Assembly: GCA_028819575.1 (NCBI GenBank)
Contig: JAPPLB010000173.1
Coordinates: 1 to 64,000 of the forward strand
Direction: 5' to 3'
From: Bryobacterales bacterium
GTDB taxonomy: Bacteria > Acidobacteriota > Terriglobia > Bryobacterales > UBA6623
DNA: 64,000 bases
This document shows, piece after piece, positions 1 to 64,000 of this stretch. The translations under genes were made by a program, and so were the position numbers. The notes beneath the pieces are model-generated. The model worked only from the letters and a program-made list of their open reading frames with translations. It had not been told where the DNA came from and ran no database searches. Each line of letters opens with the position of its first letter. Position 1 is the stretch's first letter.

Positions 1-71
1 GCGGCTCGCGCCTCGTCCTGACGGCCCTCTCACCCACTTCGCCTCGCCGCGTGGTAAGAAATTCAGGCTAG
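1..71 (-). repeat. PAL-A palindromic repeat, partial copy cut by window edge
   Basis: This stretch matches the end of the PAL-A repeats at 4774-4954 and 51475-51659, read on the minus strand. It carries the shared block around CTCGTCCTGACGGCCCTCTC and ends in a degenerate terminus followed by CTAG at 68-71. It lies downstream of the msbA-like gene. Bases 72-156 between the repeat and that gene's stop show no recognisable feature. Confidence 0.8.
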
Positions 72-156
72 TTTTTTCTTCGCTGCCAAGGTTCACATTC
101 GAGTCAAGTTGACGCGACGATTCGTTGTTCTGCTTGTAGGTCTGAAGACTTCCTCG

Positions 157-1974
157 CTAGCCGGTCACTTGCCCCGCCGACTGCAACTTCGACAAACGCC
201 GATAGAGTGTACAGCGGTCCAGCAATTCTTCATGTGCACCCAGATCGACGATGGCTCCCCCGTCCAGCACGAGAATCTTGTCGGCGCTGCGGATCGTGGA
301 CAACCGATGAGCGCTGACGATCACCGTGCGCCCCTTCATCAGATTGGCCAGCGCGCGCTGCACGAGCATTTCCGACTCGCTGTCGAGATGCGACGTGGCT
401 TCGTCGAGGATGAGGATGGGAGCATTCTTCAGCAAAGCCCGGGCAATGGTGATGCGCTGGCGCTGCCCGCCGCTGAGGCGGTGGCCGCGCTCGCCGAGAT
501 GGGTCTCGTAGCCCTCCGGCAACGCCTCGATGAAATCGGCTGCGATGGCGGCCCCGGCGGCCTCGGCCACCGCTTCTCTCGAGACATCGGGGCGGCCGTA
601 CGCTATGTTCCGGAACACCGTGTCGTCGAAGAGGAACGTTTCCTGGGTGACGATGGCGATCTGGTCCCGCAGCGAGCGAAGTCGAAGCGCCCGCAGGTCC
701 TGTCCGTCGATGCGGATCTCCCCGGAAGACGGGTCGAAGAAGCGAGGCAGAAGGTTCATCAGAGTGCTTTTGCCCGCGCCGCTCGGACCGGCCAAGGCCA
801 GCACTTCCCCGCGCCGGACCGTGAAGGACACATTTCGAAGCGCACTCTCGGAACTCTCCGGGTATCGGAAGCTGATGTCGCTGAAGGAGATCGCCTCGCA
901 GAAAGGGGGCATCTCGACGGCCTGGGGCGCCTCGCGCACGTCGTGGGGATGACGGCGATATTCGAGGATGCGCTGGGCGGCGCCGAGGGCCTGCTGAAAG
1001 ATGTTGTAGATGCCCGCCAGCCTCTTGACCGGCTGGTAGAGCATCAGCAGAGCAATGACGAACGTGGTGAAGCGGCCGGGCGTCATCTGCTCAGCGAGAA
1101 TCTGGCCGCGGGCGTACGTCAGCAGGCAGACGATCGTCACCGCGCCGAACATCTCGATCAGAGGCGTGGCGATCGCCTGTTGCCTGACGTAGCGCAGACT
1201 GTCCCGAAAGACGCTCTGCGCCACCTCATGAAAGCGACCCATTTCGAATCGCTCCATGCCAAAGGCCTTGACGATGCGATTGCCGCTGATGGTTTCCTGA
1301 AGAATCTGGGTCAGGCGCGCAAGATGGTCCTGGGCGCTGCGGGTCGTCTTCTGGATGCGGCGGCCGATCCGGGTGGTCGGCCACCCGACGAAGGGCAGGA
1401 CCGTCAGACTGACGGCCGCCAGCTTCCAGTCGGTCTGAATCAGCACCCACAGCAGCGCGACTAGGGCGAAACCCTGGCGCAGCAGGTCGGCCAGGATGTG
1501 CGACATGGCGACCTGGACCTTTTCGATGTCGTTGACAAGCGATGAAATCAAGCGGCCGGTGTGTGTCTTCTGGAAGAAGGCGGGTGATTGGTTGAGGACG
1601 ACTCCGTAGACTTCGTTTCTCAGGTCCCGCACCGCCGCCAGACCGACGTAGTTGACCAGGTAGCCGCCCAGGTAGTTGCAGGCCCCCTTGACCAGAAACA
1701 CTCCAATGACGCCGGCCGCCACCAGCGCCCAGATATCTTCGATGCCTTCCGGCAACAGGTCGTTGAGATAAAGCTGAGAGTCCGCGAAAGGGATCTCATA
1801 CAAGGGAACGGGAGCGGAGTCGGCGTCAGGATCGAGGACGCGGTCAAAGACGGGCTCGGCAAGAATCGCGACCAGGCCATGACAGGCGCCGACTATCGCC
1901 ATCAGCAAGACGGACAGGATCAGCCGCGGCGTATAAGGCCGCGTGAAGCGCAGTAGCTGGAACAGTTGCTTCAT
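157..1974 (-). CDS. msbA: MsbA-type lipid A/lipid export ABC transporter, fused permease-ATPase
   Basis: A 605-residue half-transporter that probably works as a homodimer in the inner membrane, flipping lipid A-core or a related lipid. The N-terminal ~330 residues hold the six-helix exporter domain. The C-terminal ATPase has Walker A GPSGAGKST (about 396-404), an LSGGQRQR signature and Walker B ILILDEAT followed by the H-loop SAHRLST. Length and architecture are typical of MsbA/LmrA-like exporters. Its ATG overlaps the TGA of the upstream glycosyltransferase by 4 bp, so the two are probably translationally coupled. The lipid substrate is inferred from this neighbour; a drug or other lipid exporter cannot be excluded. 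Confidence 0.85.
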   Translation of the reverse strand: MKQLFQLLRFTRPYTPRLILSVLLMAIVGACHGLVAILAEPVFDRVLDPDADSAPVPLYEIPFADSQLYLNDLLPEGIEDIWALVAAGVIGVFLVKGACNYLGGYLVNYVGLAAVRDLRNEVYGVVLNQSPAFFQKTHTGRLISSLVNDIEKVQVAMSHILADLLRQGFALVALLWVLIQTDWKLAAVSLTVLPFVGWPTTRIGRRIQKTTRSAQDHLARLTQILQETISGNRIVKAFGMERFEMGRFHEVAQSVFRDSLRYVRQQAIATPLIEMFGAVTIVCLLTYARGQILAEQMTPGRFTTFVIALLMLYQPVKRLAGIYNIFQQALGAAQRILEYRRHPHDVREAPQAVEMPPFCEAISFSDISFRYPESSESALRNVSFTVRRGEVLALAGPSGAGKSTLMNLLPRFFDPSSGEIRIDGQDLRALRLRSLRDQIAIVTQETFLFDDTVFRNIAYGRPDVSREAVAEAAGAAIAADFIEALPEGYETHLGERGHRLSGGQRQRITIARALLKNAPILILDEATSHLDSESEMLVQRALANLMKGRTVIVSAHRLSTIRSADKILVLDGGAIVDLGAHEELLDRCTLYRRLSKLQSAGQVTG

Positions 1975-3002
1975 CGACCGACTTCGCTGTTGGCTCCGGC
2001 GGCGGCCCGCGAAAGGACCTCATCGATCGCCCTCTCGACCTGCGCCGTTTCCACCGACAGAATACAGCGCGGCTCGTCGAACTCGTAACAGCGATCCCCC
2101 TTGCAAGGCTTGCAGTCCCACGCCGTCTCGACGACGGCACTTACGGTGCGCCACGGCCCCCAGACAGCAGAATTCGATGAGCCGAAGATGACAACCGTGG
2201 GAATCGCTAACGCCGCCGCCACGTGCGCCGGGCCCGAGTCGTTGCCGACAAAAAGCCGCGCGCCTGAGATCAACGACTTCAAGTCATTCAGGGTGAGGTC
2301 TTCGAGGCAGGTGAACATCGAGAGGCCGGAGAACATATCTCCCCGGCCGGGAGCGGAAATGAAGACCGGCTCGAGGCCGCGGCCTTCCAGAAAATGGCCG
2401 ATGCTCCGGAAGCGGTCGAGGGGCCATTCCTTCGTGGCAAAGAGAGCGGCGACGTGGAGCACGGCGTACGGGCGATCACGATGCGGAGGTTCTGCGCGGA
2501 GCTTTGCCCGTGGCACCGCGGAGACGGGAACGCCCAGGTGGAACATCGCCGAGGCGTGGTGCTCGGCGGTGTGCACGGGCTCGTCGCCGGCACGCCCCAG
2601 GATGCCCTGAGCCCGCGGAACCTTGATGCCGTAAGCGAAACTTTCTCTCGCATGCGCATACCCGGCGCGGAACCGGGCGCCGGAAAGGGCCGTGCAACGG
2701 GCCGTCCAGGACTTGGCGTACAAATCGAGGCAGAGCGCCGGCCGCAGTTTTCGAATCGCTCGCAGCGTCTTGAACGCCGCCAGCGGAGAGCTTTCATGAA
2801 TCAGCTCGTTCGTCACGTCGTCGTTGCCGTCGAGCAGTCCGGCGAAGGGAGCGGCGAGCACGACGGTGATCCGCAAGTCCGGCCGCGCCTGCTTGAGGAG
2901 CGAGAACGCCGGGGTCGTGAGCACGATGTCTCCCAGCGACCGCAACCGTATGACGATGACGTTCGCGTCCTCGGGCAGCTCGGAAACAACGTCGGTCGGC
3001 AT
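1971..3002 (-). CDS. Glycosyltransferase family 9 (heptosyltransferase-like)
   Basis: A GT9 enzyme of about 343 residues, the family that adds heptose and related sugars to the LPS inner core. The N-terminus IVIRLRSLGDIVLTTPAF is the classic GT9 start. The C-terminal nucleotide-sugar lobe shows FVGNDSGPAHVAAALAIPTV and FGSSN. The ATG at 3000-3002 is chosen because the family homology begins about ten residues later. The frame stays open upstream to an ATG at 3092 that lies inside the PAL-B2 repeat and would add 30 residues of repeat-derived sequence; this longer form is less likely. A Cys-rich stretch (CKPCKGDRCYEFDEPRC) near the end is common in this subgroup. It overlaps the msbA-like gene by 4 bp, which supports a role in envelope glycolipid assembly. 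Confidence 0.85.
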   Translation of the reverse strand: MPTDVVSELPEDANVIVIRLRSLGDIVLTTPAFSLLKQARPDLRITVVLAAPFAGLLDGNDDVTNELIHESSPLAAFKTLRAIRKLRPALCLDLYAKSWTARCTALSGARFRAGYAHARESFAYGIKVPRAQGILGRAGDEPVHTAEHHASAMFHLGVPVSAVPRAKLRAEPPHRDRPYAVLHVAALFATKEWPLDRFRSIGHFLEGRGLEPVFISAPGRGDMFSGLSMFTCLEDLTLNDLKSLISGARLFVGNDSGPAHVAAALAIPTVVIFGSSNSAVWGPWRTVSAVVETAWDCKPCKGDRCYEFDEPRCILSVETAQVERAIDEVLSRAAAGANSEVGR

Positions 3003-3046
3003 AGCAGAGAGGCACTGAATGCCCGCGAAACCGGCGCAGGCCCGCT

Positions 3047-3210
3047 TAGCAGCCCGTGGCAAAAGCCCCGCTGCATTCAAGCGGCGATGCATCCCGGCTG
3101 AACTGTGTTGCTCCTCGGTCGAATATGTCCAATATGCTCCCTCGTCGCGCCTTATCAGCCGGGTGCCTCGCCGCTCTCGGTGCTACGCGGGGTTTCACCA
3201 CGGACTGCTA
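3047..3210 (-). repeat. PAL-B2 inverted-repeat element (MITE-like)
   Basis: A ~164 bp element with imperfect inverted ends, AGCAGCCCGTGGCAAAAGCC on the left and the complement of AGCAGTCCGTGGTGAAACCC on the right, flanked on both sides by TA (3047-3048 and 3209-3210). A second, damaged copy lies at 47691-47828 in the opposite orientation, matching through the interior including GAGGAGCAACGCAGTTCAGC. It has no credible gene of its own. Its right end supplies the TAG stop codon of the downstream aldolase gene (3208-3210), and its left part holds an ATG in frame with the GT9 gene. The TA flanks suggest IS630/mariner-type mobilisation, which is inference. Confidence 0.8.
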
Positions 3211-3855
3211 AGCCCGCGCTTCTTCGACGACTTTCAGAAACTGCCGGGCGTTTTCTTCGATGGAAGCATAGTCACCCGATTCCAGGGCTTTCCTGCTGAC
3301 CATTTCGGAACCCACCGCGATCGCCGACGCGCCGGCCTGGAAGAAGTCGGCCGCGTTGTCAAGCCTCACTCCTCCTGTCGGCACCATCAACACTTGCGGT
3401 AGCGGCGCCTTGAGGGCCTTGATGTAGCGGGGGCCTCCCAGGTTGCCGCAGGGGAAGATCTTGACCATGTCGGCGCCGTTTTCCCAAGCGTGCATGACTT
3501 CGGTCGGCGTGAGCGCACCGGGAATGACCGGCTTGGAATAGCGCTGGCACATCTCGATCGTTTTCAGGTTGAGAGCCGGCGTGACCAGGAACTCCGCTCC
3601 GGCCAGCATGACCGTCCGGGCTGTTTCCGGGTCGAGGACGGTCCCCGCGCCCAGAATAATCCGATCGCCGAATTCGTCCGCGACCTTCTCCAGTACCTTG
3701 ACGGCGCCGGGCACCGTCATCGTCACCTCGAGAACCCCGACCCCACCGCGGTGGACGGCCTTCGCGGCCTCGATGGCATGGTCAGCGCTGTTGGCCCGCA
3801 CGATCGGGACAATCCCGATCTTCAGGATCGCGGCCAGTGTTTTCTCTTTTGCCAT
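3208..3855 (-). CDS. eda: 2-dehydro-3-deoxy-phosphogluconate (KDPG/KHG) aldolase
   Basis: A class I aldolase of about 215 residues that cleaves KDPG or KDPGal to pyruvate and glyceraldehyde 3-phosphate in the cytoplasm. It shows the family landmarks GVLEVTMTVPGA (conserved Glu), ILGAGTVLD, AGAEFLVTP, the Schiff-base lysine region GADMVKIFPCGNLGG and the phosphate-binding VPTGGV. The ATG at 3853-3855 is chosen because MAKEKTLAAIL begins the conserved region; the frame stays open for 71 further codons with no family similarity. It is divergent from the IolB-like gene with an 85 bp gap, so the two may share control. Its stop codon comes from the end of the PAL-B2 repeat. The substrate preference (KDPG, KHG or the galacto form) cannot be read from sequence. 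Confidence 0.9.
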   Translation of the reverse strand: MAKEKTLAAILKIGIVPIVRANSADHAIEAAKAVHRGGVGVLEVTMTVPGAVKVLEKVADEFGDRIILGAGTVLDPETARTVMLAGAEFLVTPALNLKTIEMCQRYSKPVIPGALTPTEVMHAWENGADMVKIFPCGNLGGPRYIKALKAPLPQVLMVPTGGVRLDNAADFFQAGASAIAVGSEMVSRKALESGDYASIEENARQFLKVVEEARA

Positions 3856-3940
3856 AATAACGAGGGCGCGGGCGCGGCATGCGAGGCGAAGCCGGATCGC
3901 GCGTAACCTACCAACGATAACAAAGTTCTCTCGGCGCTCC

Positions 3941-4768
3941 ATGAGCTTCCAAACGAAATGTCCCATTGACGGCCCCGGTGTGTATCCGATTGTGGAGCGG
4001 GGCAGGGACCTCAAGTATCTATCGTTCCAGGTCGTCGAGCTCGGCGGGGAACTGCGCGATTTCACCACCGAAAGCGGGGACGAGGAATTGGCCGTCGACT
4101 TCTATTCCGGTGCGGTCCGGGTCGAGGTTTCTTCGTCGAGCGGCCATCTGACGGCCGAAACCCGCTCGCGGGCCTCGATCAAAGAGCCGGGCGAGATGCT
4201 CTACGTACCCCGCGACGCCGCGCTCAAGTTGACTCTGCTCGATGGTTCGGCCCGTGTCAGCATCGCCGGGGCCGAGGGCAAACCCGGCGTCGCGCCCCGG
4301 ATCGTGGCTCGCGAACAGGTTGAAACAAAGCCTGTCGGGCGCGAGAATTGGCGCCGGACCCTGCACACCTACATTGCGGACAACATTGACGCCAACCACC
4401 TCATCGCCGGGGAGACAGTCAACGATCCCGGAAGTTGGTCAAGCTGCCCGCCCCACAAACATGACGCGAACAACCCGCCCTCCGAGGTGCCGATGGAAGA
4501 GGTGTACTTCTTTCAGGTCGAGCCCAAGGAGGGATTCGGATTCATGCGGCTCTACACCGACCCCGCCGATCCGAGGCCGGCGTTCGACTATTCCTACGCG
4601 GTGGAAGACGGCGACACGGTGATCATCCCGCGCGGGTACCATCCGGTAGTGGCGTTCCCTGCCTATACCTTGAACTACACCTGGATTCTGGCGGGTGAGG
4701 GCCGCACGTACGGCGCATGGGCGGACGACCCCAAGTACGCCTGGATCAAGGAAGCCCCCACCGGTTGA
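3941..4768 (+). CDS. iolB: 5-deoxy-glucuronate isomerase (IolB-like)
   Basis: A 275-residue bicupin of the IolB/KduI type. IolB converts 5-deoxy-glucuronate to 5-dehydro-2-deoxy-gluconate in myo-inositol breakdown. The metal-site region GSWSSCPPHKHD, followed by EEVYFFQ and later PRGYHPVVAFPAY, is typical of IolB. The length is as expected. The ATG at 3941 starts MSFQTKCPIDG; the longer open frame upstream overlaps the divergent aldolase and has no support. No other iol genes (iolA, iolC, iolD) lie in the window, so the pathway must be completed elsewhere, or the enzyme acts on a related uronate. A PAL-A repeat begins 6 bp after its stop codon. Confidence 0.88.
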   Translation: MSFQTKCPIDGPGVYPIVERGRDLKYLSFQVVELGGELRDFTTESGDEELAVDFYSGAVRVEVSSSSGHLTAETRSRASIKEPGEMLYVPRDAALKLTLLDGSARVSIAGAEGKPGVAPRIVAREQVETKPVGRENWRRTLHTYIADNIDANHLIAGETVNDPGSWSSCPPHKHDANNPPSEVPMEEVYFFQVEPKEGFGFMRLYTDPADPRPAFDYSYAVEDGDTVIIPRGYHPVVAFPAYTLNYTWILAGEGRTYGAWADDPKYAWIKEAPTG

Positions 4769-4773
4769 ATCGG

Positions 4774-4954
4774 GCCTGCATTTCTCACCACCCGACGGTC
4801 GAAGCACGCGATACGGCCCCATGACTTCGTTGCGCTTGCTTGCCGTGCTCAACGTACTGTTCAAGTACGCCTGCGCGCGCCAAGCGGCGCGCGCCTCGTC
4901 CTGACGGCCCTCTCACGCACTTCACCTCGCCACGTGGTGAGAAAAGCAGGCTAG
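4774..4954 (-). repeat. PAL-A palindromic repeat at a 3'-3' gene junction
   Basis: A full-length copy of 181 bp read on the minus strand, with ends GCCTGCATTTCTCACCAC and (complement) a GAGAAAAGCAGGCTAG terminus. The two arms are similar along much of their length, so the element could fold into a long hairpin. The centre holds a smaller GC-rich hairpin (GCGCGCGCCAAGCGGCGCGCGC type, split around 4875-4894). It fills the gap between two convergent genes, which suits a bidirectional terminator or mRNA 3'-end stabiliser; this is inference. Confidence 0.88.
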
Positions 4955-4984
4955 CGCCGGAAAGCCCCCAACGCCCGAGCGGAA

Positions 4985-5719
4985 TCAAGAGAACTTCTGA
5001 ATCGTCGGCGAGATCACCAACTCGGGAATCGTGGCCCGCGGGTGGAGGGCCGCTACCAGCAAGGCGGCCTGCGCGACGTCTTCCGGCTGCAGCATCCGGG
5101 CGCGTTGATCGGCGTCGGGAACTACGGGGCGAGAGTCCAGAATCGGCGTGTTGACCTCCCCGGGGTAGATCAGGCACGACCGGATTCCGTTCTCGCCTTC
5201 CTCCAGTCCGAGCGTCTTGCTGAGGCCGGCCATTCCGAACTTCGACGCCGCGTATGCCGCGCCCGCAAGCTTGCTCCCCCGGACCCCTGCAATCGACGAG
5301 ACGTTGATGATCACCCCGTCGCGGCGTTTCCGCATGATCGGCAGCACCTCGTGAACCAGATAAAACGCTCCGTTGAGATTCACCTGAACGACCTTGTCGA
5401 AGTCGTCCGTCGACAACTCCGAGAGAGCCCGTCGCGGCACGTTGACCCCGGCGTTGTTCACAAGAATGTCGATCGCGCCGTATTGAGCGACCGTGGACGC
5501 CACCAGCGCCTTCGCAGCGGTGTGGTCCGAGACATCGAGCGCCCGGGGATGAATGCGGGCGCCCGGCTCGCCCGCTTCCTGTTTCGCTGTATCGAGCTTC
5601 TGGCGGGTTCTTCCCACGCTCACGACGTGCGCGCCTTCCTGCGCGAACGTTTCCGCGACCGCGCGGCCAATACCGCTGCCGGCGCCGGTTACCAGAGCAA
5701 TCTTGTTCTCCAGTTTCAT
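4985..5719 (-). CDS. SDR-family NAD(P)-dependent oxidoreductase
   Basis: A classical short-chain dehydrogenase of 244 residues. It has the Rossmann glycine motif TGAGSGIG near the N-terminus, NNAG, a catalytic Ser in INVSSIAG, and YAASK with the catalytic Tyr and Lys. The C-terminal PGEVNTPI is also typical. It oxidises or reduces a hydroxyl/keto group of an unknown small substrate. Position between IolB-like and sugar-isomerase genes suggests sugar or sugar-acid metabolism, but this is inference. It is divergent from the isomerase gene with a 225 bp gap in which no clear promoter was identified. Confidence 0.88.
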   Translation of the reverse strand: MKLENKIALVTGAGSGIGRAVAETFAQEGAHVVSVGRTRQKLDTAKQEAGEPGARIHPRALDVSDHTAAKALVASTVAQYGAIDILVNNAGVNVPRRALSELSTDDFDKVVQVNLNGAFYLVHEVLPIMRKRRDGVIINVSSIAGVRGSKLAGAAYAASKFGMAGLSKTLGLEEGENGIRSCLIYPGEVNTPILDSRPVVPDADQRARMLQPEDVAQAALLVAALHPRATIPELVISPTIQKFS

Positions 5720-5944
5720 CGATCAACTTCCCTTCGACGTGTTCCCGAGGAGTATCCTGCCTCGCGCCAACGACGATCGCCTTTTTCGCAAACTCGCCGG
5801 CCTCGGCCGCGCGTCATACATTGTTGCCCTTGGGTCCCAAGCGGAGCAAGAGAACGACGGTTTCAAAATACTGCTACCCTGGACGGCTCGTCGACCGGAC
5901 TCTCACCGGCCGTGGACCCGTTCGCCCTGCAAATCGGAGCTTCC

Positions 5945-6835
5945 ATGTCATTCCCGACCCTTCTGCATTCCGTCAGCTATTCCGGTTCGTGGGGTCAGGA
6001 CCTCTTGTCCGTCGACGACTTTGTCCGCAAGGCCGCCGCGCTCGGCTTCAACGGCGTGATGCTCATGGCCAAGCGCCCCCACCTTTCCGTGCTCGACTAC
6101 GACGCCCAGGCCCGAGCCGGCCTGAAGAAGCTCATCCGTCAGAACGGCCTCACCAAGGTTTGCCTGGCCGGGTACTCCAACTTCACAGCAGACCTGGAGC
6201 ACGCCGAAATCCCGATGCGCGAGATGCAGATCTCCTACGTCACCGAACTCGCTCAACTCGCCCACGACATCGGCGGCGATTTGATCCGCATCTACACCGG
6301 CTACGAAAACCCCGCTTCCGGATACCTCCCGCAATGGAATCTCGTCGTCGACGTCCTGCAAGAATGCGCCGACCGCGCCGCGCCCCTCGGCGTGACGGTC
6401 GGCGTGCAGAACCACCACGACATCGCGGTCGACTACCGCAGTCAACGTGATCTCATCGAAGCCGTCGGCCGCCCCAACTGCCGGCCGCTCTTCGACGCCT
6501 GGGCGCCGGCGCTGCAAGGAACCGACATCGTCGAGGCCGCTCGCGTCATGGCGCCCCTCATGCCGCACACCACCATCGCCAACTATCAGAAGCGCCCGCG
6601 TTTTCTCTACGAGCCCGACGTCATCAACTACCGCGCGGGCGTCCCCTACGCCCAAGCCGTTCCGATCGACGAAGGGTTCATCGACTACAAGGCCTTTCTC
6701 GGCGCCCTGCGCGACGGCGGATTCTCCGGCTCGGTCGCCTACGAGATGTGCTCGCCCATCCTTGGCGGCGGATCGCTTGAAAACCTGGACTCCTACGCTC
6801 GGCGGTTCTTGCTGTTCATGGACGCCCTGAAGTAG
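5945..6835 (+). CDS. Sugar phosphate isomerase/epimerase (xylose isomerase-like TIM barrel)
   Basis: A protein of about 296 residues of the AP-endonuclease-2/xylose-isomerase-like TIM-barrel family. Recognisable parts are the N-terminal AAALGFNGVML, the metal-site segment VGVQNHHDIAVD, PLFDAWAPALQG and the late Glu in GSVAYEMCSP. Such enzymes isomerise or epimerise sugars, inosose or hydroxypyruvate using a divalent metal. The ATG at 5945 is preferred over the very long upstream open frame, which is antisense to the SDR gene. A transporter gene follows 17 bp after the stop, so the two are probably co-transcribed. The exact substrate is not visible. Confidence 0.85.
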   Translation: MSFPTLLHSVSYSGSWGQDLLSVDDFVRKAAALGFNGVMLMAKRPHLSVLDYDAQARAGLKKLIRQNGLTKVCLAGYSNFTADLEHAEIPMREMQISYVTELAQLAHDIGGDLIRIYTGYENPASGYLPQWNLVVDVLQECADRAAPLGVTVGVQNHHDIAVDYRSQRDLIEAVGRPNCRPLFDAWAPALQGTDIVEAARVMAPLMPHTTIANYQKRPRFLYEPDVINYRAGVPYAQAVPIDEGFIDYKAFLGALRDGGFSGSVAYEMCSPILGGGSLENLDSYARRFLLFMDALK

Positions 6836-6852
6836 GATTGCTGGAATCGCTT

Positions 6853-8217
6853 ATGTCCGCTACCTCTTCGCAGGACCCCTATCAACTACGTCCCGAGGAG
6901 GTCGAAACTCCTCCCATCCGCTTCGCCGCGATCTTCCGGCGCATCGGCCCGGGATTGATTCTCGCCAGCTCGATCGTCGGCTCCGGCGAGCTCATCGCCA
7001 CCACCGTCCTCGGGGCGGAGAACGGCTACACCCTGTTGTGGTTCATCATCGTGAGCTGTTTCATCAAGATCGTCGTCCAGAACGAACTGGGCCGCTACGC
7101 GATCGGCACGGGCGAGACGACGTTGGAGGCTTTCAATCACGTCCCGGGGCCGCGGCTCGGCGTGTCGTGGGTCGTCTGGCTGTGGGTCCTGATGATTTCG
7201 ATGACGCTCATGCAGGTCGGCGGGATGATGGGCGGCATTTCCGAAATCCTCCATGACCTGGTGCCGGCGATTTCCGTCGCCGGCTGGGTCTGGATCGTCG
7301 CCGCCGGAACGGCGGTTCTCCTGATCGTCGGCCGCTACTCGCTGGTGGAACGCGTCGCGATGGGACTCGTCGTCAGTTTCACGGTGCTCACCGTCAGTTG
7401 CGCGTTCCTGCTCTTCAAGCGCCCTGAATTCTTCTCCTGGGACGCCCTTCTCGGCGGATTCATGTTCTCGATGCCGCAGGGCGGTTTCGTCACCGCCGTG
7501 GCCGCGTTCGGAATCACTGGTGTCGGCGCCACCGAGTTGGTGATGTATCCCTACTGGTGCATCGAGAAGGGCTACGCGCGGTTCACCGGCAAGCGCGACG
7601 ACACCCCGGCCTGGCGGCAGCGCGCCTTCGGCTGGATCAAGGTGATGGGCGTCGACGTCCTCAACTCGATGGTGATCTACACCTTCGCCACCATCGCGTT
7701 CTACCTGCTGGGCGCGGGCATTCTCAACGGCATGGGGCTGATGCCGCAGGGCTCGGAGATGGTCAAGGTCCTCTCGAACATGTACACCGAGACGCTCGGG
7801 CACTGGTCGCTCTATCTCTTCCTCGTGGGCGCTTTCGCTGTCTTCTACTCGACCCTGTTCGCGTCCACCGCGGCCCATTGCCGGATGGTCCCGGACTTCC
7901 TAGCGATGCTCGGCGTCTTCGACAAGAACAACTACGCCCTCCGCCTCCGCTACATGCGCATCTCCGTCGTGTTCCTGCTGTTCGTCCCCGCCGTGTACTT
8001 CATGTTTCTGAAGGCCCCGGTCCTGATGGTCAAGATCGGCGGCGTCGCGCAGGCGCTCATGCTGCCCGTCATCGGGTTCGTCGCCGTCTGGCTGCGCTAC
8101 CGCCACATGCCCAGGCAGATCCTGCCCAAAGGCTGGCTCACGCTGGCGCTCTGGGTGTCGGCGGCGGTGATGGCCGTCATGACCGGCTACTCCGTCCTCA
8201 TGCAGATCGTCGGCTGA
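6853..8217 (+). CDS. Nramp-related transporter, non-canonical
   Basis: A polytopic membrane protein of about 454 residues with about eleven hydrophobic segments and an Nramp/MntH-like layout. The first helix reads SSIVGSGELIATT where canonical Nramp proteins have the DPGN metal motif, and the sixth-helix region (GITGVGATELVMYPYW) lacks the usual MPH methionine motif. The fold family is therefore recognisable but the classical Mn/Fe site is not present, and the substrate could be another cation or an organic solute. Start is the ATG at 6853; a TTG at 6838 in frame would add five residues. It lies directly downstream of the sugar isomerase, suggesting co-expression with a catabolic unit. Confidence 0.8.
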   Translation: MSATSSQDPYQLRPEEVETPPIRFAAIFRRIGPGLILASSIVGSGELIATTVLGAENGYTLLWFIIVSCFIKIVVQNELGRYAIGTGETTLEAFNHVPGPRLGVSWVVWLWVLMISMTLMQVGGMMGGISEILHDLVPAISVAGWVWIVAAGTAVLLIVGRYSLVERVAMGLVVSFTVLTVSCAFLLFKRPEFFSWDALLGGFMFSMPQGGFVTAVAAFGITGVGATELVMYPYWCIEKGYARFTGKRDDTPAWRQRAFGWIKVMGVDVLNSMVIYTFATIAFYLLGAGILNGMGLMPQGSEMVKVLSNMYTETLGHWSLYLFLVGAFAVFYSTLFASTAAHCRMVPDFLAMLGVFDKNNYALRLRYMRISVVFLLFVPAVYFMFLKAPVLMVKIGGVAQALMLPVIGFVAVWLRYRHMPRQILPKGWLTLALWVSAAVMAVMTGYSVLMQIVG

Positions 8218-8321
8218 CCCGGATATCCGCCCGCACGAGGGTCTTCGCACGCAATTCGCCGCGTGGGAGACATCCACACGAGAGTGCGTATACTAGACTT
8301 TTCCCGACGAGAGAAAACCCC

Positions 8322-9770
8322 ATGAGATTTTTAACAGCCCGTGGCAAAAGTCACGCAGGCGGCGTTACGCGCCCCGGGGCCAATGACGTAACGCGTGGCC
8401 ACTCCAGGAACGCGCCGCCGCGCTCTCTTCTCAACCGGCCGGAGGAGGCGCGTAACCCTTCGGGCGACGGACGTTTGCGCTCGTCGACTTTGTCGTTCGT
8501 CGGAGGAGATCACCCGGATCGCCATCCTCCTCACTCCGCGCCGAGCGACCACAGGAGCCCGCCGCGCCTTCCACGGGACTTTTGCCACGGGCTGTTAGCC
8601 TCGGCGCTCATCTTCGGCCTGCTGATTCCGTCCGCGCTCATCGCCCAGGACAACACCCTGACCCCGCAGGAGGTCGAGCAGGGTTGGATTCTGCTCTGGG
8701 ACGGCAAGACCGAGTACGGCTGGGAATGGCACGGCGACGCCCGCTGGAAGATCGAGGACGGCGTTCTCAAGTCCGACGGCGGCGGCTACGGTTGGCTGGG
8801 CACGACCAGCAGCTTCGGCGATTTCGAGCTCAGCCTCGAATTCCGAACGCCCGCCGACGGCAACAGCGGAGTGTTCCTGCGGTCGGCCCGCCTCGGCGCG
8901 CCTCACCAGACCGGCTATGAGCTGCAGATCTTCAATCGCCAGCCGCAGGGCTACAACACGGGCAGCCTCGTTTTCTACGTCAAGACGCAACCGGCGGAGT
9001 TCATCGGCGGGCAGTGGAACCGTTACCATGTCCGCGCCGTCGGCAGCCGCTTCGTCGTGCGGCTCAACGACCGCGAGGTGCTCGACGCCAGCGACTCGTC
9101 CCACGCGGCCGGCGTGATCGGCCTGCAATACAACGAAGACAAACCGATCGAGTTCCGCAACATCAAGCTGCGACCGCTCGGCCTCTCTCCGCTCTTCAAC
9201 GGACAGGACCTGAGCGGCTGGCAAAAGGTCGACCGTCCGAACCGCGACGACGTGCACGAGTGGTCGGTCCGCGACGGCATTCTGCATGTCGAGAAGGGCG
9301 CCGGACAGCTCGAAACGGTAAAGGAATTCAAGAACCTCGTGCTGCAGCTCGCGATCAAGACGAATCCGCCGTCAGCCGACCATCACCCCAACAGCGGCGT
9401 TTTCTTCCGCGGCGAGAAAGGGGTCTTCTGGAGCGGCTACGAGTCGCAAATCCGCAACGAGTTCCGAAACGGCGACCGCTCACAGCCCCACGACTTCGGC
9501 ACCGGCGGACTCTACTTCTATGTGCCGGCTCGCCGCGTCATCCCCAACGACGGAGAGTTCTTCCATAAGACCGTGGTCGCCTACGAACGTCACCTCGCCG
9601 TCTGGATCAACGGCACCCAGACCGCCGACTGGGAAGACCCGCGTCCCCCGGGCAACAACGCCCGGCGCCAGGCCCGTCTCGCGCCCGGAGTCATCAGCCT
9701 GCAAGCCCACGACCCGACCACGAACCTCGATTTCAAGGACATCCGCGCCGCCGAGTTGGACGAACGTTAG
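8322..9770 (+). CDS. Secreted double-DUF1080 (3-keto-disaccharide hydrolase-like) protein with repeat inside signal peptide
   Basis: Two DUF1080 domains follow each other (about residues 108-290 and 293-480), each with the GWxxxxG and NSGVF(F/L)R hallmarks of this concanavalin-like family, which includes 3-keto-glycoside hydrolases. The N-terminus is abnormal. MRFL is followed by about 88 residues encoded by the PAL-B1 repeat, then by ASALIFGLLIPSALIAQ. Removing the repeat, including one copy of the duplicated TTA, restores a standard signal peptide, MRFLASALIFGLLIPSALIA. The frame stays open through the repeat. Either the protein is made with an 88-residue insertion, or translation starts at an internal codon such as a TTG inside the repeat. 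A fragment of a similar gene's end lies at 10842-10905. Confidence 0.85.
   Translation: MRFLTARGKSHAGGVTRPGANDVTRGHSRNAPPRSLLNRPEEARNPSGDGRLRSSTLSFVGGDHPDRHPPHSAPSDHRSPPRLPRDFCHGLLASALIFGLLIPSALIAQDNTLTPQEVEQGWILLWDGKTEYGWEWHGDARWKIEDGVLKSDGGGYGWLGTTSSFGDFELSLEFRTPADGNSGVFLRSARLGAPHQTGYELQIFNRQPQGYNTGSLVFYVKTQPAEFIGGQWNRYHVRAVGSRFVVRLNDREVLDASDSSHAAGVIGLQYNEDKPIEFRNIKLRPLGLSPLFNGQDLSGWQKVDRPNRDDVHEWSVRDGILHVEKGAGQLETVKEFKNLVLQLAIKTNPPSADHHPNSGVFFRGEKGVFWSGYESQIRNEFRNGDRSQPHDFGTGGLYFYVPARRVIPNDGEFFHKTVVAYERHLAVWINGTQTADWEDPRPPGNNARRQARLAPGVISLQAHDPTTNLDFKDIRAAELDER
8332..8597 (+). mobile_element. PAL-B1 element inserted in frame in a signal-peptide coding region
   Basis: An element of about 264 bp with near-perfect 19-21 bp inverted ends (AACAGCCCGTGGCAAAAGTC and its complement), flanked by TTA/TA duplications at 8331-8333 and 8595-8597. 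It has no transposase. It shares ends and most of its interior with the copy at 47168-47490. In the frame of the host gene it has no stop codon and encodes a basic, Pro-rich peptide ending RDFCHGLL. The two TTA codons are exactly 88 codons apart, so the host frame is preserved. TA duplication suggests mobilisation by an IS630/Tc1-type transposase in trans; this is inference. Confidence 0.85.
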
Positions 9771-10083
9771 GCGGAGGCCGGTTCCTGGTCGGGTAGGGCG
9801 AAAGACAGGGTGTTGCGCCGAAGGCAAGGGTGAACAACTGCTTTCCTTGACGGTGCCGGACATCGGCGAGCCCTACCCGATCCGGTTTGCCTCGAAGCGC
9901 CACAGCGTTTCGTCCGTCGCCATGTCCACGGACGGTTCGGCCAACAGGAACTTGCCCATTATGCGGTCAAGAATGTAGTAGAAGACACTCCGGCTCACTT
10001 GGGGAAGCAGCCTTGAGTTCGCGCTGTTGAAACTCCGTATTGACAAGCAGCACCGGCGCTGCCGCATCGCCGTTGCGAGAAGG
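9771..10083. other. Gap between the DUF1080 gene and higA, no firm gene
   Basis: About 313 bp. A minus-strand frame at 9873-10127 could encode 84 residues, including FYYILDRIMGKFLLAEPSVD, but it overlaps the end of higA and was not recognised as a known family. It may be a fragment of a lost gene. No repeat copy or clear terminator was seen here. Confidence 0.5.
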
Positions 10084-10419
10084 TCAGCTTCGTGCGATCG
10101 GTTCTCCGGATGTGCGGTCCCGGGCATGACGGCGAATCCGCGAGCGGATGCCCTCGCCGTTCTTCACCAGCTCCTTCGACAGTTCATAGGCCGCCTGGGC
10201 GTTCATCCAGAACTCGGGAGTCTGGCCGAAATACGCGCCCAGCGCGATCGCCGTTTCCGCCGTCACGCCGCGCCGCTCGTGAACGATCTCATGAAGACGC
10301 GTTGCGGGAAGGTGAATATCACGGGCCACGCCGCTGACGCTCAACTCCATCTCTCTGATCTGCTCGAGCAGCAGTGCGCCAGGATGCGTGGCGATCCGAT
10401 TCGTGGGCACACGGACCAT
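10084..10419 (-). CDS. higA: HigA-family antitoxin, HTH DNA-binding
   Basis: An XRE-type helix-turn-helix protein of 111 residues. The sequence around HPGALLLEQIREMELSVSGV, then PATRLHEIVHERRGVTAETA and LGAYFGQTPEFWMNAQAAYE, is characteristic of HigA (VapI-like) antitoxins. HigA binds and neutralises the HigB mRNA interferase and represses the operon. It lies 16 bp downstream of higB, in the toxin-first order typical of hig loci. The ~20-residue C-terminal tail is Arg-rich and less conserved. Confidence 0.9.
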   Translation of the reverse strand: MVRVPTNRIATHPGALLLEQIREMELSVSGVARDIHLPATRLHEIVHERRGVTAETAIALGAYFGQTPEFWMNAQAAYELSKELVKNGEGIRSRIRRHARDRTSGEPIARS

Positions 10420-10435
10420 TCTCTTGCTCCCTTTT

Positions 10436-10720
10436 TCAATCGTAGTGGTTGGTCAACTCCACCTCGAACGCGTCTCCATCGTTCCAGACAAAGCAAATCC
10501 TCCAGCCGCGCGAGACACGAATACTATACTGCCCGTCGCGAGCGCCCCGGAGCCGCTCAAGCCGATTGCCTGGAGGCGCCCGGAGGTCATTGATGCTTGC
10601 CGCATAGTTGATCCGGTCCAGCTTGCTTCCCGCACGTTTCATCAGCGAGGCCGGCAAAGATCCATCTCTCACGCCGTTGAAGACATTCGCTGTGCACTTG
10701 TCGGCGAAAGACCGGATCAT
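10436..10720 (-). CDS. higB: HigB-family toxin (RelE superfamily mRNA interferase)
   Basis: A 94-residue protein matching the HigB family from MIRSFADK to the C-terminal RICFVWNDGDAFEVELTNHYD region. HigB cleaves mRNA at the ribosome unless bound by HigA. Length, the RGARDGQYSIRVSRGWRI core and the immediate downstream HigA support the call. With higA it forms a two-gene module bracketed by two copies of a DUF1080 gene tail (9690-9750 and 10842-10901), suggesting that the module arrived by insertion or replaced a duplicated gene. Confidence 0.9.
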   Translation of the reverse strand: MIRSFADKCTANVFNGVRDGSLPASLMKRAGSKLDRINYAASINDLRAPPGNRLERLRGARDGQYSIRVSRGWRICFVWNDGDAFEVELTNHYD

Positions 10721-10841
10721 CCCCCAACAGTTACGATAAACGTAATGCCCCGGTGATGCAATACGACGCAGGAGAGGCAGCTCCGTGGGAACCTGCCAAA
10801 GGCCAAACCGACCAACAGGCGAGCAGCGCCGGAGTGCTCTG

Positions 10842-10905
10842 AGTCATCAGCCTGCAAGCTCACGGCCCGACGACGAACCTCGATTTCAAGGACATCCGCG
10901 CAGTG
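10842..10905 (+). pseudogene. Remnant of a DUF1080 gene 3' end
   Basis: About 60 bp nearly identical to positions 9690-9750, the end of the intact DUF1080 gene. It encodes VISLQAHGPTTNLDFKDIRA against VISLQAHDPTTNLDFKDIRA in the intact gene. An in-frame TGA precedes it and the frame diverges afterwards, so it is not functional. The rest of the gap to 11160 holds no recognisable gene. Confidence 0.8.
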
Positions 10906-11160
10906 AACGTGATGATGGGCGTTGAAACATTTCACTCTTGCCACTGGCGGGAACGCCGATAACCCTCTACAAGTTTCCTCCGAGTGCACGAGGATGGTTC
11001 GCAGTTGGGTCCAGAGCCCAGGCGGGCTTGTTGAGATCGGTCGAAAGTTGCTCGTCAGCATACGGTTTGCATGCAGGAGACGGGCGAGCGGGTGTTCTCG
11101 TTCTCCAGCGGCCTCGTTTCTGTCGTGGGTCTGTGTCAGCCTTTGATACGATGCGCCGTG

Positions 11161-12822
11161 ATGAGTTGCCGGCGGACCCGCTTCATGACGGTGGCGCTAC
11201 TGATCAGTGCGCTTGTCGGCGGTTCCTCCGGCCATGCGAGTGAGCCTGCGGATGCGCCGACTTTCACCTTCGACTTCAATCGCGGGGCCCAGGGATTCGT
11301 TGCCGGCTTCGCCGACTATCCGCCCGGCGACGCGGAAATCTACGAGTTGACTTCCGGTCACCGAACTCTTCCGCCTCCGCTGGAATCACAGTCGGGCCTG
11401 TTCCTCTCCGGGGTCAACCGGAGCGACGATCTCTTCATGTTCTTCAAGGGACCCATGAGCGGCCTGCAGGGCGGGGCGCTCCATACGGTCACCGTCAGCC
11501 TTGAGTTCGCCACCAACACGCCGTCCGGTTGCTTCGGTGTCGGCGGCTCGCCGGGCGAGAGCGTCTGGATCAAGGCTGGCGTGACCGCCGTGGAACCGCT
11601 CCCGGTCCGCGACGGCTCCTACCTGCGAATGAACATCGACATAGGACGTCAATCCGGCAGCGGCGCACAGGCGGTAGTGCTCGGCAACATTGCCAACTCC
11701 AGAAGCTGCGAGCAGCCGCTTCAGTGGGAGCTCAAGTCCTTACAGGGCTCGATGCCGTCACCGATCTCGATACCCGCCGACGGACGAGTCTGGCTGTTGT
11801 TCGGCACGGACTCGGGATTCGAGTCTCGGACGGAGGTCTACTTCACGAGAGCATCGGTCACCTTCAAGCCGATGGATGCCGGAAAGAGCGTGATTTGCGC
11901 GGAGAACTACGTGACGGCTCGGGCGGTCCGCACGCAGGAGGAGATACCGCCCTTCGTCCAGTGCGCCTATGAGTTCGTCCTGCAAGCCGGGTTCGAAGAG
12001 GCCCGCAGAGCCTTCCACGAGGACGAGCGATGGAAAAGCGGTCCGATCTATGTTTTCGTCGATGAAAATACGCCGAACACCAACTTGTCTCGAGCGTTCG
12101 TCTATCCCCCCGATCCTTCAAGGGAAGGGGTCCCTTGGGGCCTGTCGATCGATGCCTTCGGTAACGACCTGTTCCTGGACACGCATCGCATTGTGAGGGA
12201 CTTTGGAGAGGGCTGGATCTACAACTCCTTCCACAACCCAACGAGTGGACGCGATGAACCGAAAGTTTCGTATATCAAGGGAATCGCGTGGGGCGGCGTT
12301 CCCGCTTTCATCGGCGCCGGGATCTACCGCCGGGATATTCCGGGCACCTGCCACGGGGACGAGGTCAATGCCATGGGCCTCGAGGCCGACCCGTCCGACG
12401 AGAGGCTGCGGGAGTTCGTCCGTTGCGCAGCGATGGAACTGGAATCGAAAGGCTATTTCGCCGCGATTCCGCTGGCGACTGATCCACGCTGGAAGCATGG
12501 CTCGATCTACCTGTTCGGCCTGGGAACCTACGGCAGCACGCTGTTCAGCGGCGATCCCTACAGCGGACAGCCCGGCGGCGGGTCTTCCGAGTTGAACGAC
12601 ATGATGGACGGCCCTTTCGGCGGGAGGGACGTGGTGAGCGTGGGGGATGCGTTCGGGGAAACCCTGCTGTACTACACGGCGCGGAATCCCGGCAACGGCG
12701 CGATGCAGCGCAAGGTGACGTTCGTCAAGAGGGTCGTGGCCCATGGTCTGCCGATTCTGGTCGGCGCCGGCTATTATCCGGGCTATGTGCCCCGGCCCGA
12801 CTACGGTATCTTCCCCTTTTAG
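11161..12822 (+). CDS. Secreted protein with two tandem Cache-like sensor domains
   Basis: About 553 residues from the ATG at 11161, chosen because it begins a signal peptide (MTVALLISALVGGSSGHA). Residues ~25-270 form an unrecognised beta-rich domain with Cys pairs. The rest contains two similar units, each with a WKxGxIYxF strand, G(N/S)xLF(x)D segments and an ending like GWIYNSFHNPTSGRDEPKVS followed by GAGIYRRDI, or GAGYYPGYV in the second. This matches single-Cache small-molecule sensor domains. Unlike normal Cache receptors it has no membrane helix, HAMP, kinase or methyl-acceptor part, so it would be a soluble periplasmic or exported binding protein. The ligand is unknown. Confidence 0.7.
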   Translation: MSCRRTRFMTVALLISALVGGSSGHASEPADAPTFTFDFNRGAQGFVAGFADYPPGDAEIYELTSGHRTLPPPLESQSGLFLSGVNRSDDLFMFFKGPMSGLQGGALHTVTVSLEFATNTPSGCFGVGGSPGESVWIKAGVTAVEPLPVRDGSYLRMNIDIGRQSGSGAQAVVLGNIANSRSCEQPLQWELKSLQGSMPSPISIPADGRVWLLFGTDSGFESRTEVYFTRASVTFKPMDAGKSVICAENYVTARAVRTQEEIPPFVQCAYEFVLQAGFEEARRAFHEDERWKSGPIYVFVDENTPNTNLSRAFVYPPDPSREGVPWGLSIDAFGNDLFLDTHRIVRDFGEGWIYNSFHNPTSGRDEPKVSYIKGIAWGGVPAFIGAGIYRRDIPGTCHGDEVNAMGLEADPSDERLREFVRCAAMELESKGYFAAIPLATDPRWKHGSIYLFGLGTYGSTLFSGDPYSGQPGGGSSELNDMMDGPFGGRDVVSVGDAFGETLLYYTARNPGNGAMQRKVTFVKRVVAHGLPILVGAGYYPGYVPRPDYGIFPF

Positions 12823-13120
12823 GTTCGGCGCCTCAACGGGTTTTCTCGTGTCAGGAGGATCGACTGCCGGGCAGCTCCAGAATAACCTCTTGCCGCTCGG
12901 CTCTCCTGATGCGGACCGGAACCCATGCCGGCCTGTTCGATGGATCATCCGCCGCGAAAAGCACCTCCGGACTGCGGACGTTCGCACTTCGCTCGTCCGA
13001 GGGGAAGCTGCGGATCCGACGATGATCACTACACCTCGCGAGAATTCACGGATACCGCTAACCTGTAAGCAAGAGTTTTCGCCTTAGCAAAATAGTCCAT
13101 ACTGCTGTCGAGGAAACATC
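12823..13120. other. Intergenic gap, nothing recognised
   Basis: About 298 bp between two same-strand genes. No repeat copy, RNA gene or convincing small ORF was seen. It probably holds the promoter of the PQQ-like gene, but no confident -35/-10 pair could be assigned. Confidence 0.4.
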
Positions 13121-14752
13121 ATGATTGCGAGCCCCCGAACCGTACCCTTTGCCGCCGTTCTCGCCCTGACCGCTGCCCTGGCGCTTTCCGCTGAACCGAA
13201 CATCAAGGATTCCTGGCATCAATGGCGCGGGCCCCACAACAACGGGGTCGCGGAAGGCGACGCGCCGCTGCACTTCTCCGGTGCCGAGAACGTCAAGTGG
13301 AAGATCAATATTCCCGGGAAGGGCAACTCGACGCCCGTGATCTGGGGCGACACGATCTTCCTCACTACCGCCGTGCCCACCGAGTCGACGCCGCAGGCCC
13401 AGGCCGGCGGCGGCCGCCGGGCAGGCCGGGGAGGTCCGGGAGGCCCGCAGAGGGGAGGCCCTGGAGCACGGGGCCGGGGCTTCGATCCGGCCCGGATGTT
13501 GGAGCGTCTTCCCGAGAAGCAGCGCAAGCAGGCCGAGGAACTGCTCAAGGGCCGCAGCATGGATGAGCTGAGCGACGAAGAGCGTCAGCAGCTTCGCGCC
13601 ATCATGCGGTCGGCCTTCGCCGGTGGACGCGGCCGGCGCGGCGAAAGAGGAGGTCCGGGTGGTCCGGGCGGCCGGCGTGGTGAAAGAGGCGGACCGGGCG
13701 GCCGGCGCGGAGGACCGGGCGGGCCTGCCTCCGGCGGCAGCGCCATTCCGGTCCACAAATTCGTCGTGATGGCGATCGACAAGAATACGGGCAAGGTCCT
13801 CTGGGAGCAGACCGCCACCGAGCAGCGGCCCCATGAAGGCCACCACGCCCAGTACGGCAGCTTCGCTTCCAACTCGCCCATCACCGACGGTGAAACGCTC
13901 TATGTGAACTTCGGGTCGCGCGGCATGTACGCCTTTGACCTGGAAGGCAACCTGAAATGGAAGAAGGACCTCGGCCAGTTACAGATGCGGCTCGCCTTCG
14001 GCGAGGGCATTGCGCCGATCATTCACGGCAATCATCTCGTGATTCAGAACGACCACGAGGGTGAGTCCTACATCGTGGTCCTCGACAAGCGGGACGGGAA
14101 AGAGATCTGGCGCGCCGCGCGCGAAGAAAGGAGCAGTTGGCCGCAGCCGATCGTCGTGGAGCACGAAGGGCGGAAGCAGCTCGTCACCAGCTCCACGCGC
14201 GTTCGGTCCTACGATCTCGAGAGCGGCGAATTGATCTGGGAAGCCGGCGGCCTTGGAGGCAATGCCATCCCGGCCGTCGTCAACGTCGACAATGAGATGG
14301 TGATCGCCATGACCGGATGGCGCGACGCCAATGCGATGGCCATCAAGCTCGGCGGCTCGGGCGACCTGACCGACAGCACCGACTACATCGCCTGGAGCAA
14401 CCAGAGAGGCAACTCCTACACCGCGTCGCCCGTGCTGCATGGCGGCATCCTCTACTTCATCACCGACCGCGGCATGGTGAGCGCCGTGGACGCCAAGTCG
14501 GGCGAGCCGTTCTATCTGCAGCAGCGGCTGCCCGAGGTCTATTCGTTCAAGGCCTCGCCCGTCGCCGCCAACGGCAAGCTCTACCTCGCCACCGAACAGG
14601 GCGACGTGGTCGTGTTGAAGCTCGGCAAGACCTACGAGGTGCTCGCCACCAACGAGATGGGCGACGAGATGTTCGTCTCGTCCCCGGTCGTCGTCGGGGG
14701 CGATCTCTTCCTGCGCAGCCAGGACGAACTGTTCTGCATCAGCGGCGACTGA
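13121..14752 (+). CDS. PQQ-like beta-propeller repeat protein with Gly/Arg-rich insertion
   Basis: A secreted 543-residue protein. A signal peptide (MIASPRTVPFAAVLALTAAL region) is followed by WHQWRGPHNNG, the usual start of outer-membrane-type PQQ-like propellers in environmental bacteria. Propeller blades recur as GKVLWEQ, GNLKWKK, GKEIWRA, GELIWEA and similar. Residues about 92-207 interrupt the first blades with a low-complexity insert. Two Gly/Arg/Pro-rich tracts (97-120 and 168-206) flank a helical, charged segment with PEKQRKQAEELL. Such proteins are usually scaffolds rather than active quinoprotein dehydrogenases, and no dehydrogenase cofactor motif is evident here. Substrate unknown. 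Confidence 0.85.
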   Translation: MIASPRTVPFAAVLALTAALALSAEPNIKDSWHQWRGPHNNGVAEGDAPLHFSGAENVKWKINIPGKGNSTPVIWGDTIFLTTAVPTESTPQAQAGGGRRAGRGGPGGPQRGGPGARGRGFDPARMLERLPEKQRKQAEELLKGRSMDELSDEERQQLRAIMRSAFAGGRGRRGERGGPGGPGGRRGERGGPGGRRGGPGGPASGGSAIPVHKFVVMAIDKNTGKVLWEQTATEQRPHEGHHAQYGSFASNSPITDGETLYVNFGSRGMYAFDLEGNLKWKKDLGQLQMRLAFGEGIAPIIHGNHLVIQNDHEGESYIVVLDKRDGKEIWRAAREERSSWPQPIVVEHEGRKQLVTSSTRVRSYDLESGELIWEAGGLGGNAIPAVVNVDNEMVIAMTGWRDANAMAIKLGGSGDLTDSTDYIAWSNQRGNSYTASPVLHGGILYFITDRGMVSAVDAKSGEPFYLQQRLPEVYSFKASPVAANGKLYLATEQGDVVVLKLGKTYEVLATNEMGDEMFVSSPVVVGGDLFLRSQDELFCISGD

Positions 14753-14808
14753 TCGGACCGCAGCCCTCCCCGCGTTTTCGATGCGCGGCGCGGGTGCGGG
14801 CCGGGCGG

Positions 14809-16332
14809 CTACCAGCTCTCTCGCACCGGCGGCATCGAGTCGACAAAGCCCGCGCCGTCTTTGCGCAGCTCCGCGATGGCCGTGGCGCGCAGGCGTTCGA
14901 GGGTTTCGCGGTGCTCGGCCTTGACCGCGAGATTGTCGAGTTCCTCCGGGTCGGCCTTGAGGTCGTACAGCTCTTCGAGGTCTTCGATCAGCGGGCGGAT
15001 GTATTTATAGCGGCCCTCGCGCAGCATCACGTACCACGGCACCGGCCCGTGGAAAGCCCCCTCGCCTTTCGGAATCACGTTCGTGTCGGAGCCGTACATT
15101 CGTCCGGTACCCGTCAGCAACATGGGATGCGGCCAGTCGGCGTTCGGATTTTCGAGCAGCGGTGTCAGGTCGTTGCCGTGCATCTCCCAGGGCAGCTCGA
15201 TGCCAGCGAAGCGGAAGAACGTCGGGACGATGTCCACGCCGCCCACCGGCGTCGGGCAGACCGCGCCCTGTGGCAGCCTGCCGGGGAAGCTCACGATCAG
15301 CGGCGATCGAATCGTCGCGTCGTAGGGAGCCACCTTCGTCCCGCGGAACCCGTGCTGGCCCCAGGCCAGGCCTTGATCGGATGTGAAGACGATCAGCGTG
15401 TTCTTGCGCTGGCCGGTCTCTTCGAGCGTCGCGAGCAGGCGGTTGATTCCCTCGTCGATCGCCAGCACCCCCTGGTGATACTGCCGCACGTATGAGATCA
15501 GGCTGCGTCCGCGCCACACCGGTCTGCCGCCGGGACCCTTTTCCCAGGCGTTGATTTTCTGCGCCCAGTCGGGTTTGCCGGGCCGCATCGGAAAGATGTC
15601 GGCCGGGGTGTCGAAGTCGATGCCGGCGTACTCCTTCATGTGCCGGTCGGCAGGGGTGAACGGACTGTGGACCGCGCCGTAGCACAACCACAGGTACCAG
15701 GGCTTCTCTTCGTCGCGTCCCTCGCCCTTGATCAGGTCGATCGCCCAATCGGTGTACTGGTCGGTCGAGTAGCCGTTAAGCTCTTTCGTCTCCCCGCCCT
15801 GATAGGTGATGGGCTGGTCGTAGTAGTAGTTCTGATGGTTCTGAGTGTACCGGGGCCGGTTCCAGACGATCTGGAAGTCCCAGTCGCGGCCGTATCCGGT
15901 GTCGACGCCCGTGTGCCATTTGCCGATGTGGGCCGTGAAGTATCCGTTGTCGCGAAACGTCTTGGGCCAGAAGGGGCACTGGTCGGGATCGTAGGCGCTG
16001 CCGGGGTACGGCCCTTCCATGCGCATCGACTCGACGCCGAATTGATGATGCCCCGTCAGCAGCGTGGCTCTCGACGGCATGCACCAGGTGCCGATGTAGG
16101 CCGACTCGAAGCGCACGCCCTCGCGCGCCAGCCGGTCGATCGTCGGCGTCTTGACCCAGGGGTACGCCTGCGGGTATGCGCTGACCGTGCGGTAGGAGTG
16201 GTCATCGGTGTAGATGAACAGGATGTTGGGTCGTTCCGATTCCGCGGCGCACAGGGCGGTGAGTATGCCCGCGATGAAGAACGACAGCACGACCCGCTTC
16301 GAAAAGCCGCCGCGCGGCAAGCTGCTCGACAT
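14809..16332 (-). CDS. Secreted sulfatase, formylglycine type
   Basis: An arylsulfatase-family hydrolase of about 507 residues. A signal peptide (RVVLSFFIAGILTALCAAE) is followed by RPNILFIYTDDH with metal-binding Asp residues. The formylglycine motif CMPSRATLLTG has Cys at about residue 84, and downstream come KWHTG and FTSDQG. It hydrolyses sulfate esters, probably from polysaccharides, in the periplasm or outside. The ATG at 16330-16332 is chosen because the signal peptide follows; an ATG 36 bp upstream is possible. A SUMF1-fold gene lies upstream on the same strand, but it lacks the catalytic cysteines of a maturation enzyme. Confidence 0.9.
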   Translation of the reverse strand: MSSSLPRGGFSKRVVLSFFIAGILTALCAAESERPNILFIYTDDHSYRTVSAYPQAYPWVKTPTIDRLAREGVRFESAYIGTWCMPSRATLLTGHHQFGVESMRMEGPYPGSAYDPDQCPFWPKTFRDNGYFTAHIGKWHTGVDTGYGRDWDFQIVWNRPRYTQNHQNYYYDQPITYQGGETKELNGYSTDQYTDWAIDLIKGEGRDEEKPWYLWLCYGAVHSPFTPADRHMKEYAGIDFDTPADIFPMRPGKPDWAQKINAWEKGPGGRPVWRGRSLISYVRQYHQGVLAIDEGINRLLATLEETGQRKNTLIVFTSDQGLAWGQHGFRGTKVAPYDATIRSPLIVSFPGRLPQGAVCPTPVGGVDIVPTFFRFAGIELPWEMHGNDLTPLLENPNADWPHPMLLTGTGRMYGSDTNVIPKGEGAFHGPVPWYVMLREGRYKYIRPLIEDLEELYDLKADPEELDNLAVKAEHRETLERLRATAIAELRKDGAGFVDSMPPVRESW

Positions 16333-16588
16333 GAAGATCCTCCTTGACTCGACTATCGGCAGGTTCATTCTCGCGGAGCGCTATTTCGGTGTCAATGCAT
16401 GTGCGTGATCCCGCCGCGGAAGATGGGGAGAAGCGGTGCGCTGGGGAGGATGGGACGACGGGAGGGAGCGGCCACTCTCGGACCGGGCAGGCGGTTCGCC
16501 GCTTGGCACCGGTGCTGATACACCCGCCCTCGCTCTTCCCCCGTTCTCGCGGCTCTTGGCAATAGATAAGAGGGTAAACCGCCCAGGG

Positions 16589-17380
16589 CTACTCCGTCCT
16601 CAGCAGGCGGAATCCGAGATCGTTATCGCGGTGGTCAGGGAAGTGGCCGTAGCGACGCGAAACGCGGCTGAACGTGGCGCCGGCTAACCAACTGCCGCCC
16701 CGATACACCCGGGTCCAGCCTGACGCGGGACCCCGCGGGTCTGTCACCGAACCGCCCGGATAATCTCCGTCCCGGTCCCCTACCCACTCCAGCACGTTCC
16801 CCAGCATGTCGTAGAGCCCCCAGGCATTCGGCGCCTTGCCGCCCACGGGATGCGGGTGATCCCCGCTGTTATCGTCGTACCACGCGATCTTCTCCAACGC
16901 CCGATCCCGACCGAACGAACTCGTCAAGTTCCCCCCATACGTGTCCTCGCTCGTCCCCGCTCGCGCCGTGTACTCCCACTCCGCCTCCGTCGGCAGCCGG
17001 TACCGCTTCTCTCCCGCCACAGCGTTCATCTTCCCGACGAACTCCTGAACGTCGTCCCAGGAGACGCTGTCCACCGGGCAATCCGGACCGCACTCGTCGA
17101 ACTCAGAGGGGTTGCTCCCCATCACTGCCTCCCACTGCCCCTGCGTCACCTCGTATTTGCCCATCCAAAACCCGCAGCTGATCCGCACCCGCGTCAACAA
17201 GCGCTCGTCGGCCATCGATCTCAAGCTGATCGAGCCCATCCGGAACTCCCCCGCCGGCACCCACACGAACTGGATCCCATCGAACTCCTGCGATTCTCCG
17301 GGTTGCGTCTCCGCCTGTACGGACGCAGCCGCCACCAACAAGACGACCAGTGCGCTGATTTTCTTTGCTGGGAAACACAT
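16589..17380 (-). CDS. Secreted SUMF1/FGE-fold protein without catalytic cysteines
   Basis: 263 residues with a signal peptide (ISALVVLLVAAASVQA) and a complete FGE-sulfatase fold: FVWVPAGEFRMGS, KYEVTQGQW, PVDSVSWDDV, YRLPTEAEWEY, NAWGLYDMLGNVLEWV and RGGSWLAG...GFRLLR. True formylglycine-generating enzymes carry two copper-binding cysteines just after RGGSW/Y. Here those places read LAGATFS, with Ala and Ser, so oxidase activity is unlikely. It is more likely a ligand-binding or structural member of the family. The other Cys residues (ISCGFW, CGPDC) lie elsewhere. It sits 256 bp upstream of the sulfatase gene on the same strand. Confidence 0.85.
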   Translation of the reverse strand: MCFPAKKISALVVLLVAAASVQAETQPGESQEFDGIQFVWVPAGEFRMGSISLRSMADERLLTRVRISCGFWMGKYEVTQGQWEAVMGSNPSEFDECGPDCPVDSVSWDDVQEFVGKMNAVAGEKRYRLPTEAEWEYTARAGTSEDTYGGNLTSSFGRDRALEKIAWYDDNSGDHPHPVGGKAPNAWGLYDMLGNVLEWVGDRDGDYPGGSVTDPRGPASGWTRVYRGGSWLAGATFSRVSRRYGHFPDHRDNDLGFRLLRTE

Positions 17381-17604
17381 GAACGTGTGCTCCGGCGTTC
17401 CCGGGAGCCAGGTCGCGAAACAAGCTCATAAATACCACCCCACCCTCACCGCGGTTTTCCGCTCCAACAGACCCGTCCACGGAAAAAACCAATCCCAAGA
17501 AGCCCTCAAAGGCGTTTCCGGCCTTCGAGGTAGACCCTGAACACCTGGAAATTTGTCCCGCTCACGCGACACGTGTCGGCTCAGGGCTCCTCGTTGGCAA
17601 GCTT

Positions 17605-17874
17605 CTATCGCCGCAGCCGGTCGGTATCGACCGCCTTGCCGCCGCGGCGACCTTCGCGGGACGGCCCGCGCCGGCGGGGGAATTCCGGTTCTTCGACAAC
17701 GAGCTGCTGCAGTTCGCGGCGGAGACGAGCCACCTCCTGCTCGGCCTGGACGGCGGCCTGCAGCGCCGGTGCTTTCGACCCCAGCCGGCGGCGCAGCCGT
17801 AAGGCGAGTTCTTCGAGACTGGCATGGGCCTCGGAGACGGTACGGAGCATCTCGTGGCGTTCGTCTTCGTTCAT
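17605..17874 (-). CDS. Small hypothetical coiled-coil protein
   Basis: About 89 residues from the ATG at 17872-17874 (MNEDERHEMLRTVSEAHASL). It is strongly helical, with heptad-like AQEVARLRRELQQLVVEE following a basic LRLRRRLGSK stretch and a basic C-terminus rich in Arg. No family was recognised and no ribosome binding site is obvious. Low complexity and high GC make a spurious frame possible. It lies alone between the SUMF1-fold gene and the oxidoreductase gene. Confidence 0.45.
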   Translation of the reverse strand: MNEDERHEMLRTVSEAHASLEELALRLRRRLGSKAPALQAAVQAEQEVARLRRELQQLVVEEPEFPRRRGPSREGRRGGKAVDTDRLRR

Positions 17875-18175
17875 GGGGGGGTCTCGAGAGGGGTTGTCAG
17901 CTAACAGTGTGACCGGCAAGCGGCGCTCCGGCCGGTCATCCGAATCAGGGTCATCGCTTCGTCGGGAACCCCAGGGCCGCTCTTCCCGGACGACTAGAGA
18001 ATAGCACTATGGAGTAGGCGGAGTATCGCCGAAACGGGAACCGCTCTGACGTCCCAGGCAGCGGGCGGCGGGGGCTGCTGCGAAGCGGGGGCCGTTGGCG
18101 CGGTCTGCACCGACAAACCGGAGCCCATCCCGGCGATTCCGGGCTCGACAAAGTCCAGGTTGATTACTACCCGGC
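17875..18175. other. Gap upstream of the small ORF, nothing recognised
   Basis: About 300 bp between the end of the oxidoreductase gene and the small coiled-coil ORF. Short antisense frames exist but none resembles a protein family, and no repeat copy was found. Confidence 0.4.
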
Positions 18176-19327
18176 CTACATGTTGTAGGCTTCGTCCCAG
18201 GTCACTTCACGCTTCAGATCGATCGCGAGGCGGCCCATGATGGCGGTCATCGTGCTCTCGGCCGCGAACAGCGCCGCGTTCTCCGGCGGGATCTCGCCGC
18301 GCGCGCCTTTGACGAAGTGCTCGATCACATCGTCGGTGATGTTGTACTTGGTCGCTTGCCGCGAAGGGCTCCGTCCTTCGACATTGGTCGTGTAGCCGCG
18401 GCGCGAAGTTGACATCACGCCCTTGGTTCCAAAGAAGTATTCGCCCACGTCACGGTATCCGCCGACGGAAATCTGATTCGCCGAATGCGTGTAGACGCGG
18501 CCGTCGGGCAGCTTGTAATTGACGGCCAGGCTGTCCATGACGTCGCCGATGTCGGTGCGCACCACGCGAGCGCCGTAGCCGGTCGCGCTGACCGGGTGGA
18601 CTCCGGTGAACCAGTTGACGACGTCGATGTTGTGGCAATTCTGCTCGACGATGATGTCGCCGGACAACTCCTTGTAGAACAACCAGTTCCGAACCCGCTC
18701 CTCCGACTCCGGATGCCCTTTGCGGATCGGCAGGGGGCCGCCCAGCCAGGCGGAGCGAATCATGCGGACCTCACCGATCTCGCCCCCCACGAGCATCTCG
18801 TAGGCGCGGCGATAGTCCTTGCCCCACCGTTGTTGGTAGTCGACCATCACCATCTGTCCGGGCTTGACGTTCTTCGACGCGTCGATCACACGGCGCACGC
18901 CGGCCGGGTCGACCGCTACCGGCTTTTCCATCAGGATGTGCTTGCCCGAGGCGACCGCCAGCTCGAAGTGCTCCGGGTGGAGATAGGGCGGCGTGGCGAT
19001 GTAGATCGCGTCGATATCGGCGTCCAGAATCGCCTGGGCGCTCTTGTAGGCTTGAGCGTCGGGCGCAGGCAGGCTCTTGCGGGCCGCGGCGATCTGGTCG
19101 TCGTAGACGTCGGCGAGAGCCGTCAATTCCGTGCCCGGGTTCTTGAGGAACAGCTTGCTGACTCGCGATCCTCGGCGGCCGCAGCCCAACAGTCCGACTT
19201 TTGCCTTCGAGTTCGCCGGTGTCCCGTAGACCGATTCCGGTTGAATGATCGTCCAGCCGGCCGCCGCCACACCCGCATCCTTGACGAACTCTCTGCGTGT
19301 GGAAGCCTGCTTCGATTGCTTGTCCAT
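18176..19327 (-). CDS. Gfo/Idh/MocA-family oxidoreductase with Tat signal
   Basis: 383 residues. A twin-arginine signal, STRREFVKDAGVAAAGW, precedes the NAD(P)-binding fold VGLLGCGRRGSRV. The family landmarks AIYIATPPYLHPEH and GKHILMEKPVAVD carry the EKP motif, and a C-terminal GFO domain follows with QNCHNIDVVNWF and GDVMDSL. Such proteins oxidise or rearrange sugars and are often exported in Planctomycetota and Acidobacteriota. Start is the ATG at 19325-19327, just before the Tat motif; a longer upstream frame has no support. It stands alone, divergent from the LRR genes. Confidence 0.88.
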   Translation of the reverse strand: MDKQSKQASTRREFVKDAGVAAAGWTIIQPESVYGTPANSKAKVGLLGCGRRGSRVSKLFLKNPGTELTALADVYDDQIAAARKSLPAPDAQAYKSAQAILDADIDAIYIATPPYLHPEHFELAVASGKHILMEKPVAVDPAGVRRVIDASKNVKPGQMVMVDYQQRWGKDYRRAYEMLVGGEIGEVRMIRSAWLGGPLPIRKGHPESEERVRNWLFYKELSGDIIVEQNCHNIDVVNWFTGVHPVSATGYGARVVRTDIGDVMDSLAVNYKLPDGRVYTHSANQISVGGYRDVGEYFFGTKGVMSTSRRGYTTNVEGRSPSRQATKYNITDDVIEHFVKGARGEIPPENAALFAAESTMTAIMGRLAIDLKREVTWDEAYNM

Positions 19328-19604
19328 TCCGCCTCTCCAAGCGCCCGGGAAAGGCGCGCTTCGCCTCGTGGAACCGGGCGGTTCCCAACGCGTTCCGATT
19401 CTAACAGAGAGCCGCGGCGGGGAGCTTGCGGAGGTCCCGGCGCGGGTATCTTGGCCGACGTCCTTCCTCATCCGTACCCGGACGGACTCCAGCGAAGCCG
19501 CCTGGCAAGTCGAACCTGCACAGGCGCCAGGCTCCGCGGGCTGGATCGATGCACTCCTCCTGTATAGTGGGGAGTCGGACGGAGACTTTGCGAAGGGAAT
19601 CCTC

Positions 19605-21668
19605 ATGCGCGAGAACAGGACGGGTTCTCTGACTCAGCCCCGTGTCCATCGCTCTCATTCAGGGTCTCGATTCGCGTCCGTCCTTGTTCTGCTCTGTCTC
19701 CTGACTCCAGCGGCGTCTCGGTCACTGTTCGGCGAGCCTGCCGATCGAAGGGTCGCTGAATGGGCGCTGCGAACCGGTGGAACGGTCGTTCTGGCCGGTA
19801 AAGGGGAGCCCATCGGGTCGGTGAATCAACTTCCCGGCGGGGATTTCAAGCTGGAAATCCTGAACCTTGTCGGAACGAATATGAAGCCGCCCGACCTGGC
19901 GAGGCTCAGCCAGCTCAGGCACCTCGAGGAACTCCATCTCCCTCAGCCCATGTGGATTCGCCATCCGGGACTTGACGACAACCAAAACCCCCAGATGCGC
20001 CACCTGGCGTCCCTCAGCTCCCTGCGGAGGCTCACCTTCAGCTATTTCTTTCGCGAGTTCAACGGCCGCTTCAAGGACGAGGGCATCGAGCAGATCGCCG
20101 CCCTGACGAATCTCGAGGAGTTCCGGGTGCGAAGGGCCGCCGTCCGAGGGCATTCACTGGGGCCTTTCCGCAACCTGAAATCCCTGGATCTGACCTATTG
20201 CCGCCTGGATGACGAGGGCATGCGGAACATCGAGAACATGAAGGCCCTTCAAAAGCTTTGGATCGGCGACACGCGGGTGACGGACGAGGGTCTGGCCTAC
20301 GTTCGGGACCTGCACGATCTCGAGGAACTGCATCTCCAGGGCAATCAGGTCAGCGACGCCGGGTTGGTTCATCTCGAAGGCCTTGTCAAGCTCAAGACAC
20401 TCAATCTGCGGAGCGCCGGAATCAGCGACCACGGACTGCAACGATTGGCTCGGCTGACGAAACTCGAGGTCCTCAATCTCTACAACACGAAAGTGTCGAA
20501 CGCCGGCCTGCAACGGCTTGCACGCCTCAAGCGCCTGAGAGAAGTGGACCTGCGCTATTCACGTGTGACCCGAGCGGGCGTGGAAGCCTTGCAAGTCGTC
20601 CTGCCGGGGACGAGACTGCTCTTCCTTGACGTCTCGCCTCGAAACCCGGAGATCAGCGCCGTGCCCTTCCCTGCGGACGGTAGTGAGGAGGCGATCGCTC
20701 GGTGGGTGCGAAGCATGGGCGGGGAGGCGGAGATCGTCAGTGGCGCGCTTCGGGAGGTTTCTCTTGCGCGAACGGCGGTTACCGACAGGCATCTGGAGAA
20801 GTTCAGAGGCCTGCCGAATCTGCGCCGTCTTTCCTTGGCGGCGACCGAGGCCGGCGATCTGGGCGTGCGCTGCCTGGAGCACCTGCCGGGGATAACCGAA
20901 CTGGATCTCACGAGCACCCTCATTTCGGATGCCGGGCTACAGCGCCTGAAAGGCTTGCGTGGTCTCAGGAACCTTCGTCTCGACCAGACCGTGATCGAAG
21001 GACCGGGGCTGGAGCACATCCGGGGGCTCCAGCAACTCGAGGACCTGAGTGTCGTCGGCGCGCCGGTGGGTGACATCGGCCTGCCGCCCCTGGCCGGACT
21101 GAAGTCGCTGACAAGGCTGTGGGTTGCTGAAACCGACATTACGGACGAGGGAGCGTCGGCCCTGGCGGACTTGCGCGCCCTCACGCTGCTCGACGTGGCC
21201 GCAACCGATCTGACGAACAAGGGACTGGTTCACCTGAAGGGGTTGACCGGCCTCAGGTGGCTTTCACTCAGCTACACTCGGTTCACCGATGAAGGGCTGG
21301 TGAACCTGGAAGGTTTGACGGAACTGAGGCAGCTCGCGATGATCCGAACGCGCCTCGGTGACGCCGGGATGAAGTCGATCGGGAAGTTGACGAAGCTCAC
21401 CGATCTCGACCTGGATTACACCGAAGTCACGGATGAGGGAATCTCGCAGATCACGGGACTGCGGGAATTGAGAACGCTCAGTCTCGACAGCACTCTCGTC
21501 ACCGATGAAAGTGTTCCGCACCTTTCGCAACTTTCCGAACTCGAGAAGCTCAACCTTTATCACACCCTGATCAGCGCGGAGGGTCATCAGAAGCTGAAAA
21601 CCGCGCTGCCGGAATGCGAGATCGTATGGGACCCGGACTCCGCCCTCCCGAACCGGCGCAGGAGTTGA
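19605..21668 (+). CDS. Secreted leucine-rich repeat protein, two LRR blocks
   Basis: About 687 residues, exported through a signal-like segment (FASVLVLLCLLTPAAS). The rest consists of 23-25-residue LRRs of the type L..L.L..T.(I/V)(S/T)D.GL..L, closest to RNase-inhibitor/internalin-like bacterial LRRs. Two blocks are separated by a cap module (AIARWVRSMGGEAEI followed by LREVSLARTAVTD) that resembles the start of the first block (VAEWALRTGGTVVL) and the start of the next gene's LRR. This suggests growth by duplication of a cap-plus-LRR unit. Its role is probably protein-protein binding outside the cytoplasm. The ATG at 19605 is preferred over the long upstream open frame, which is antisense to the oxidoreductase gene. 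Confidence 0.85.
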   Translation: MRENRTGSLTQPRVHRSHSGSRFASVLVLLCLLTPAASRSLFGEPADRRVAEWALRTGGTVVLAGKGEPIGSVNQLPGGDFKLEILNLVGTNMKPPDLARLSQLRHLEELHLPQPMWIRHPGLDDNQNPQMRHLASLSSLRRLTFSYFFREFNGRFKDEGIEQIAALTNLEEFRVRRAAVRGHSLGPFRNLKSLDLTYCRLDDEGMRNIENMKALQKLWIGDTRVTDEGLAYVRDLHDLEELHLQGNQVSDAGLVHLEGLVKLKTLNLRSAGISDHGLQRLARLTKLEVLNLYNTKVSNAGLQRLARLKRLREVDLRYSRVTRAGVEALQVVLPGTRLLFLDVSPRNPEISAVPFPADGSEEAIARWVRSMGGEAEIVSGALREVSLARTAVTDRHLEKFRGLPNLRRLSLAATEAGDLGVRCLEHLPGITELDLTSTLISDAGLQRLKGLRGLRNLRLDQTVIEGPGLEHIRGLQQLEDLSVVGAPVGDIGLPPLAGLKSLTRLWVAETDITDEGASALADLRALTLLDVAATDLTNKGLVHLKGLTGLRWLSLSYTRFTDEGLVNLEGLTELRQLAMIRTRLGDAGMKSIGKLTKLTDLDLDYTEVTDEGISQITGLRELRTLSLDSTLVTDESVPHLSQLSELEKLNLYHTLISAEGHQKLKTALPECEIVWDPDSALPNRRRS

Positions 21669-22801
21669 GCAACCTTCGCCCGGCGCAAAGCCCGACGGCG
21701 AAGCTCTCTACGCGCTCCGCTGCCGGCAAGTTCGGCGCCTTTCTGCTGGCTTTTCTGGTCTTGGTGTTTTGCCAGGTTGGCGGTTACGCGGCGGATTTCA
21801 CGCAAGACGAAGTGGGCTTGTGGATCGCCGGGACGGGAGGCGCGATCGGCCGCAACGCGAACGGCAGCATTACCGAAGTCAACCTCACGTCCGCGTGGAT
21901 CACCGATGAGGACCTGGTGCGACTTGCCTCGCTGCGTGACTTGGAAGACCTCAACCTTTCCTACACATGGATCAGCGATCTCGGGCTCGAGTATCTGAAG
22001 CCCCTGGAGAATATCACCCGGCTCGATCTTCGGTTTGTCGAATACATCTCTGACGGCGGGATCGCTCACCTGAAGGGCTGGAAACATCTGCGTCATCTGA
22101 ACATCCGGGGGACACAGGTGACCAGCGCGGTATTCGAACACTTGGCGGGACTGACCACCCTTGAATCCCTGGATGTCGGATTCAGCCTGGTGAACGACGA
22201 AGGTTTCGAGAGCCTGGCGCCGCTGGAGCGGCTTCAGACCTTCGCGTTCGGGGGCAACAAGCTGACAGGGAGATCTCTGCCGCTATTACGGCTCCTGCCT
22301 TCGCTTCGCAATCTGGTCGTCAGCGGCAAGCAACGAACCGACTCCGGCTACTGGGGCCTTGAGCTGAACGACTTCAACATCAGCTCTCTCGAAGCCTTGA
22401 CCGGTCTCCGTAGTCTTGACGTGGCCGACATGAGAGTCTCCGACGAGAGCATGAAGGTCATCCGCAAGCTCGTGAACCTCGAAGCGCTCGACCTCAGCCG
22501 GACCCTCGTCTCCAGCGCGGGCATGCGAGAGCTGCGACCGCTTCGCTCCCTGCGCGACTTGAAGCTGGCTCAGGTCGAGGGAATCGACGACCGCGCGTCA
22601 ACGGCTTTTGTGGATATGGAGCAACTCGAAACGCTCGACCTCGCGGAAACCCGAATCAGCGACCGGTCCCTGCCGGATCTGGGCCGAATGAAAAGCTTGC
22701 AAAAGGTCTTTGTGGGCGGCTCCGGGGTTACCGCCGAAGGTGTCGACGAGTTTCGGCGGCGGCATCCGAACGTGCAGATCGCCTGGTGGGCCCAGGAGTG
22801 A
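21614..22801 (+). CDS. Second secreted leucine-rich repeat protein
   Basis: Up to 395 residues. A hydrophobic export segment (FGAFLLAFLVLVFCQVG) is followed by the cap EVGLWIAGTGGAI and LRRs such as ITEVNLTSAWITDEDL and LDLSRTLVSSAGM. It overlaps the end of the first LRR gene. The true start may be the ATG at 21614, the ATG at 21626, or a TTG at 21665 that overlaps the first gene's TGA. Overlap and similarity mark the pair as a tandem duplication, probably translationally coupled. A PAL-A repeat starts about 38 bp after its stop. Confidence 0.82.
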   Translation: MRDRMGPGLRPPEPAQELSNLRPAQSPTAKLSTRSAAGKFGAFLLAFLVLVFCQVGGYAADFTQDEVGLWIAGTGGAIGRNANGSITEVNLTSAWITDEDLVRLASLRDLEDLNLSYTWISDLGLEYLKPLENITRLDLRFVEYISDGGIAHLKGWKHLRHLNIRGTQVTSAVFEHLAGLTTLESLDVGFSLVNDEGFESLAPLERLQTFAFGGNKLTGRSLPLLRLLPSLRNLVVSGKQRTDSGYWGLELNDFNISSLEALTGLRSLDVADMRVSDESMKVIRKLVNLEALDLSRTLVSSAGMRELRPLRSLRDLKLAQVEGIDDRASTAFVDMEQLETLDLAETRISDRSLPDLGRMKSLQKVFVGGSGVTAEGVDEFRRRHPNVQIAWWAQE

Positions 22802-22838
22802 GAGCCGGCCGTTCCTCGTGCTCGCGTCCGAATCGTGG

Positions 22839-23043
22839 CTAACTTGCTTTTCTCACCACGCGGCGAGGTGAAGTGCGTGAGAGGGCCGTCAGGACGAGGC
22901 GCGAGCCGGGCGGAGGAAAAAGGCGCGTGCAGGCCTACTTGAACAGTACGTTGAGCACGGCAAGCAAGCGTCGCGAAGGAAAAGCGAAGTCCTGGCGGTC
23001 GTATCGTGTGCTTCGACCGTCGGGTGGAGAGAAAGGTAGGCTA
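22839..23043 (+). repeat. PAL-A palindromic repeat, variant centre, at a 3'-3' junction
   Basis: A 205 bp copy with slightly degenerate ends (AACTTGCTTTTCTCACCACG on the left). The usual GC-rich central hairpin is altered to contain GGGCGGAGGAAAAAGGCGCG, also seen in the 30050 copy. It fills the gap between the second LRR gene and the convergent DUF1552 gene. Its last bases, CTA at 23041-23043, form the TAG stop codon of the DUF1552 gene. Confidence 0.85.
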
Positions 23044-24354
23044 AACGATCCAGTTCAACTTCTTGCTCGCTGACGGGAACTTGTCGATTCTCGTTTTCAT
23101 GACCTCGCTGGCGAGCGTCAGATAGAGGTCCCCTACGGTGCCGGTCGTCTTCGTGTGCAGGCCCCTCTTCAGGTCGCCGGCCCCTCCTGCGGCGATCACG
23201 GCCAAACCGCTGTTCTTGTGAGCATTCGCTTCCGCATGCTCGTGCACGAACATCAGACAGGTGTGATCCAGTAACGTCCCGTTACCCTCCGGTATGGATT
23301 TCAGCTTCGCCAGCAGGTAGGCGAACTCCTCGACGTGCCAGCGATTGATGTCCCTCAACACCCGCTGGCCCTGCGGAGTTTCAACGTCGCCATGCGTGTA
23401 ACCGTGGTGCCGCCGGGCGGTATGCCCCAGCCACGGGAAGCGGGAGGTCCCTTGGCACTTCGTCAGCATGTACGAAGCCACGCGTGTCTGGTGGGAAGCC
23501 AGGGCATGAACCATGAGGTCCGTTTGCAATTTGGCGATACGCGGCCAGTCTTTGAGGTCTCCGCCCTCGGGAGGACGTTCGACGACTTGGCGGTATTCGG
23601 GCGGGAGACTCACGATCGATCGTTCGAGGTCTCGCAGCGAGGTGAGGTATTCGTCCAGACGGTTCTGGTCCTGGCGCCCGAGGTTGTGCTTCAGGCTTTG
23701 CGCGTCATCCTGGACTGCGTCCAATACACTCTTCTTCTGCTGGATCCAGTCTTCGTCTTTCGTCCCGAACAGCCGGTCAAACAGCCTCTGGGGAATCATC
23801 TCCGGGGGAAGAGGGCGATCACGGTCGGCCCAACTCAGATTGCGCTGAATGCTTTCCCCCAGCGACTCCTGGCAGACGCCGATCTGAAGAGAGCGGAAGC
23901 GGGATTCGTTCCCGATCTCGGATGCGATCACTTGGTCAATCGAGGGCGCCCCGGCTCCACGCCCGGTAAACGAGGTGCCCGAAACGAGACCGCTCATGGA
24001 ACGGTGATGGTCGTTCCCGGGTCCGGGCATGCGTGCCGCGGGATTGTCGAGCCCGGTGATGACGTGAATGTCGTCGCGGAACGGCGCCAGCGGAGACAGA
24101 CACGCCGTCATCCGATACTCATGCCCGGCTTCGCGGGGGATCCAGAAACGCTCCAGAATCCCGTTGCCGTTGAACCACAACACGAATCTCGATTCGATGT
24201 TGCCGTCCGCGCCGAGGCTCTTGGCGGCGGCATAGGCCGTGCCGCTCGAGTTGAACATCGCTTCGAGAGCAGGCAGCCCGATCCGGACCATCGCGCCGGA
24301 GAGGCCTACCCCTCTCAGGAACGTGCGGCGAGAAAGTGCGCTCTTTGAACTCAT
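23041..24354 (-). CDS. DUF1552 Tat-exported protein
   Basis: 437 residues starting [20 protein letters not shown], a twin-arginine signal, followed by the DUF1552 landmarks [22 protein letters not shown] and [11 protein letters not shown]. These proteins are exported, of unknown activity, and typical of Planctomycetota, Verrucomicrobiota, Myxococcota and Acidobacteriota. They usually sit beside a DUF1592/DUF1588 cytochrome-type protein, but none is adjacent here. The only CxxCH protein in the window is the unrelated 1607-residue one at 39116-43939. The stop codon is supplied by the PAL-A repeat end. Confidence 0.88.
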
Positions 24355-24436
24355 GAACTCGTCCGAACTTCCGGAGAATGGCTCCGGCCCGGCTAACGAA
24401 ATTATACGCTCATTGCCGAGCGGAGGGGTAGTCCGG

Positions 24437-25036
24437 CTACTTCTCGTCGATCGTCGGTTGGGGATCTTTCGCCGCGGGCTGCTGAAGTAGCCCTTCTTTG
24501 GCAGGAAGCTCCGTCGTCGCCAGTTTCATGGCCGGAATCCCGATGCCTTCCCCCAGATCGGAGAGAGTTCCGAGATCCACCGGCCCTACGATGTTGAGCA
24601 CCGTGAATTCCTGATGGTCTTCGGAGACGACAGTGACCCCAGTCACCTCTTCGTTCTCGACGTAGGAGTATACGCTGACTCTCTGTGCTTTGGTGCGGTC
24701 CTTGACCTCGATCAAGGGAACCCAGTTCGGCCCCGCGACTTGCTCATGGATCGGGCTCACGTCTTCTTTGCTGTACTGCTTCTTCCCCTTGAACCAGAAA
24801 CGGCGCAGGTAGATTCCTTTGAGCTTCCCGACAAGGCTCTTCACCGGCTCGGTAACGCCCTTTTTCAACACCAGCAGCTTGCGGCCTTTTTCGAGTGACT
24901 CGCCGTCGAGGTTGATCGTGACCACCTCGTCGGCCCTCTCTTCGAGGTGGTCGAGGTCCATCCGAAGCTGCGCGCCCTCCTGAGCCGCCAGCGGAGCGCA
25001 GAGCGCGAAGAGCGCCGCCAGCCAGATCGTTTTCAT
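24437..25036 (-). CDS. DUF4252-family exported protein
   Basis: 199 residues with a signal peptide ([19 protein letters not shown]). The mature part has the DUF4252 pattern: [30 protein letters not shown], and late [20 protein letters not shown]. The function of this family is unknown, but it is often encoded behind ECF sigma factors. Here it overlaps the preceding small membrane-protein gene by 4 bp (ATGA), and the sigma gene lies just before that, so the three form one unit. The ATG at 25034-25036 is chosen for the signal peptide; the frame stays open upstream. Confidence 0.82.
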
Positions 25037-25353
25037 TGCTCGGCCCCCCGGTTTCCGGACCGCCATACCGCATCGCGGGCCTGGTTGATCTTGATCCCCG
25101 CCAGTTGCAGTGTCATCAGCAGTTCCGCCTCGGCCTGCCGGGCCTCGATCTGCGCCTGCCGATCGGAATGCTGCTTCTGCATGAAGACGCCCAAACTCAG
25201 CGAGGCAGCCATGGCGCCTGCCGCCACCCAGCGCCAAGGCATCCGGCGAGGGCTCGGCTCGGCTCGGAATTTTTCCATGAGCCGGCTCGTAAATCCAGCC
25301 GGCGGCATTCGCCTCGCCAGCGCTTTTCTCAGCTCAGATTCGACCGGCCCCAT
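25033..25353 (-). CDS. Single-pass membrane protein, putative anti-sigma partner
   Basis: 106 residues: a ~40-residue basic cytoplasmic N-terminus, one membrane helix (WRWVAAGAMAASLSLGVFM, about 41-59), then a helical outer segment with RQAQIEARQAEAELL. It lacks the HxxxCxxC zinc motif of classic ZAS anti-sigma factors. The call rests on position: its start overlaps the ECF sigma gene by 20 bp and it overlaps the DUF4252 gene by 4 bp. It could regulate the sigma factor by membrane sequestration, which is inference. Confidence 0.65.
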   Translation of the reverse strand: MGPVESELRKALARRMPPAGFTSRLMEKFRAEPSPRRMPWRWVAAGAMAASLSLGVFMQKQHSDRQAQIEARQAEAELLMTLQLAGIKINQARDAVWRSGNRGAEQ

Positions 25354-25888
25354 AAAGCATCTCCCCCTTCAACTCCGGCGCCTTGTCTCGCAATCGGAAC
25401 AGCGCTCTGCGGAGCGTGGTTTTCACCGTGTTCAACGGCATGTCCAATGCTTCCGCGATTTCCGACAGCTTCATGTCCTCCTGAAACCGCAGTATGATCA
25501 CCATGCGCATCTTCTTCGGCAACGAGCGAACTTTCTTCCGCAAGGTTTCCGCCAGCAGCGGGTCCCAGGGACTCGTTTCCACCCCAGGCTCCACCACCTC
25601 ATCCAGAGGCTGATAGCGGCGATGCTTCAGCCTCCGCGTGTAATCGATGCACCTCCTTGTGACCGCCTGTCGAAGCCAGAATGTCAGGTGCAGATCCGAC
25701 TCGATCCGCTCCAGGTTCTTGTACAACTCCAGGTAGACATCCTGCGCCACATCCTCGGCCACCGCCCGGTTCCCAAAAAAGTGGTACGCGAGACTATAGA
25801 CCATCGACTTGTGATGATCGATGACCTCTCCAAACGCCTCGGGATCCCGAAGCGCGTTATCCACGAGACGTCTCGGCGACGATTCCAT
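25334..25888 (-). CDS. ECF-type RNA polymerase sigma factor
   Basis: About 184 residues from MESSPRRLVDNAL. Region 2 has VYSLAYHFFGNRAVAEDVAQ and DVYLELYKNL, with FWLRQAVTRRCID following. Region 4 has LPKKMRMVIILRFQEDMKLS and EIAEALDMPLNTVKTTLRRA. It directs transcription of an extracytoplasmic or stress regulon. The ATG at 25886-25888 leaves a 4 bp gap after the preceding hydrolase stop; an ATG at 25933 would overlap that gene by 41 bp. It is followed by the membrane protein and DUF4252 genes, its likely control and target partners. Confidence 0.88.
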   Translation of the reverse strand: MESSPRRLVDNALRDPEAFGEVIDHHKSMVYSLAYHFFGNRAVAEDVAQDVYLELYKNLERIESDLHLTFWLRQAVTRRCIDYTRRLKHRRYQPLDEVVEPGVETSPWDPLLAETLRKKVRSLPKKMRMVIILRFQEDMKLSEIAEALDMPLNTVKTTLRRALFRLRDKAPELKGEMLYGAGRI

Positions 25889-25892
25889 CCGC

Positions 25893-26564
25893 CTATGCAC
25901 CAGAATACGCCCCCGGTAATGGGAAGGGTTCAATTCTTCGACAGAAATGCAGTGTCCGCTCCCACATCGGCTGCAAGACGTTCAACAACTGATGATCGGA
26001 GTCCAGCAACTCGAGCTCGACATCCGGATTCTTCCGGGCGAACTCCATCGAGACGGCCGGGTCCACTACGTCGTCGTATTTTCCGTGAAAGATCAAAACG
26101 GGTTGACGGACCGCCGGGCTCGGTTCGAATTGCCGAGCGTCCTGGTAGAACCGGTAGCCCAGCAGCGACATGCCCTGTTCGCCGTAGTGATAGACCGACA
26201 GCGTTCCCTCTTGTTTCCAGGCGTCGATGCACGATTTGCCCAGCCGGTCGGCCCAACGGCGCACAAAGTCGAAAGCGGGCGCCAGCAAGACGATCCCGCA
26301 GCGGAGTTCCGGATGCCGTGAGGCGTGCAGCGCGGCCAGGTAGCCTCCCAGGCTGGAACCGACGATCAAGCTGGGCCGGATTTCGGCGGCGGCGCGTTCG
26401 ACGACTTCCCGTTGAGCCGAAAGGGTCGTTTTCTCGAATGTCCCCGTCACCAACTCAGGGATGTGGACATCCGCGCCCAGCGACGAGAACCGCTCCAGGA
26501 AAAAACGGCCCTTACGGGAATCCGGGCTGGATGCGAATCCGTGCAGGTAGAGAATGTTCGGCAC
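25893..26564 (-). CDS. YqiA-like alpha/beta hydrolase
   Basis: A small esterase-like protein of 223 residues. It begins MPNILYLHGFASSPDSRKG, has the nucleophile elbow GSSLGGYLAALHA (Ser about 71), a late Asp in GKYDDVVDP and a His in DSDHQLL. This matches the YqiA/YcfP family of cytoplasmic serine hydrolases with poorly known substrates. It lies between rpiB (29 bp upstream) and the ECF sigma gene (4 bp downstream), so it probably belongs to the same transcript. Confidence 0.85.
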   Translation of the reverse strand: MPNILYLHGFASSPDSRKGRFFLERFSSLGADVHIPELVTGTFEKTTLSAQREVVERAAAEIRPSLIVGSSLGGYLAALHASRHPELRCGIVLLAPAFDFVRRWADRLGKSCIDAWKQEGTLSVYHYGEQGMSLLGYRFYQDARQFEPSPAVRQPVLIFHGKYDDVVDPAVSMEFARKNPDVELELLDSDHQLLNVLQPMWERTLHFCRRIEPFPLPGAYSGA

Positions 26565-26593
26565 CGCGCGCCGCCCGATTTTTCAGACCGGAG

Positions 26594-27052
26594 CTATTCC
26601 GAACCGTCCCGCTCCGCGTGCAGCACTTTCGCGAGCCGGCGCTGGTGCCGCTCTTCGCCGGTAAAAGCCGCGCCGATGAAGGACTGTACGATCTCTCCTG
26701 CCAACGCAATGCCAACGATGCGTGCTCCGAGGCACAACACGTTCATCGCGTCGTGCTCGACTCCCTGATGGGCGGAATAGGTGTCATGGCACAAGCCGGC
26801 GCGCGCTCCCCGCACCTTGTTGGCCGCCACCGAGGCCCCGACGCCGCTCCCGCAGACAATGATCCCCTGCTCAGCCTCGCCGTCAGCGACGGCGCGGGCC
26901 ACCGCGAGCGCAAAGTCCGGATAGTCGTCCAGCGCGTCGTACTCGTGGGCCCCGAGGTCAGTGACCTGGTGCCCGCCGGACTCCAGCAGCTTGCCGATCT
27001 CCTGCTTCAGATCGAAGCCGGCATGGTCCGCGCCGATCGCAATCTTCGCCAA
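26594..27052 (-). CDS. rpiB: Ribose-5-phosphate isomerase B
   Basis: 152 residues if started at the TTG at 27050-27052, which gives MAKIAIGADHAGFDLK, the canonical RpiB N-terminus. The long upstream frame has no homology. Conserved elements are the substrate-binding DHAGF, the active-site Cys in GIIVCGSGVGASVAANK, the His in HDTYSAHQGVEHD and AMNVLCLGARI. The enzyme interconverts ribose 5-phosphate and ribulose 5-phosphate in the non-oxidative pentose phosphate pathway. It starts a probable five-gene minus-strand operon with the hydrolase, sigma factor, membrane protein and DUF4252 genes. Confidence 0.9.
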   Translation of the reverse strand: MAKIAIGADHAGFDLKQEIGKLLESGGHQVTDLGAHEYDALDDYPDFALAVARAVADGEAEQGIIVCGSGVGASVAANKVRGARAGLCHDTYSAHQGVEHDAMNVLCLGARIVGIALAGEIVQSFIGAAFTGEERHQRRLAKVLHAERDGSE

Positions 27053-27255
27053 GAACGATTCTAGCTGAAACGCAGGCCAGGCAGGTATGCCGGGATGCCG
27101 CGGCCCGGAAGCAGGCTCATGCACGGAGAAGCCAGGACGACCGGCTCCGAGAGCGGTATGCGAGTTCGGCGGCCCCTCTCCGTGGTTCGTCCGTACTGGG
27201 AGCAGCCGCAAGAAACGGGTGGGAATACCAGCATGCTCCACTCTAATATGAGCCC

Positions 27256-28146
27256 ATGAGAGAGTTTGAGCGCATCGCGAAAATCATTCGATTCCTCGAC
27301 GAGCACCATAGCGAGCAGCCTGACCTGAAGACGTTGGCCGCGCAAGCCGGTCTCAGCCCCTTCCACTTCCACCGGCTCTTCTCGCATTGGGCCGGCATCA
27401 CGCCGAAAGACTTCCTGCAGTGCCTGACACTGTCGCACGCCAAGCGGTTGCTCGATGCGGGTGAGAGTGTTTTGGAGACCGCTCTCGATGCCGGACTCTC
27501 AGGTCCGGGCCGGTTGCACGACCTCTGCGTCAGCCTCGAAGCCGCCTCGCCAGGGGAGATCAAGGCTTCAGGAGCTGGATGGACAATCAAGGCGGGCTTT
27601 ACCGACAGCCCGTTCGGTGTGTGTCTGGTGGGCCGGAGCGCGCGCGGCATATGCCATCTTTCTTTCTTTGACCGCGCCGACCGCGCCCAGGGGGAAGCGG
27701 CTATCCACAAGGATTGGCCATTGGCTCGAGTACACTGGGACGACCCGACGGCCGGCCAACTCGCTGCCCAACTCTTTACCCGGCCCGGTAATGGTGTCTC
27801 ACTACGTGCCTTTGTTCGCGGGAAGGCCTTCCAGGTTCGCGTCTGGCGCGCCTTGCTCCGCGTTCCCCCGGGCGCGCTGGTCAGTTACGGCCGACTGGCG
27901 GAGGTGGTAGGCAGGCCCTCAGCCGCTCGCGCCGTCGGTACGGCGGTCAGCCGCAACCCTCTGGCGTATATCATCCCCTGTCACCGTGTGATCCATGCAA
28001 CGGGCGTGCTCGGCGACTACCGCTGGGGCGTCGAACGCAAGCGCGCGATCGTCGCATGGGAGACCGCTCCTTCCCTCAAAGGCGGTCCGCTTGCCCTCGC
28101 TTTGCGCGGCGGTGTCCCTGAACGCTCTTCATGGCCGCAGGCGTGA
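27256..28146 (+). CDS. ada: Ada-like DNA repair protein: AraC-type HTH plus O6-methylguanine methyltransferase
   Basis: 296 residues. Residues 1-100 form an AraC-family HTH (LKTLAAQAGLSPFHFHRLFS and FLQCLTLSHAKRLL). The rest is a methylguanine-DNA methyltransferase with the active-site PCHRVI and the helix-loop FQVRVWRALLRVPPGALVSY. It transfers O6-methyl groups from guanine to its own Cys. The N-terminal zinc/phosphotriester domain of E. coli Ada is missing, as in many bacterial two-domain forms. The C-terminal ~30 residues after the usual end are Gly/Ala/Leu-rich and may be non-conserved. It is divergent from rpiB, with a 203 bp gap. Confidence 0.9.
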   Translation: MREFERIAKIIRFLDEHHSEQPDLKTLAAQAGLSPFHFHRLFSHWAGITPKDFLQCLTLSHAKRLLDAGESVLETALDAGLSGPGRLHDLCVSLEAASPGEIKASGAGWTIKAGFTDSPFGVCLVGRSARGICHLSFFDRADRAQGEAAIHKDWPLARVHWDDPTAGQLAAQLFTRPGNGVSLRAFVRGKAFQVRVWRALLRVPPGALVSYGRLAEVVGRPSAARAVGTAVSRNPLAYIIPCHRVIHATGVLGDYRWGVERKRAIVAWETAPSLKGGPLALALRGGVPERSSWPQA

Positions 28147-28360
28147 GCCTGGGTCGGGCCCCGGAGGGACCCAAAGAGATTGCAAGCCCAGGACTTCAGC
28201 TACGGGTAAAACCCGAACAGCAAAGCATGTCCCGGCGGGGCGGTGCAAGCCGGGTCCTCTCAGCCATACATCACAGACTTGCTCTCAGGACCCCCGCGGC
28301 TCACTGGAAAGGCATATCCTCTCTTCGGCGGCCGTCCGGGACTGCTAGAATCGACCCGTC

Positions 28361-30025
28361 ATGCATCGCCCGCGATCTCTTCCAGCCATCCGACTGCTTC
28401 TTCTCGCGGCTGTCGGAATCACAGCCGCACTGCCCCAGTTCCGCGATCCCACGCTCCGTCCCGACTATTCGGCCCGCGTAACGATCGTCGTGCAACGCGA
28501 AGACACTGGTGAAATCGTCCCCGCACGCATCTATCTCTTTCGCAGCGGGCGGCTTTTCCGTCTGAGCCCGGTTGACAGCATGATCGCCTTCAAGCAGGAC
28601 AATTTCTACCGCAACCGTCCCTGGCGCCGCTCGAACAACCCCGATTCGCTCGAAATCATCGTCCGCGACATGTCCCACGTCATCCTCACGAAGGGCAGCG
28701 CCACCTTTGACGTCCCACCGTGGAAGGAATACCGCCTGGAAGTCCACCGCGGCCTGTTCTATGAGCCCGCGGTCATCGAATTCGAAGTCGGCCCCAACGA
28801 GGAAAAGACGATCGTCGCCAAAGTCCGGCCGATGGCCCCTCGGCTCCAGGAGCAGTGGATCAGCGCCGACCAACACGTGCACATCATGCGCGCCCGTGAG
28901 GATGACGACCTGCTGATGCGCTGGATGCAGGCTGAAGACCTGAACGTCCTCAACAATCTCGAGGGCCAGCGGCAGCAGCATTTCGGCGTGCAATACGCCT
29001 GGGGCCGCGCAGGCGAAGCGCGAATGCCGGGGCAATCGATCCGGTCCGGCCATGAGACCCGCAGCGATTACTTCGGGCACGTTCTCGTTCTGGGCGGGAA
29101 CCGCCTGATCCGGCCGCTGGGCATAGGTGACATGTATGGGAACACCCCCTATGCCTACCCCCATCCCTACATCACTTTCTTCGAAGGGCGCCGCGCCGGC
29201 GGCCTCGTCGGCTACGCCCACTTCCACGGATCCCGCAAGCATTCGCAGTTCATCATGAACATGGCGCTCAACACCCTCGACTTCGTGGAAGTCATGCAGT
29301 ACGCGCTCATCAAGACCCCGGGCTGGTACGAGTTGCTCAACGCCGGGTTCCGCGTCACAGGCACCGCCGGCTGCGATTGGCCCGACCCCACGGACCATTT
29401 CATCCCTTGGGAAAGGAACCTCCCGCTGCTGGGACCGGAGCGGACTCTGGTGAAAGCCGAACCGGGAGAATCGGCTTGGGAAACCTGGGCCGATGCCGTC
29501 AGGCGGGGCTCCACGGTCGTCTCCAACGGGCCGCTGCTCGACTTCACGGTGAATGGGCGCGGCATCGGAAGCATCATCGACTGGGACGGAGCTTCCGCCA
29601 CCGTCCGGGGCGAAGCCACCGCCGTCTTCCACCGGCCTCTGGATTCCCTCGAAATCGTCGCCAACGGCAAGGTCGTCGCCTCCCGCAAGGGTGACGGCGT
29701 CAAGACCGAGCTATCGCTGCCCTTCGAGTTGGAACTCACCGAAAGCACCTGGATCGCCGCCCGCACTGAAAGCCCCCGGCTCCGGGAAGACATCCGGATC
29801 TGGGCCCACGCCAGTCCCGTCTACGTGCTGAAGAATCGTCAGCCCCCTTACGTCAAGGCGGACCGTGACTCCGTCCTCGCCAAGTGGGAAACTGAGATCG
29901 AGTTCTACAAGACCGCCGGCTTCGTCTTCGAGCATGAAAGCCAAAGAGACGAGTTGATGGACCTCGCCGAAAGGACGCGGAAGATTCTCCAGGCTCCTCA
30001 ACCCCCCTGGCCGGCGAGCCGCTAA
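28361..30025 (+). CDS. CehA/McbA-family secreted metallohydrolase (PHP-like)
   Basis: 554 residues with an N-terminal signal-like segment (LLLLAAVGITAALPQ) and an early Ig-like region. The PHP-type part has metal-binding histidines in DQHVHIMRA, VGYAHFHGS and an Asp in GTAGCDWPD. CehA/McbA proteins hydrolyse esters or carbamates such as carbaryl in some soil bacteria; the natural substrate here is unknown. The C-terminus after residue 390 is beta-rich (STVVSNGPLLDFTVNG), as in the family. It ends 25 bp before a PAL-A repeat. Confidence 0.8.
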   Translation: MHRPRSLPAIRLLLLAAVGITAALPQFRDPTLRPDYSARVTIVVQREDTGEIVPARIYLFRSGRLFRLSPVDSMIAFKQDNFYRNRPWRRSNNPDSLEIIVRDMSHVILTKGSATFDVPPWKEYRLEVHRGLFYEPAVIEFEVGPNEEKTIVAKVRPMAPRLQEQWISADQHVHIMRAREDDDLLMRWMQAEDLNVLNNLEGQRQQHFGVQYAWGRAGEARMPGQSIRSGHETRSDYFGHVLVLGGNRLIRPLGIGDMYGNTPYAYPHPYITFFEGRRAGGLVGYAHFHGSRKHSQFIMNMALNTLDFVEVMQYALIKTPGWYELLNAGFRVTGTAGCDWPDPTDHFIPWERNLPLLGPERTLVKAEPGESAWETWADAVRRGSTVVSNGPLLDFTVNGRGIGSIIDWDGASATVRGEATAVFHRPLDSLEIVANGKVVASRKGDGVKTELSLPFELELTESTWIAARTESPRLREDIRIWAHASPVYVLKNRQPPYVKADRDSVLAKWETEIEFYKTAGFVFEHESQRDELMDLAERTRKILQAPQPPWPASR

Positions 30026-30049
30026 CCGGCTCCGGCATGACCCGAACGA

Positions 30050-30234
30050 GCCTGCATTTCTCGCCACGTTGCGAGGCGAAGTGGGTGAGAGGGCCGTCAG
30101 GACGAGGCGCGAGCCGGGCGGAGGAAAAAGGCGCGAGCAACATGGCCCTTGAGGCTTTTCACGAATCACGAGACACGAATCACGGCCCTTTTTCGCGTGC
30201 TTCGGCCGTCGGGTGGTGAGAAATGCAGGCTGGT
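30050..30234 (+). repeat. PAL-A palindromic repeat carrying the start of the next gene
   Basis: A 185 bp copy with clean ends (GCCTGCATTTCTCGCCACG and GGTGGTGAGAAATGCAGGCT). The centre is a variant containing GGGCGGAGGAAAAAGGCGCG and short TCACGAA-type repeats (30159-30185). Its right end contains both a Shine-Dalgarno-like GGTGAG and the ATG used by the nicotinate phosphoribosyltransferase gene. Confidence 0.88.
30212..30225 (+). promoter_or_regulatory. Ribosome binding site and start codon inside the PAL-A end
   Basis: GGTGGTGAG followed by AAATG places a GGTGAG motif (30215-30220) just upstream of the ATG at 30223. An in-frame TGA lies 6 bases before that ATG, and conserved NAPRT sequence ([12 protein letters not shown]) begins nine codons after it. 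This ATG is therefore the only plausible start, so the repeat end supplies the initiation signals. Confidence 0.7.
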
Positions 30235-31671
30235 AGCAGCTCTCTCGGTCTTCTCACCGACCTGTACCAGATCACGATGGCGCAGGGCTACTGGAAGACC
30301 GCTAAAGACGAGCATGAGGCGGTCTTCCATCTGTTCTTTCGCAGGAACCCCTTCGGCGGCGCCTTCTCCGTCGCCTGTGGCCTCGCCCCGGCCATTGAAT
30401 CCCTGCGAGGTTTCGGCTTCGACGAGTCGGACCGCTCCTATCTGTCTACGTTGCGGGGAAACGACGGAGAGCCGCTTTTCGAACCCGCTTTCCTCGACTA
30501 CCTGGCAAACCTCGAATTCGCTTGCGACATCGATGCCCTTTCCGAAGGCGTGGTTGCCTTTCCCCAGGAGCCGTTGCTGCGTGTACGAGGGCCCCTGCTG
30601 CAATGTCAGCTTCTCGAGACGCCGCTGCTGACGATCATCAACTTCCAGACCCTCATCGCCACAAAAGCCGCCCGCATCTGCCTCGCGGCGCAAGGAGAGC
30701 CGGTCCTGGAATTCGGTCTCCGGCGGGCCCAGGGCAGGGACGGCGGATTGGCGGCGAGCCGCGCGGCCTACGTCGGCGGCTGTGCCGGCACCTCCAACGT
30801 ACTGGCGGGCAAGGTCTACGGCATTCCCGTCAAGGGCACCCACGCCCACAGTTGGATCATGTCGTTCGACAGCGAGGAAGAGTCGTTCCAGGCCTATGCC
30901 CAAGTCATGCCCAACAACTGCATCTTCCTCGTCGACACGTACGACACGATTGAGGGCGTCCGGCACGCGGTCGCCGCCGGCCGCCGATTGAGAGAGGCGG
31001 GCCACGAGATGATCGGCATTCGGCTCGACTCCGGTGACCTCGCTGATCTGAGCATCGAGGCGCGGCGCTTACTTGACGATGCGGGCTTCAACGAGGCCGC
31101 GATCGTCGGTTCGAGCGATCTGGACGAATACAAGATCGTCGAGATCAAGAAGAGAGGCGGACAGATCGCCGTATGGGGCGTCGGCACGCGTCTCGCCACC
31201 GCCTACGACGATCCAGCCCTCACCGGTGTCTACAAGATCTCAGCCCTCCGCGAGCCGGGCGGGGAATGGAAGCACTGCATCAAGCTGTCCGACGATCCGG
31301 ACAAGCAATCCATGCCGGGCATCCAACAGGTCCGCCGCTTCTCCAGGAACGGGCGCTTCCAGTCGGATATCATCTACGACGAAGCTGCGCCCCCCGAGGC
31401 CGCATGGCAAGCTCGCGTGTTCGGCGACCCCGATACAAAGATTGCCCTTCCAGCGGACTGCGCTTCGGAGGATCTGCTCCAACCCGTATTCCGTTCCGGC
31501 GCGCTGAAGATGGAATTGCCCCCGATCCACGACATGCGCAGGCGCTGCCTGCATCAACTCGACTCGCTTGGCCCCGAACTCAAGCAGCCGGCCTCTGCCG
31601 TCCGCTATCCCGTCGGTATCGAGGACGGCCTTTTCAAGCGAAAACAGAAGCTTGCCGCCGCAAAGCGCTAA
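30223..31671 (+). CDS. pncB: Nicotinate phosphoribosyltransferase
   Basis: 482 residues that make nicotinate mononucleotide from nicotinate and PRPP in NAD salvage. Conserved parts include [32 protein letters not shown], the active-site [19 protein letters not shown] and [12 protein letters not shown]. The first nine residues (MQAGSSSLG) derive from the PAL-A repeat end and have no family counterpart. A fatty-acid operon begins 73 bp downstream on the same strand. Confidence 0.92.
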
Positions 31672-31744
31672 CTCCACTCGACGGAACTTTCCTCGGCACC
31701 CGCTACAATCGGGATGTCGATCTTCGGGAGGCAGCAGTCAGAGC

Positions 31745-32923
31745 ATGCAGGAACCGGTTGTCGTTCACGCCTTGCGAACCGCCGTGGGAAAGGCGCCCCG
31801 TGGCTCGCTCAATACCACGCGCCCCGACGACATGGCCGCCGCCGTGATCGGTGAGATCGTCGAACGCACTCCGGAGCTGCCCAAGGACGAGATCGAGGAC
31901 GTCATCCTTGGCTGCGCGATGCCCGAGGCCGAGCAGGGCATGAACATCGCCCGAATCGCCGGCCAGCGCGCCGGACTGCCCGACTCCGTACCAGGCATGA
32001 CGATCAACCGCTTCTGCAGTTCCGGCCTGCAGTCGATCGCGCTCGCGGCCGATCGCATCCGCGGCGGAGGGGCGAAAGCCATCATCGCCGGCGGCGCTGA
32101 ATCCATGAGCCTCATTCCCGGCGCCGGACACAAGCTGGCCCCCAACCCCTGGGTGATGGAGCACATGCCACAGATCTACATCAACATGGGTCTCACGGCC
32201 GAGAAAGTCGTCAGCAAGTACGGTATCCCGCGTGAAGCCCAGGATGAGTTCGCGCTCGGCAGCCATCGCAAGGCCGCCGCAGCCCAACAAGGAGGCAAGT
32301 TCGACGAAGAGATCGTACCGCTCGACGTCAAGGTCACCGCGGCCGGCAATGGCGGCGTCCACACGCGCGAAGCCGTGTTCGCCCGTGACGAAGGAATCCG
32401 TTTCGACACCAGCCTCGAAAAGCTCGCTACGCTCAAGCCGGTCTTCCGGGTGGGCGGTTCGATCACCGCCGGCAACTCCTCGCAGACGAGCGATGGCGCG
32501 GCGGCGGCCCTGGTCATGTCCGCCGATCGGGCGCAAGAGTTGGGACTCGATCCGCTTGCCCGCTTCCTCGGCTTCGCCACCGCTGGCGTCCCGCCCGAGA
32601 TCATGGGCATCGGTCCCGTAGCCGCCATTCCCAAAGCTCTCAAGCTCGCCGGGCTCGAGCTCGAACAGATCGACCTTATCGAGTTGAACGAGGCCTTCGC
32701 CGGGCAAGCCTTGGCCGTCATCAAGCTCGCCGGACTCGATCCCGATCGCGTCAACGTCAACGGCGGCGCCGTCGCTCTCGGCCACCCGCTCGGCGCGACC
32801 GGCGCAAAGCTCACCGCGACGCTTCTCCAGGAGATGCATCGCCGCAAATCGCGCTACGGAATGGTCACGATGTGTGTCGGCGGAGGACAGGGGGCCGCCG
32901 GCATCTTTGAGAGAATCGAATAG
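31745..32923 (+). CDS. fadA: Acetyl-CoA acyltransferase (thiolase)
   Basis: A 392-residue thiolase. The acylated Cys lies in TINRFCSSGLQSIA (about residue 88), with the C-terminal NEAFAGQ, the His in LGHPLGATGAK and the second Cys in TMCVGGGQGA. It carries out the last, thiolytic step of beta-oxidation, or condensation in reverse. The downstream acyl-CoA dehydrogenase gene 24 bp away supports a role in beta-oxidation. The ATG at 31745 starts MQEPVVVHALRTAVG, the canonical N-terminus. Confidence 0.92.
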   Translation: MQEPVVVHALRTAVGKAPRGSLNTTRPDDMAAAVIGEIVERTPELPKDEIEDVILGCAMPEAEQGMNIARIAGQRAGLPDSVPGMTINRFCSSGLQSIALAADRIRGGGAKAIIAGGAESMSLIPGAGHKLAPNPWVMEHMPQIYINMGLTAEKVVSKYGIPREAQDEFALGSHRKAAAAQQGGKFDEEIVPLDVKVTAAGNGGVHTREAVFARDEGIRFDTSLEKLATLKPVFRVGGSITAGNSSQTSDGAAAALVMSADRAQELGLDPLARFLGFATAGVPPEIMGIGPVAAIPKALKLAGLELEQIDLIELNEAFAGQALAVIKLAGLDPDRVNVNGGAVALGHPLGATGAKLTATLLQEMHRRKSRYGMVTMCVGGGQGAAGIFERIE

Positions 32924-32947
32924 GCGCTGATTCCCCGCCTCCCTTTT

Positions 32948-34735
32948 ATGGCCACTACCGAGTCCATTCCCATAACGGGCGCAGCCCCTGTCGGCGGCGG
33001 TTTTCTTCTCGAAGACTTTCCTGCCGGGACCGCCTTCATCTCGGAGGACTTCACCGAGGAGCAGCGCCAGATCGGATCCACGGCCGACCGTTTCGTGACC
33101 GAAGAAGTTTTGTCTCGCATCGATCAATTCGAGGCGCAGGAGCCCGGTCTCTGCCGCAAGCTCATGAAGCAGGCCGGCGACCTCGGCCTGCTGGCGGTCG
33201 GAGTTCCCGAGCCATACGGCGGGCTCGAGTTGGACATGACCAGCGGCCAGGTCGTTGCCGAGCGTATCGGACGCTACGCCTCGTTCTCGACCACCTACGG
33301 CGCGCACACGCACATCGGTACGCTCCCGCTGGTTTTCTTCGGAACCGAAGAGCAGAAGCGGCGCTATCTCCCGCGAATCAGCAGCGGAGAATGGATCGCG
33401 GCCTACTGCCTCAGTGAACCCCACGCCGGCAGCGACGCGTTGGCCTCTCGCACGCGAGCCGAGCTGTCCGCCGACGGCAGGCATTACATCCTCAACGGCG
33501 AGAAGATGTGGGTCTCCAACGGCGGCTGGGCGGATTTCTACACCGTCTTCGCCAAAGTCGACGGTGAGAAGTTCACCGCCTTCCTCATCGAACGAGGCTG
33601 GGAAGGCGTCAAGCCTGGCGCGGAAGAACGGAAGATGGGCATCAAGGGGAGTTCGACGACGCCCCTGGTGCTTGACGAGGTCGCCGTCCCGGTCGAGAAC
33701 GTGCTCGGAGAAATCGGCCGCGGCCATCTCATTGCCTTCAACATCCTCAACATCGGCCGCCTGGAATTGGGCGCGGCTTGCATCGGCGGCGGCAAGGACG
33801 TGATCGCCGCCACGATCGAATACGCCAAACAGCGTCAGGCGTTCGGAAGACCCATCTCCGATTTCGGCTTGATCCGCCACAAGCTCGCGCAAATGGCCGT
33901 CTATCTCTTTGCCACCGAGTCGATCGTCTACCGCACCTCGGGCATGATCGACGCCCGCTCGGCGGGCCTCGACTGGACCGGCGAGCATTCGGCGCGCGCG
34001 CACCTGAAGGCCATCGAGGAATACGCTGTCGAGTGCTCGATCGTGAAAGTGTACTCCAGCGAATCGCTCGATTACCTGGTCGATGAAGGCGTGCAAGTCC
34101 ACGGCGGTTATGGATTTCATCAGGACTACAGCATCGAGCGCGCTTATCGTGATGCGCGCATCAACCGCATCTACGAGGGCACCAACGAGATCAACCGTCT
34201 GCTCATCACCGGCATGCTCCTCAAGCGCGCCGCGCAGAAACGCCTTGACCTTGGGACAGCCGCAAGAAACGCCATGAACGAGGCGGTAGGCGACGCTTTC
34301 GGCAACGTCGATTGGGCCGGCTCGCCCGAGCGGGAGTTGCTGCGGCGCGCCAAGCAAGCGACGCACATCTGCGCCGGCGCCGCCTGGCAACGCTTCGGAG
34401 ACCAGCTCGAGCAGCAGCAGGAAGTCGTCGCCGCGGTCAGCGGCATGGTCATCGGGATCTACGCCGCCGAATCAGCCCTGCTGCGCGCCGAGAAGCTTCA
34501 AGCGCGAGGCCGCGGCGAGAACGCGCGTGACATGGCGCGGCTGCTGGTCTTCGACCTTCTCACGGACGTCCGGAGTCTCGGATCGACGACCCTGGCCGCA
34601 TCCCTCGACGGCGAGGCTCTCGTTCACACCGAGCGCCTGCTCCGCCGGCTCACCGATTGCCCCTCTCTCGACACCATCGCTCTGCGCCGCCGCATCGCCG
34701 AGCGCCTGATCGCCGCCGAAAGGTTTGTGGTTTGA
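32948..34735 (+). CDS. Acyl-CoA dehydrogenase, long form
   Basis: A 595-residue FAD enzyme making the trans-2-enoyl-CoA double bond in beta-oxidation. The core shows YCLSEPHAGSDA, NGEKMWVSNGGWAD, the C-terminal catalytic region QVHGGYGFHQDYSIERAYRD and RINRIYEGTNEINRL. A ~180-residue C-terminal extension beyond the usual 380-residue core is typical of the long bacterial form. Its TGA overlaps a TTG start of the next gene, so the pair is likely coupled. Confidence 0.9.
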   Translation: MATTESIPITGAAPVGGGFLLEDFPAGTAFISEDFTEEQRQIGSTADRFVTEEVLSRIDQFEAQEPGLCRKLMKQAGDLGLLAVGVPEPYGGLELDMTSGQVVAERIGRYASFSTTYGAHTHIGTLPLVFFGTEEQKRRYLPRISSGEWIAAYCLSEPHAGSDALASRTRAELSADGRHYILNGEKMWVSNGGWADFYTVFAKVDGEKFTAFLIERGWEGVKPGAEERKMGIKGSSTTPLVLDEVAVPVENVLGEIGRGHLIAFNILNIGRLELGAACIGGGKDVIAATIEYAKQRQAFGRPISDFGLIRHKLAQMAVYLFATESIVYRTSGMIDARSAGLDWTGEHSARAHLKAIEEYAVECSIVKVYSSESLDYLVDEGVQVHGGYGFHQDYSIERAYRDARINRIYEGTNEINRLLITGMLLKRAAQKRLDLGTAARNAMNEAVGDAFGNVDWAGSPERELLRRAKQATHICAGAAWQRFGDQLEQQQEVVAAVSGMVIGIYAAESALLRAEKLQARGRGENARDMARLLVFDLLTDVRSLGSTTLAASLDGEALVHTERLLRRLTDCPSLDTIALRRRIAERLIAAERFVV

Positions 34736-36468
34736 CCCTGCACCGCCGCGGCTTCGTGCGGTTGTGCATCGGTGCCGGGTCCTGTCTGTTCTGGCCTCGC
34801 CACGCCGCCGCGGCAAGCGGCGAGACGCGATATCAGAAGCTGCTCGTCCGATATCGCAGCGATCCGGACCGCATCGCACGCGCGCTCCCTCCCGCCCTGA
34901 GTGCGGACCGGAGTGGCGAGGTCTGGTTCGAATGCGTGCGGATCATTCCCGAATCCGCAGGGCCGCTATTCGAAGGTCCTTATCTGGCCGTGGGCATCCG
35001 CTTGGCCGTCGAGCACGGCTCCGGACCGGGTTGGTTCCAGCCTATCCGCTGGACAACTCACGAATGGCTTCGGCTCTGGGAGCGCGAACACCTCGGCTTC
35101 AACACGAAACGTGCCGAAATCGATCTCACCGTAGAAGGCGCTTCCGTCAAGGCGTCGCTCGATCGCAAGGGCTTTCGACTCCTCCGCGTCGCCACACTTC
35201 GCACCGACCGCAGCGTTGCATCGAGCGGCCCTTCCGCCGGCCGCGACCTCTTCTGCTACCGCTACGGCCTCGGACCTGATTGGCAAAAGGCAACCGCAGG
35301 TCGATCGACCGGCATCTGGCGTATTCCGGCAACGGCCGCTCCGTCCGATTCCCTCATTCGCGCCTGTGACATTGAAAGCGCGGCGCTCCAACTGCCGCAC
35401 GCGTCGCCGCTCGACCCCATCGCGGAGTTTCCTGCTCTTGAGATCCTTACGGCAATTTTTGAGGAAGGTACTGCCGAACACGTTCCCCCAAGCAATGCCC
35501 GCAAGCCGCGGTTCGTCAGCGGCATCGACGCTGCCGAGTTCCAATCGTGGAACCTCATGCATTACGACCGCCCGCACACCTCCCGGAGGCCCTGGCAGCC
35601 CGAAGACTGGCCTGACAAGGCGACTGCTTTCCGCCTCTCCGGCGCAGAGATCGAACGCTACCGATCACGCAGGGAAGTGCGGCTAGGGCCCGTCGACATG
35701 CTCGACGCCCGGCTGACGACGACCGGAGAGATCAAGAACGATATCCTCCCGCCGCCCTGCCGAGCAGGCTTCCGGCCTGCCCTCCGGATGCTCGTCCTGC
35801 GCGTCGAGGAGAGCGATCTCTCTCCCGTGCCGTTCAGCGAGGCCTGGCTGTTCGCTTTCGCCGTGGTCGAGCGTGAGCGCGGCTGGTACGCCCTGTCGCA
35901 TATCGTCAGTGAAGGCGGTAACCTCACCTTCGGACGCGAGGTCCTCGGCTATCCTTCCAAGCTCGGGACACCCGACTTGAGCATGAGCTTTCGTGATTTC
36001 TCCGCGCATTGCGTCCGGCGTGGCCGCGAATTGCTGAACGCGCAGGGCAGACTCCGCGGCATCCCGACAGGTACCTCGCTATCGAAAATTCCTGTCTTGG
36101 GACTACGGCGGAGTGCTGCCCATCCGTCGGCTTCGACCAGTGGTGAGATCGTCGCGCAGCCTTGGTACTTCCAGGGACGTCATTTCTCCGTCGACCGGTC
36201 GACGGTCCGGATCTCGTTCCCGGAACCCGCCGACGAGGGGTCTGCCTTTGACCCGTGGTTCGAGTTCAACCCGATCCGTGTCGCCTCTGTCTCGGTGATG
36301 ACCAACGGCACGATGCAGAGAACTCCAGGCCGTGTCGTCGCTCCCGTTGCGAACCTTCAGCCGTATTATCGTGAGCGTTGCGACGGCGCGATTCCCGGGA
36401 TCGACTCGCCGGTGAACCCTGCCGTTCCGACGTTCGGAGTGGTTCGCGCGCCCGTCACGCGCTCCTGA
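34732..36468 (+). CDS. Tandem acetoacetate-decarboxylase-like protein with Tat-like N-terminus
   Basis: About 578 residues if begun at the TTG at 34732, which overlaps the acyl-CoA dehydrogenase TGA. The N-terminus HRRGFVRLCIGAGS resembles a twin-arginine signal. Two similar halves follow, the second clearly ADC-like (LLPPPCRAG-type region, ALSHIVSEGGNLTFGREVLG). The ADC catalytic dilysine GxPKK is here GYPSK (about residues 406-410), so the Schiff-base Lys position is Ser. The first half has REHLGFNTKRAEID at the matching place. Decarboxylase activity is therefore doubtful; binding or a different reaction is possible. Position within a fatty-acid operon suggests a beta-keto acid or acyl substrate. 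Confidence 0.7.
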   Translation: MTLHRRGFVRLCIGAGSCLFWPRHAAAASGETRYQKLLVRYRSDPDRIARALPPALSADRSGEVWFECVRIIPESAGPLFEGPYLAVGIRLAVEHGSGPGWFQPIRWTTHEWLRLWEREHLGFNTKRAEIDLTVEGASVKASLDRKGFRLLRVATLRTDRSVASSGPSAGRDLFCYRYGLGPDWQKATAGRSTGIWRIPATAAPSDSLIRACDIESAALQLPHASPLDPIAEFPALEILTAIFEEGTAEHVPPSNARKPRFVSGIDAAEFQSWNLMHYDRPHTSRRPWQPEDWPDKATAFRLSGAEIERYRSRREVRLGPVDMLDARLTTTGEIKNDILPPPCRAGFRPALRMLVLRVEESDLSPVPFSEAWLFAFAVVERERGWYALSHIVSEGGNLTFGREVLGYPSKLGTPDLSMSFRDFSAHCVRRGRELLNAQGRLRGIPTGTSLSKIPVLGLRRSAAHPSASTSGEIVAQPWYFQGRHFSVDRSTVRISFPEPADEGSAFDPWFEFNPIRVASVSVMTNGTMQRTPGRVVAPVANLQPYYRERCDGAIPGIDSPVNPAVPTFGVVRAPVTRS

Positions 36469-36483
36469 CCGCGCCCTGCTTTC

Positions 36484-38040
36484 ATGGCTGACACCGCTTC
36501 CAACGACGCTTCGATTCGCAGCATCCCCGACCTGCTGGCGGCAAGAGCAACCGGCAGCGGCCAGCGCAGCGTTTTCCTCTCACCCGGCCGGCCGGACCTT
36601 TCCTACGAGGCCCTGCTGCAACAAGTGAACGATACGGTCGCGGCCCTCAACGCTCACGGTATTCGACGCGACGACCGCGTTGTCGTCGTTCTGCCCAACG
36701 GACCCGAAATGGCGGTCACTTTCGTCGCCGTTGCCTCCGGCGCCACTGCCGCGCCCTTGAACCCGGCTTACAAAACCGACGAACTGAACTTCTATTTCTC
36801 TGACCTCGATGCTAAAGCGCTCATCGTCGATCCGGCCCTCGACTCCCCCGCTGCCGAGGTAGCCCAGTCGCTCGGTATCCCCGTCTTTTTCCTCGAGGCC
36901 GGTGCTGATCGACCCGCCGGCGCGTTCACGCTCGCATGCCGCTCCGGAGATCGGCCTCCGGCAACGGACCCGGTCTTCGCCGAATCCGGTGACATCGCTC
37001 TGGTTCTGCACACCTCGGGCACGACCTCGCGGCCCAAGATCGTTCCGTTGAGCCACGCCAACGTTTGTGCGTCTGCGTTCAACATCACTGATACGCTCGC
37101 CCTCACCTCCGAAGACCGATGCCTGAACATCATGCCGTTGTTTCACATCCACGGCCTGATGGGAGCGGTGCTGTCATCGCTTGCCGCCGGAGCGGAACTC
37201 GTTGCCACGCCCGGCTTCGATGCCATGAGGTTCTTCCGTTGGCTCGGCGACTTCCGCCCCAGCTGGTACACCGCCGTGCCCACCATGCATCAGGCGATCC
37301 TCGCCCGCGCCGGACGAAACGAGGACATCGTGCGGCTCGCGAAGCTGCGATTGATCCGTTCGTCGTCCTCCGCGCTGCCGCCGCAGGTCATGAAGACCCT
37401 GGAAGACACGTTCCGCGCCCCCGTCATCGAGAGCTACGGCATGACCGAGGCGGCGCATCAGATGGCCAGCAATCCTCTTCCCCCCGCCCCTCGCAAGCCC
37501 GGTTCCGTTGGCCTGCCCGCAGGACCCGAGATCGCCGTCATGAACGACGCGGGCGACCTTCTCGCTGCGGGTGAGACCGCCGAAGTGGTGATTCGCGGCG
37601 CGAACGTCACCGCAGGATATGACAGGAATCCCGATGCGAACAAGGACGCCTACAGCGGCGGCTGGTTCCGCACCGGCGACCAGGGATACTTTGACGCCGA
37701 CGGCTACCTCTTCATCACGGGCCGCTTGAAGGAGATCATCAATTGCGGCGGCGAGAAAGTTTCGCCGCGCGAGGTCGATGAAGTTCTGCTCGACCACCCC
37801 GCCGTTCGACAAGCCGTCACCTTCGCGATGCCCCACCGCATGCTCGGCGAGGATGTCGCGGCGGCCATTGTTCTGGCCGAAAACAAGACCGCCGACGCCC
37901 GGGAAATTCGCGATTTTGCCGCCGAACGTCTCGCCCCGTTCAAAGTCCCCGGCCGAGTCGTCTTTCTTGACGAAATCCCGAAAGGCCCCACCGGCAAGCT
38001 CCAACGCATCGGCCTGGCCCAAAAACTCGGCCTCGCATAG
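36484..38040 (+). CDS. AMP-dependent acyl-CoA synthetase/ligase
   Basis: 518 residues of the adenylate-forming family. It has the P-loop LHTSGTTSRPKIVPLSH, then YGMTEAAHQMASNPLPP, KPGSVGLPAG, WFRTGDQGYFD and the C-terminal catalytic Lys in GPTGKLQR. The TEAAHQMASNPLPP/KPGSVG pair resembles oxalate-CoA ligases of the PCS60/AAE3 type more than standard long-chain ligases, so oxalate or another short acid is possible. The operon context instead favours a fatty acyl substrate. It starts 15 bp after the ADC-like gene. Confidence 0.88.
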   Translation: MADTASNDASIRSIPDLLAARATGSGQRSVFLSPGRPDLSYEALLQQVNDTVAALNAHGIRRDDRVVVVLPNGPEMAVTFVAVASGATAAPLNPAYKTDELNFYFSDLDAKALIVDPALDSPAAEVAQSLGIPVFFLEAGADRPAGAFTLACRSGDRPPATDPVFAESGDIALVLHTSGTTSRPKIVPLSHANVCASAFNITDTLALTSEDRCLNIMPLFHIHGLMGAVLSSLAAGAELVATPGFDAMRFFRWLGDFRPSWYTAVPTMHQAILARAGRNEDIVRLAKLRLIRSSSSALPPQVMKTLEDTFRAPVIESYGMTEAAHQMASNPLPPAPRKPGSVGLPAGPEIAVMNDAGDLLAAGETAEVVIRGANVTAGYDRNPDANKDAYSGGWFRTGDQGYFDADGYLFITGRLKEIINCGGEKVSPREVDEVLLDHPAVRQAVTFAMPHRMLGEDVAAAIVLAENKTADAREIRDFAAERLAPFKVPGRVVFLDEIPKGPTGKLQRIGLAQKLGLA

Positions 38041-38101
38041 AGGGATGTACCATAAGGGACGCATCAACTCCCAAACGCCCTGAACGGTCCCTCCCGCAAA
38101 C

Positions 38102-38860
38102 ATGCAGCCCCTTACGGGTGTCTTTCCAAGTGACGGCATCGAGGCCGGCCCGCTGGCTATCCAGGATGGTCACCTGCACATTTGGAGAGCCTGCCTCGAT
38201 GTCGAGCCGCTGGCGCAGCGCCGCTTGAGCGAATCCCTGTCGCAGGACGAATGCGAACGCGCGGCTCGCTTCCATGCCGAGAAGCACCGGCGCCGCTTCA
38301 CGGCCGGCCGCGGACTGCTGCGTTCGCTGCTCGGAAAGTATCTCGCCCGGTCCCCTGGCGAAATCATCTTCAGCTACAACGAGCACGGGAAGCCCCGTCT
38401 CGCGCCCGGCCAGGACCAATCGGACCTCCGTTTCAACCTCTCCCACTCCGACGAACTCGCCCTCTTCGCTTTCACCTTGGGCCGCGAGATCGGCATCGAC
38501 CTGGAACGCATCCGCCCCGAACGCTCCACTCGCGGCATCGCCGAGAGCTTTTTCGCGCCACGCGAGGTCGCTGCGCTCTTTGCGCTTTCCGGCGATCAGC
38601 ACACCGCCGCCTTCTTCCGCTGCTGGACCCGCAAGGAAGCCTATATCAAGGCGAAAGGCTCAGGCATGTCCATCCCGCTTGATTCCTACGCTGTCTCCCT
38701 CGCGCCCGACGCCCCCGCCGAACTGCTGTGGGTAAGAGATCATCCCGAAGAGCCTTCCCGCTGGACTCTGACGACCCTGAGTCCCGACCCGGCCTTCGCG
38801 GCCTGTGTGGCTATCGAGGGCGAGCCCCTCACGGTGCGCTGCGCCGAGGCCCGTTCGTAG
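38102..38860 (+). CDS. 4'-phosphopantetheinyl transferase, Sfp type
   Basis: 252 residues. The Mg-binding motif GIDLERI and the second motif FFRCWTRKEAYIKAKGSG match the Sfp/Gsp family, which loads phosphopantetheine from CoA onto carrier proteins. An N-terminal arm (LDVEPLAQRRLSESLSQDEC) is also typical. It ends the operon of thiolase, dehydrogenase, ADC-like and ligase genes. No carrier protein or PKS/NRPS gene lies in the window, so its target is elsewhere. It is followed 18 bp later by a PAL-A repeat. Confidence 0.88.
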   Translation: MQPLTGVFPSDGIEAGPLAIQDGHLHIWRACLDVEPLAQRRLSESLSQDECERAARFHAEKHRRRFTAGRGLLRSLLGKYLARSPGEIIFSYNEHGKPRLAPGQDQSDLRFNLSHSDELALFAFTLGREIGIDLERIRPERSTRGIAESFFAPREVAALFALSGDQHTAAFFRCWTRKEAYIKAKGSGMSIPLDSYAVSLAPDAPAELLWVRDHPEEPSRWTLTTLSPDPAFAACVAIEGEPLTVRCAEARS

Positions 38861-38878
38861 CGCAATCCCGCCCGCGTT

Positions 38879-39119
38879 GCCTGCATTTCTCCCCTCGTAT
38901 CGAGGCGAAGTGGGTGAGAGGGCCGTCAGGACGAGGCGCGCGCCGCTGGGGGCAAGCGACATGGCCTATCACGAGTCTCGGCCTCCATGCAAGCCGCCCT
39001 GGATCAACGGCCGTACCGCCTGCCCAGGTTTTTGGGTCACGAATCACGAGTCACGAAACACGAATCACGGCCTTTTTATCGCGTGCTTCGGCCGTCAGGT
39101 GGGGAGATGTGCAGGCTAG
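38879..39119 (+). repeat. PAL-A palindromic repeat with inserted short tandem repeats, at a 3'-3' junction
   Basis: A longer copy (241 bp) whose normal second half is expanded. The insertion contains TCACGAATCACGAGTCACGA-type short repeats at 39036-39071. Both ends are recognisable (GCCTGCATTTCTCCCCTCG and GAGATGTGCAGGCTAG). It lies between two convergent genes, and its CTAG end gives the stop codon of the 1607-residue protein. Confidence 0.85.
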
Positions 39120-42100
39120 TTCACTGCGCCGCGCTGCAGCTCCGCCTGCTTCAGCACCCACTGCCGGATCACCTGATATCCCGCATCCTCGGCCTCGTAG
39201 CGCTGTCCGCCCTGGTGCCCGTCCTCTTCCCCGGTTTGGATGTTCAGCGGCTTGCGCAGAAACTTGCTGCGCTCCACGTCACGCAGGTCGACACGCTGCT
39301 GCATCTTGCGGTAGTTGTCGAGCAACTGGTCCGGCGGGATGTACCCCACCGCGTCCGGCGGATCCAGATACAGCGTCGGCACGCGCCCCGGCACGCCATG
39401 GCAGGAGATGCAAGCCTTGGCGTCGGAGGAGTTGATCTTCGTCATCTCCGCGAAGACATAATCGCGAAAGTGCAGGATGTCGTCGATGAACTCCTCCGTT
39501 GATTCCAATCGCCGCGCGTCCGAACCCTGCGGCGGGCCTTGCTCGGTGATCAGTTTCCCGAGTTGCTCGCCGTAGACCGTGTCATCGCTGTTGAGAATGT
39601 TCTGGATCCGCTTCTGCAGCCGGGGAAGCGGCTCCTGCTCGACATAAGCCGCGAGCGCCTTGCGTACTTCCGGATTGCGCCGCAACGCCGTCTTGTTCGC
39701 CAACTGCACCGCCAGCTCACGGGCCTCTTCCGGCTGATCCGCAGCGAACCAGGTGTTGAACATTCGGATGATCTTGTCTTTGGTCGTCGTGATCGGGTCG
39801 ATCACATCGACGCCAAGCTCGTCTCTGGCGAATAGCGAGCCGCTGCCGTCGTCGGGTGTCAACTTGATGTAGTCGATCCCGAAAATGTAGTTCGGCTCGG
39901 CCTCAGGGTTGGCGCCTAGCATTGTGACCGTCAGTCGGTTCTCGCCCTTCTTGAACTCATGCACGCCCAATGACACGGGGCCGCTCGGCGTCAGGTCCGG
40001 CTTGTAGAAATCTATCGGCTCGCCGATCTCTGTGTCGTTCAATGCAATCTGGACCGTGCCCATCTCACGGTCATACAGAAACGCCGTGAGAATTTCGTGC
40101 GGACCGGCCTCGGGCGAGTCCAAAACCAGGGTCAACCTTGCGCCGGGCACTCCTTCGCGCCACCAGAGAATCGTGTTCTTGCTGGTCAGCCCGTTCGGGA
40201 CCATCTGCTCCGTCGTGCGGCCGAAGGTCAACTCGGTCACCTTCAGGTCCTCTGCTTCGACGGCGCCCTCGACCGCCTCTTCCATCGACAGGCCGCCTTC
40301 CTGATACGAAACCATCCACTCCGTCGAAGGGAGCCAGAAGCGCTCGTTCTCATCCACAAGCTCGAACGCCGTGTTGCGATGAAGCGTCCGGTTTTCACCC
40401 AGGACGCGCCCCAGGAGAACAGCCTTTTCGTCTTCCCCGGCAGAATCCGTGGAACCCTCGTCCGGCGCCGGCCTCCCGAGCAAGCCGGCGATTGCAGCCG
40501 ATGCCCGCGAGCGCTCTTGCCGTCGGCCCGAAATCAGCAGCCGGTAGAACTCCTGCTCCTCACGCTCGCTGACGCCGTCGAAGTTCCACTTTACCCGCGC
40601 CATGAAGTTCGTCAGCGCTTCCGCATCCTTGTCACGGCCGGCCTCGATAAAACGATCGATCTTCGCCAGCAACTGCCGCAGCGTGTTCACGTCTCCCGGC
40701 AGCGACAACGATTGCGGATTCACCAGAGCCCGAGAAGCGACCGCCACCATGTCGAGGTCGCCTGTCGTGAGCAAGTCGAGCAGGCGCTCTTCGAGCGGTG
40801 CATATGCGACATTCGCCGCCGCTTCGAGAGAGATCTTCTTCCAGGGAATCGCTCCGTCGGCCTCACGATCGTAGGTGTCGAGAATGACCTTCCCGAAGAA
40901 CTCCGTGCTCCCCGGCGTCGAGTAGCCCAACTGCCCCGGCCCGCCGTCGTTGGCACGCTCCTGGAAGTGCGACGCTGCCACCGCCGTAAGCCGGCGGTCG
41001 AACAGCACTCGCTCTTCGTCACCCGCCTCTTCGCGGCGCTCGGCCAACGTCTCGTACAGGTCGGACAGCTCGGGATACTGCTGATCGATGTTCTTGCCGC
41101 CCGTCTGGTTTGCGATCTGCCCGTTGACGATCAGCATCGAAACCGTCGAGTACCGTAGCGCCATCTCCGCCGCCGCGTTCGGTTCCTCTCGCAACAGCGC
41201 ATCCGCCCAAGCGCGGTTCACCGCCTCTCGAAGCGGCGGATTCCAAACCCACCAGTGCCACGCCGCCTTGAAAGCGAAAGCCCTGGTGCCCGCATATGAA
41301 TCCGACATCCCCGCCGCCAGCAGGCGCGCAAGCTTGGTCAGATCCACCTTGCTTTGCGGACCCGCCAGGTCAACCCTCGTCACCAGAGCCTGCAAGATCG
41401 CTTGCCGTCCCCGGGCGCCGGCCGTTGCATAGGCCTCGAACGTCTCGTTCCAGCCCACGTCATCAAGCAGCAATTGCCGCAACGACCAGAACGCCGCCTC
41501 GCGGCACATCTTCACCGGATCATCAAGATGCTTGATCAGCATCGGCACGCTCTCCGGAGCCAACGAGCCGCCCATCCCCAGCAGCGCCTGGTACCTCACG
41601 TAGGCGTGCGTGCTTTCCGCCGCCTCCATGAGTTCGTCCGTCCACGCCGCGTCTCCCGAAACCTGATGTCGTCGGACTCGGCTCAGCGTTTCCAGCAAGG
41701 TCGGCTCCGCGATCGATTGCTCCGACGACTGCTCGCTTTGGCGCGTCTCGACGGGATAAAGCCGGCTCAGTGCCCGGATCACGTACGCCGTCGTTACGAA
41801 GCCGGTCTGCGCCGAGTGGTTCCAAAGCCCGTACTCGTATTGATCATCAAGCAACCACTTCGTCGCCCTCTGTACCAGTGGATCATCCGCTCCGTGTCCT
41901 GCCGCTTCCAGCGCAATCAGGGCCACCGCCGTAGGAGCCGGGTCGCTTGGCTCATCCAGCCGCTTCCAGGTTTTGCCGTCATCCCGCAGAGTGCCCAGAT
42001 CGAACCCCCAGCCGCCGTCTTCCTGCTGCAAGGCGCTGAGCCGTTCAAGGTCCGTCTTCACTTGCGCCGTGAACGCAGCCTGAAACGCCTGGGCTTCGGC

Positions 42101-43939
42101 AACCCGAGCCTTCGACCCGGTCAGCTCGCTGACGATCTCCGGATAGTTCTCCGGCCAAAGTTGATGAAAAAATTCGATCCGGTGCCCCAGGTCGTCGCTG
42201 ACCTTCATGCCGTCGTTGCCGGTTGCCATGATCTTCTTCGCCTTCTCCTCCAAGCCGAAGAAGTAGCGCGGATCATTCGTATCCTGCCAGGCCCGCTCCA
42301 GAATCTCGGCCGCGAACTTGAACACCACGTTCGGTCCGAAGTTCGATCCCTTGCCCGCCGCATTGATGCCTTCCGGGTCATTCGTCTGCAGTACGTAGTT
42401 CGCGGTGCGGCGCTGCTGATAACGGTGCAGTCGCTTCGGCCGGACCGTCCGCTCGTGCAGAACGATGTTCCGTCCCGCCACGCGGCTCCCTGCCGGCGCA
42501 TCGCCCAGATCGTTGGGGGCAAGGCTCGTATTCACCGCCGCGTCCTTGAGCTTGATCGACGGCCGCAAGCTCTCGTACATCGTGTTCACCAGCCGTCGCC
42601 AGTTCTGTATGGTGCCGGAGGGCCGATAGCCGCTGCGGAAGGCGTCCGCCACGCCCCACACGCCGCTCTGCGTGTGGCAGCTCATGCAGTTCTCGCCGAA
42701 CAGGCTCGTGCCGTCGCGTACACGCCGGTCAACGGCGATGTTGCGCGGCCGATGGATCAACCAGGCATCGATCTCGGCAAGATGGTAATAGATCGCTTCT
42801 TCGACCGCGCGGACGGGGTCGTCGTACGGTGCCGGATCGATCAGCCGTACCTCCAGTTCGTAGCCCGGCTGATTCGCCTCCACCCGCAAGTAGTACACCC
42901 CGCCCGGCTCGATCTTGCGGGTGGCGAACGAGCGGAAGTTCGTATCCTGCTGATGAATGCGCTCGTTCACGTCCCGTCCTTCGTAGTAGCTGAAGACGGC
43001 AACCGGACCGGGAATCACCTGCGCTGGCGGGTGCACGTACGGAATCGGGTTGGCGTTGCCGAAGTTCTTGCGATCGGGCATTTCACGCGGCTCCAGGTCC
43101 TCGGGGCCGGGCGTGCCGGGTTGATAAACCCGAATCCGAGCGCTGACCACGGGCTCGATCAACTGCAGGTTCGCGGTGAAGATCTTCGGTTTCGCCCCCT
43201 GGTACTCGATCCGATACCAGTCGTCGGGCGACTTGCCTGAAACCGTGTTGTTGTAATACTCCAACTCATCGGCGCCGCCGAAGACTCGTAATACCTGGTC
43301 CTCGTCGCTTGCCGCGAACGGTAAATGGATCGCCAGTTCCGGCGTGCTGTTCGGTTCGGCTTCGAGAACGATGTCGTCCTGGTGCAAGGCATCGATCGGA
43401 CGCAGTGAGACCGTGATCCCCACATCCGGGATGATGGGCGTGCTGGCGGGCATCGGCGTCGCCAACTGCGCCAGGCCCGTATCGCGCGGGATCTCCGATA
43501 CCTCGACACCGCCCTCCGTGACGGTTTCTGCAGTGAGTCGATACGAGCCTGCGGCGGGCGCACGGTAGACCAGGTAAACATCCGGATCCAGTTCATGAAG
43601 CGTCTTCTGCCAATCTGCCGTTGACGAGGTGTGCAGGTCTCCCCGGTCACCCTCGAAAGCCCATTCCGGCAGGTCCGGCCCTTCCCACCGCACCTTGATC
43701 CGGCCGTTCGCCGGCAGCTCTTCGGGGTCGTCAATGCTGACGTGAATCTCCAGCGCCTGGCCTTCATCCAGCGTCCAGGAGTGTGTCCAAAAGCCGTCGA
43801 ACGAGAGGCTCTCCTCGAACGAAGCGAAGCTCACGGGCGGCGAAGCCGAACTGCCCGCCGCAACCACCGCGGCAAGCACGATAACGGCGGCCATTCCAGC
43901 AGACAACCTGAACAAGGGCGCTCCAGAACCGGTAGTCAT
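39116..43939 (-). CDS. Very large secreted two-heme-motif protein with toroid and HEAT-like parts
   Basis: 1607 residues. A signal peptide-like segment (MAAVIVLAAVVAAGSS) begins the protein. Residues ~40-370 are beta-rich, with prepeptidase-like EAEPN and DDWYRIEY features. A CMSCH heme motif lies at 418-422. An alpha-toroid region around 630-725 has LSALQQEDGGWGFD and YGLWNHSAQTGFVTTAYVIR. HEAT-like helical repeats start near 775 (STHAYVRYQALLGMGG). A beta-rich carbohydrate-binding-like part appears around 1300-1430, and a second heme motif CISCH lies at 1510-1514 near the C-terminus. CxxCH motifs imply covalent heme c, so it may act in extracytoplasmic electron transfer linked to substrate binding. 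Its stop codon comes from the PAL-A repeat. No cytochrome-maturation genes are nearby. Confidence 0.75.
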   Translation of the reverse strand: MTTGSGAPLFRLSAGMAAVIVLAAVVAAGSSASPPVSFASFEESLSFDGFWTHSWTLDEGQALEIHVSIDDPEELPANGRIKVRWEGPDLPEWAFEGDRGDLHTSSTADWQKTLHELDPDVYLVYRAPAAGSYRLTAETVTEGGVEVSEIPRDTGLAQLATPMPASTPIIPDVGITVSLRPIDALHQDDIVLEAEPNSTPELAIHLPFAASDEDQVLRVFGGADELEYYNNTVSGKSPDDWYRIEYQGAKPKIFTANLQLIEPVVSARIRVYQPGTPGPEDLEPREMPDRKNFGNANPIPYVHPPAQVIPGPVAVFSYYEGRDVNERIHQQDTNFRSFATRKIEPGGVYYLRVEANQPGYELEVRLIDPAPYDDPVRAVEEAIYYHLAEIDAWLIHRPRNIAVDRRVRDGTSLFGENCMSCHTQSGVWGVADAFRSGYRPSGTIQNWRRLVNTMYESLRPSIKLKDAAVNTSLAPNDLGDAPAGSRVAGRNIVLHERTVRPKRLHRYQQRRTANYVLQTNDPEGINAAGKGSNFGPNVVFKFAAEILERAWQDTNDPRYFFGLEEKAKKIMATGNDGMKVSDDLGHRIEFFHQLWPENYPEIVSELTGSKARVAEAQAFQAAFTAQVKTDLERLSALQQEDGGWGFDLGTLRDDGKTWKRLDEPSDPAPTAVALIALEAAGHGADDPLVQRATKWLLDDQYEYGLWNHSAQTGFVTTAYVIRALSRLYPVETRQSEQSSEQSIAEPTLLETLSRVRRHQVSGDAAWTDELMEAAESTHAYVRYQALLGMGGSLAPESVPMLIKHLDDPVKMCREAAFWSLRQLLLDDVGWNETFEAYATAGARGRQAILQALVTRVDLAGPQSKVDLTKLARLLAAGMSDSYAGTRAFAFKAAWHWWVWNPPLREAVNRAWADALLREEPNAAAEMALRYSTVSMLIVNGQIANQTGGKNIDQQYPELSDLYETLAERREEAGDEERVLFDRRLTAVAASHFQERANDGGPGQLGYSTPGSTEFFGKVILDTYDREADGAIPWKKISLEAAANVAYAPLEERLLDLLTTGDLDMVAVASRALVNPQSLSLPGDVNTLRQLLAKIDRFIEAGRDKDAEALTNFMARVKWNFDGVSEREEQEFYRLLISGRRQERSRASAAIAGLLGRPAPDEGSTDSAGEDEKAVLLGRVLGENRTLHRNTAFELVDENERFWLPSTEWMVSYQEGGLSMEEAVEGAVEAEDLKVTELTFGRTTEQMVPNGLTSKNTILWWREGVPGARLTLVLDSPEAGPHEILTAFLYDREMGTVQIALNDTEIGEPIDFYKPDLTPSGPVSLGVHEFKKGENRLTVTMLGANPEAEPNYIFGIDYIKLTPDDGSGSLFARDELGVDVIDPITTTKDKIIRMFNTWFAADQPEEARELAVQLANKTALRRNPEVRKALAAYVEQEPLPRLQKRIQNILNSDDTVYGEQLGKLITEQGPPQGSDARRLESTEEFIDDILHFRDYVFAEMTKINSSDAKACISCHGVPGRVPTLYLDPPDAVGYIPPDQLLDNYRKMQQRVDLRDVERSKFLRKPLNIQTGEEDGHQGGQRYEAEDAGYQVIRQWVLKQAELQRGAVN

Positions 43940-44051
43940 TCTTGGCGACCATTATAGCCGCGGGGCCTTCGGAACCCGGCCCGTCACTCAGCCCGGCAGC
44001 GGCGCTGCATCATCCGTTTCCGGCGTTCTTCCGGAGCTGTGAGTTAGGATC

Positions 44052-44411
44052 ATGGCCATGAGCAACTTCAAGATTGCGCAACTGGATGAGCTGGAATCGA
44101 TTCCCTGTCCCTGCGGCTCGGCTCGGCGGGCCTTCGCCGACAAGGACAACGATGTCGCAACCCTGCATGTCGTTGATATCAGCGCCGATTCCCGTGTGCA
44201 CTATCACAAGAAGATGACCGAGATCTACCTCGTGCTGGAAGGCGCGGGCCATATCGAGCTCGACGGCGAGCGCCGGCCCGTTCGCCCGATGACCGCAGTT
44301 TTCATCAAGCCGGGCTGCCGCCACCGCGCGGTCGGGCGCATGCGCATTGTCAACATCCCCATCCCCGCGTTCGATCCCGCGGACGAATGGTTCGACGAAG
44401 ATACTGGTTAG
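44052..44411 (+). CDS. Single-domain cupin protein
   Basis: 119 residues with a small cupin fold: the metal-site pattern HYHKKMTEIYLVLEGAGHIE and the second motif CRHRAVG. Such small cupins bind a metal and a small ligand, or act as sugar/dioxygenase-like enzymes; the substrate cannot be read. An N-terminal CPCGSARRAF segment is unusual. A second in-frame ATG lies six bases after the first. It stands alone, divergent from the large heme-motif gene. Confidence 0.82.
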   Translation: MAMSNFKIAQLDELESIPCPCGSARRAFADKDNDVATLHVVDISADSRVHYHKKMTEIYLVLEGAGHIELDGERRPVRPMTAVFIKPGCRHRAVGRMRIVNIPIPAFDPADEWFDEDTG

Positions 44412-44567
44412 CCTGAGTCAGCCTGCATTCCTTTGTTCTTATCCAGGGGGAGAAGCGCGAGCGTCGACCAGCACGCCGGTGGCGCAAGGAGCGGCAAGGA
44501 GCGGCTCGGCGCGGCACAGGCCTTCAGTGTTTCGCCGTTCCCGTCTCCACTGAATCTCCGGGTCCGT

Positions 44568-45554
44568 CTAAGACCTGATCCGCAGGACGAACCAGACGAT
44601 CCCCACAATGAACAGCAGAACGGCTCCGATTTTTGTGGGGTGCAGTTCGGGTGCGCCGGAGATGAGCCGCGACACCAGGTAGGCGAAGAGCAGCAGGACC
44701 AGCGCTTCGGCGGTCACGACACCGCTCAGAACGTAGAGCGGGTCCATCTCCGATCGCTGCAGGAAGCTGCCGAAGTAGATCCCGTGGAAGACGCCCATGC
44801 CCGCCGCCACCAGCCAGCGGTAGCCGGCTTCGGGCAGGACCAGGATCTCGACCGCGAGGTAGGCGACGGTAAGAGCCGCGGCAGCTTCGATGAACCGGGG
44901 AGGTGGTTGCCACGGCTTGAAGGCCAGGATGATGGCCGCGATCAGTTCGGCCACGATGAATGCGCCGGCAAGGGAAAACAGTTCTTTGCGGGACCGGCCT
45001 GCCAGAACCAGGGCCAGCAGGAAGAGAATCTGAAACGGTCCCACGATGACCCGCACCACGCCCGCTCCCGCTTGAGAGAAGAAGAGTTCGGTCGTTGTCG
45101 GCGGCGTGAATCGGATCTCCGAGCGGCTGAAGCTGAAATCGAAGATGGCCTGCTTGACGATGTCCCCGCGCACGGCCTTCAACACATGGACGTGATTGGG
45201 CACGGTAACGGCGGCGTAGGTGCATGCCACTTCGAGCCGTTCGACAGGCTGTGGGAACTCGAACGTCGCTTCACAGCGGTAGACGCCCTCGTCGGCGTTC
45301 GCCTTGCAGGAGCCGCTGCTCGCCATGACTTCGCGGCCATCGTCATAGAGGCGGAAATTTTCCAACAGCGAGCGTTCGGGCTCTTCGAGATGGACGATCT
45401 CGTAAAGCGGCATGCGCAGTTCGTAGCTGACATGCGAACCTTCGACTTCGAGTTGCCCGCTGCTCATGCTCATGATGTGTGCGGAGAGACTCGCCGGCAG
45501 CAGAGCGAGCAGGAACGCGGCGGCGCGGAGGGCGGCGATATTTGGAACCGGCAT
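44568..45554 (-). CDS. HupE/UreJ-type membrane protein
   Basis: 328 residues. A signal peptide (AAFLLALLPASLSAH) precedes a ~145-residue extracytoplasmic part, then about six membrane helices ending LLFIVGIVWFVLRI. The membrane part carries GMGVFHGIYFGSFLQ, a pattern typical of HupE/UreJ_2 proteins. Family members are linked to nickel supply for hydrogenase or urease, but neither enzyme is in the window. Its start is 11 bp after the stop of the TPR gene, so they are probably co-transcribed. Confidence 0.82.
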   Translation of the reverse strand: MPVPNIAALRAAAFLLALLPASLSAHIMSMSSGQLEVEGSHVSYELRMPLYEIVHLEEPERSLLENFRLYDDGREVMASSGSCKANADEGVYRCEATFEFPQPVERLEVACTYAAVTVPNHVHVLKAVRGDIVKQAIFDFSFSRSEIRFTPPTTTELFFSQAGAGVVRVIVGPFQILFLLALVLAGRSRKELFSLAGAFIVAELIAAIILAFKPWQPPPRFIEAAAALTVAYLAVEILVLPEAGYRWLVAAGMGVFHGIYFGSFLQRSEMDPLYVLSGVVTAEALVLLLFAYLVSRLISGAPELHPTKIGAVLLFIVGIVWFVLRIRS

Positions 45555-45565
45555 TCGGCGGGCTT

Positions 45566-47554
45566 CTATCGACCCTCTCCCAACTCCCGCAGATTGGTGC
45601 GGATTTGCTGTGCGAAGGGGTCCTGCGGCCCCAGGGTGCTTTCTATGATGGTGAGAGCCCTCCGAAGGAGTTGCCTGGCCGTGGAGTAGTCGTTTCTTTG
45701 AAGCGCGGCGTAAGCAAGGCTGTACACCGACTCGGCGACATCAGGGTGATGTTCGCCGAACACGCCTTCTCGGATCCGCAATGAGCGGCGGAACAGCGGC
45801 TCGGCGCCGGACAAGTCTCCCCGCATCAGCAGGACCGTGCCCAGGTTGTGGAGGCTCATGGCCACGTCGGGATGGTCGGCGGGCAGCGTCTTTTCTCGGG
45901 TTGCCAGCGCGCGGCGGCCGAAACGCTCGGATTCATCGAGACGCCCGAGTTCGCGCAGAGTGACTCCCAGATCGTCCTGCACTGCGGCCGTGGCGGGGTG
46001 CTCCGCTCCCAGCGTCCCTTCGAGCAAGGCGGCGGCTTCGCGTTGTTGAGGTTCAGCGGCTCCGAAGTCGCCCTGGGCGGCCGCCAGCAAGCCGAGGCGG
46101 TTCAAGGTGAGGGCGTAGCGGGGATGCTCGCGGCCGAGAGTTCGTTGCAAAAGAGAAGCCGCTTGGTTGTACTGCATCCGGGCAGCCGCCGTGTCGCCTC
46201 GGGCCTCATCCAACCGGGCCAACAACACCAACGTATCGGCAAGGGCGGCGTCATCCTTCGTTGCGGCCTTCTCTTGGAGCGAGAGCGCTCGGCGGGCGAA
46301 GGTCAACGCAGCGTTGAGATCGCCCTTTTCGAGAAGCAAGGAGCCAAGGTTCGCCGATGTCGTTGCGAGCCGGGGATTCTCGGAACCAAGATGCTTCTCG
46401 AACGTCTCCAGTGCGCGCCGCAGATGCCTTTCGGCTTCTTCGTATTTCCCTTGCTCCCGCAGAACGCCCGCGAGATTGTTCAGCGTCGAGGCGACCTCAG
46501 GGTGTTCTGAACCAAAGGATTTCTCGTATCCGGCCAGGGCTTCGCGATAAAGTTTCTCCGATTCGTCCGGTCTGCCCCGCGATTCCAGCAGGAAGCCGAG
46601 ATCATGGGCGCTGGCGGCCCGGTTGGGATCGTCGGGGGTCAGCGTTTTGCGCCGGATGGTCAGGGCTCGCCGATAGTGAGGCTCGGCCGCGGCAAGATCG
46701 CTCTGGGCTTCGAGAGCGGCCGCGAGCTTCTTGAGCAAAGCGGCGGCAACCGGCGTGGCTGCTTCCCCGTGGGTCTTGATTGCCCGCTCGTACAGCTTGA
46801 CCGCTTCCCGTGTATCGCCGCTCGCAACCAGCAGATCCGCTAGACGGACAAGGGTTTCCTGTATCGAAGCATCGGTAGCGTCGAATGACTTTTCGCGAAT
46901 CGCGAGGGCTTCGCGCAGCAGTGGCTCCGCCTGCTGATAGTCCTGACGGGATTCGAGAACGCCGGCTAGCGCCAGCAAGCTGTCAGCCACCTTGGGGTGA
47001 TCCGAACCCAGTTCTTTTCGCCGCTCGGCGAGCGCTTGGCGGTAGAGCGGTTCGAACAGGCGGCTGTCGCGCGGGTCTTGCTCGAACAGCGGTTCGGTTT
47101 CGGCCGCAGGTTCATTCGGCGCCGCTGCTAGCGGCGCCAGGCAGACGAGCGCGATCACCACGATGCCTAGCAGTCCGTGGCAGAAGTCCCGTGGAAGGCG
47201 CGGCGGGCTCCTGCGGTCGCTCGGTGCGGAGTGAGGAGGATGGTGATCCGGGTGATCTCCTCCGACGAACGACAAAGCCGACGGCCTTGGGCGGTCGACT
47301 CCGTGGTCAAGCTGGGCAGCAAGCTCAGAACCGCCGTTGGAACAAAAAACGTCCGTCGCCCAAAGGGGTACGCACCGCTTCGCCCGGTTGCGCGGAGAGA
47401 GCGGCGCTGTGTTCCTGGGGCGGCCACACGTTACGCAATCGGCCCCGGGGCGCGTAACGCCGCCTGCGTGACTTTTGCCACGGGCTGCTATGCGCAACGG
47501 CGTCAATTCGCTGCTGTGAGCTATGCCTGCGCGCGCCGATTCCTCGTATGCCAC
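45566..47554 (-). CDS. Secreted TPR-repeat protein with repeat inside signal peptide
   Basis: Up to 662 residues, mostly kinesin-light-chain-like TPRs of 42 residues (A..Y..ALAIREK type). The N-terminus is disrupted by the PAL-B1 repeat. LRIA is followed by ~107 repeat-encoded residues ending DFCHGLL, then GIVVIALVCLAPLAAAP. Without the repeat, a TTG start at 47495-47497 would give MRIGIVVIALVCLAPLAAAP, a good signal peptide. The frame is open throughout, and a GTG at 47554 could add 19 residues. It may be made with a 107-residue insertion or start inside the repeat. The TPRs probably serve protein binding, perhaps with the co-encoded HupE-like protein. Confidence 0.82.
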   Translation of the reverse strand: MAYEESARAGIAHSSELTPLRIAARGKSHAGGVTRPGADCVTCGRPRNTAPLSPRNRAKRCVPLWATDVFCSNGGSELAAQLDHGVDRPRPSALSFVGGDHPDHHPPHSAPSDRRSPPRLPRDFCHGLLGIVVIALVCLAPLAAAPNEPAAETEPLFEQDPRDSRLFEPLYRQALAERRKELGSDHPKVADSLLALAGVLESRQDYQQAEPLLREALAIREKSFDATDASIQETLVRLADLLVASGDTREAVKLYERAIKTHGEAATPVAAALLKKLAAALEAQSDLAAAEPHYRRALTIRRKTLTPDDPNRAASAHDLGFLLESRGRPDESEKLYREALAGYEKSFGSEHPEVASTLNNLAGVLREQGKYEEAERHLRRALETFEKHLGSENPRLATTSANLGSLLLEKGDLNAALTFARRALSLQEKAATKDDAALADTLVLLARLDEARGDTAAARMQYNQAASLLQRTLGREHPRYALTLNRLGLLAAAQGDFGAAEPQQREAAALLEGTLGAEHPATAAVQDDLGVTLRELGRLDESERFGRRALATREKTLPADHPDVAMSLHNLGTVLLMRGDLSGAEPLFRRSLRIREGVFGEHHPDVAESVYSLAYAALQRNDYSTARQLLRRALTIIESTLGPQDPFAQQIRTNLRELGEGR
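47168..47490 (-). mobile_element. PAL-B1 element inserted in frame in a signal-peptide coding region
   Basis: A 321 bp insert between TA dinucleotides at 47168-47169 and 47489-47490, with ends matching the 8332 copy. Its coding-strand interior matches that copy in ARGKSHAGGVTRPGA and in SFVGGDHPD plus HPPHSAPSD and SPPRLPRDFCHGLL, with a longer variable middle. 321 is divisible by 3 and the frame has no stop codon. It is oriented the same way relative to the host gene as the other copy and is read in the same frame. Confidence 0.85.
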
Positions 47555-47566
47555 TGCCCTTCAAGT

Positions 47567-47690
47567 CTAGCCTGCATTTCTACCTGTCTGACGGGCGAAG
47601 CACGCAATACGGACCGTCATGGCTTCGTGGCGCTTGCTCTCCATGCTCAATGCAGGATCAGGTACACCTCCACGCGCCGTGCGGCCTGCA
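47567..47690 (-). repeat. PAL-A repeat, truncated copy nested with PAL-B2
   Basis: It starts CTAGCCTGCATTTCT (47567-47581) and follows the reverse-orientation PAL-A sequence through TGCTCAATGC to about 47690. There it is cut by the PAL-B2 copy, whose TA begins at 47691. This suggests PAL-B2 inserted into PAL-A. Confidence 0.75.
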
Positions 47691-47828
47691 TAGCACCGTG
47701 AACAGCGCTGCGCCCGGCTGACAAGGCGTGACGAGAGAGCATATTGGACCTGTTCGACCGAGGAGCAACGCAGTTCAGCCGGGATGCATCGCCGCTTGAA
47801 TGCGGCGGGGCTTTTGCCACGGGCTGCA
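47691..47828 (+). repeat. PAL-B2 inverted-repeat element, damaged copy
   Basis: It matches the 3047-3210 element in reverse. The interior around GAGAGCATATTGGACCTGTTC and the intact right end GCTTTTGCCACGGGCTGC are clear. The left end (TAGCACCGTGAACAGC) is degenerate. The following stretch to 48024 shows no gene and is the upstream region of the pentapeptide-repeat gene. Confidence 0.78.
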
Positions 47829-48024
47829 AGGCGGCAGCAGAGGTTCGATGCAACCGTCGAGTGTTTCCACTCGGACCCATAGAATGTTCGGCTGGTGGAA
47901 CGAATCGTGATTTTGCTATCCGTTGTGCATCGTGTTGCCATAAAATTGGCTTGGTTACAGAACGATGTCGCTTGCGGCATGGCCGGGGGCGGATGGCGTT
48001 ACCTTCCTTGAAGGGATTTACGGA

Positions 48025-48672
48025 ATGGCCAATGGAAAGCAGCTCAGCATCCTGAAGCAAGGTGTCGCGGCCTGGAATCAGTGGCGTGACACACACCCCA
48101 AGAGTCGACCGGACCTGCACGACTGTGAGTTGGAGTCCGCAGACCTTGGCGGCGCTCACCTCGAACAGGCGGATCTGTGCGATGGTCACCTCGATGCCGC
48201 CAAGCTGGAGGGAGCACGATTGGACAGTGCAGACCTGGGCCGGGCGCATTTGCATGATGCGGACTTGCACGAGGCTCATTTAGAGGAAGCCAACCTCAGT
48301 TCGGCTCATTTGGAGAGGGCGCGGCTCGACAAGGCTCACTTGGAAGGCGCCGACCTTTGGGAGGCTGATCTCGAGGGAGCGAATCTCGAAGACGCCTCGC
48401 TGGAAGGCGCCGACCTTGGAGGAGCGTGTCTCGAGCGGGCTTTGCTGAATCGAGCCGAGTTGCGAGGCGCCTGTTTGCGCATGGCCAATCTTGAGGGCGC
48501 CGGTCTGGTGGGAGCGAACCTCGAAGGCGCGATGCTGACCGGTGCGCATGTCGAAGGGGCCGATTTTCGAGACGCCAAAGGCTTGACGCAGGAGCAGATC
48601 GAGTCGGCGCAAGGAGACCCTTTGACGGGCTTGCCCGAAGGGCTGCAACGGCCGGAGCACTGGCGCGGGTAG
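48025..48672 (+). CDS. Pentapeptide-repeat protein
   Basis: 215 residues from the ATG at 48025, which starts MANGKQLSILKQGVAAWNQW, a common leader of this family. It is followed by about 30 A(D/N/H)LxxA-type pentapeptides (EGADLWEADLEGANLEDAS), giving a right-handed beta-helix. Such proteins are often cytoplasmic with unknown roles; some mimic DNA and protect gyrase. An upstream in-frame ATG at 47965 would add 20 residues. The repeats also give antisense open frames, which are not genes. Confidence 0.88.
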   Translation: MANGKQLSILKQGVAAWNQWRDTHPKSRPDLHDCELESADLGGAHLEQADLCDGHLDAAKLEGARLDSADLGRAHLHDADLHEAHLEEANLSSAHLERARLDKAHLEGADLWEADLEGANLEDASLEGADLGGACLERALLNRAELRGACLRMANLEGAGLVGANLEGAMLTGAHVEGADFRDAKGLTQEQIESAQGDPLTGLPEGLQRPEHWRG

Positions 48673-48685
48673 GACGCGGCGCAGG

Positions 48686-50824
48686 TCAGCGCGCGAACAG
48701 CTCTTCTCTGAGCAGAAGATCGACGATCTTCCCCAAGGCTTCGATATCCTGCAGGTCCGATACCTCGCCGCCGGTGTGGGAGTAGCGTAGCGGCCAACTC
48801 AGGGGAATGTTGACCGCTCCGTACGGTATGAAACGCGACCCGTCGTTGCCGCCGGAAGTGACTCCATATTGAACGGGGATACCGTGTGAGCGGGCGAGGC
48901 TTGCGACGCGTTCGACCTCCGCTCGATTTGAGATACCGCTCGTATCGAGCGCCCTGATGACGAAGCCCCTGCCGAGCGGTGCGTGAGCCAGCGCCGGGTT
49001 CTCCATCGGCGAATCGGACGTGACGAAGCTGTCCACGGGGTAGACCCGTCGCGGTGAGTTCTCTTTGGCGAGGGCTTCGGCGCCGACGAGTCCGATTTCC
49101 TCCTTGCTGCTGAAGACGATCCAGGTGGGTCGCGCTTTGCTGAGCTTGCGGACTTCGGCGGCTGATAGCGATTGCAGAGTCCGCAGAAGGATGCCGCACC
49201 CCACCCGGTCGTCCAAGGCGCTTGCCGCCAAGCGCTGCCCCAGAAGTCGGCTCCAGCGTCTGGGAACAGTGACGGTGTCACCGGCAGTGATGCCGAGAGA
49301 CTCGGCTTCGTCCGCCGAACGGATACCGGCATCTACTGCGCCGCGCATCGTCATGCAGGCGTCCAGCGGTCCCTGAGCGGTGTGAACGATCACCGGTCGC
49401 CATTCGAACAGCGAGACGTTGAGCCCTCCCAGGGATTCGACGGAGAGCACTCCATCAGGTCCGATGCCCTTGACCTTGAATCCGATTTCATCCATATGAG
49501 CGACGAAGATGGCGCCGGGCGGTCCATCCGTGCCCAGAGGAACGATCAGGTTGCCGTGATCGTCGGTACGGGACCGGTGCTTTGCCCAGTCAGGCAGGCT
49601 CTGTCGAATCCAATCACGGACCGCGGATTCCGCACCGCTCACGCCGGGCAGGCTGGCCAGTTGGCGGATAAGTGAAGCAAGGGAATCGACTCCGGCTGGC
49701 CGGTTCACCGGAGTTTTTCCACGTCGGACGGGCTCGTATTCCTCTTCGGCCCAGGTGATGCCCACGGACGCTGCGAGTAAGCGAGCCGTCTTTTCCACCT
49801 CAGACAAATGAATCGTTTCGATGGGCGTGCCGTCATGTTCGGCGCCCACGGATAGCACGGCTGCTTGTTCGGCGTCCGGCCAAGGTTCCTCCATTCGGAA
49901 GGGACCAAAGGTCTTGGAGAACGAACTTGCTTGTTGGAAGTCAAGGTCGTGGTCAGAGGCGAGGCGCCAGAGTTCGTCTTGGAGCTCGGAAGACCAGCCG
50001 GACGCAGGCGCGATTTGCGAGCGCGGCTTGCCGCCCGGTGCGAGCCAGATCACGCGGTCGGCGGCGCTGCGCTGCAGCACGCGAAGCAGCCCGGTGTTGT
50101 AGTAGAACTGCTGCGTGACGAACGCCAGCGTAACGGTCCCCTCGGGCGGATCGTCGCTCAGCCGCTCGGCGAGGCGAAGCAGGGAGGCTGCTCCGGCCCG
50201 GCTGGCTATCCAGGGGGCGCTGAGCCGGCGGCCGCCGGGGAAACGGATCAGCCTTTTGTCGAGGGTGACCGGATCGAGCACTTCCACGCCGGCGGAGCGC
50301 GCCTCGGTGGCGGTCGAGGCTCCGATGTCAATGTAGAGATCCTTGTCGGTCCGTGTGGAGGAATGACCGCGTTCGTCGTCGAGGTGCACGGACGGCGCGG
50401 CCACCACGCCCATGAGATTTTCCCCTGTTCTTGTCCGTACGGTGACGTGCTGCGCCTGGAGCAGACTCTCGAACTGGTAGTGAGGAGGTGGTTCGGCAAG
50501 CCGCTTGAGGCGCAGATAGCCATTATCGGTGATGGCGGAAATAACAAAGCCCGGCTCGTCGAGGCCTGCGGCGATTAGCGTCCTCGGCAACCCCCGGCCG
50601 AATGTTTTCGTGATCGAACCAGTGTTGTCGACTTCCGCGTCCTGGCCGAGTTGACTCTCGATGTACTGCCGGACTTGGTCTTCGTTGCCGGCCGCTCCAT
50701 CGAGGGTTGCCAACTCGCCGAGATGCTCGGCGTGAGCCGCACAGAGGAAGACTGCGCCGAGGATCGGCGCGGTTCCCCATCGCGCGAGCAAAGCTTTACT
50801 TGTATGCAATGACGTCGATCTCAA
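48686..50824 (-). CDS. Exported M42-type metallopeptidase with duplicated domain
   Basis: 712 residues with a signal peptide (GTAPILGAVFLCAAHAE). The second half (~370-712) is an M42-like dinuclear aminopeptidase with VAHMDEIGFKVKGIG, ALDDRVGCG, SSKEEIGLVGA, VTSDSPMENPA, TSGGNDGS and a late YSHTGGEV His. The first half has the same layout, but AAGLDEPGFVISA has lost the metal His and other ligands appear degenerate, so it is probably structural. It probably trims peptides in the periplasm. Its start overlaps the RidA-like gene by 29 bp. Confidence 0.82.
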   Translation of the reverse strand: MRSTSLHTSKALLARWGTAPILGAVFLCAAHAEHLGELATLDGAAGNEDQVRQYIESQLGQDAEVDNTGSITKTFGRGLPRTLIAAGLDEPGFVISAITDNGYLRLKRLAEPPPHYQFESLLQAQHVTVRTRTGENLMGVVAAPSVHLDDERGHSSTRTDKDLYIDIGASTATEARSAGVEVLDPVTLDKRLIRFPGGRRLSAPWIASRAGAASLLRLAERLSDDPPEGTVTLAFVTQQFYYNTGLLRVLQRSAADRVIWLAPGGKPRSQIAPASGWSSELQDELWRLASDHDLDFQQASSFSKTFGPFRMEEPWPDAEQAAVLSVGAEHDGTPIETIHLSEVEKTARLLAASVGITWAEEEYEPVRRGKTPVNRPAGVDSLASLIRQLASLPGVSGAESAVRDWIRQSLPDWAKHRSRTDDHGNLIVPLGTDGPPGAIFVAHMDEIGFKVKGIGPDGVLSVESLGGLNVSLFEWRPVIVHTAQGPLDACMTMRGAVDAGIRSADEAESLGITAGDTVTVPRRWSRLLGQRLAASALDDRVGCGILLRTLQSLSAAEVRKLSKARPTWIVFSSKEEIGLVGAEALAKENSPRRVYPVDSFVTSDSPMENPALAHAPLGRGFVIRALDTSGISNRAEVERVASLARSHGIPVQYGVTSGGNDGSRFIPYGAVNIPLSWPLRYSHTGGEVSDLQDIEALGKIVDLLLREELFAR

Positions 50825-51251
50825 CCAGTGAATCTCCGGGTACGCCCCCGTAGGTTGCTACGGTCGTGCGGACAGGCGGATTGTCTCCGAAGCGGCCGCG
50901 GAAGACCTCGTTCATGGCACGGTAATCGTTCAGGTCGTGCAAGTAGACATTGCACTTGAGGCACTGATTCATCGATGACCCGGCGCGTTCGAGTTCTTTC
51001 TCGATGTTGTTGAGCACTTCGTCGGTGTGCTTCTTGATGTCGCCTTCCTGGTGATAGCCTTTGCCGGCCACGAATACCAGGTTGCCGTAGGTGACGAGCG
51101 GGCTGAAGAGTGGATTATCGGGCTTTCTCTCACCCCGCCAGAGCACCTTTCGCTCCGGTTTGGATTGGGCGGCGGCGGTGCCCGCTGCCCCGGCCACGGC
51201 AGCCACGGCGGCGCCTTTGGCAAGGAAACGTCTGCGATTGGTTTTCTTCAC
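50796..51251 (-). CDS. Tat-exported RidA-family protein
   Basis: 151 residues. A twin-arginine signal (TNRRRFLAKGAAVAAVAGAA) is followed by a RidA/YjgF fold with LVTYGNLVFVAGKG, CNVYLHDLNDYRAMNEVF and PPVRTTVATYGGVPGDSLVE. Cytoplasmic RidA deaminates reactive enamines and imines. An exported form is unusual and its substrate is unknown. The conserved Arg in VRTTV is present. It shares an operon with the M42-type peptidase. Confidence 0.86.
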   Translation of the reverse strand: MKKTNRRRFLAKGAAVAAVAGAAGTAAAQSKPERKVLWRGERKPDNPLFSPLVTYGNLVFVAGKGYHQEGDIKKHTDEVLNNIEKELERAGSSMNQCLKCNVYLHDLNDYRAMNEVFRGRFGDNPPVRTTVATYGGVPGDSLVEIDVIAYK

Positions 51252-51474
51252 GGTCTTGAACCTTCCTGAAATCTTGTAGAGAACGGGACTGACAATGAGG
51301 CTACCTTAGCGCGAAGAGTTTCCGTAGCGCCAGTGAGAGGGAAGACCGTCAACACGAGCGGCCTAGGTGCTTGTGTTGAGCACCGTATGCCTACGGACGC
51401 GTCCGGGCCATCACTGCTGTCTCGAACTCCAGTCGTGCAAGCGCTCTCTTACACTAATGCTCTGGCCTTCTTTT

Positions 51475-51659
51475 CTAGCCTGCATTTCTCACCACGCGGC
51501 GAGGCGAAGTGCGTGAGAGGGCCGTCAGGACGAGGCGCGCGCCGCTTGGCGCGCGCAGGCGTACTTGAACCGTACGTTGAGCACGGCAAGCAAGCGCAAC
51601 GAAGTCCTGGCGGTCGTATCGTGTGCTTCGGCCGTCGGGTGGTGAGAAATGCAGGCTAG
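51475..51659 (+). repeat. PAL-A palindromic repeat, reference copy
   Basis: A clean 185 bp copy bounded by CTAG at 51475-51478 and 51656-51659, with perfect 18 bp ends GCCTGCATTTCTCACCAC and complement. The inner parts of the arms are also similar when one is reversed. A GC-rich hairpin (GCGCGCCGCTTGGCGCGC) and a GTACTTGAACCGTAC hairpin lie in the middle. It sits in the divergent gap between the RidA-like and S9 peptidase genes. Confidence 0.9.
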
Positions 51660-51686
51660 TCATGCGGCGAGAAAAGCAGACTGGCC

Positions 51687-53702
51687 ATGGGTGAAAAGAT
51701 GCGCCGGAAACTCATCGTTCGTATCGTGCTGTTCGTCTTCGTGACCTGTCTTCCGGGTCTCTCCCAGACCGGTGATGACTCATCGACCGTGCTGGAGCAG
51801 ATCTTGTCGATCACTTCAGTCGGGGGCGCAGCGATCTCCCCCGACGGTTCCGAGGTCGCCTACGTGGTTACGCCCCACGATGCGAAGGGTAACAGCCTGG
51901 GCTCGGAAATCCGCATCGTCTCGACGCAAACCGGCGAAGAGCGCAAACTCGTCAACGGCAGCGGTCCGATGTGGTCCCCGGACGGCTCGAAGATTGCCTA
52001 TTTCTCTTCCCGAAGCGGTCGCCGTCAAGTCTGGGTTATCGAGGCCGCCGGCGGCTCTACCGAGCAATGGACAGACCATCCCGGCTATATCGATCGCTTT
52101 CGCTGGGGACCTGGCTCGAAGCGTATCGCTTTCCTTTTTCGACAAGCTCATGCGGCCGACCTCCGATTCTTCACCAAGGCGCCCCATCCGTTGATGCCGG
52201 TCGTTGTTGATGGCAACAACCTCCCGATGAATCAGTTGGCGATCATCGATCTCGAAACCAAGACCCCCAATACGATCACGCCCGCCAGCTACAGCGTCTG
52301 CGGCTACGAGCAGTGGTTCCCCGACACGTTCTCCTGGTCACCCGATGGCGAACGCCTCGTCTTCACAAAGCGTCCTCACGCCAAAGCCGGCGGGCATCTC
52401 CATGGCGACCTGGTTTCGGTCACGCACCGCGGCCACGCGCCGCGGCGTCTGGTCGAGCGCGAGGGTATGGATGCCCACCCGGTTTGGTCGCCCGACGGCA
52501 ATCATGTCGCTTTCATTTCAACGGAGCGTTACGACTGGGTGACCGTCTCCTATCTGTATCTCGTTCACCCGTCCACGCTCGAACGCCGCAAGATCACTCC
52601 CGACTTCGATGAGAAGATCAAGACGTTCTTCTGGACCTCCGACAGCAAACGCATCCTCTTCATCGCCGGCGACCGCACTGCCTCGCAGATCTATTCCGTC
52701 GACATTGAAACGGCTGAAGTCGAAGCCCTTACCAACGGTGATGACTTCCTGAGCGGACTCAGCGTCGCCGCCGACAGGGACTCGATCGCCTTCATCCGCC
52801 AGAACGCCGCGGATCCGCCCGATGTCTACTTTGCCCGCTTGGATGAAATGAAGCCGAAGCGGCTCACCGAGGTCAACCCACAGATCAAATCGTGGCCGGA
52901 GATCCGAACCGAGGTCGTTCGTTGGAAGAGCTTCGACGGCATGGAAATCGAGGGACTGGTTCACTGGCCGCATCGGTATCGCCAGGGCCGCCGCTATCCG
53001 CTGCTGGTTGTCCCGCACGGCGGGCCGCACTCCGTCATGTCGAATCTGTTCGTGAACGGCGAATACCGCATCTTCGCGATGCGCGGCTGGGCGGTCTATC
53101 GACCCAACTTCCGGGGCAGCGGCCATTACGGCGAAAAGTTTCTCCGGGCGAACCTCGGCTCCTGGGGCATCGGAGACTATCAGGACGTAATGAGCGGCGT
53201 CGACCACCTGATCAAGGTTGGGCTCGCCGACCCCGACCGCCTCGGCATCTCCGGGTCAAGCTACGGTGGATTCATGACGTCGTGGACCATCGGTCAGACC
53301 GGCCGTTTCAAGGCTGCGGTCGTCGGAGCCGCCGTTACCGATGTTCCGAGCTTTCTGCGGACTACCGATGTCCCGGAGCGCTTCGAAAGCTATCTCGGCA
53401 AGGACATCGTGGTCTACCAGCGTTCCTCCCCCCTGACCTACGCGGACAAAATCGAGACACCCACGCTCATCTGGCACGGCGACGCCGACATTCGCGTCCC
53501 CGTCATGCAGGGTCGCCACCTCTATACCGCTCTGCTCAAGAACGAGATTCCGGTGGAGTTCGTCATCTATCCCGGCGAACCCCACGGCCTGCGTCGCCCC
53601 CTCAACCGGCGTGACCTGTTGCTGCGGAAAATCCGCTGGCTCCACGGCTGGGTCATCAACGGTGAGCGCCCGAAACCGGTTGTCCCGGCGACCCCCGAGT
53701 AA
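51687..53702 (+). CDS. Exported S9-family prolyl oligopeptidase-like peptidase
   Basis: 671 residues with a signal peptide (LIVRIVLFVFVTCLPGLSQ), a TolB/WD40-like beta-propeller with SPDGSEVAYVV-type blades, and a C-terminal hydrolase. The catalytic Ser is in GISGSSYGGFMTSW, the Asp in HGDADIRVPV and the His in PGEPHGLRR. It resembles acylaminoacyl-peptidase/dipeptidyl peptidases and likely cuts short peptides outside the cytoplasm. The ATG at 51687 or the one at 51699 could start it; the second gives a tighter signal peptide. Confidence 0.9.
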   Translation: MGEKMRRKLIVRIVLFVFVTCLPGLSQTGDDSSTVLEQILSITSVGGAAISPDGSEVAYVVTPHDAKGNSLGSEIRIVSTQTGEERKLVNGSGPMWSPDGSKIAYFSSRSGRRQVWVIEAAGGSTEQWTDHPGYIDRFRWGPGSKRIAFLFRQAHAADLRFFTKAPHPLMPVVVDGNNLPMNQLAIIDLETKTPNTITPASYSVCGYEQWFPDTFSWSPDGERLVFTKRPHAKAGGHLHGDLVSVTHRGHAPRRLVEREGMDAHPVWSPDGNHVAFISTERYDWVTVSYLYLVHPSTLERRKITPDFDEKIKTFFWTSDSKRILFIAGDRTASQIYSVDIETAEVEALTNGDDFLSGLSVAADRDSIAFIRQNAADPPDVYFARLDEMKPKRLTEVNPQIKSWPEIRTEVVRWKSFDGMEIEGLVHWPHRYRQGRRYPLLVVPHGGPHSVMSNLFVNGEYRIFAMRGWAVYRPNFRGSGHYGEKFLRANLGSWGIGDYQDVMSGVDHLIKVGLADPDRLGISGSSYGGFMTSWTIGQTGRFKAAVVGAAVTDVPSFLRTTDVPERFESYLGKDIVVYQRSSPLTYADKIETPTLIWHGDADIRVPVMQGRHLYTALLKNEIPVEFVIYPGEPHGLRRPLNRRDLLLRKIRWLHGWVINGERPKPVVPATPE

Positions 53703-54016
53703 TCATTCGCTCCCTCGATTCCGGGGCTGTGCCAGGCGGTTGTTACGAGCCTGACCCGTCCTCTCTCGTCATGCGCCGGTCCCGACTTCGGACAACTGCC
53801 GCAGAGCACCATCTTCAAGCAAACCGCCTTGCATCAGTTCACTTGGCCGAGGCGAGTGAAGAATAGGGAAATTGGTGGGAAGATCCGCCTTCGACGATGC
53901 CCGGGGGCCGGATGGCAAGAATGTTGAGAGAAACTTTACGGCCTTCTCTGACCAATTTGCGGATTCACCAGTTAATTCATAGATGGAATTGTCCAACGAA
54001 CAGGCCATTCCAGCCG
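53703..54016. other. 3'-3' gap between peptidase and surE, nothing recognised
   Basis: About 314 bp between convergent genes. Unlike the other convergent gaps it holds no PAL-A copy. It is noticeably AT-richer than its surroundings near 53930-54000, but no terminator hairpin or gene could be assigned. Confidence 0.4.
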
Positions 54017-54772
54017 TCACAAATCAGGGGCCATGATCTTCTCCCAGGATTGCCGCAACGGCTCGATCAACATCTCCTCGGTATGGTCAAAACGGATCGG
54101 CGTAATCGAAACCTTGCCGTCGCGGATCGCCGCGTAGTCGCTGCCGGGCTCGGCATCAGCCAAAGGCACTTCCTCATGCATCCAGTAATACGGCCTGCCG
54201 TGAGGATCAAGCACCTCGATCATCAGTTTTCGTGAAATCTTCCGGCTCTGGCGCGTAATCTCGATTCCCTCATTCCAGGGATGAGGGACGTTCACGTTGA
54301 GGGCGACCCCGGCCGGCATCCCCGTTTCCAACGCCTGTAAAGCGATACGTGGGGCCAGCTCGGCAGCCTGCGAATAATCGATGTTCTTGCGTGCGTTCAC
54401 CGAAAGGGCAATCGCCGGAATGCTGTATTTGGCCGCTTCCGCCGCTGCCGCTACGGTGCCCGAGTAATAGATGTTCTCGCCGAGGTTCGATCCGGCATTG
54501 ATGCCGGAAACCACCAAGTCCGGCCGGAAGTCCAGGATTTGGTTCACCGCCATCATCACCGTGTCCGCCGGAGTACCTTCCACGGCGTAACGCCGGACGC
54601 CCTTCTTTTCAAATCGCAGGGGGCGTCGCAAGGTGATGGACCGGCTCGTGCCGCTCTGCTCATTCAACGGAGCGGCGACGTGAATCTCCCCCACGCCGGC
54701 GAGCGCTTCCTCCAGGACCTGCAACCCGAGCGCGCCGACACCATCGTCGTTTGTCAGCAGAATGCGGACCAT
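54017..54772 (-). CDS. surE: 5'-nucleotidase SurE
   Basis: 251 residues with the SurE hallmarks: RILLTNDDG with metal Asp residues, EQSGTSRSITL, EGTPADTV, LVVSGINAGSNLGENIYYSG and ALNVNVPH. It removes phosphate from 5'- and 3'-mononucleotides using a divalent metal. It lies 13 bp downstream of the MerR-family gene, so the two are probably co-transcribed. Confidence 0.93.
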   Translation of the reverse strand: MVRILLTNDDGVGALGLQVLEEALAGVGEIHVAAPLNEQSGTSRSITLRRPLRFEKKGVRRYAVEGTPADTVMMAVNQILDFRPDLVVSGINAGSNLGENIYYSGTVAAAAEAAKYSIPAIALSVNARKNIDYSQAAELAPRIALQALETGMPAGVALNVNVPHPWNEGIEITRQSRKISRKLMIEVLDPHGRPYYWMHEEVPLADAEPGSDYAAIRDGKVSITPIRFDHTEEMLIEPLRQSWEKIMAPDL

Positions 54773-54785
54773 CGGGAAGGTTGGC

Positions 54786-55181
54786 TCAGCGTTTGTTCAG
54801 GAGGGCCAGGATCTCTCGCAACTCTTGCTTGATGCCGGTCAGGTCCGGAGAAGCGGCGGTGGCTTGCGGGGCGGGGAAAAGCTGATCAGACTGCTCGCCG
54901 CTCTCGGCGGCGTTGTTCTGCTTCGGTCGGCCTCGCATCGCTTTGCGGGCCCCGGCGATCGTGTAGCCCTCGTCGTAGAGCAGGCGCTTGATCTCGAGCA
55001 CCGTTTCCACGTCTTTGCGGCGATACTGGCGTTGGCCGCTCGAGGTCTTCTTCGGGGAGAGAGCGGGGAACTCCCCTTCCCAGAACCGCAGAACGTAAGC
55101 CTCGATGCCGGTAAGCTGACTCACGTCCCCGATGCGAAAAAAAAGCCGGTCAGGGATCTTGGGAGTCTCCTGCTCCGCCAT
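54786..55181 (-). CDS. MerR-family transcriptional regulator
   Basis: 131 residues. A winged HTH of the MerR type (FRIGDVSQLTGIEAYVLRFW, then SGQRQYRRKDVETVLEIKRL) is followed by a short C-terminus with a possible coiled coil (IKQELREILALLNKR). No metal-binding Cys cluster is present. Its targets are unknown. It precedes surE and follows the M56 sensor gene by 122 bp. Confidence 0.85.
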   Translation of the reverse strand: MAEQETPKIPDRLFFRIGDVSQLTGIEAYVLRFWEGEFPALSPKKTSSGQRQYRRKDVETVLEIKRLLYDEGYTIAGARKAMRGRPKQNNAAESGEQSDQLFPAPQATAASPDLTGIKQELREILALLNKR

Positions 55182-55303
55182 GAGAGCCTATCGTAACAGA
55201 CTGCCTGAAGTGATGAGGATGGTCCGTCGTCTTCCGGGAAATGGCGGTGCCCGATGATCCCGAGCTCGCAGAATCGGAGCCGGATCTTCTCGCCGACACT
55301 CTC

Positions 55304-56944
55304 CTATGGCAACTGAAACGCGACGCTGATCGTCGTCGCAGCCTCGATGGGTTGGCCGTTCAACAGCATGGGTTTGTATCGCCATTGCCTCACTGCTTGC
55401 ATGGCCGCTGTAACCAATCGCCGGTCCACGAGGGTGTTGATCGGCTTGAGGCCCATGGGTTCTCCCTGTTTGCTGATCACCGCCTCGAGCACCACGGTGC
55501 CTTCCACGCCTTCTCGCTGGACATCCTTGTCGTAGACCGGGGGCACATGGTGAATGAGCTTCGCCTTCTCGACGTTGCCACCGACTCGATGCCTCGACGT
55601 TGTGAATGTCCCGGCTTCAACGGCCGGCCTGCTTCCTGAAACCACGATCATCTCCTCGATGGGACTGACATCCAGGGTGATGTCGAGGTGTTTGTCAACA
55701 GTGAGGTCCACCTGCTGCTCGTAGGTCGCGAAACCCCTGGCGCGCACCTCGATTCGATAGGCGGGCGCCGGCGCGAGACCATGGATTCGGTAGGAGCCGT
55801 CCGCACTCGTGGTGGTCGCCTCGGTATTGCCGCCGGCAGAGTCCACGATGAGAACAATGGCCTCGGGGATCCGTGCTCCGCTGGCGTCCTGGACGGAGCC
55901 GGAAAGAGTGATCCCACTCGATTGGCCGAGTGTGGGCGAAACAAGCGAGAGCAGAACGGCCGCGGTCAAGCCTGCCGCGGTCAGTTTCCGGCGCACCGCT
56001 CCACTCAGCATCCCGGAATGGAATCCCGGCTTTCGCAGGATTCGTTCGATCCGTCGAGATATGCGAGGAGTGTGGGCCATCGCAGGTGTTGCGGCCGGAA
56101 GCGCTCCTTCCTCCTGACCTTCCGCAGCGAACTCGAGCAACGTCTCGGCATATCCTTCAGGGTCCCGTGTAACCAGGATGACATGATCGTCACATGCCGT
56201 CTCAGCCAGCGCCTTCAGGCGGCGGTTTAACCGGCGGGCGAGCGGATGAAACCAGAATACGGCCTCGTTCAAAGCCGCCGCTGCCAGAATCCATCCGTCC
56301 CGGCGAGCAATGTGCGCCAGTTCGTGCAAAAGCACAGCCTGCAGTTTTTCCTTGCCCCATGCCGGCCATGCAGCGGGCAGGATGATGACAGGCCGAATGA
56401 ATCCGAACACCACCGGAGTCCCGACCTCCGGGCTCGACACCATTTTGGGTGCGTGGCCGAGCTTGGCTGCTTGGAGCAAACTCTGTAGCAACTCTTGTGA
56501 AGCGGGTTCGACAATGGCATCCCCCCGAGCCATCAACTGAAGAATGCGCCGCCACGCAGTCATGGATCGCAAGAGGAGAATCGACGTCACCATGAGCGAT
56601 AGCAGACCCGCTAGCCCCAGCCAGTTATCGGAAGAACCGATAGCGGACGTTACGGGGGAAACGGCTGCGTCCGGCCATGCCTGCATCACCGGGACGGAAA
56701 CCGTCGTCTCGACAATCACACTTGAGGAGATTCCCGGCAGCCTGCCTGACACGTCCACCACCGGCAACAGGATCATCCCGCACAGCACGGCTGTCAAGAC
56801 TCCGTGCTCCAGCGCCGGCCGTCGCGGACGCATCAACGACAGAATCAACCAGACAGGCAAGATGAGCGCCATTGCGCGCAAGGAAGACAGGAAGAGTACA
56901 TCAAAGACGACCTTTCCGAATTCGACAGTGGTTGTGCCTATCAT
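55304..56944 (-). CDS. M56/BlaR1-like membrane metalloprotease fused to carboxypeptidase-regulatory and TonB-type domains
   Basis: 546 residues. Membrane helices and the M56 zinc site HELAHIARRD (207-211) fill the first ~300 residues. They are followed by a transmembrane segment (LTAAGLTAAVLLSLVSPTL) and a carboxypeptidase-regulatory-like beta domain (SGSVQDASGARIPEAIV). The C-terminus is TonB-like (VPPVYDKDVQREGVEGTVVL ... RQWRYKPM). BlaR1 relatives sense cell-wall stress or antibiotics and inactivate BlaI. Here the sensor domain is replaced by a TonB-type end, so the signal is unknown. It overlaps blaI by 4 bp. Confidence 0.85.
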   Translation of the reverse strand: MIGTTTVEFGKVVFDVLFLSSLRAMALILPVWLILSLMRPRRPALEHGVLTAVLCGMILLPVVDVSGRLPGISSSVIVETTVSVPVMQAWPDAAVSPVTSAIGSSDNWLGLAGLLSLMVTSILLLRSMTAWRRILQLMARGDAIVEPASQELLQSLLQAAKLGHAPKMVSSPEVGTPVVFGFIRPVIILPAAWPAWGKEKLQAVLLHELAHIARRDGWILAAAALNEAVFWFHPLARRLNRRLKALAETACDDHVILVTRDPEGYAETLLEFAAEGQEEGALPAATPAMAHTPRISRRIERILRKPGFHSGMLSGAVRRKLTAAGLTAAVLLSLVSPTLGQSSGITLSGSVQDASGARIPEAIVLIVDSAGGNTEATTTSADGSYRIHGLAPAPAYRIEVRARGFATYEQQVDLTVDKHLDITLDVSPIEEMIVVSGSRPAVEAGTFTTSRHRVGGNVEKAKLIHHVPPVYDKDVQREGVEGTVVLEAVISKQGEPMGLKPINTLVDRRLVTAAMQAVRQWRYKPMLLNGQPIEAATTISVAFQLP

Positions 56945-57339
56945 GGTTTTCTCCTCTTCGTCTCGCGGGTTGCCGCGATTCGTCTGGCCAATCTTTCGAG
57001 TTCCTTGCCATCGATGACGTCGTTGTCGACCATCCCGATGAGGAGCTGCTCGATGGAACCGTTGCAGAATCGGTCGACGATTCTGCGGACGGCTTGTGCA
57101 GCAACGCTTTCACCAGGATCGAGGGGACGATAGAGATACGTGCGGCCCTCCACGGTGTGCGTCAAGTAGCCTTTGCTCTCCAAGCGTCGAAGGATCGTCC
57201 GGACGGTGGAGTCTTTCATCGGGTGCCGAGCGGCAAGGGAGGTCCGAACGTCGTCGGCGGTCACCGAACCGCTGGACCACACATGGCTCATCACGAGCTC
57301 TTCGAGTCCACTGAGATCGTTCCAGGTGTTACGGCCCAT
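56941..57339 (-). CDS. BlaI/MecI-family repressor
   Basis: 132 residues from MGRNTWNDLSGLEEL. The winged HTH reads VMSHVWSSGSVTADDVRTSL followed by DSTVRTILRRLESKGYL, and the dimerisation end is typical of BlaI. It represses its own operon until the membrane protease is activated. A TACATTTTGTA palindrome immediately upstream fits its operator. It overlaps the protease gene in ATGA. Confidence 0.9.
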   Translation of the reverse strand: MGRNTWNDLSGLEELVMSHVWSSGSVTADDVRTSLAARHPMKDSTVRTILRRLESKGYLTHTVEGRTYLYRPLDPGESVAAQAVRRIVDRFCNGSIEQLLIGMVDNDVIDGKELERLARRIAATRETKRRKP

Positions 57340-57344
57340 AACGT

Positions 57345-57355
57345 TACATTTTGTA
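57345..57355. promoter_or_regulatory. BlaI-type operator upstream of the blaI-like gene
   Basis: TACATTTTGTA is an inverted repeat (TACA/TGTA) just six bases before the start codon. It resembles the TACA-N-TGTA core of Bla/Mec operators, with a 3-base spacer. Binding here would block transcription or initiation of the operon. Confidence 0.6.
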
Positions 57356-57442
57356 GCATAAAAGGGCGGCTCCGTCAAGCGGTTCCGGCTCGTGCGGCGC
57401 AATGGAAGAAGTTCCCCTGGCGAGCCAAGCAGGAAACCTGAT

Positions 57443-57529
57443 GCGAAACATCCCCCGGATCAAGCGGCGTTGACGCTGGCCCGAATCTTTCCCACTTGAA
57501 TGACCCGCACACGGGCGGAGAAAAAACGG
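57443..57529 (+). repeat. PAL-C repeat
   Basis: About 87 bp similar to 60444-60530. Shared words include GAAACATC, GATCAAG, GGCGTTGAC, TTTCCC and CGGGCGGAG followed by an A run. Directly after it starts a PAL-A end (57530). It holds no gene. Confidence 0.7.
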
Positions 57530-57595
57530 GCCTGCATTTCTCACCAAGCGGCGAGGCGAAGTGCCTGTGGGTCACGAGACACGAGTCACGAAGCG
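57530..57595 (+). repeat. PAL-A repeat, left end only
   Basis: GCCTGCATTTCTCACCAAGC and the following GGCGAGGCGAAGTGC match PAL-A, then it breaks into TCACGAGACACGAGTCACGA-type short repeats like those in the 38879 copy. The right end is missing. Confidence 0.75.
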
Positions 57596-57921
57596 CAATC
57601 GTTGCATTCGGGTACTGAAGCCCTTCAGTCTTTTTTTTCCGCCCCGGCCGGCCTGGCATGAGGACAGGATGTCGGGAATCACCCGGGTCGACTTGTCTTC
57701 AGCACGGCACGGCATGGGGCGGCATGGGCGGCATATTGCCCCCGGAGCCGGTGTCCGCGCGCCGTCAGCCGCCGCTCCCGCAGCGGCGACCCCTACATGA
57801 ACCCATGTTGGAAAAGAGGATCGTTCTGTATTGCCTTGACAGCACTTTCTGCCTCGTGCAAGCAATTCGTTCGGCGATGCCCGTATTGGTTCTGAAGAGA
57901 GCCGTCTTCCCGTGGCCTACA
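57596..57921. other. Upstream region of alpha/beta hydrolase, nothing recognised
   Basis: About 326 bp. An open frame joins it to the hydrolase gene from 57658, but its Pro/Arg-rich sequence shows no family similarity and it ends before a signal peptide, so it is treated as non-coding. No promoter could be fixed. Confidence 0.4.
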
Positions 57922-58590
57922 ATGGCTTCCGTGTCCGTGACGGCGCTTGTCCTGATTTCGTCGGTTCTGTTGGCGGCCTCTGTACCTGCCGATGTCGCCT
58001 TCCGCAAGGTCTCCTTCGACACGAGTGACGGCGGCAAAATCCACGCCAACCTCTATGGCGGGGGAGCGCATGGGGTCGTGCTGGCCCACGGAGCCGTCTT
58101 CGACAAAGAGAGCTGGCACGAGCAGGCAACGCGTCTGGCGCGAGCCGGCCTGCGAGTTCTGGCCATCGATTTCCGTGGCTACGGCGATTCCAGGCCGGGC
58201 AGCTTGGGTCAGGCTCTGTACCTCGACATCCTCGGCGCGGTCAAGCACCTCGAGGAGGAGGGCTGTGAACGTGTCTCGATTGTCGGCGGCAGCATGGGCG
58301 GAGGCGCTGCGGCAAGAGCCGCCGTCGAAGCCGAACCCGGCGCCATCGACCGGCTCGTTCTGCTGGCGCACTCGCCCATCGACGATCCCGCCGCGATGCA
58401 AGGCGACAAGCTCTTCATCGCGACCGAAGGGGACCGTCTTGCGGCCCGCCGCCGGCAATTCGATCAAGCGAGCGAGCCCAAGAAATGGGTCGTCCTTGAC
58501 GGCTCCTCCCACGCACAGCACATCTTCAAGACCCCGCAAGCCGAAGAGTTGATGGAGCACATCCTCGATTGGCTTGCGAGCCATCACTGA
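57922..58590 (+). CDS. Exported alpha/beta hydrolase
   Basis: 222 residues beginning with a hydrophobic export segment (VTALVLISSVLLAASVPA). The fold shows the oxyanion region VVLAHGAVFDKESW, DFRGYGDSRPG, the nucleophile elbow VGGSMGGGAA, and a late His in DGSSHAQHIF. The substrate is unknown; small esterase or lactone-hydrolase activity is likely. Its stop lies 8 bp before the start of the ceramidase-like gene, so the two form an operon. Confidence 0.85.
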   Translation: MASVSVTALVLISSVLLAASVPADVAFRKVSFDTSDGGKIHANLYGGGAHGVVLAHGAVFDKESWHEQATRLARAGLRVLAIDFRGYGDSRPGSLGQALYLDILGAVKHLEEEGCERVSIVGGSMGGGAAARAAVEAEPGAIDRLVLLAHSPIDDPAAMQGDKLFIATEGDRLAARRRQFDQASEPKKWVVLDGSSHAQHIFKTPQAEELMEHILDWLASHH

Positions 58591-58598
58591 GGACTGCC

Positions 58599-59996
58599 AT
58601 GACAACCCACCGCCCGACACGCCGCGACTTTCTTTCTTCGACAGCCCTGGCGGGCTTGGCGCTTCCTTCGTGCGGCGGCCCGCACGCGCCGGCTTTCTCG
58701 TTGTCTCTGTTTCAAGCCGACGTCACGCCGCCGGCCGCCGGTCACCCCTTGCTGGCCTACCGCGTTTCGCGCTCGATTGTCGACCCGCTGTTCGTGCATG
58801 GTTTTGTCCTGCACGGTCCCGAGCAGCCCATCGTTCTTTGCGCCGTCGACTGGTGTGAAATCCGTAACGAGTCCTACGAGGCCTGGCGCGCGAAACTCGC
58901 TGCGGCCGCCGGCACGGCCAAGGAGCGGGTGCTGGTCACCTGCCTTCACCAACACGACGCTCCTTACACGGACCGCGTCGCGCAGAGCTATTTCGAGAAG
59001 CACGATCTCCCCGGTGCGCTCTGCGACGTCGAATTCGAAGACCGCATGATCGAGCGCGTCGCGTCCGCGGTTCGCGAAAGCCTCGCCGACCGGCGACCCA
59101 TCGACCGCATCGGCCTCGGTCAAGCCAAGGCCGATCGACTCGCTTCCAGCCGCCGCTACCTCACCGAGGACGGCAAGGTTTCGTGGGGCCGCGGCAGCAC
59201 GACCCGCGATCCGGCCATCCGCGCGCTCCCCGAAGGCCTCGTCGACCCCTATGTCAAGACCATCAGCTTCTGGTCCGGCGAAGAAGCCGTGGCGGCGCTC
59301 AGTTGCTATGCGACGCATCCGATGAGCTATTACGGCGACGGCGACATCTCGGCGGACTTCGTCGGCATGGCCCGTCTCCGCCGGCAGCAGGACACGCCCG
59401 GTGTCAAGCAGATCTTCGTCGCCGGTTGCAGCGGCGATGTCACGGTGGGCAAATACAACGACGGCAGCAAGGCGAACCGCCCGATCTTCGCCGACCGCCT
59501 CCACAAGGCCATGGCCGACGCCTGGAATGCCACCGAGACCCGGCCGCTCGAAACCGTGGAGTTCCGCAACGTTCTGCTTCGCATGGAGCCCCGTCAATCG
59601 CCCGGCTACCGGCTCGAGGACTACCACAAGACCATCGCCGACCACGCGGCCGAACCGCGCCCCCGCCTCACGGCCGCCCTGGGGCTTAGCTGGCGCGAGC
59701 GCTATGACGCCGGTCATGCGATCGACGTGCCCGCCATCGATTTCGGCCCGGCCCAACTCGTTCTCATGCCGGCCGAATCATTCGTCCAGTATCAACTCTG
59801 GGCTCAGGAAATGCGCCCCGACTCCTTCGTCATGGTGATGGGATACGGCGAGTGTGCGCCCGGCTACATCCCTTCCGCGAAGGACGCCGCCGAAGGCTAC
59901 AACGACCACTACAGTTGGATCGCTTTCCCCGAGTGCGAACACGCCATGAAGACCGCGCTGAAGAACGCCCTTGCTGCGGACACGGGAACCACTTGA
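58599..59996 (+). CDS. Neutral ceramidase-like N-terminal domain protein, Tat/lipoprotein signal
   Basis: 465 residues from the ATG at 58599. A twin-arginine motif (PTRRDFLSS) and a possible lipobox (LPSC) start the protein. The body has LFQADVTPPAAGHP, HLNT-like CLHQHDAP, CYATHPMSYY and AGCSGDVTVG, as in neutral/alkaline ceramidase N-terminal domains from environmental bacteria. The ceramidase C-terminal domain is absent. A hydrolase acting on an amide or ester outside the cell is likely; true ceramidase activity is unproven. Confidence 0.8.
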   Translation: MTTHRPTRRDFLSSTALAGLALPSCGGPHAPAFSLSLFQADVTPPAAGHPLLAYRVSRSIVDPLFVHGFVLHGPEQPIVLCAVDWCEIRNESYEAWRAKLAAAAGTAKERVLVTCLHQHDAPYTDRVAQSYFEKHDLPGALCDVEFEDRMIERVASAVRESLADRRPIDRIGLGQAKADRLASSRRYLTEDGKVSWGRGSTTRDPAIRALPEGLVDPYVKTISFWSGEEAVAALSCYATHPMSYYGDGDISADFVGMARLRRQQDTPGVKQIFVAGCSGDVTVGKYNDGSKANRPIFADRLHKAMADAWNATETRPLETVEFRNVLLRMEPRQSPGYRLEDYHKTIADHAAEPRPRLTAALGLSWRERYDAGHAIDVPAIDFGPAQLVLMPAESFVQYQLWAQEMRPDSFVMVMGYGECAPGYIPSAKDAAEGYNDHYSWIAFPECEHAMKTALKNALAADTGTT

Positions 59997-60152
59997 GCTC
60001 GCTGCCCGGAAGAGGTCTTGGGCTCCGCCTCCTGTGTGAACAAGTTTCGTGCGATGGGAAGCCCATGAGCGGCATCCTGTCGCCGCTCTTCTTGCCTCCT
60101 GCAAAGCCAGATCATTGAGGCTGAATGCACGTCAGCAATTCGTAGAAATCCT

Positions 60153-60335
60153 TAGCCTGCATTTCTCACCACGCGGCGAGGTGAAGTGCGTGAGAGGGCC
60201 GTCAGGACGAGGCGCGAGCCGCTTGGCGCGCGCAGGCGTACTTGAACAGTACGTTGAGCACGGCAAGCAAGCGCAACGAAGTCCTGACGCTCGTATCGTG
60301 TGCTTCGACCGTCGGGTGGTGAGAAATGCAGGGTA
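60153..60335 (+). repeat. PAL-A palindromic repeat
   Basis: A full copy with ends AGCCTGCATTTCTCACCACG and GGTGAGAAATGCAGGG, and the GC-rich and GTACTTGAACAGTAC hairpins in the centre. It lies between two same-strand genes. The 156 bp before it, from 59997, show nothing else. Confidence 0.88.
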
Positions 60336-60443
60336 GCCGCTTAGAACGACAGACCTGTTACTCGTTTACCGTTCACAGGGCCGGCCCAATGTCGGATTTT
60401 CGTAGGGGACGCTACGATGGAGTGTTCCGTCCGTTCTACTAGT

Positions 60444-60530
60444 GTGAAACATCCTCCTGATCAAGTGGCGTTGACCCCGGTCTGGGTGTTTCCCGCTGTA
60501 TGATCTGCACGCGGGCGGAGGAAAAACTAG
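60444..60530 (+). repeat. PAL-C repeat next to the start of a dehydrogenase gene
   Basis: The second copy of the 87 bp repeat seen at 57443-57529 (GTGAAACATC ... GATCAAG ... GGCGTTGACC ... GCGGGCGGAGGAAAAA). It ends 15 bp before the ATG of the glutaryl-CoA-dehydrogenase-like gene, with a CTAGCCTGGTGA stub of a PAL-A end between them that gives a GGTGA ribosome-site-like motif. Confidence 0.7.
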
Positions 60531-60545
60531 CCTGGTGACGAACTG

Positions 60546-61715
60546 ATGTTTTCCTTTCGAGGCGTGGACTTCATCGACTTGGACTGTCTGCTCTCCGAGG
60601 AGGAAAAGCTCGTCCGCCGAACGGCCCGGCAGTTTGTGGATGACCGCGTCCTGCCCGTCATCAGGGAGTGCTTCCGCGAAGCGCGCTTTCCGGTGGATTT
60701 GATTCCTGAGCTGGGTGAGTTGGGTTTCCTCGGCGCAAACCTTGAAGGATACGGTTGCGCGGGCATGGAGGATGTCGAGTACGGCCTGTTGATGCAGGAG
60801 TTGGAGCGGGGAGACAGCGGGGTCCGGAGTTTCGTGTCTGTGCAGAGTGCGCTGGTGATGTGGCCGATCCTCGAATACGGCAGCGAAGCGCAGAAGGACC
60901 GCTGGTTGCCGGAGTTGCAGGCCGGCAGAAAGATCGGATGCTTCGGCCTGACTGAACCCGATTTTGGATCGAATCCGGCCGGAATGCGCACTCAGGCGGT
61001 TCGTGACGGCGGCTCGTTTGTGCTGAACGGCGAAAAAACGTGGATCACGAACGGAACGCTGGCGGACGTCGCGCTGGTGTGGGCTCGCCAGGACGAACAG
61101 ATCCGGGGTTTCCTCGTCGAGAAGGGCACGCCGGGATTCAAGACTACGGACATTCACGGCAAGTGGTCCATGAGGGCTTCGGTAACTTCGAGTCTGGCCT
61201 TCACGGATTGCCGCATTCCCGCGGAGAATGCGCTGCCGGGAGCCCTGGGTTTGAAAACGGCGCTCGCTTGCCTGTCGCAGGCGCGCTACGGGATCGGCTG
61301 GGGATGTATCGGCGCTGCGATGGATTGCTATGAAACGGCGCGGCAATACACGCTGTTGCGGAAGCAGTTCGGCGACCGTTCGTTGGCCTCGCACCAGCTT
61401 GTGCAGAGCGAGCTGGCATGGATGGTCACTGAGATCAGCAAGGCGCAATTGCTGGCGTTTCACTCCGCCCGGCTCAAGTCGAAGGGACTACTCAAGTTCT
61501 TTCATATTTCGATGCTGAAGCGGAACAACGCCTGGATGGCCCTCGAAGTGGCGAGGAGGGCTCGTGACCTGCTGGGCGCCAACGGAATCACGGATGAGTA
61601 CCCTGTCTTCCGTCATATGTCGAATCTCGAGACGGTCAAGACCTATGAAGGCACGCACAACATTCACACCCTGGTCATGGGCCAGCAGGTGACTGGGCTG
61701 CCGGCCTTTTCGTAG
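60546..61715 (+). CDS. Glutaryl-CoA-dehydrogenase-like acyl-CoA dehydrogenase
   Basis: 389 residues. The acyl-CoA dehydrogenase core is clear (GCFGLTEPDFGSNPAGM, LNGEKTWITNG). The segments GTPGFKTTDIHGKWSMRAS, RIPAENALPGALGL and YGIGWGCIGAAMDCYETA, with the end YEGTHNIHTLVMGQQVTGLP, match glutaryl-CoA dehydrogenases more closely than short-chain acyl types. GCDH oxidises and decarboxylates glutaryl-CoA to crotonyl-CoA in lysine/tryptophan and aromatic breakdown. The catalytic Glu lies in YEGTH. Confidence 0.88.
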   Translation: MFSFRGVDFIDLDCLLSEEEKLVRRTARQFVDDRVLPVIRECFREARFPVDLIPELGELGFLGANLEGYGCAGMEDVEYGLLMQELERGDSGVRSFVSVQSALVMWPILEYGSEAQKDRWLPELQAGRKIGCFGLTEPDFGSNPAGMRTQAVRDGGSFVLNGEKTWITNGTLADVALVWARQDEQIRGFLVEKGTPGFKTTDIHGKWSMRASVTSSLAFTDCRIPAENALPGALGLKTALACLSQARYGIGWGCIGAAMDCYETARQYTLLRKQFGDRSLASHQLVQSELAWMVTEISKAQLLAFHSARLKSKGLLKFFHISMLKRNNAWMALEVARRARDLLGANGITDEYPVFRHMSNLETVKTYEGTHNIHTLVMGQQVTGLPAFS

Positions 61716-61954
61716 TTTTTTCGTTGCGAGGTGATCGTGCGCCGGACTTGCTCGGTACTGTTCAGCGGATTTGTGGCAGAAGAAGCCCGCGGGCCATTGT
61801 TGGTGTCCGAAAGCCATACCGAAGCCGCTGTTCTTCATGCTGCGTTCCATCCCTTCCGCCATCATCAGATTGACCGGGTGAGTTCTCTTGACGCACAAAG
61901 AACCGGCGAGGACAGACCTGATACAGTAGACCGTCCTTGCGTTGGGGCGATTGC

Positions 61955-62593
61955 ATGAACTCGACCTGCACTTGCGGAGCGGCGTTTCCGGATGGTTCAC
62001 AGTTCTGTCCGATGTGCGGACGGCCGTTAAGCGAGGAAGCTGAGCAAGCGGAACGGACGCAGGCACAAGAAGCCCTGGAGCGGGCTCGCCGGCAGCAAGC
62101 CCCGGATGAGAAGCGCGAAAAGCCGATCGGCCTCGGCAACTCCGACGCGCTTCGCTCCAGTTATTTCGGCGCCCTGCTGGCGGCTTTCCTGTCCAACATG
62201 CCGTTCCTCTACTTGTTGTCTTTCATCTGGTACCCGGCGTGCGGCTTTCTCTCCGTTTACATCTATCGCCGCAAGACGGGCGCGAAACCGAAGCCGGCTC
62301 AAGGAGGCCGCCTGGGAGTGTTGACCGGCATCCTGACGTTCGCCATTTCGCTCGTGATCAGCGCCGTGAACATGCTGTTTGCGGGTCAGGGCGCCTTTAG
62401 CGATTTGTTCCGGCAACAGATCGAACAGACACCCGCGCAGGAAGAAGTGAAGCGACAGATACTACAACTGATCGACAATCCGGTTGTCTTGGGATTTCTC
62501 CTGCTGATCAGCCTGCTCGTGACGCTGGTTTTCACCGTGGGCTTCAGCGCCGCGGGCGGAGCGCTGGGAGCGAAAATATTGGAGGACGAGTGA
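61955..62593 (+). CDS. Zinc-ribbon membrane protein of unknown function
   Basis: 212 residues from the ATG at 61955. The N-terminus CTCGAAFPDGSQFCPMCGRP is a Cys4 zinc ribbon. It is followed by a charged helix (QAQEALERARRQQ) and about four membrane helices (LLAAFLSNMPFLYLLSFIWY, GVLTGILTFAISLVISAVNM and two more). Such proteins are often regulatory or scaffold proteins; no function can be assigned. The 239 bp upstream gap shows no repeat. Confidence 0.75.
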   Translation: MNSTCTCGAAFPDGSQFCPMCGRPLSEEAEQAERTQAQEALERARRQQAPDEKREKPIGLGNSDALRSSYFGALLAAFLSNMPFLYLLSFIWYPACGFLSVYIYRRKTGAKPKPAQGGRLGVLTGILTFAISLVISAVNMLFAGQGAFSDLFRQQIEQTPAQEEVKRQILQLIDNPVVLGFLLLISLLVTLVFTVGFSAAGGALGAKILEDE

Positions 62594-62739
62594 GGGAGCT
62601 GGCCAGTGAGGTGAATCTGGATTCTGGCAGGCCGCCTGAACTTCATTGCATGAAGGGGTGGAGGAAAGGGATTTCTTACCGGAATTCGCCGGCTACGCTC
62701 GGGAAGCGCGTTTCACCGGCCTCCTCGAACGGATGAGTC

Positions 62740-64000
62740 TCATACTCTGACCGCGTCCCGCCGCAGCATCAGTAGCGTCGCCGCTCCGACGACACTGCCT
62801 CCAAGCGAGGCCCAGATATCCGGCCAGATCAACATCACCCCGGCCGTGAACAGAGCGCCGCGCGCCACCGTCGGGACGGGGGTGCGGAAGTAGCCCTCCA
62901 GTGCAATGGCCCAGAAAAAGATCCCCAGCGCGCAGGTCCCCGTGTGTAGCAGAACGTCCTGCCAGGCGCCCATCAGCAGCAATGCCGGCTCATAGACGAA
63001 GGCGAACGGCAGCAGAAAACTGATCAATCCCAGCTCAATCGCCTTGAACCCCGTCCGTATCGGGTCCGTCCCCGCGATTCCGGCCGCGACGTAGGCTCCG
63101 GTCGATACCGGGGGCGTAATCGCAGACAGGATGGCGAAGTAGAACAGAAACAGATGCGCGGCGACCGCCGGCACGCCGAGGTTGGTCAATGTTGTCGGAA
63201 TCAATGTCGCCAACACTACATAGGCGGCGACCGTCGGAAGCCCCATCCCCAGAACGATACAGGCCACCATGGTCATCAGCAGCGTCACAAAGAGATTCCC
63301 TTGTGAGACCCCTTCGATCAAATAAGTGATCTTGAGATTCAACCCGGTCGCCGTCATGACGCCGATGATGATTCCTGCGCCGGCGCAAATCGGCGTCAGT
63401 GTCAACATGCCGCGCATCGCGCCGTGAAACGCCCGGTCGAATCCTCTGCCGGTCAGGCGAGTGTTCGGCCGCAAGAAGCTCACGGCCATGGCGCACGCCA
63501 CAGCGAGAAATGCCGCATACATCACACTGAATTGCAGCGACAGGAGCACGATCAACACCACGATCGGCAGCAGCATGTTCCCCCGCTGCTTCAACTCTGT
63601 GCGCATGCTCGGGATCTCCTCGCCCGTGACCGGCCGCACGCCGTCCTTCACCGAACGGAAGTGCACGATCATCAGCACCGCGAAGAAGTAGAGCAGCGCA
63701 GGAACGATCGCGTTCACCATCAACTCGGTGTACGAAATGTTCAGGTAGTCGATCATCACAAAGGCTGCGGCGCCCATGATCGGCGGCATCAATTGGCCTC
63801 CTGACGACGCCAAGGCCTCGACGGCCGCCGCGAAGCGCGGCTCATAGCCGGAGCGCTTCATCATCGGGATCGTCACCGCCCCGGTCGTCGCCACGTTCGC
63901 TACCGTCGCGCCCGTGATCATCCCCATCAGAGACGAGCTGACGACCGCAATCTTCGCCGGACCTCCGACGAATCGCCCCGCAGCAACCTTGCCGATGTTC
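62740..64000 (-). CDS. TRAP transporter fused permease, 5' end beyond window
   Basis: At least 420 residues; the frame runs past the window end, so the N-terminus is missing. Multiple membrane helices, the opening NIGKVAAGRFVGGPAKIAVV with MGMITGATVANVATTGAVTI, and later GMGLPTVAAYVVLATLIP and AILSAITPPVSTGAYVAAGI identify a DctMQ-fused TRAP permease. These take up carboxylates such as C4-dicarboxylates with a periplasmic binding protein, whose gene would lie beyond the edge. The ATG at 63927 is internal, not the start. Confidence 0.9.
   Translation of the reverse strand, partial: NIGKVAAGRFVGGPAKIAVVSSSLMGMITGATVANVATTGAVTIPMMKRSGYEPRFAAAVEALASSGGQLMPPIMGAAAFVMIDYLNISYTELMVNAIVPALLYFFAVLMIVHFRSVKDGVRPVTGEEIPSMRTELKQRGNMLLPIVVLIVLLSLQFSVMYAAFLAVACAMAVSFLRPNTRLTGRGFDRAFHGAMRGMLTLTPICAGAGIIIGVMTATGLNLKITYLIEGVSQGNLFVTLLMTMVACIVLGMGLPTVAAYVVLATLIPTTLTNLGVPAVAAHLFLFYFAILSAITPPVSTGAYVAAGIAGTDPIRTGFKAIELGLISFLLPFAFVYEPALLLMGAWQDVLLHTGTCALGIFFWAIALEGYFRTPVPTVARGALFTAGVMLIWPDIWASLGGSVVGAATLLMLRRDAVRV

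Follow-up and report, generated by a model that had tools for sequence, protein, structure and literature searches.

The closest described systems are repeats and mobile elements of other bacteria, cited here from parts of each source. In Acinetobacter the terminal repeat of MITEAba12 reads outward and gives the residues MQQS to three neighbouring genes, and each of the six frames of its consensus contains two stops or more (PMC6382973). In the large BOX elements of pneumococcus a start codon in boxC reads out of the repeat; the BOX ORFs match hypothetical CDSs only and are without good Shine-Dalgarno sequences (PMC3049150). Rickettsia palindromic elements are about 150 bp long, lie in coding genes in a tolerated frame, and are translated within the host protein (PMC10969869). 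IS711 of Brucella has the target YTAR and duplicates TA only (PMC2266754). IS1272 (PMC5678879), as far as the part of its description consulted goes, was considered and is unrelated.

How does the Bryobacterales element described here compare? Like MITEAba12, it has a MITE end that supplies the first residues of a gene, and within the parts of these sources consulted MITEAba12 is the one precedent for this. The end sequence and the host are different, and the sections of the MITEAba12 account used here mention neither a Shine-Dalgarno motif in the end nor a reading frame through the element, and draw no comparison with empty sites. With the large BOX elements our element shares being a small repeat with an outward-reading start codon. 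It resembles the Rickettsia elements, to judge from the part of their description used, in being palindromic and lying inside genes, but of the two only the Bryobacterales element contributes a stop codon together with a fresh start codon. It has the same YTAR target as IS711, and in addition its flanks match each other at positions 1 and 4. In the mainly open-access literature searched for repeats that donate start codons, we found no end that combines a stop, a Shine-Dalgarno-like motif and a start with documented empty sites. What is new here is that the native ATG persists at 30037 and opens a frame through the element, closed by a TGA that leaves three bases to the new ATG.

The element behind the start codon of pncB

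The DNA analysed, referred to as the window, is a stretch of 64,000 nucleotides (positions 1-64,000, forward, of contig JAPPLB010000173.1) from Bryobacterales bacterium GCA_028819575.1, whose own genome is called G000 below. Two relatives served for comparison: G002, a congeneric genome with about 95% identical DNA (record JAPOOG010000097.1, Bryobacterales bacterium isolate APA_bin_29), and G001, of the same genus (record JAQBUE010000096.1). The features of the locus are collected in Table 1.

Table 1. Features of the pncB locus in the window
Feature	Position	Strand	Basis
cehA/McbA family metallohydrolase gene, upstream of pncB	28361..30025	+	NF038032, 167 bits vs cut-off 80
Native pncB start codon	30037-30039	+	pncB of G002 begins at the homologous ATG
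60-codon frame opened by the native ATG, spanning the element and closed by TGA 30217-30219	30037..30219	+	
Left flank CGAG, read as a degraded YTAR target copy	30047..30050	+	YTAR consensus, flank positions 1 and 4 matching
MITE-like element, forward orientation, 179 nt	30051..30229	+	homologous site in G002 and G001 is without the element
Left terminal inverted repeat CCTGCATTTCTCGCCAC	30051..30067	+	
Shine-Dalgarno-like GGTGGTGA; last three bases are the native-frame stop codon	30212..30219	+	duplex energy -11.8 kcal/mol
Right terminal inverted repeat GTGGTGAGAAATGCAGG	30213..30229	+	
Element-supplied ATG, proposed pncB start codon	30223..30225	+	no other standard start codon lies in frame ahead of the conserved domain
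pncB gene for a nicotinate phosphoribosyltransferase of 482 aa, with MQAGSSSL replacing MTRNSSSL at the N-terminus	30223..31671	+	
Right flank CTGG, interpreted as a target copy that has degraded, then TAGC	30230..30233	+	

Between the stop codon of the CehA/McbA gene and the native pncB ATG lie 11 bases. The comparison of orthologous starts that the preliminary description of this locus had proposed is informative: in both G002 and G001 cehA, in homologous DNA, is followed by pncB with its native ATG and without the element. In G002 pncB begins ATGACCCGAAACAGCAGCTCTC; the window has the same ATGACCCGAA, then the element, then the remaining gene. Written in codons, G002 has GGC-ATG-ACC-CGA-AAC-AGC-AGC-TCT-CTC and the window GGC-ATG-ACC-CGA-ACGAG-[element]-CTGGT-AGC-AGC-TCT-CTC, which places the entry of the element in codon 4. 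The G002 alignment is collinear on either side of the element (window 27089-30046 and 30235-38074). Starts were inspected in 17 of 57 pncB matches from the own genome and from relatives of the family and order; among these 17 loci the element stands at the start in the own genome only.

The sequence GGTGGTGAGAAATGCAGGC, which occupies 30212-30230, reads GGTGGTGA-GAA-ATG-CAGGC. The preliminary description had claimed that the repeat end carries a Shine-Dalgarno-like motif and an ATG with suitable spacing, and the gap between GGTGGTGA and the ATG is indeed 3 nt. Its further points, that an in-frame stop lies just upstream, that the conserved enzyme begins nine codons in, and that there is no alternative start, hold as well: the stop is the TGA at 30217, the TIGR01513 profile (534 bits vs cut-off 297.4) matches residues 9-468 to positions 1-450 of 452, and the next standard in-frame start is the ATG at codon 19 (30277), within a conserved stretch. 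What that reading overlooked is the surviving native ATG at 30037 and the frame across the element, both of which bear on the route to the new start.

We read the locus as the insertion of a MITE-like element at nucleotide 11 of pncB, where the site resembles YTAR. In the sequence the gene is cut after codon 3, and the outward end of the element carries GGTGGTGA-GAA-ATG in frame with what remains of pncB, giving MQAGSSSL for MTRNSSSL. About three element-derived residues remain in the product. To judge from these sequences, translation of the enzyme very probably now starts at the element ATG. Neither a sigma-70 promoter nor an intrinsic terminator pattern was found in 29900-30400.

A MITE-like repeat family

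The ends of the family are 17-bp inverted sequences (CCTGCATTTCTCACCAC / GTGGTGAGAAATGCAGG) that bound an element of about 177 bp, the commonest length (30 of 88 elements). The window copy gave 47 scored matches in the own genome, 1.35 Mb of whose contigs yielded 95 paired ends. The end core is matched exactly 533 times in the own genome, 190 times in G002 and not at all in G001, with none for the reversed control; in 28 other relatives searched there was a single match, in one of them. When up to three mismatches are allowed, the same 1.35 Mb holds 271 ends, of which 209 have an ATG at the same place, as expected from the earlier statement that the ATG and motif exist in other copies.

Flanks follow YTAR on both sides of the elements. 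Identical 4-bp flanks are commoner than expected (20 of 95, vs 10.7 by re-pairing; p 0.0002), and flank positions 1 and 4 match beyond chance (p 0.03 and 0.0003, respectively; n=88). A copy at 22843-23040 of the window is flanked by CTAA on both sides, and G002 has one CTAA there, a clean empty site. The flanks of the pncB copy (CGAG / CTGG) are degraded, with three extra bases after. Judged by its sequence features, the family is a MITE-like, non-autonomous mobile element: it has terminal inverted repeats, high copy number, target-site duplication, and occupied and empty sites, and a unit of the typical 177 bp has no room for an internal transposase.

The IS701 group has the YTAR target too. 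The DDE_5 (PF13546) and IS701 (NF033540) profiles had no match in the own genome, whose assembly is broken by repeats; membership in the IS701 group was rejected for want of an IS701-type transposase in that genome. No transposase was recognised by eye among the longest frames between inverted end pairs 0.6-3.5 kb apart. Membership in the Rickettsia palindromic elements was rejected on the right-end stop codon in pncB and in a phosphofructokinase gene (PFK), and on the frame change in a dehydrogenase E1 gene (both described below).

Some insertions are older than the split between G000 and G002, since the copy at window 38880-39115 is common to both genomes at the same place; its right ends differ (GATGTGCAGG vs GATGTTTCAC). 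Partial copies stand in close series in G000 at C33:4658-5194 and C180:57-360, as if from tandem or nested insertions. The window also contains a second inverted-repeat family at 8332-8598 with ends TAACAGCCCGTGGCAAAAGTC / GACTTTTGCCACGGGCTGTTA, which G002 is without at 8332/8598; related pieces lie at 3042-3191, 47167-47283, 47378-47490 and 47685-47834.

Other genes that probably start at an element end

Candidate donors were picked by eye from long ORFs that start at the 209 ATG-bearing ends. Four ends look like convincing start donors, and most donate none. Besides pncB, the set includes the dehydrogenase E1 gene (E1, C9:14881), PFK (C51:25497) and a PSCyt/PSD1 gene (C82:13197). For E1, the G002 empty site is ATGGCCAACGTTACG, vs ATGGCCATCGTTAA and TTAAGAAAACC around 177 bp in the own genome, with identical TTAA target copies on both sides of the element. 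For PFK, G002 has ATGGCTAGGAAGCGC vs ATGGCTGA and CTAGGAAGCGC on either side of the element. In the PSCyt/PSD1 gene the element ATG is the apparent start in two species, G000 and G002; the upstream junctions differ between them, and the gene has no known empty site. Compared with L228:9913-13197, G002 and G001 give very many PSCyt/PSD1-type paralogous matches (138 and 95, respectively). The suggestion that the repeat acts as a portable translation start thus gains support, at the level of sequence, from E1 and PFK with empty sites and from PSCyt/PSD1 without one.

The insertion point is nucleotide 11 in pncB, nucleotide 11 in E1 and nucleotide 5 in PFK; in E1 and PFK these positions equal 2 modulo 3, the phase that brings the ATG of the end in frame. 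All four donors use the right end, whereas ends at large are divided into 92 right, 105 left and 8 unclear (of 205), so this use of one end is only weakly unlikely by chance, and four donors are a small number. Beyond the ends there was no excess of the donor frame, either in open coding-like frames (18, 33 and 25 in frames 0, 1 and 2; 76 of 266 ends) or in sense-like ones only (17, 9 and 13; 39 of 96 rows).

Other candidates were set aside. At C28:37880, G002 has the same inner start without an element. C44:30108, C44:32672, C129:8857 and C122:88871 likely have a native start further in (by eye). At C33:45 the gene encodes formamidopyrimidine glycosylase, in which the N-terminal proline is catalytic, and a native GTG-Pro start is present. 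C19:179272, C121:2908 and C136:39750 have low coding scores. The ORF from the end ATG at C45:26042 has no Pfam match and stays a possible candidate.

Possible routes to the new start

Pairing of the 20 nt upstream of the new pncB ATG with the 16S tail is predicted at -11.8 kcal/mol, a value equalled by 0.75% of 3480 random positions; the tail letters used in the computation are our assumption. The tail core GGNTGGATCACCTCC is present in 10 of 21 genomes searched and was not found in G000-G003, where the G000 16S match spans model positions 9-800 only. The native pncB start pairs at -1.7 kcal/mol vs -11.8 at the new one; the native PFK start in G002, at -9.3, is not weak. In the E1 donor end (C9:14870-14883, L170), GGGGGGTGA vs the family GGGTGGTGA, the pairing is the strongest among the donors (-15.3 kcal/mol), and the motif of this end possibly improved after insertion.

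The native ATG is retained in pncB, E1 and PFK, and an uninterrupted frame runs from each up to the new start, at distances of 186 nt, 184 nt and 180 nt, respectively. The first stop in the native frame, relative to the new ATG, is at -6 in pncB and PFK and at +8 in E1, where it overlaps the new start region and is not ahead of the ATG. That the native frame spans the element in these three genes follows from the make-up of the element itself: the donor phase reaches its first stop no more than 10 nt from the ATG in 52 of 94 oriented elements, is closed earlier in 16 and stays open in 26, and in the other two phases 68 and 93 of the 94 have an earlier stop.

Folding of the full transcript is predicted to place the motif and the ATG inside the stem in which the two ends pair (-105 kcal/mol). 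The predicted probability that the pncB ATG is unpaired is 0.001 with both ends and 0.65 without the left end, and across three donors it ranges from 0.001 to 0.04. For PFK the ATG is predicted to stay largely paired when the left end is removed as well (unpaired 0.017), so the hairpin argument is weaker for this gene.

Because the predicted hairpin would otherwise bury the start, we favour termination and reinitiation, a route to which we give about an even chance. Ribosomes would mostly reach the new start from the native ATG by reading the 60-codon frame through the element; translation of this frame would open the hairpin, and the ribosomes would halt at the TGA, whose bases close the Shine-Dalgarno-like motif, and begin again at the ATG that follows three bases later. 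Direct initiation at the element ATG through the strong motif, with the frame from the native ATG incidental, is a serious possibility that we hold somewhat short of probable. It would account for the strong duplex and for the use by all four donors of the right end, which pairs better with the 16S tail than the left (-11.8 vs -7.4 kcal/mol); the predicted stem around the motif and ATG speaks against it, as does the retention of the native ATG and an uninterrupted frame in pncB, E1 and PFK.

Could the insertion instead have killed or nearly silenced pncB, the open frame being a leftover? The element separates the gene from its native start, the new start lies in a strong predicted hairpin, and a recent insertion could not yet show decay. 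Still, pncB has a single match in G000 and an intact 482-codon frame, and its dN/dS between G000 and G002 is 0.28 (0.033/0.118), as under purifying selection. The G000 branch has 10 amino-acid changes in pncB, 9 in E1 and 11 in PFK, with no clear excess over the G002 branch (7, 10 and 10), and the element ATG stays in frame in three dissimilar genes. The intact frame, single copy, dN/dS and similar branch changes, all read from sequence, speak against decay of pncB, and we consider silencing improbable.

Readthrough of the TGA at 30217 would give PncB a 62-residue element-encoded N-terminal extension, with peptides from LHFSPRCEAKWVR joined to the enzyme as in the Rickettsia palindromic elements. 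This fits pncB and PFK, whose distances (186 nt and 180 nt) are divisible by three; against it, the 184 nt of E1 would lose the frame, orthologs have no such extension, and the TGA belongs to the end sequence of most copies, so that readthrough is very improbable. A start at codon 19, where an ATG exists, or at some non-standard codon beyond the repeat is hardly credible, for the codon-19 start drops the LTDLYQ-type stretch found in orthologs (17 loci) and is without an upstream frame or end motif.

Returning to termination and reinitiation, the right end may be a stop-and-restart module by which some insertions just inside genes survived: with an open frame from the host ATG, a stop at GGTGGTGA and a restart three bases on, such insertions would be self-repaired. 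That the right end is selected as a module that repairs insertions behind start codons, and so aids the spread of the element in a compact genome, is a doubtful extension. pncB is a vitamin-B3 salvage gene of an uncultured host, and the sequences before and after insertion indicate that a mobile repeat has taken over, in frame, as the translation start of housekeeping genes. Repeats deserve attention when start codons are annotated in such genomes. If the restart route is true, it accounts for the ability of an element whose ends number several hundred per genome to land where needed genes start and leave them alive.

Follow-up and report, generated by a model that had tools for sequence, protein, structure and literature searches.

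PAL-A elements in the window

The analyzed window, a stretch of 64,000 nucleotides that begins at base 1 of contig C122 of a Bryobacterales genome, contains a family of palindromic repeats, here called PAL-A. All nine places listed in the first-pass annotation bear a copy or a fragment of this family, in both orientations and between predicted genes:

51475–51659, plus strand: full copy, a 177-bp element at 51479–51655 with exact ends and CTAG targets at 51475–51478 and 51656–51659
60153–60336, plus strand: full copy, 96% identical to the copy at 51475–51659, flanked by TTAG on the left and, on the right, by GTAG (a TTAG altered at one base)
4774–4954, minus strand: full copy in reverse orientation, with CTAG on the right and a decayed left flank
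22839–23044, plus strand: 206-bp variant with a direct CTAA/CTAA target duplication
30047–30233, plus strand: variant with a TCACGAATCACGA-type core
38876–39119, plus strand: 244-bp variant with a TCACGAATCACGA-type core
47567–47685, minus strand: degraded fragment (77% identity) adjoining a copy of a second repeat family, PAL-B
57530–57567, plus strand: left-end fragment of 38 bp
1–71, minus strand: copy cut by the contig start

In two of these copies, the right target tetramer includes a stop codon. The right CTAA of the 206-bp variant (TTAG on the minus strand) contains the stop codon of the minus-strand gene 23041–24354, and the right CTAG of the 244-bp variant contains that of the minus-strand gene 39116–43939.

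The lengths of near-full-length copies peak at 176–177 bp, with a mode of 177 bp. Terminal inverted repeats are present at both ends (CCTGCATTTCTCACCA / TGGTGAGAAATGCAGG). Their conserved part is 16 bp long (CCTGCATTTCTCACCA) rather than the 18 bp first reported, and inside the ends the arms are only approximately 70% complementary. The pairing of the ends was borne out by folding of the DNA at 51475–51659, which gave −72 kcal/mol (z = −9.6), a value that none of 200 shuffled sequences equaled. The CTAG previously regarded as the boundary of the arms lies outside them: the outer four bases have the form YTAR and represent the duplicated target, and PAL-A proper begins at CC, inside this tetramer.

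The interior of the element is variable. The variants at 30047–30233 and 38876–39119, together with others in the window's own genome (G000) and in another genome of the same genus (G002), combine the ends and outer arms of PAL-A with the core of TCACGAATCACGAGTCACGA-type repeats, which suggests that interiors have been exchanged between families. Minimal elements of 34 and 39 bp consisting of the two PAL-A ends only were also observed in the window's own genome (e.g., C122:82124–82157 and C14:6561–6599), some of them with YTAR flanks. Since one 39-bp form recurs almost unchanged at a second place, the ends alone may suffice for movement.

Target duplication

According to base counts of the flanks, Y-T-A-R stands immediately before the aligned PAL-A termini. 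Non-palindromic flank tetramers were repeated directly in 13 of 126 element pairs, compared with a mean of 3.7 and a maximum of 11 in 5,000 permutations, while inverted non-palindromic flanks remained at the level of chance (5 vs. 4.7 expected). An inverted repeat would place CTAA opposite TTAG; the direct repetition of the flanks therefore indicates that the outer tetramer is a target duplication. The initial idea of a TA duplication was abandoned in favor of YTAR after the flank counts and the permutation. Of the 94 near-full-length copies, only 39 have YTAR on both sides and 28 have identical flanks; thus, many copies are old or decayed.

Abundance and spread

A search for the 18-base terminus with up to two mismatches returned 1,092 matches in the window's own genome (5.37 Mb, 200 contigs) and none for the reversed control. 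The detailed statistics are based on 1.5 Mb of stretches from this genome and 0.39 Mb of G002. In the former, BLAST identified 250 copies and fragments, that is, one per 6.0 kb, covering 2.1% of the bases; extrapolation to the whole genome gives about 900 copies and fragments, or ~2% of the DNA. PAL-A is therefore not confined to the window, and its ends pair, contrary to both observations that the first-pass annotation had named as refuting it. The repeats also occupy many contig ends in the draft assembly.

Within the genus, termini numbered 1,092 in the window's own genome, 557 (291/266) in G002, and 18 in G001; elsewhere in the order they were few and scattered. The copy number follows the lineage. 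Plasmid and phage records were searched as well and contained no sequence similar to PAL-A. A copy with 89% identity was observed close to a contig end in a genome from another family of the class (G209:C105:113–296), where either horizontal transfer or bin contamination would account for it.

Empty sites and recent movement

Comparison of G000 with G002, whose flanks at the compared loci are mostly 90–96% identical, revealed orthologous loci that are filled in one genome and uninterrupted in the other. Such loci were found in both directions, and several of them retain a single copy of the target. For example, the G002 counterpart (C115) of the copy at 60153–60336 is empty and reads CTACTTAGCCGC, with one TTAG in place of the TTAG...GTAG surrounding the element. 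The copy at 51475 is also missing at its orthologous locus in G002; however, the bases around the target are altered there (TTTTCTCGCC), so that the footprint of a single target is less clear at this site than at other loci. At least one older insertion (C30:17077) is common to both genomes. The orthologous empty sites within the genus indicate that insertions are recent, and the presence of both differing and shared insertions indicates that PAL-A moved after the split of the two genomes and also before it.

Position relative to genes and stop codons

With genes called by a simple hexamer predictor of our own rather than taken from a curated annotation, 57% of YTAR sites lie within predicted genes, whereas only 17 of the 250 PAL-A copies lie mostly within genes. 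At 53 termini, the adjoining gene ends exactly on the final three positions of the target tetramer; every other offset was represented by five termini or fewer. The same pattern is repeated in G002, with 11 termini at this offset. Because the duplication copies the original target, a stop codon within it must predate the insertion, and two empty sites (C122:75016 and C30:22424) show the pre-existing stop codon directly. PAL-A landing on a stop codon would be harmless, since the four duplicated bases re-create the stop. Twelve of the 53 termini show CTGA rather than YTAR, which may reflect either a looser target or a later change.

A preference for stop codons was considered and rejected, as the occupancy of YTAR sites containing a native stop codon (15.1%) was equal to that of sampled YTAR sites outside genes (14.0%; Fisher p = 0.66). 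The simplest reading is that insertion into YTAR is random, gene-breaking insertions are purged, and the survivors persist alike in intergenic sites and at stop codons. The rarity and clear definition of YTAR allow filled sites to be scored against the full set of available ones; approximately one in seven of the safe sites sampled is filled, and a neutral survival model of transposon load can thereby be tested directly. The presence of TAA or TAG within a 4-bp duplication turns gene ends into safe sites.

The PAL-A terminus also offers an ATG (ATGCAGG followed by TAG), to which 19 of the genes predicted in the sampled stretches of the window's own genome were extended. This extension is likely an annotation artefact, and the terminus can mislead the calling of start codons.

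Hairpin structure and its possible role

The long hairpin proposed in the first-pass annotation agrees with the folding energy and, to some extent, with covariation. In an alignment of 23 diverse copies from four genomes, 94.7% of the cells of the consensus structure were paired, and 15 pairs showed double changes compared with 7.0 in shuffles, although part of this covariation separates subfamilies and relatedness inflates the counts. Within the terminal 16 bp, most changes affect one arm without a matching change on the other, and the ends vary largely independently; homogenization of the arms driven by the hairpin was therefore rejected for this region.

An RNA role of the hairpin is possible. 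The hairpin could benefit the host as a terminator, an mRNA-stabilizing structure, or a processed RNA, and copies would then be selected for this role besides being mobile. The covariation of interior pairs across subfamilies is in line with such a role, as is the position of the copies, which lie at a median distance of 45 bp from stop-codon ends vs. 132 bp from start-codon ends and fill 45 of 150 convergent gaps between genes, a higher share than the 75 of 423 tandem gaps. However, neutral survival explains this distribution, and stop-codon sites are no fuller than other non-coding sites. One-sided changes dominate the ends, and presence or absence of the element varies between sister genomes. 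In addition, no terminator-like T-tract was found at the 51475 copy, a search of Rfam yielded no family matching PAL-A, and the covariation itself is inflated by relatedness. We therefore regard selection for a host-beneficial hairpin as unlikely. It is doubtful that PAL-A is more than a parasite, with a covarying hairpin that would act as a transcription end or mRNA stabilizer and a stop-codon-compatible YTAR target that would have given many genes of the genus a uniform 3′ hairpin.

The probable IS1380 partner

A transposase gene associated with the same ends, a search for which had been suggested in the first-pass annotation, was found in the same genome within two intact IS1380 elements. 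Their uninterrupted IS1380-family transposase genes (L077 and L078) matched Pfam PF13701 with E = 3e-148 and 8e-147, and the NCBIfam model transpos_IS1380 was matched with 385 bits against a cut-off of 180. Both elements are ~1.7 kb long and have the ends CC[CT]GCATTTCTCACCAG / CTGGTGAGATATCCGGG, which the 16-bp termini of PAL-A match; one is flanked by direct CTAA/CTAA and the other by CTAG/CTAG. Copy L078 and the PAL-A copy at 51475 share 96% identity across the 26 bp that run inward from the target site; they are otherwise unrelated. Since the similarity is confined approximately to the ends, a simple internal loss from the intact copies does not account for PAL-A, and this origin was rejected. 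PAL-A is not itself an autonomous IS1380 insertion sequence: in agreement with the earlier statement that the repeat carries no gene, the ~177-bp element encodes no transposase.

Ends of the form CTAG followed by CCCG[CG]ATTTCTCAC also occur on IS1380 relatives in Acidobacteriota, Proteobacteria, Planctomycetota, and Armatimonadota. In G002, which has fewer termini than the window's own genome, the IS1380 matches are all broken. A single-contig genome of the same family (G008) contains 23 IS1380 transposase matches, yet only one PAL-A-type terminus; thus, IS1380 abundance alone does not yield a MITE. Two further genomes (G025 and G042) harbor other short elements with PAL-A-type ends, the interiors of which are partly or wholly different.

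Nature of PAL-A and its probable mobilization

Judging from the sequence comparisons, PAL-A is very probably a miniature inverted-repeat transposable element (MITE) mobilized in trans by a DDE transposase of the IS1380 family. The MITE half of the first-pass interpretation is thereby retained and tied to IS1380 by common ends, target duplications, and empty sites. The features of a MITE are present in PAL-A, namely the target duplication, empty orthologous sites, small size, and many copies (~one per 6 kb). We infer that the resident IS1380 transposase, and not a close relative since lost, is the mover, and likewise that it acts in trans.

Two other sources of mobility were weighed. A MITE of the IS630/Tc1-mariner type with TA duplication, to which the TA within the PAL-A boundaries and the IS630-like DDE_3 remnants in the genome might point, is very improbable: the duplication comprises the four bases of YTAR, the best DDE_3 locus (L071) lacks the PAL-A ends that both intact IS1380 copies possess, and no IS630 element with such ends was found. 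The REP-like half of the first-pass interpretation, under which a REP/BIME-type palindrome would be spread by a RAYT (Y1 tyrosine transposase), can be dismissed almost entirely even though PAL-A is palindromic, intergenic, very abundant, and hairpin-folding, as Y1_Tnp (PF01797) found no match in the genome while control genomes were positive, and PAL-A is ~180 bp long with inverted repeats at both ends, IS1380 ends, and a 4-bp target duplication (the CTAG), in contrast to the REP, defined as a 20–40 bp palindrome tagged with GTAG or CGTC at one end (PMC3733652), so that it fails this definition in palindrome size and one-end tag as well as the Y1 criterion.

For an IS1380-driven MITE, the following course of events is proposed. 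The transposase would recognize the 16-bp ends (CCTGCATTTCTCACCA) and place PAL-A in a 4-bp YTAR target, which would be duplicated in the process. Selection would then purge insertions within genes, and PAL-A would persist in non-coding YTAR sites and at native TAA or TAG stop codons within YTAR, where the duplication would re-create the stop.

Comparison with known elements

The Correia/NEMIS elements of Neisseria have TA as their target and are associated with the IS630-like transposase family. They resemble PAL-A in being short, non-autonomous, intergenic elements of high copy number with inverted ends and a long hairpin, whereas PAL-A combines a YTAR target with IS1380 ends and reaches several times as many copies; more than 120 copies of Correia/NEMIS are present in N. 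gonorrhoeae (review PMC10969869). The ERIC elements of Enterobacteriaceae, with 711 copies in Photorhabdus luminescens (PMC10969869), are likewise MITEs that reach high hundreds of copies in a genome of several megabases; however, their sequence is unrelated, and PAL-A shares its genome with an IS that has matching ends. MITEAba12 was also assigned to a parent IS, ISAba12, through common 16-bp ends and target duplication, but has a 9-bp duplication, a length of 113 bp, and at most 22 copies per genome (PMC6382973).

IS1380 elements share the ends and the transposase family with PAL-A and are autonomous, unlike PAL-A, which lacks a transposase. The IS1380 group described here generates a 4-bp YTAR duplication, compared with the 5-bp direct repeat of IS1247, a family member of 1,672 bp with 16/13-bp inverted repeats (PMC3281130). 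IS1380 transposases serve as an outgroup for the piggyBac superfamily (TTAA) (PMC10813416). The 4-bp duplication of piggyBac elements is also centered on TA, and TTAA is among the YTAR forms used by PAL-A; however, piggyBac is eukaryotic, uses mostly TTAA, and is related to PAL-A via the transposase family only.

Mobilization of MITEs by a resident IS that has matching ends is well known (MITEAba12, PMC6382973; review PMC10969869). IS1380 goes unmentioned in the 2024 review of prokaryotic MITEs (PMC10969869), and the open papers searched contained no previous MITE of the IS1380 family; a literature search with the PAL-A terminal sequence gave nothing relevant among the matches listed. The notable features of PAL-A are its copy number, its IS1380 parent family, and its stop-codon-compatible target. 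It is a very dense bacterial MITE family linked to IS1380.

Other repeats in the window

A second, rarer repeat family, PAL-B, with the ends CAGCCCGTGGCAAAA, is located at 3042–3191, 8332–8598, 47167–47490, and 47685–47834 of the window. It is often preceded by YTAR, and approximately 28 copies were counted in the 1.5 Mb sampled from the window's own genome; no PAL-B transposase was found. A 66-bp direct repeat, which does not belong to the PAL-A family, occurs at 9683–9748 and 10836–10901; its two copies are 92% identical and lie 1.15 kb apart.
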